Part shown: positions 1-12,901 of the stretch, one piece after another
Layout of the letters: every line of letters begins with the position of its first letter
How positions within the stretch are numbered: position 1 is the first letter of the stretch
Notes under the pieces: model-generated
What the model was told of the DNA's origin: nothing
The model's database searches: none
What the model saw: only the letters and a program-made list of their open reading frames with translations
Position numbers and translations under genes: made by a program
From: Candidatus Hydrogenedentota bacterium
GTDB lineage: Bacteria > Hydrogenedentota > Hydrogenedentia > Hydrogenedentales > JAGMZX01
Direction of reading: 5' to 3'
Length of the DNA stretch: 12,901 nucleotides
NCBI GenBank assembly: GCA_029556545.1
Contig: JAKQEQ010000124.1
Location: 1 to 12,901 of the forward strand

Positions 1-14
1 TTGGCGAAGGGCAC

Positions 15-30
15 GGCCCTGAAAAGGGCC
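15..30. repeat. GC hairpin with GAAA loop
   Basis: A perfect 6-bp stem (ggccct/agggcc) closes a GAAA loop. A related, slightly shorter hairpin (gccctgaaagggc) lies at 87-99, and gcccttgcagggc at 172-184 is similar. These belong to the palindromic, non-coding cluster that fills the left edge of the window. They look like REP-type intergenic palindromes; no transposase is visible here to confirm how they spread. Confidence 0.6.
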
Positions 31-41
31 GGAGAAGACAG

Positions 42-60
42 CCCAGGGCAACGCCCTGGG
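42..60 (-). repeat. Inverted copy of the 19-bp palindrome
   Basis: The sequence cccagggcaacgccctggg has an 8-bp perfect stem and a 3-base loop. It is the exact reverse complement of the palindromes at 209-227 and 398-416, where the loop reads gtt. The same element therefore occurs three times within 420 bp, once flipped. That is typical of REP or BIME-like clusters. Confidence 0.75.
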
Positions 61-200
61 AAGAGGGATGCCTGCTATAAAGAGAAGCCCTGAAAGGGCG
101 AAACACGACGGGAAGATTCCACGCGGGCAGGGAATAAGGGCGCCCCACATACAGGCCCCTTTTGCTGTTACGCCCTTGCAGGGCTTCACATTGAGGCGCG

Positions 201-380
201 CACATTTTCCCAGGGCGTTGCCCTGGGCTACTATGTCATGGGCCTTCGGCCCTAAATGGGGGAACTCGAGCGCGCGACGCGGACCCAGGGCAAGACACCC
301 ACACCTCGAGTTCGCATATGTCCCGGAGTAATTATGCACATCGAAGCGGAATGCTCGTACTTTTTAGTGCGATTGCCCTG
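201..380. repeat. 180-bp direct repeat, copy 1
   Basis: First copy of a near-tandem duplication. It begins cacattttcccagggcg and ends gcgattgccctg. It contains two hairpins: the 8-bp-stem palindrome at 209-227 and gggcc-ttc-ggccc at 240-252, joined by ctactatgtcat. The rest (253-380) is non-palindromic and equally conserved in copy 2. By eye the copies are about 94% identical, with a 2-base length difference near 300. Small open frames here (68-331, 256-444, 318-518) have no ribosome site or recognisable product and recur in both copies, so I call the block non-coding. Confidence 0.8.
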
Positions 381-389
381 GGTATTGAG

Positions 390-567
390 CACATTTTCCC
401 AGGGCGTTGCCCTGGGCTACTATGTCATGGGCCTTCGGCCCTGAATGCGGGAACTCCAGCGCGCGACGCGGACCCAGGGGAAGACCGACACATCGAGTTC
501 GCATATGTCCCGGAGTAATTATGCAGATGGAAGCGGAATGCTCGTACTTTTTGGTGCGATTGCCCTG
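390..567. repeat. 180-bp direct repeat, copy 2
   Basis: Second copy of the repeat, starting 189 bp after the first and separated from it by 9 bp. It carries the palindrome at 398-416 and the gggccttcggccc hairpin at 429-441. The copy ends 136 bp upstream of the transglutaminase start. An open frame runs in from position 407 and is in phase with that gene, but it is an accident of the repeat (see the gene entry). Confidence 0.8.
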
Positions 568-703
568 CGTGATGAGGTGGCAATACACCGTGATGCGCGG
601 GTATGCTGTTTGCGGGAAGTTGAGGCAGGGACAGACGGGGCAGGTGCGTGAGCCGTTTCTCGATGGGCCTGTGTTGCCGCGGTACTGCTTGGAGGTATTG
701 AAG
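568..703 (+). other. Leader region of the transglutaminase-like gene
   Basis: Unique sequence between the duplicated repeat and the gene start. It should hold the promoter, but only a weak -10-like tatgct at 602-607 is visible, with no convincing -35. A clear ribosome binding site, ggaggt, lies at 691-696, seven bases before the ATG at 704. Confidence 0.4.
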
Positions 704-1891
704 ATGGCGGCCTGTGCGGTTGCGGTGCTGACGGCCATGCTGCTTCGCGCGGGCGCGGAAGTCGCGCAGTCCGAAGCGCCGGACCCGTTCGTGTCGTTCG
801 GATCGTTGAATCGCGCGTTCGCGGTGCTTGACGAATCGCCGGAATACATCGAGCGTTTTCGGTCGCTTGATCCGGGCGAGGATACGGCGGCGATCGATGG
901 GGCGCTGGCGGCCATTTTTCCCGAAGGCGCGACGCGGGACGAGGCGGGGGTGCTGCGTATCCTGTCCTATGCGGCGCAGGCTATACGGCTTGAAGCAACG
1001 ACGACGCCGCTGGGATCGGAGGTGCTGAAGCAGGGGCACGCGTACTGCAACGGGATCGCGATTGCGTTTGTGGCGTTGTGCCGGCGCGCGGGGCTGCCGG
1101 CGCGCGTGAACGCCTTCCACAACCTGGAATGGATGGAGGGGCACAATGCCGCAGAAGTCCATTATGACGGCGCGTGGCGTTTCTTCGACCCGACCTACGG
1201 CGCGTTCTATTATTCGACGGCGGCCTACGACGGCGCGGGGCGCGTGCTGGGGCTGCGCGAACTCGCCGCGAACGCGGGGCCGCGCCACGGGTTTCAGGTG
1301 ACGCGGCGATTGTGGGAAGGGGACTTCGACGGGCGGGTCGACGTGGAGCCGATTGATCCCGAGGCGCGGTACGGCGATTACCCGTTCACGCTTGTCGCAT
1401 TCCATGAGCGGCTGTTTCGCAGTGCGTTTCCAATCATCCATTCCGATGACGCCGCGTCGTCGTATCCTCTCGATGTCGATCTCCGAGATACGGACTCGGT
1501 GTGGATCGGCGCGAGGGACGGCGCGATCATGGACCAGTTGGGGAAGGCGGAGGGGGGCCGCCGGCCGCGGTTCCACGGGACGCCGGTCATCGGCAAGACG
1601 CGGCTCGGCACGGCGTTTCAGACCGTCACGATGGAGGTTCGCGAACCGGGGCGCTATCGCTTGACCTACCATGTCGCGCCGGGCGGGCGGCATGACCGCA
1701 TGGCGGCGGTGGAACTGAAGAGCGTGACGGTGATCGGGGCGCGGGTTGAGAAGGACGCCTGGATTCTCGAGTGCTACGTGCAGGCCAGCCCCGCAGTGCT
1801 GGTCGTCGTTAACCGGTACTACTTCGCGGCGATTGACGCGGTCCACGTCGAGCGCATCGTTGACAAGGCCGACACGGAAACGGCGGAATAG
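704..1891 (+). CDS. Exported transglutaminase-like (cysteine protease fold) protein
   Basis: A 395-residue protein with a transglutaminase-core domain. The catalytic triad is readable. Cys115 sits in GHAYCNGIAIAFVALCRRAG, the usual nucleophile helix. His147 sits in GHNAAEV, matching the family's H-x-x-x-E-V strand. Asp162 sits in FFDPTYG, the family's DPTYG motif. Residues 1 to about 22 form a hydrophobic signal peptide, so the protein should act outside the cytoplasm. Bacterial members are peptidases or crosslinking/acyl-transfer enzymes; the substrate cannot be read from sequence. Residues about 200-395 are a second, probably beta-rich region I do not recognise. I chose the ATG at 704 because ggaggt lies 7 bases upstream and a signal peptide starts there. 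The frame stays open back to 407, but that stretch is repeat DNA and would bury the signal peptide. The gene is convergent with the unknown gene ending at 2123. Confidence 0.85.
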   Translation: MAACAVAVLTAMLLRAGAEVAQSEAPDPFVSFGSLNRAFAVLDESPEYIERFRSLDPGEDTAAIDGALAAIFPEGATRDEAGVLRILSYAAQAIRLEATTTPLGSEVLKQGHAYCNGIAIAFVALCRRAGLPARVNAFHNLEWMEGHNAAEVHYDGAWRFFDPTYGAFYYSTAAYDGAGRVLGLRELAANAGPRHGFQVTRRLWEGDFDGRVDVEPIDPEARYGDYPFTLVAFHERLFRSAFPIIHSDDAASSYPLDVDLRDTDSVWIGARDGAIMDQLGKAEGGRRPRFHGTPVIGKTRLGTAFQTVTMEVREPGRYRLTYHVAPGGRHDRMAAVELKSVTVIGARVEKDAWILECYVQASPAVLVVVNRYYFAAIDAVHVERIVDKADTETAE

Positions 1892-1910
1892 GGCGCGGGC
1901 GGCTTTTCAA

Positions 1911-2028
1911 GTGCTTCAGCACTGAAGTCATCTGGAAAGCGACGCTGAAGCGCCCTATCGGCGGGAAAGGCAATTTGGCTACACCCCTGCTAAAGCAGGG
2001 TGCAAAGAAGAGCGCGCTGAAGCGCGCT
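1911..2028. repeat. Cluster of palindromes between convergent genes
   Basis: Several short hairpins lie in a 231-bp convergent gap: gtgc-ttca-gcac at 1911-1922; a weak cgctgaagcg at 1933-1942; a 6-bp stem ccctgc/gcaggg (1985-2000) extended by ac/gt across a one-base bulge; and agcgcgctgaagcgcgct at 2011-2028, a 7-bp stem with a tgaa loop. All share a GC stem around ttca, tgaa or taaa, unlike the left-edge family. They probably are REP-like elements and, because both flanking genes are transcribed toward them, could also end transcription from either side. No U-tract is present, so this is not a textbook intrinsic terminator. Confidence 0.6.
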
Positions 2029-2122
2029 AACAAGTCGCCCGCACTATCCGCAACATGCGCCACGATTCGACCACGACTCCGCCGAGAATCCGGCAATCCA
2101 GCGGTAATAGCGGAACAGCACC

Positions 2123-2920
2123 CTATAGTAGTCCTTCGATCAAAGCGCCGACGCCCTCGGGCACCTGCGGCGCGTTTTTCAGGAGCGAGCCGACACCCGC
2201 GCCGCCGAGCAGGGTCTCCTGATCGAGTTGCAGGGTCTGGCCGGCGGCGGCCTCGAGGACGAGCCGGGCGACCTTCTGGCCGAAGACGCGGGTCAACACG
2301 CCGCTGGCGATCGGTCCGCCGAGGTCGAGCGAGACCTCTTCGATACGTGCTTCCTCGGCACGGTAGGGCGGCGCGACGCCGAGTTCGTAGCCGCCTTGCT
2401 TGCAGTGGAAATCCACGGGCATGGCGCCCTGCGTGAGGTCGCATTTGACGGGGAACGTGCCGACGCGGGTCTGCGCGTCCACGGAGACGCCGAGCCGGCC
2501 AAATTGGGCGAGCGTGCCGAGCAGCGGACGATCGTGGAGCCATTGGGGGGCCGTGTCGTGATTGATCTTGAAATCGCGCAGCCGGACCTCTTTCAGGTAC
2601 AGCTTGATGCCCATTCGCACGAGGTCCTCCGTCCCCTCCATTTTTTCGAGCGGGATGCGTTGCACTTCTCGCGGGACCTTGATGGTCATGCCGCCGAAGG
2701 AGGTGGCGCGCGCGAGCAGTTGCAGGAGGTTCAGTTGCCCGCGCACGTCGTTTAGCGGTCCCTCCCACTCCTCGATGCGACAGGTTTCGCAGGGGTCCGC
2801 CGAAGGCCGCACCACCTCGTCGGCGGGCTCCGGCGCGACGGTTTCGGCGAACGCGGCGTCGGTCCCGACAAGGAGCGCGGCCAGCATCGCGATCAGCATG
2901 CGCAACGTGAATGTGGTCAT
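2123..2920 (-). CDS. Small exported protein of unknown function
   Basis: A 265-residue protein I do not recognise. Residues 1-25 are a typical signal peptide ending AFA before Glu26, so it should be periplasmic or secreted. The mature part has an acidic, Pro-rich start, a CETC motif (Cys44, Cys47) and two more cysteines (160, 173) that could form disulfides or bind a metal. Residues about 75-200 look like alternating beta strands, and the C-terminal 60 residues are probably helical, rich in Leu, Ala and Gly. A lipid- or substrate-binding beta fold is possible but unproven. The gene lies 46 bp downstream of the DUF4838 gene on the same strand and is probably co-transcribed with it. An aggaggt-like ribosome site (complement of 2933-2938) lies 12 bases before the ATG, rather far; Met8 (2897-2899) is an alternative but has no site. 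Confidence 0.75.
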   Translation of the reverse strand: MTTFTLRMLIAMLAALLVGTDAAFAETVAPEPADEVVRPSADPCETCRIEEWEGPLNDVRGQLNLLQLLARATSFGGMTIKVPREVQRIPLEKMEGTEDLVRMGIKLYLKEVRLRDFKINHDTAPQWLHDRPLLGTLAQFGRLGVSVDAQTRVGTFPVKCDLTQGAMPVDFHCKQGGYELGVAPPYRAEEARIEEVSLDLGGPIASGVLTRVFGQKVARLVLEAAAGQTLQLDQETLLGGAGVGSLLKNAPQVPEGVGALIEGLL

Positions 2921-2966
2921 CGTCAGCCGTCTACCTCCAAACCGCCGATTGGGAACGGTCCCTGGG

Positions 2967-5570
2967 TTAATCTTCCGAAATCGCCGCCGGTTCCGTCCCG
3001 ATGACGTAACGTATTTCGACCGTCCGGGTTTCGCCCGGCCCCAAGGGCTCTGGCGGCGGCGGCAGTTCCAGTATCACCCGCTGCTGTCTGGGGTCGTATC
3101 GGCACCGAAATTCGTGCTTCCCGTTGCCGTTGAATATGCTCGTTATCCATTGGCCATCGGATGCCTGCACCGCCCAGGCACGGACGCCGTCGAGCGCATG
3201 GGGCCGCGCGTTCCACAGCGGGCCGAGGGGGTTGTCTTCCCCGTCGAGGCGCGTCCAACGGCCATTCCAGTGGGCCTGGAGTCCCGGGGCAAGCAGGGCC
3301 TGCGTCTCGAAGGCGGCGCGCACCCCGGTCGCGGGCGTCACTTCGCGGTCCGTCACGTTCCTGATCTCGAAGACGACGACGAGCGCGTTTTCATTCACGT
3401 CGAGGCGAAAATGGTGATCGAGCGAGAGGCCTTCGCAGGTTGTTGCCCGCAGTAGCGCGCCTTCCGCGTCGCGCGATACGACGTCGCGGGATGTGGCGGC
3501 GGGCGCGCCGGGACCGTCGGCTTGGAACGCCCAGGGTCGCCAAAGGGCGGAATTGGGATCATGTCCGAAGGGGTCGTCCACGAGTTCAAGCGCGGACGCC
3601 TTGTCCCGCCAGCGGACAATCGGGGCTTCGCTTGACGGCGCGACCCAAACGAGCAGGCGATCGTTTTCGAGCGCGATGAGCGGTGTTTCCTCACGGCGCG
3701 GCGGGGTCGCGCCGCCGCATTCGGCTTCGAGGCGAGCAATCAGGGGTTCCGTTTCCGGGCCGAGTTCCGCAAGCCGCGCCGTAAACCGGTCGAGATCCTC
3801 GCAGGGCGGGCGATCTAGCACCAGGGCATCGCCATCCACGGAGACGCGGGGCGGGCAGACCAACGCGGCGTAGGCAAAAGGCAACTGGGCGATCGCGAGA
3901 CGGGCGCGGCGATCGTCGGACTGTGGCGCGGCGAGGGCGTTGTCGAAGCGCGCGTTGATTGCCGCGACCGTGTCGTAATCCAGCCAGGACATGCCCTTGA
4001 AGGGATGGAGGTAGACATTGGCCGCGCGTGCGCGCGCATCGAGCATGGCGAGGGCATCGCGGACGGCCGCGCCGGGCGATCCATAATAACGTGGGATGAA
4101 ATCGTCGCGGGCCTGCTCCCAAGGGAAGTCGGGGTCCCAGAGGGCTCTGGACAGCACGTAGGCGCGCAGGGCGTCGAGTTCGCTGGGCGCTTCGCCGCCC
4201 GGCTGCCGCGCCTGCGTATAGACGCCGCGGGCGCGGCACTGGTCATACAGGAGGAAATTCTCCCTGAAGACGTGGGGGTCCGGGTGCGGTCGGAGGGGAT
4301 TATCCTGATTTGACGCATAATCCCAGACGTACAGGTTGTCCGTGATCGCCGCCCAACCTTTGAGGTCACGAGCGAATGCCGCGTTTACCGGCGACATTGC
4401 GTCGGTCAGCGGGCGCCGCATGTCGCAGCCGTCCGTGCGGAGCCAGACATTCACGTTGGAGCGCGGGCGGAGGCTGGCGGGCGGGCGGCGGCGCGTCCCC
4501 GTGAAGAGCGCTTCGATGCGGTAGTCCTTTTCCGGGGACGCCTGATCGATTGCTTCCGCAACGCGGTTCAGGAGGATGAGGAGCGGTCCCGCGGGGCTGC
4601 CCTCGCGGTCCTGGACGGCGCGGCACAGGGGGCACTCACAGGCGCCGGGCCACGGCGTGGGCGAGAGGGTGATGACGTGCGGTTCGCCATCGGCAAGCAC
4701 GATGTCGCGCAGTGCGCGTTGCGCCGGGTCCAATGCTTCCGGCGCGGCCTCGAGAAGCGGCAGCAGTTTGGCGATGATCGCGTCGGCGACGGCGGGATTC
4801 GCGTAGCAGAGTTGCGTCGCGTCGGCAATCCGCGGTCCGCCTTCCTCGAACAGTTTCACTGTGCGCTTTCCGGCGATCTCGGCGTAATACTCGGGGTGGT
4901 CCTTGAAATGGCGGTCGGGTGGGAGCAGGGCGAAGAGTGCGCCCTCTCCGAGGGCGGCGCGGGGCGGCGGTCCCTCGAGTTTGTGGGCGTGGACATATTC
5001 GTTGGGATCGGCCTTCCAGAAGGGGGTATAGCCGCTGCGGCGCATTTCGAAGGAGGGGCGAAAGGGCAACTCGATTTCGTTGATGACGAATGCCGCGCGG
5101 GACGCGACGGTAGCCGAGGGCGCGAGCCACCGGACGTTGACGAAGCGTTCGAGAAATTCGTGCACGCCGTGCAGCGCGCCAGCGTCGGTCAAGGCCGCGA
5201 TGACAAGCTGTTTGTGCGCTCCCATCATCTTCTCGCGACGCGTTGGCGTGTAGGTGCGGATAAGAAAGCCCTCGGGGCCCAAGGGTTCGAGTTCCTTGTG
5301 TTCCACGAGGTTGACTGCCAGCGCGCTCCTTCCGAGCCACACGTTTATTTTTCCGGTGTTTTCCACGCCGATGGTCAGTTCGTGGCTGGTGGATTCGCGC
5401 CAGTAGCGCTGAAAGACAGATGCGGCCAATTCCTCGCTCTCGGTGGCGTCTGGGGGGATTACGGCGTGGAAATTGCCGAAATCGCCCATGGTCGCCCAGC
5501 CCCGACTGAGCGGCTGTGCAAGGACGGCTTCGGCCAGGGCGACGGCCAGCGCAATAATGGCTCGTGTCAT
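2967..5570 (-). CDS. Exported DUF4838-domain protein, glycosidase-related architecture
   Basis: An 867-residue protein. Residues 1-19 form a signal peptide. Residues about 30-165 resemble the N-terminal domain found beside alpha-glucuronidase-type enzymes, with GPEGFLIRT (98-106) and the pattern leading to FLERFVNVRWLAP (139-151). Residues about 215-500 match DUF4838: HPEYYAEIAGKR, QLCYANP, a CECPLC cysteine cluster (311-316), NVWLRTDGCDMRRPLTD, LYVWDYASN and YVLSRALWDPD. Residues about 640-867 look like a beta-sandwich of the galactose-mutarotase-like type common at the end of glycosidases. The family occurs in polysaccharide-use regions, but its reaction is not established as far as I know, so I infer extracytoplasmic carbohydrate binding or cleavage only. 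The ATG at 5570 follows gggag at 9 bases. It is the first gene of a two-gene operon, with a promoter at 5618-5623. Confidence 0.85.
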   Translation of the reverse strand: MTRAIIALAVALAEAVLAQPLSRGWATMGDFGNFHAVIPPDATESEELAASVFQRYWRESTSHELTIGVENTGKINVWLGRSALAVNLVEHKELEPLGPEGFLIRTYTPTRREKMMGAHKQLVIAALTDAGALHGVHEFLERFVNVRWLAPSATVASRAAFVINEIELPFRPSFEMRRSGYTPFWKADPNEYVHAHKLEGPPPRAALGEGALFALLPPDRHFKDHPEYYAEIAGKRTVKLFEEGGPRIADATQLCYANPAVADAIIAKLLPLLEAAPEALDPAQRALRDIVLADGEPHVITLSPTPWPGACECPLCRAVQDREGSPAGPLLILLNRVAEAIDQASPEKDYRIEALFTGTRRRPPASLRPRSNVNVWLRTDGCDMRRPLTDAMSPVNAAFARDLKGWAAITDNLYVWDYASNQDNPLRPHPDPHVFRENFLLYDQCRARGVYTQARQPGGEAPSELDALRAYVLSRALWDPDFPWEQARDDFIPRYYGSPGAAVRDALAMLDARARAANVYLHPFKGMSWLDYDTVAAINARFDNALAAPQSDDRRARLAIAQLPFAYAALVCPPRVSVDGDALVLDRPPCEDLDRFTARLAELGPETEPLIARLEAECGGATPPRREETPLIALENDRLLVWVAPSSEAPIVRWRDKASALELVDDPFGHDPNSALWRPWAFQADGPGAPAATSRDVVSRDAEGALLRATTCEGLSLDHHFRLDVNENALVVVFEIRNVTDREVTPATGVRAAFETQALLAPGLQAHWNGRWTRLDGEDNPLGPLWNARPHALDGVRAWAVQASDGQWITSIFNGNGKHEFRCRYDPRQQRVILELPPPPEPLGPGETRTVEIRYVIGTEPAAISED

Positions 5571-5617
5571 GAACCGTTACTCCCGCGTGGGTCTGAAGAA
5601 GGCTTCGTACCGACGGG

Positions 5618-5623
5618 ATTATA
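5618..5623 (-). promoter_or_regulatory. -10 box of the DUF4838 operon
   Basis: Read on the minus strand, the sequence is a perfect TATAAT 47 bases upstream of the DUF4838 start codon. That would give a leader of about 40 bases. No good -35 is seen at 16-18 bases (gcgacg at 17), so the promoter may be weak or need an activator. Confidence 0.45.
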
Positions 5624-5723
5624 GCGGATTGCGTCTTGTGCGTCGCTGTGGATGGGCGGGCGCGTCACGATGATCGAGGTCGTTTCAAGGCCAACCCTTC
5701 CGCGGCGGTGCGGCGGGAGACGC

Positions 5724-5777
5724 CCCTCGTAGGTCCCAGCGCCCGGTGGCGCCACGAGGGTCGAGAGGGGCCACCGG
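5724..5777. repeat. Two mutually exclusive inverted repeats
   Basis: Arm pair one: ccctcgt (5724-5730) with acgaggg (5754-5760), enclosing gcgcc-cggt-ggcgc (5739-5752). Arm pair two: ccggtggc (5743-5750) with gccaccgg (5770-5777), a perfect 8-bp match with a 19-base spacer. The arms overlap, so only one structure can form at a time. They lie upstream of both predicted transcription starts, so a DNA-level or REP-like role is at least as likely as an RNA switch. Confidence 0.5.
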
Positions 5778-5809
5778 AGGCTTTGTATTTCCCGGGGTTC
5801 CTCGGAACT

Positions 5810-5837
5810 TTGCTCCGGGGACGAAGTATTCTAAGAT
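5810..5837 (+). promoter_or_regulatory. Candidate sigma70-type promoter of the BON gene
   Basis: ttgctc (5810-5815), a 16-base spacer and taagat (5832-5837) fit a sigma70-like promoter. The start of transcription would fall near 5844, right at a 5-bp hairpin (gggcg-atag-cgccc, 5845-5858). The leader would be about 48 bases. Confidence 0.4.
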
Positions 5838-5891
5838 AGGGGTCGGGCGATAGCGCCCAGGAGTAATTCAGGCCCAAGAAGGAGGAACGTC

Positions 5892-6731
5892 ATGGTCGCC
5901 GCCGTATTACTCGCCGTGCTGGCGGGTGTTGTAAGCGCGAATCCCGTGGTCGAGACCGTGGAGGACTCGAGCATTTCGGCGCGGGTCGCGAGTAAGTTTC
6001 TGATGAACAAGCACCTGAGCCCGCTGAATATCACGACGAGTACGAGCGCGGGGGTGGTCACGTTGAGCGGCAGCGTGCGGGAGGACGCCCAGAAGCAACT
6101 GGCCGAGGAACTGGCCCGGGAAGTTCCGGGCGTGGTGGACGTGCGCAACGAATTGCTGGTGGTGCCCACGGCGTACACGGAACGGCAGAAGCGCGGGTTC
6201 GGTCAGCGTATGCGCGACGCCTCGGTCAGCGCGAACGTGCGGGGCGTGCTACTGCGGGACGGCGAGACCAAGGGGGTCAAGATCGGGGTCGAGACGGTGA
6301 ACGGGGTGGTCACATTGTCTGGGGTGGCGAACAGCGGAGAACAGAAGGCGAAGATTGGGCAGTCGGCGGCGCAGGCGCGGGGCGTGGTTGAAGTGGTCAA
6401 TAATCTGACCGTGCTCGACAGGCCGGCGCTGGGCACATTTCAGAACATCGGGCGGCAATTCAAGGACGAGTGGGTGGAGAAGCGGGTCGAGACGGCGATT
6501 ACGGTAAACCGGCACGTGCGCATCCGTCATCTCGACGTGGAAGTGAATGACGGCGTCTGCGTGTTGTCGGGGAACGTGGACTCGCAGGAAGAGAAGGAGT
6601 TGGCGGGCAGCCTTGCGTCGGCCGTTCCCGGCGTGCGGGAGCTTGTGAACGACATCGCGGTGCGCGACGAGCCCGGGGCCGCGCCTGTTGTGGTTCTCGA
6701 AGGCGTCGACCCCGTCGAGGAACCGCTCTAA
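5892..6731 (+). CDS. Exported protein with three BON domains
   Basis: A 279-residue protein made of three BON (OsmY/secretin-associated) domains at about residues 25-92, 109-175 and 194-258. Each has the domain's signature: a helix, then the strand pattern GVVTLSG (54-60), GVVTLSG (138-144) or GVCVLSG (221-227), a second helix, then VPGV/ARGV and a final strand such as VRNELLV or VVNNLTV. BON domains are thought to bind phospholipid or envelope components, and proteins such as OsmY act in the periplasm under envelope or osmotic stress. The N-terminus (VAAVLLAVLAGVVSA) is a signal peptide lacking the usual positive charge, with cleavage likely near residue 16. The start is well supported by aaggagg with GGAGG at 5881-5885, six bases before the ATG. 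The next gene starts 52 bp downstream on the same strand. A basic linker (98-107) separates the first two domains. Confidence 0.9.
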   Translation: MVAAVLLAVLAGVVSANPVVETVEDSSISARVASKFLMNKHLSPLNITTSTSAGVVTLSGSVREDAQKQLAEELAREVPGVVDVRNELLVVPTAYTERQKRGFGQRMRDASVSANVRGVLLRDGETKGVKIGVETVNGVVTLSGVANSGEQKAKIGQSAAQARGVVEVVNNLTVLDRPALGTFQNIGRQFKDEWVEKRVETAITVNRHVRIRHLDVEVNDGVCVLSGNVDSQEEKELAGSLASAVPGVRELVNDIAVRDEPGAAPVVVLEGVDPVEEPL

Positions 6732-6748
6732 CCCCTCAACACCGTTCT

Positions 6749-6777
6749 TTGCATCCCCACGTGGCGCCGTTTACACT
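6749..6777 (+). promoter_or_regulatory. Candidate promoter giving a leaderless transcript
   Basis: ttgcat (6749-6754), a 17-base spacer and tacact (6772-6777) fit a sigma70 layout. The -10 box ends only 6 bases before the ATG at 6784, so the transcript would begin at or next to the start codon. No Shine-Dalgarno-like sequence is visible in the 50 bases upstream, consistent with leaderless translation. Confidence 0.4.
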
Positions 6778-6783
6778 GCTTGC

Positions 6784-7680
6784 ATGGAGGATCGCAGGCA
6801 GACGGTGTTTCTGATCGTTGTGATCGCGTTGACGCTCGGTGCGATCGGCGTAACTTGGTGGTTGGCGCAATCGACGGGGCAGCAAGGCGGCCTTGCCGCG
6901 ACGCAGCGGTTCACCGCGCGGCCGGGCACGACGCGCGAGAAAGCCGTGGCGCTTACCAGCAGCAAGCGTCCTTCCGGCGTGGACGAGTTTACGACCGACC
7001 CAGCCTCCTTGGGCAAGAACGCCCCACCGCGCGTACGATCGCTGTCGCAAGAGGACGGCCCGGAGGAGACGGCCACCGTCGAGCGCCTTGTGCGCGAGGC
7101 GCTTGAGGAAGCGCGGCCGCGAGACGGCATCCGCAAACTGGAAGAGTTGCTGCAAGAAGCGCTGTACCCGGATGCGGCATGGCGTCTGCATCTCGGTCTG
7201 GCGGCGCTCTACGGGCGGCTCGAACCGCCTGAGACGGATGCCGCGGCAAGGGCGTTCGCGGCAGCCCGCGCGGCCGCCCGCGCCACCGAGACGCAGTGGC
7301 AAATCGGCATGGAAGAAGCCGCCGCGCTGGCGCGCGCAGGCAGGAGCGACACGGCCCGGGCATGTCTTGAAAGCGCGTTGGACCAGATGCCGCCACGGGA
7401 CGCCTCGCTCGCGCCGGGCGCGCTGCACCTGATCGTCCGGATGGGCGATATGCTCGCAGAATCCGGGCACGCTGGCGCGGCAGAACGGGCCTATGAGCAG
7501 GCCGTTGACCGGGCCCTCATTGCGCGAGACGGCGCGGCTGAGGACCTCGCGGACGCGCTGCGCCTGGCGGCGACGCGCTTGACGCTCGCGCTTCGCGCGG
7601 CCGGGCGCCACGAAGACGCCGACGCGTTGGGGCGGCGCGTCGAATTACGTCTGCGGGCGCTGGCGCGTGCGGGCGGTTGA
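6784..7680 (+). CDS. Membrane-anchored TPR-like helical repeat protein
   Basis: A 298-residue protein. A short charged N-terminus (MEDRRQ) is followed by one membrane segment (about 8-27), which suggests an N-in signal anchor with the rest outside the cytoplasm. Residues about 30-95 are a low-complexity, probably disordered linker. From about 97 to the end the protein is Ala/Leu/Glu/Arg-rich amphipathic helices in pairs, for example AAWRLHLGLAALYGRL and AGAAERAYEQAVDRAL, typical of tetratricopeptide-like solenoids that bind partner proteins. The repeats are too diverged to count by eye, and no catalytic motif is seen. The frame is open back to 6688, inside the BON gene, but I use the ATG at 6784 because the membrane anchor and the promoter spacing fit there. 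An antisense frame (6736-7611) is Arg-rich and not credible. It may be co-transcribed with the BON gene, whose stop is 52 bp upstream. Confidence 0.7.
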   Translation: MEDRRQTVFLIVVIALTLGAIGVTWWLAQSTGQQGGLAATQRFTARPGTTREKAVALTSSKRPSGVDEFTTDPASLGKNAPPRVRSLSQEDGPEETATVERLVREALEEARPRDGIRKLEELLQEALYPDAAWRLHLGLAALYGRLEPPETDAAARAFAAARAAARATETQWQIGMEEAAALARAGRSDTARACLESALDQMPPRDASLAPGALHLIVRMGDMLAESGHAGAAERAYEQAVDRALIARDGAAEDLADALRLAATRLTLALRAAGRHEDADALGRRVELRLRALARAGG

Positions 7681-7860
7681 GGCGTGGAGCGTTGTCACGA
7701 CTGACCTCATCCTCCTGAAGACGCCGCGTCCGTTACGGAGCAGTCGGGAAGTAATTGACGTTCTGAACAGATTGGGGTTTGAGCGCAAGCGGTCGGGCTT
7801 GTGATCCACAGCGCGGGCTTTGGCCGCAACCAAAATGTTGCATCGGCGAGTGCAGTGAGT

Positions 7861-7914
7861 GGCCCAACTGGGCCGAAAGGACCAAAGGGACCAAGAGGAC
7901 CAAAAGGACACAAC
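7861..7914. repeat. Six-unit 9-bp tandem repeat (GGACCAAAG type)
   Basis: Units are ggcccaact, gggccgaaa, ggaccaaag, ggaccaaga, ggaccaaaa and ggacacaac. The core GGNCC is self-complementary. The plus strand in one frame reads GPTGPKGPKGPRGPKG, and the minus strand reads GPLGPFGPFGPVGP. The collagen-like appearance therefore follows from the DNA repeat and is not evidence of a collagen gene. Confidence 0.75.
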
Positions 7915-8101
7915 GCGACGTTTGATCTCGACCAAGATCCGACAAGATGTTACCATGTAGCAGCGCAAGCTTGCGAAGAGCGGCGCCCGCGTAACCGGTT
8001 GCCGCACAATGACTTGCATAGGCGACTGCATGAAGAGGGCGAAAATTCTTCTGCCCTTTCGTTTGAATCCAACGCGGCGCGACGCTGTTGCACGGTACCC
8101 A

Positions 8102-8130
8102 TTGCCGTTTCGGACGCTTTGTGTTATGGT
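8102..8130 (+). promoter_or_regulatory. Candidate sigma70-type promoter of the 813-residue protein gene
   Basis: ttgccg (8102-8107), a 17-base spacer and tatggt (8125-8130) match the sigma70 consensus at four of six bases in each box. Transcription would start near 8137, giving a leader of about 50 bases before the ATG at 8186. Confidence 0.45.
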
Positions 8131-8185
8131 GGGTGCAGTCAAGCGGGGCACTCAGAGACCGCATTAACCGCAGGGGAGTCGAGCT

Positions 8186-10627
8186 ATGCGAGTCGTCGCC
8201 GTGTCAGTTTTCCTAACGCTGCAACTTTTCACCGCAAATCCTGCCGCGTTTGGGGCCGAGTCGGCGCCAATTGTGCGGCGGGGTCATTTCGAGGAGATTA
8301 CGGATTGCGCCAGCGGGAACTACGTGATCGAGTCGTTCCGCATGAGCGCCGATGGAACGCGGGCGGTATTCTACGTGCGCCAGACCGTCCAGGATGCCCG
8401 GGGGTGTTTCTCGTATCAGCTGCGCGTAATCGACACGGACGGCGGCAATGAGACAGTGGTCGAGCAGGGTTTCACGTACGACACAGGCGTGGGCAACTTC
8501 TGTGCGAACGGGCTTTACGATGCCTACGACATCTCGGACGACGGCGGCACGATTGCCTACTTGCGCCTGCGCAGTCCGGCCGACCTTGCGCTGGAGATAA
8601 TGGTGTATGACGTGGCCACGGCGGGAAAAACGAGCGTGCTTCAGACGTTGCCCCACCGTTCTTATGGCGAGACCCACCAGGTGGATATTGACGCGTATGG
8701 CGGGCGGCCGGGCTTTGCCATGACGGGCGACGGCGCGCAGGTGTTCTTCATCAATGGTTTCGGCCCCTACGGGAGTCCCGGCAGTTCGGGGGAGCCCGAG
8801 GCATCGGGGTTGACGGTATACCGGGTTTTCACCGATGGTTCGGGGGCCGAGGCGGTCTACACGAGCGCGGATCTCGCGACGACGCCGGGTGTGGCCGAAT
8901 CGGCCATATACGTCGTGGCCGCCGGCGGTTGGCTTGCGGTTGACAAGACCGGTTCATTGCTTCTCCTGCCCGTGGGCGGGAATTTCCCGAGCGCGAACCC
9001 GCCCAAACACATCCTGAAGATCGACCCGAACGTCGGCGCGGCTAGCGCCGAGGTCTTTTTGGATTTCATCGGGCTAGGTCTCAGCGGCCCTTCGCTGTCC
9101 GGTGACGGGACCACGGCGGTCTTCGCGCGATCCGGCAGCGCGGACCCGGCGCTGAACGGACTGTTCGCCCGCGGCACGGGCGCGGATGATCCCGAAGTGT
9201 TGCTCGATGCGAAGCTCCGCTGGGCGACCAAGCCGGCGATCAGCGACGACGGCGCGGCAGTTGTCCATAACGTGGACTTGGGCGGCGGCAGCAGCCCGGC
9301 CCTGCGGTACGCCACGACGGACGGCATGTTGCTCGTGCCGCTGACGGAACCGATAGTCTTCGTGCGGTTTGACTACGGCGCAATTAGCGAGAACGGGGGC
9401 CGGGTGGTGTTCTGCGGCGAGGTAAAGGGAGCTACGGCGTTCGAACCGCTCACGAACTACAACCTCGTCCGCATGGACTGGGGCTCGGATGCGGATCCGC
9501 GGATTGACGGTATCGACGCGGAGCCCGAGCTGACGTTGCTGCGCACCACATTCACGGATTATGACCCGCCGCGCAACACGCACTTTTATACAGTCAGCGG
9601 AACGGCGTTGGCGGGCATGTACACCTATCCGTTCAACAATGACGCCAGCGTGCCGGGGGGCACCAGCCGTTTTCACGTCAACGGCGGCATTTTGGATGAC
9701 GGCGTATACCGCGGCGACGCCGTGGCGGGAGACGGCATTTTCACGGAGAACAGCTTATTTGTCACGAGCGAGGAAGTGGAGGCGCCACTGAAATTGCGCG
9801 CGGGCGTGACGACCACGGCGGGCAGGGCAAGCTTCGTCGATACCGTGATTCCGCTGCGGAACAAGGTGCTCGCGATTGCCGATTTCTCGGCAAGCCCCGT
9901 GATCGGCGTTGCACCGTTCGAAGTCACCTTCCAGGACCTCTCGACCGGCGACTATCTTGAAACTGCCTGGGACTTCCAGGGCAACTACAGCTTCGATCTG
10001 ACGGGAACACGCGGCGAGACGGTAACCTTCACGTACGCGACGGCGGGCAGCTACACGCCGTGGCTCGAAGTGAGCGGCCGGGGAAGCACCAACGAGGCGC
10101 GCAATGTCGTCACTATCCGGGTCTTCGCCACCCTTGGCAGCATGGCCCGAACCTTGGCGGACGGGCTAGCCACCGCCGACGTCGACGGATCGGGAACGCT
10201 TGATCTTGACGAGGCGGTAATCATCGTGCCCGGACTCGATCAAACGCTCTTCGACGAATGGGACACGGACCAGGACGGCGCGCTCAGTCGGCGCGAGCTG
10301 CTTGTCGGCGCGGGCGGCGAGGGCGTCGTACATACGGGCGATCAAGACGCCGATCTGCGTATCCAGCTTTCGGAATTGCTGCGCTTGATTCAGTTCTTCA
10401 ACTCCGGCGGCTTCCATTGCGCCGAGCCGCCCGACGCGACGGAAGACGGCTATGCGCCCGGCCCCGGCGATCAGTCTTGCGATCCGCACCGGAGCGACTA
10501 CGAACCGCAAGACTGGGCGGTCCAACTTCTCGAACTGCTGCGTCTAATCCAGTTCTACAACATCGGAGGCTACACGCCCTGCCCTGATGCCGGCACGGAG
10601 GACGGCTTTTGTCCCGGTCTGGGGTAA
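8186..10627 (+). CDS. Secreted multidomain protein: propeller-like, PKD, EF-hands, duplicated C-terminal module
   Basis: An 813-residue protein. Residues 1-24 are a signal peptide (…AAFGA). Residues about 45-430 carry repeated blade motifs such as FRMSADGTRAVFY, YDISDDGGTIAYL, FAMTGDGAQVFF, PSLSGDGTTAVFA and PAISDDGAAVVHN, typical of TolB-like beta-propellers. Residues about 449-560 form a beta domain with DDGVYRGDAVAGDGIFT. Residues 566-646 are PKD-like (ASPVIGVAPFEVTFQDLSTG…WDFQG). Two EF-hand-type calcium loops follow: DVDGSGTLDLDE (665-676) and DTDQDGALSRRE (693-704). Residues 719-761 and about 771-813 are a tandem duplicate: a ELLRLIQF helix, NxGG(F/Y), a Cys, then TEDG(Y/F). Cys 745, 765, 799 and 809 may pair. 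It is probably a surface or secreted binding protein; no catalytic site is visible. The start is supported by ggggag (8173-8178), 7 bases upstream. Confidence 0.85.
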   Translation: MRVVAVSVFLTLQLFTANPAAFGAESAPIVRRGHFEEITDCASGNYVIESFRMSADGTRAVFYVRQTVQDARGCFSYQLRVIDTDGGNETVVEQGFTYDTGVGNFCANGLYDAYDISDDGGTIAYLRLRSPADLALEIMVYDVATAGKTSVLQTLPHRSYGETHQVDIDAYGGRPGFAMTGDGAQVFFINGFGPYGSPGSSGEPEASGLTVYRVFTDGSGAEAVYTSADLATTPGVAESAIYVVAAGGWLAVDKTGSLLLLPVGGNFPSANPPKHILKIDPNVGAASAEVFLDFIGLGLSGPSLSGDGTTAVFARSGSADPALNGLFARGTGADDPEVLLDAKLRWATKPAISDDGAAVVHNVDLGGGSSPALRYATTDGMLLVPLTEPIVFVRFDYGAISENGGRVVFCGEVKGATAFEPLTNYNLVRMDWGSDADPRIDGIDAEPELTLLRTTFTDYDPPRNTHFYTVSGTALAGMYTYPFNNDASVPGGTSRFHVNGGILDDGVYRGDAVAGDGIFTENSLFVTSEEVEAPLKLRAGVTTTAGRASFVDTVIPLRNKVLAIADFSASPVIGVAPFEVTFQDLSTGDYLETAWDFQGNYSFDLTGTRGETVTFTYATAGSYTPWLEVSGRGSTNEARNVVTIRVFATLGSMARTLADGLATADVDGSGTLDLDEAVIIVPGLDQTLFDEWDTDQDGALSRRELLVGAGGEGVVHTGDQDADLRIQLSELLRLIQFFNSGGFHCAEPPDATEDGYAPGPGDQSCDPHRSDYEPQDWAVQLLELLRLIQFYNIGGYTPCPDAGTEDGFCPGLG

Positions 10628-10731
10628 GCGGGCGAATTCCGACGGTGAAAAGGGACGGGGCAGCCGATGGATGCGCGCTGTGACGACGGCCGGCGGCTAA
10701 CAACGCTGGCGCCGGGAGAAAGGAACTGGCC

Positions 10732-12901
10732 ATGTGGAAGCGGCTGATGCTGGTTTTCCTCTGTGGTGCGATGGGCGTGGGTGCGTGGGCGAGTGTGGTG
10801 GCGCCGGCCGAGGTGTCGCTGACCCAACCCGACGGCACGAGCTATCCAGCCCGACCCCGCGGCGATGAATACGGGGACTGGGTGGAGACGCTGGACGGCT
10901 ACACGGTTGTCCAGTCGGCTTCCAGTGTCTGGGTGTACGCCGTGGAAGGCCCTGACGGGAGCCTGGCCGCGTCGTCGCACGCGGTGGGCAGCCTCTCGCC
11001 CGATGCCTTGGGCCGACTTGCCCGACATCTCCGCCCGCCTGCCGACCCGGCGGTGCGCGAGCTTCGAGTTCCGCGACGGTTGCCTCGATCGGACGGCAAG
11101 GCGATCGTCCATTCTCAGCCGCTTCTGACCATCCTGGTCTCATTCACCGACACTAGCTTCCTGTATTCCGCCTCCAGTTTCCAGAGTTTGGTTTATGGCG
11201 CCGCCGGCAGTGTGAAAGCGTTCTACCTCGAAAACTCCTACGGCAATTTCACCATTGTGCCCGCGACCGAGAGTGAGGGCGTGGCGAACGACGGCGTCGT
11301 GGCTGTCAACGTGGGATACGTCCATCCCGATTTCGGCAACAATTGGGGCCCGGCGACGTATCAACTGGTTGCCGACGCCATTGCCGCAGCGGACCCGTAT
11401 GTCAATTACGCGGCCTATGACGCCGACACAAACGGCGCGGTGCACGAGCACGAACTCTCGATCCTGTTGCTTGTCGCCGGCTACGAGAAAGGCTACCGGG
11501 GCGCGTTGTCCAAGACGCCCAACGTGTGGGCTCACAAGTACTTCATCACGCCGGTAACGCATGACGGCGTTACGCTTTCGCCCTATGCCATGGCGGGTGA
11601 ACGGCACGGCGAGACTGGTTATCCGGACCATCAGTCGACCATCGGCGTACCCGCGCATGAACTGGGGCATCTGATGCTGGGACTTCCCGACCTCTACGAT
11701 ACCGACGGGAGTTCGGAAGGGATCGGCGAGTGGGGCGCCATGTCATCCGGGAACTGGAACTACACGGGGACCTACCAGGGAGACTGCCCCGCCCATTTTT
11801 CCGCGTGGTGCAAGGTCACGGTCGGCATGGTGGACCCGGTGGACGTGGACACGTCGGCGACGGGCGTACTGGTCCAGCCAACAAGCAGCCAAGCCTCGGT
11901 GAAGAGGCTCTGGATCGACCCTTATCGGTATCCGAAGGGGGAATACTTTCTGGTCGAGAACCGGCAGTTGTCCGGCTATGACGGCGGGCTTCCCGGGGCC
12001 GGTCTGTTAATCTGGCACATCGATCCGGCCGTATCGAACAATACGAACGAAGCCCACAAGTTGGTGGACCTGGAAGAGGCCGACGGCTTGAATGACCTGG
12101 ATTCCCTGACAAACCGGGGAGATACCGGCGACCCCTATCCCGGGAGCACGGCAAACACTACGTTTGACGATTCGAGTACGCCCGACTCGACAGATTACGG
12201 CGGCAACAGCACCGGTATCGTGGTGACCAACGTTTCCACCGCGTCCCTTCCGGCAATCACGGCGGATTTCACGCCGCGCACCGGCGGCGTCGGTGATTGG
12301 ATCGGCTACGACGAGAACGGCGTCACGCACGGCTTGGGGTACGGCCAGCCGACGGCGTGGACCGCACTTCGGGTCACGAACACGACGACCATGAACACGC
12401 TGGACGGATTCCAGGTATATGTCAACGATGTCTCCGCCTCGATAGACTTCGCGCTGTACGATAGTATTCCCGGCGGCAACCTGGGAACGCTCCTTCATTC
12501 GGAATCCGGATTTGCCGCTGTCGCAGGTTGGAACCGGTTCCTGCTCGCGGCGCCACAGTCGTTTCCGCAGGCCGGGGATCGGGTGATAGTGCTCAAGATC
12601 GCCAACAACAGTTGGGGATGGCCCGCGGCTTATGACGGCACAGGCACGCCGTCGGGACGTTGCTATATCAGCAATACCGGTACCGGTACGTTCTTTGATA
12701 TGAGCGGCTTCGGCGATCTGAATCAGCATGCCTTGCTGAGTCTTGGGGGAAGCGAGGGCGAAGGCGAGGGCGAAGGCGAGGGCGAGGGCGAGGGGGAAGG
12801 CGAGGGCGAGGGCGAGGGCGAAGGGGAGGGAGAGGGTGAGGGCGAAGGGGAAGGCGAGGGCGAGGGCGAAGGTGAGGGCGAAGGTGAAGGCGAAGGTGAA
12901 G
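10732..12901 (+). CDS. M6-family secreted metalloprotease, 3' end cut by window
   Basis: At least 723 residues, with no stop before the edge. Residues 1-20 are a signal peptide ending AWA. Residues 21 to about 115 are an M6-type leader (LTQPDG…GDEYGDWVETLDGYTVV). The catalytic region spans about 120-515. It has HELGH at 309-313 (two zinc-binding His and the catalytic Glu310), Asp320 in GLPDLYD as the likely third ligand, and a Met-turn around Met337 (WGAMSSGNW). Further on are YFLVENRQ and GLLIWHID, common in M6 (immune inhibitor A-like) peptidases. Residues about 520-673 form an extra, probably beta-sandwich, domain. From 675 the chain is strict Glu-Gly alternation to the edge. It should be a secreted, zinc-dependent protein-degrading enzyme. 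AAGGA precedes the ATG by 7 bases. It lies 104 bp after the preceding gene with no clear terminator between, so co-transcription is possible. Confidence 0.9.
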   Translation, partial: MWKRLMLVFLCGAMGVGAWASVVAPAEVSLTQPDGTSYPARPRGDEYGDWVETLDGYTVVQSASSVWVYAVEGPDGSLAASSHAVGSLSPDALGRLARHLRPPADPAVRELRVPRRLPRSDGKAIVHSQPLLTILVSFTDTSFLYSASSFQSLVYGAAGSVKAFYLENSYGNFTIVPATESEGVANDGVVAVNVGYVHPDFGNNWGPATYQLVADAIAAADPYVNYAAYDADTNGAVHEHELSILLLVAGYEKGYRGALSKTPNVWAHKYFITPVTHDGVTLSPYAMAGERHGETGYPDHQSTIGVPAHELGHLMLGLPDLYDTDGSSEGIGEWGAMSSGNWNYTGTYQGDCPAHFSAWCKVTVGMVDPVDVDTSATGVLVQPTSSQASVKRLWIDPYRYPKGEYFLVENRQLSGYDGGLPGAGLLIWHIDPAVSNNTNEAHKLVDLEEADGLNDLDSLTNRGDTGDPYPGSTANTTFDDSSTPDSTDYGGNSTGIVVTNVSTASLPAITADFTPRTGGVGDWIGYDENGVTHGLGYGQPTAWTALRVTNTTTMNTLDGFQVYVNDVSASIDFALYDSIPGGNLGTLLHSESGFAAVAGWNRFLLAAPQSFPQAGDRVIVLKIANNSWGWPAAYDGTGTPSGRCYISNTGTGTFFDMSGFGDLNQHALLSLGGSEGEGEGEGEGEGEGEGEGEGEGEGEGEGEGEGEGEGEGEGEGEGEGEGE
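12754..12901 (+). repeat. Hexanucleotide repeat encoding (Glu-Gly)n
   Basis: A run of 49 alternating Glu and Gly codons continues past the window. The unit is GAR-GGN with GGC preferred, mixed with GGG, GGT and GGA, so the DNA is imperfect while the protein pattern is perfect. Each unit is 6 bp, so gain or loss of units keeps frame. In this lineage such linkers sit between a catalytic part and a C-terminal module. Confidence 0.9.

Follow-up and report, generated by a model that had tools for sequence, protein, structure and literature searches.

The carrier gene and its surroundings

The window, by which we mean the whole stretch of 12,901 nucleotides analysed here, is the entire contig C144 of a source genome of 6.1 Mb in 195 contigs. 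On its forward strand, on which all features described below lie, the open reading frame at 8186..10627 translates into a protein of 813 residues, which begins with a signal peptide-like start (residues 1-23, 8186..8254, MRVVAVSVFLTLQLFTANPAAFGA, by direct reading and a simple rule), continues according to Pfam with weakly matched propeller repeats (PD40), a PKD domain (residues 567-638) and an EF-hand match (residues 688-706), and ends in the C-terminal module that concerns us here. A re-reading of the translation agrees in frame, in coordinates and in the presence of two module copies with the first-pass annotation, which had been made from the sequence alone, and the ordinary EF-hand loops that it placed directly before the module are real, as judged from the Pfam match upstream of it.

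The next gene (10732-12900) has an M6 metalloprotease domain (NCBIfam TIGR03296, 173 bits) and leaves the window within a long (GE)n linker at the contig end. Pfam PF22807 (TrAA12-like) scores on such linkers, both here (12740-12900) and in L061, L069, L085 and others, and these scores look like a composition artefact which could mislead automatic annotation. By eye, the frame at 2967-5570 resembles a large secreted glycosidase and that at 5892-6731 a BON-domain repeat protein, and neither gives any sign, again by eye, of belonging to the docking system discussed below.

Sequence and predicted structure of the module

The module measures about 100 residues (716-811 in the window protein) and consists of two halves of about 45 residues each. 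Copy one, residues 716-761 (10331..10468), was delimited by alignment A1 and the own-genome profile, and copy two, residues 768-811 (10487..10618), by the same alignment and by the profile match between the halves, which over 88 members reaches a probability of 99.8% with an E-value of 6e-30. In the window protein itself the two copies score 102 when aligned with BLOSUM62, compared with 50 for the highest-scoring of 5000 shuffles. Each unit runs in the order H-x-x-D, acidic loop, helix ELLRxIQF(Y/F)N, G-G-aromatic turn, Cys and TEDG(Y/F)xPG. The first-pass annotation had set the units at 719-761 and 771-813; the duplication itself holds, but the unit starts three residues earlier, with an H-x-x-D that is conserved in both copies.

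The loop of copy one, D719-E730 (12 residues, 10340..10375), is of exact EF type in the window protein, D719-x-D721-x-D723-x-x-I726-x-L728-x-E730, and conforms to the family pattern D-x-(N/D/S)-x-(D/N)-x-x-I-x-L-x-E, in which the first Asp (position 1) and the last Glu (position 12) are found in 88/88 copies. The loop of copy two, D771-E783 (13 residues, 10496..10534), exceeds a standard EF loop by one residue and belongs to the family pattern H-x-S-D-Y-x-P-x-D-W-x-I-x-L-x-E, D771 being the family Asp (88/88) and E783 the family Glu (86/88). The idea that copy two lacks most of its acidic loop and may have diverged in role, raised when the sequence was first read, is not borne out, since a 13-residue loop with these two residues is the norm among the 88 copies. 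The helices follow at residues 728-739 (ELLRLIQFFN region, 10367..10402; helix 19-30 of the AF2 model) and 781-793 (ELLRLIQFYN region, 10526..10564; helix 72-84 of the model), and R, Q and N are near-invariant in both. Cys745 and Cys765 (first and last codons 10418..10480) are both present in 86/88 copies and both absent from 2, no copy having a single one, while Cys799 and Cys809 (10580..10612) are both present in 72/88 copies, both absent from 15 and found singly in 1. That the cysteines of each pair are kept or lost together implies two disulfides, 745-765 and 799-809, which probably lock the halves of the module.

Searched alone (96 residues), the module retrieves no Pfam family at E<=1, and hence neither Dockerin_1 nor EF-hand, and an NCBIfam search with the same residues likewise returned no family. 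Loop one fits the 12-residue EF pattern (PF00036) exactly and single module loops match calmodulin-like chains weakly, whereas the model has loop-helix units rather than the helix-loop-helix of the EF-hand, with a long disulfide-bearing tail after each helix. This model, obtained with AF2 from an 88-row alignment (pLDDT 93.2, pTM 0.84), consists of two loop-helix units and small hairpins. In a Foldseek search of it against the PDB, 20 of the 23 matches were cellulosomal cohesin-dockerin structures, but with E-values of at least 2.1, and with VIA-align all matches listed were dockerins, with Z up to 4.1 over 60 residues, a value that may reflect a common structural arrangement; no notable non-dockerin domain family was found among the matches listed. 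The likeness to a dockerin half or an EF-hand that had been proposed from the letters alone is therefore upheld as regards the two loop-helix units and the dockerins as best matches, but at these scores the resemblance is a weak one, and the fold likeness of the modelled module to dockerins may be called suggestive.

Against 41 local dockerins the module profile gives a weak match (30.7% for the whole, 73.7% for the best pair of halves) that could reflect any EF-type loop, and since these values are too weak we do not claim dockerin homology by profile. Likewise set aside as a lead to the identity of the module was its sequence profile against the PDB, which gave mostly short EF-loop matches (best E 0.009, a dynein light chain). 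Divergent modules with altered loops, or cysteine-free ones, occur in long repeat-rich or carrier proteins (L089 on G000 C71, L340 and L344-L347), and some of them belong to families f2-f4, which have only one or two copies.

Module-bearing proteins of the source genome

The census in the source genome, which was built from search matches and fetched surrounding stretches rather than from a whole-genome scan, comprises 112 module matches in about 101 open frames. Among the 91 frames with a visible stop, the module ends 1-3 residues before it in 73 and within 13 residues in 87. A signal-peptide-like start, called by a simple rule and not by a trained predictor, is found in 64 of 70 complete C-terminal carriers compared with 8 of 70 internal control stretches. 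Flexible GE linkers lie between the module and most carrier bodies, and Pfam identifies among 20 representative bodies papain-type, M14 and S15 peptidases, CHRD, LVIVD repeats, InlB-type repeats, Lcl_C and P-domains. The first-pass annotation had envisaged a terminal, duplicated loop-helix module on many unrelated exported proteins, or else one confined to orthologues of the window protein, and genome searches favor the former, 64 carrier bodies falling into 34 sequence clusters (50% coverage). About 100 mostly unrelated, predicted secreted proteins of one uncultured Hydrogenedentota bacterium thus share an unnamed module. Many module copies and (GE)n linkers lie within about 500 bases of contig ends (C9, C34, C100, C124, C133, C191 and others), and since these repeats probably break the assembly, the true number of modules may be higher.

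That most carriers have the module at the extreme C-terminus, and that a genome has about 100 of them, is also what one sees for type IX secretion substrates, and the module could be imagined to be a sorting or secretion signal for an outer-membrane export machine, perhaps a cleaved one. This notion is very improbable. About a dozen carriers have the module elsewhere, at least nine directly after the signal peptide and four mid-protein, which speaks for a folded domain that can be placed anywhere in a protein rather than for a C-terminal sorting signal that is cleaved off. Furthermore, no SprA_N match over the cut-off was found in 20 genomes, although the control is uninformative here, since the control genomes likewise gave none, and the module is a conserved fold with probable disulfide pairs that is itself fused to cohesins. 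As a type IX secretion C-terminal domain proper it was rejected on account of the N-terminal and internal copies and the SprA_N result.

Distribution in the phylum

The public genomes encoding the module are all Candidatus Hydrogenedentota where the record names a lineage, and among 68 examined genomes of the phylum 41 have it, in agreement with the first-pass annotation, which had pointed to similar C-termini in proteins of Hydrogenedentes-like genomes. It is absent from 24 of 26 genomes of family f4, and its number elsewhere ranges from 1-6 per genome, in family f10 and most f11 genomes, to more than 70, in f1 and some f9 genomes. In the literature searched we found no description of it. The recurrent carriers in genomes with 1-6 modules are a small cohesin-module protein and a GSNGYITF-type protein of about 850 residues. 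The latter, a conserved protein of about 830-880 residues with the module at its C-terminus, is present in most low-copy f10 and f11 genomes (L330, L331, L332, L333, L337, L339, L342, L343, L350, L354); its body is presumably NIDO-like, to judge from the motif, and the protein is possibly the oldest client.

Fusions to cohesins and the cohesin-dockerin operon

Cohesins (PF00963) are found in 50 of 60 relatives, the source genome included, and genomes that lack the module have them too, possibly with ordinary dockerins as partners. Their number does not rise with that of the module, the source genome having 7 cohesin matches for its approximately 100 modules, and genomes with three modules about five. 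Cohesin and module are nevertheless joined in one chain in 25 of the 40 genomes tallied, amounting to 31 fusions where random placement of modules and cohesins among genes would give 0.84, a comparison to be read with the reservation that the fusions are not independent events, since the genomes are related. Two distinct layouts occur, a small cohesin-module protein of about 255 residues in 24 genomes and a module-cohesin protein of about 900 residues in one further genome.

In the source genome, contig C33 encodes a fusion of the first kind, 254 residues long and made up of signal peptide, cohesin and module, in an operon where ordinary-dockerin genes precede the cohesin-module gene and two cohesin genes follow it, the products of the last two having a C-terminal hydrophobic stretch with basic residues. 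This layout recurs in genomes of f1, f9, f6 and f11. The cohesin half of the fusion scores 31.9 bits in Pfam (PF00963, cut-off 24.1), and its confident model matches known cohesins with a Foldseek E of 6e-12 and TM 0.81-0.84, whereas an AF2 model of the whole protein from a 10-row alignment is uninformative on docking, since its module part is not confident. Small ordinary-dockerin proteins of about 160-200 residues with a shared conserved tail, LT(P/S)(N/H)APP, adjoin the cohesin operon (L151:15823-16359, L174:4066-4545, L166:1991-2449, L167:11333-11938).

This company with cohesin domains, by fusion and in operons, is the strongest clue to the function of the module and lends strong circumstantial support to the docking role suggested in the first-pass annotation. 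Where a cohesin and a docking module share a chain, however, they normally bind different partners, as in scaffoldins, and fusion does therefore not prove that the module binds cohesin. No multi-cohesin scaffoldin was found in the genomes examined.

The modules come in two cysteine subtypes. Of the 76 C-terminal client modules in the source genome, 70 have four cysteines, while all cohesin-fused C-terminal modules lack the second pair; this count covers 21 distinct genes from many genomes (28 rows with seven duplicates) and is confounded as a cross-genome comparison, since low-copy genomes carry mainly two-cysteine modules. Within the source genome only, the difference between 2 cohesin-fused and 76 client modules has a P of 0.009. 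In cellulosomes the scaffoldin's own dockerin differs from the enzyme dockerins and serves attachment (PMC12484212), a distinction that the two subtypes recall by analogy.

Exchange with ordinary dockerins

G044 has no module and 20 ordinary dockerins, and its counterpart operon has, in the same arrangement, a 239-residue protein of cohesin and ordinary dockerin. In a quick tree this cohesin groups with those of two f9 cohesin-module proteins, with moderate support (SH-aLRT 81). In addition, 8 of 24 ordinary-dockerin proteins from G018, G033 and G044 share bodies (at least 200 residues at E<=1e-20) with module proteins of the source genome, and in the dockerin-rich f4 genomes the dockerin mostly ends 1-4 residues before the stop, like the module in the source genome. 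In protein and gene architecture the module thus takes the place of a dockerin, and it is chiefly on this ground that we regard it as a docking domain. The idea that genomes rich in the module and genomes rich in dockerins exclude each other was considered as proof of replacement and abandoned: no module-rich genome is dockerin-rich, but this is not significant (P 0.28, Spearman +0.15) and serves us only as a lead.

A purely structural function, in which the module would be a calcium-binding cap that stabilizes the ends of extracellular proteins and has no partner, agrees with the EF-type loops, the disulfides and the position at the end of proteins, as well as with the ordinary EF-hands that the module follows in the window protein. 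We regard it as very improbable, since the conservation of R, Q and N in the helices exceeds the needs of a cap, since flexible GE linkers set the module apart from most bodies, and since neither repeated fusion to cohesins nor exchange with dockerins is in agreement with such a function.

The main alternative to cohesin docking is a dockerin-like surface anchor whose receptor is something other than a cohesin, such as a surface glycan or a different protein of the outer surface; the cohesin-module proteins would then be cohesins displayed by the same anchor. The usual difference in partner between a cohesin and a docking domain of one chain speaks for such an anchor, as does the flat number of cohesins against that of modules, and as does the presence of the module, in low-copy genomes, on the presumably NIDO-like protein as well. 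It is made rather unlikely by the facts that an ordinary dockerin replaces the module in the same operon in G044, that the tag on homologous bodies is either a dockerin or the module, depending on the family, and that hypothesis-led searches found no other receptor candidate.

Proposed function and relation to known systems

We consider it probable, at roughly 60%, that the module is a docking domain of dockerin type, though a divergent one, and serves a non-cellulosomal system with peptidases and adhesin-like proteins as clients and cohesin-module proteins as adaptors. Export would come first, whereupon the two metal loops and two disulfides would fold, each half having a calcium-loop-like turn, for which calcium binding is suggested by the ligand pattern, followed by the helix ELLRxIQFYN. 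The exported module would then plug into a cohesin domain. Likely receptors would be the putatively membrane-anchored cohesins of the operon or, as a second tier, the small cohesin-module adaptors, which may act as adaptor scaffoldins, receiving one partner on their cohesin and docking through their module to another tier. In this scheme about 100 extracellular proteins, the window protein and various peptidases and adhesin-like proteins among them, would be retained on or close to the cell surface. A bolder version, for which we would give somewhat less than even odds, is that the module represents a new class of cohesin-docking domain whose relation to known dockerins is remote at best. It would have replaced the dockerin as tag in several families of the phylum and would build a two-tier, disulfide-stabilized, non-cellulosomal assembly at the surface, in which the clients, peptidases and adhesin-like proteins, have four-cysteine modules and the cohesin-bearing adaptors two-cysteine ones.

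With type I dockerins (PF00404) the module shares a tandem loop-helix pair whose ligands are Asp/Asn, with Glu/Asp at position 12 of the loop, a C-terminal position on secreted proteins of many unrelated kinds, presence in genomes that also encode cohesins, the same place in the operon, homologous bodies and a weak structural resemblance. It differs from them in its length (about 100 residues against about 60), its 13-residue second loop, its two probable disulfides, its H-x-x-D and TEDG motifs, its failure to match Pfam, and its helix, ELLRxIQFYN in place of DVQLVINAALG. The cohesin-module protein of about 255 residues resembles adaptor scaffoldins such as ScaH of Ruminococcus flavefaciens (reviewed in PMC12484212) in being small and secreted and in combining a cohesin with a docking domain, but its docking domain is the new module, and the clients are peptidases, propellers and repeat proteins rather than cellulases. 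ANME archaea have non-cellulosomal cohesin and dockerin proteins with dockerin domains of the known, annotated kind (PMC9012536); they too are an uncultured, non-cellulolytic lineage with many secreted docking-domain proteins, whereas the Hydrogenedentota module lies outside the family libraries searched (Pfam and NCBIfam). Compared with known non-cellulosomal cohesin-dockerin systems, the novelty lies in the module itself, in its scale and in its clients.

If the proposed docking function is correct, a phylum known mainly from metagenome-assembled genomes organizes much of its secretome by a cellulosome-like plug and socket, with a plug unnamed in Pfam and NCBIfam and with clients that include peptidases and adhesin-like proteins, and about 100 proteins of the source genome acquire a location and a partner that can be tested. 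As a building block, a docking pair locked by disulfides could furthermore be of use, and natural relatives that differ by having dockerin or module offer a direct test of exchange. Family f4 presents a parallel, non-cellulosomal expansion of dockerins: several of its genomes (G018, G033, G039, G044, G050 and G058) encode 10-64 ordinary dockerins, most of them at the very C-terminal end, and few cohesins.
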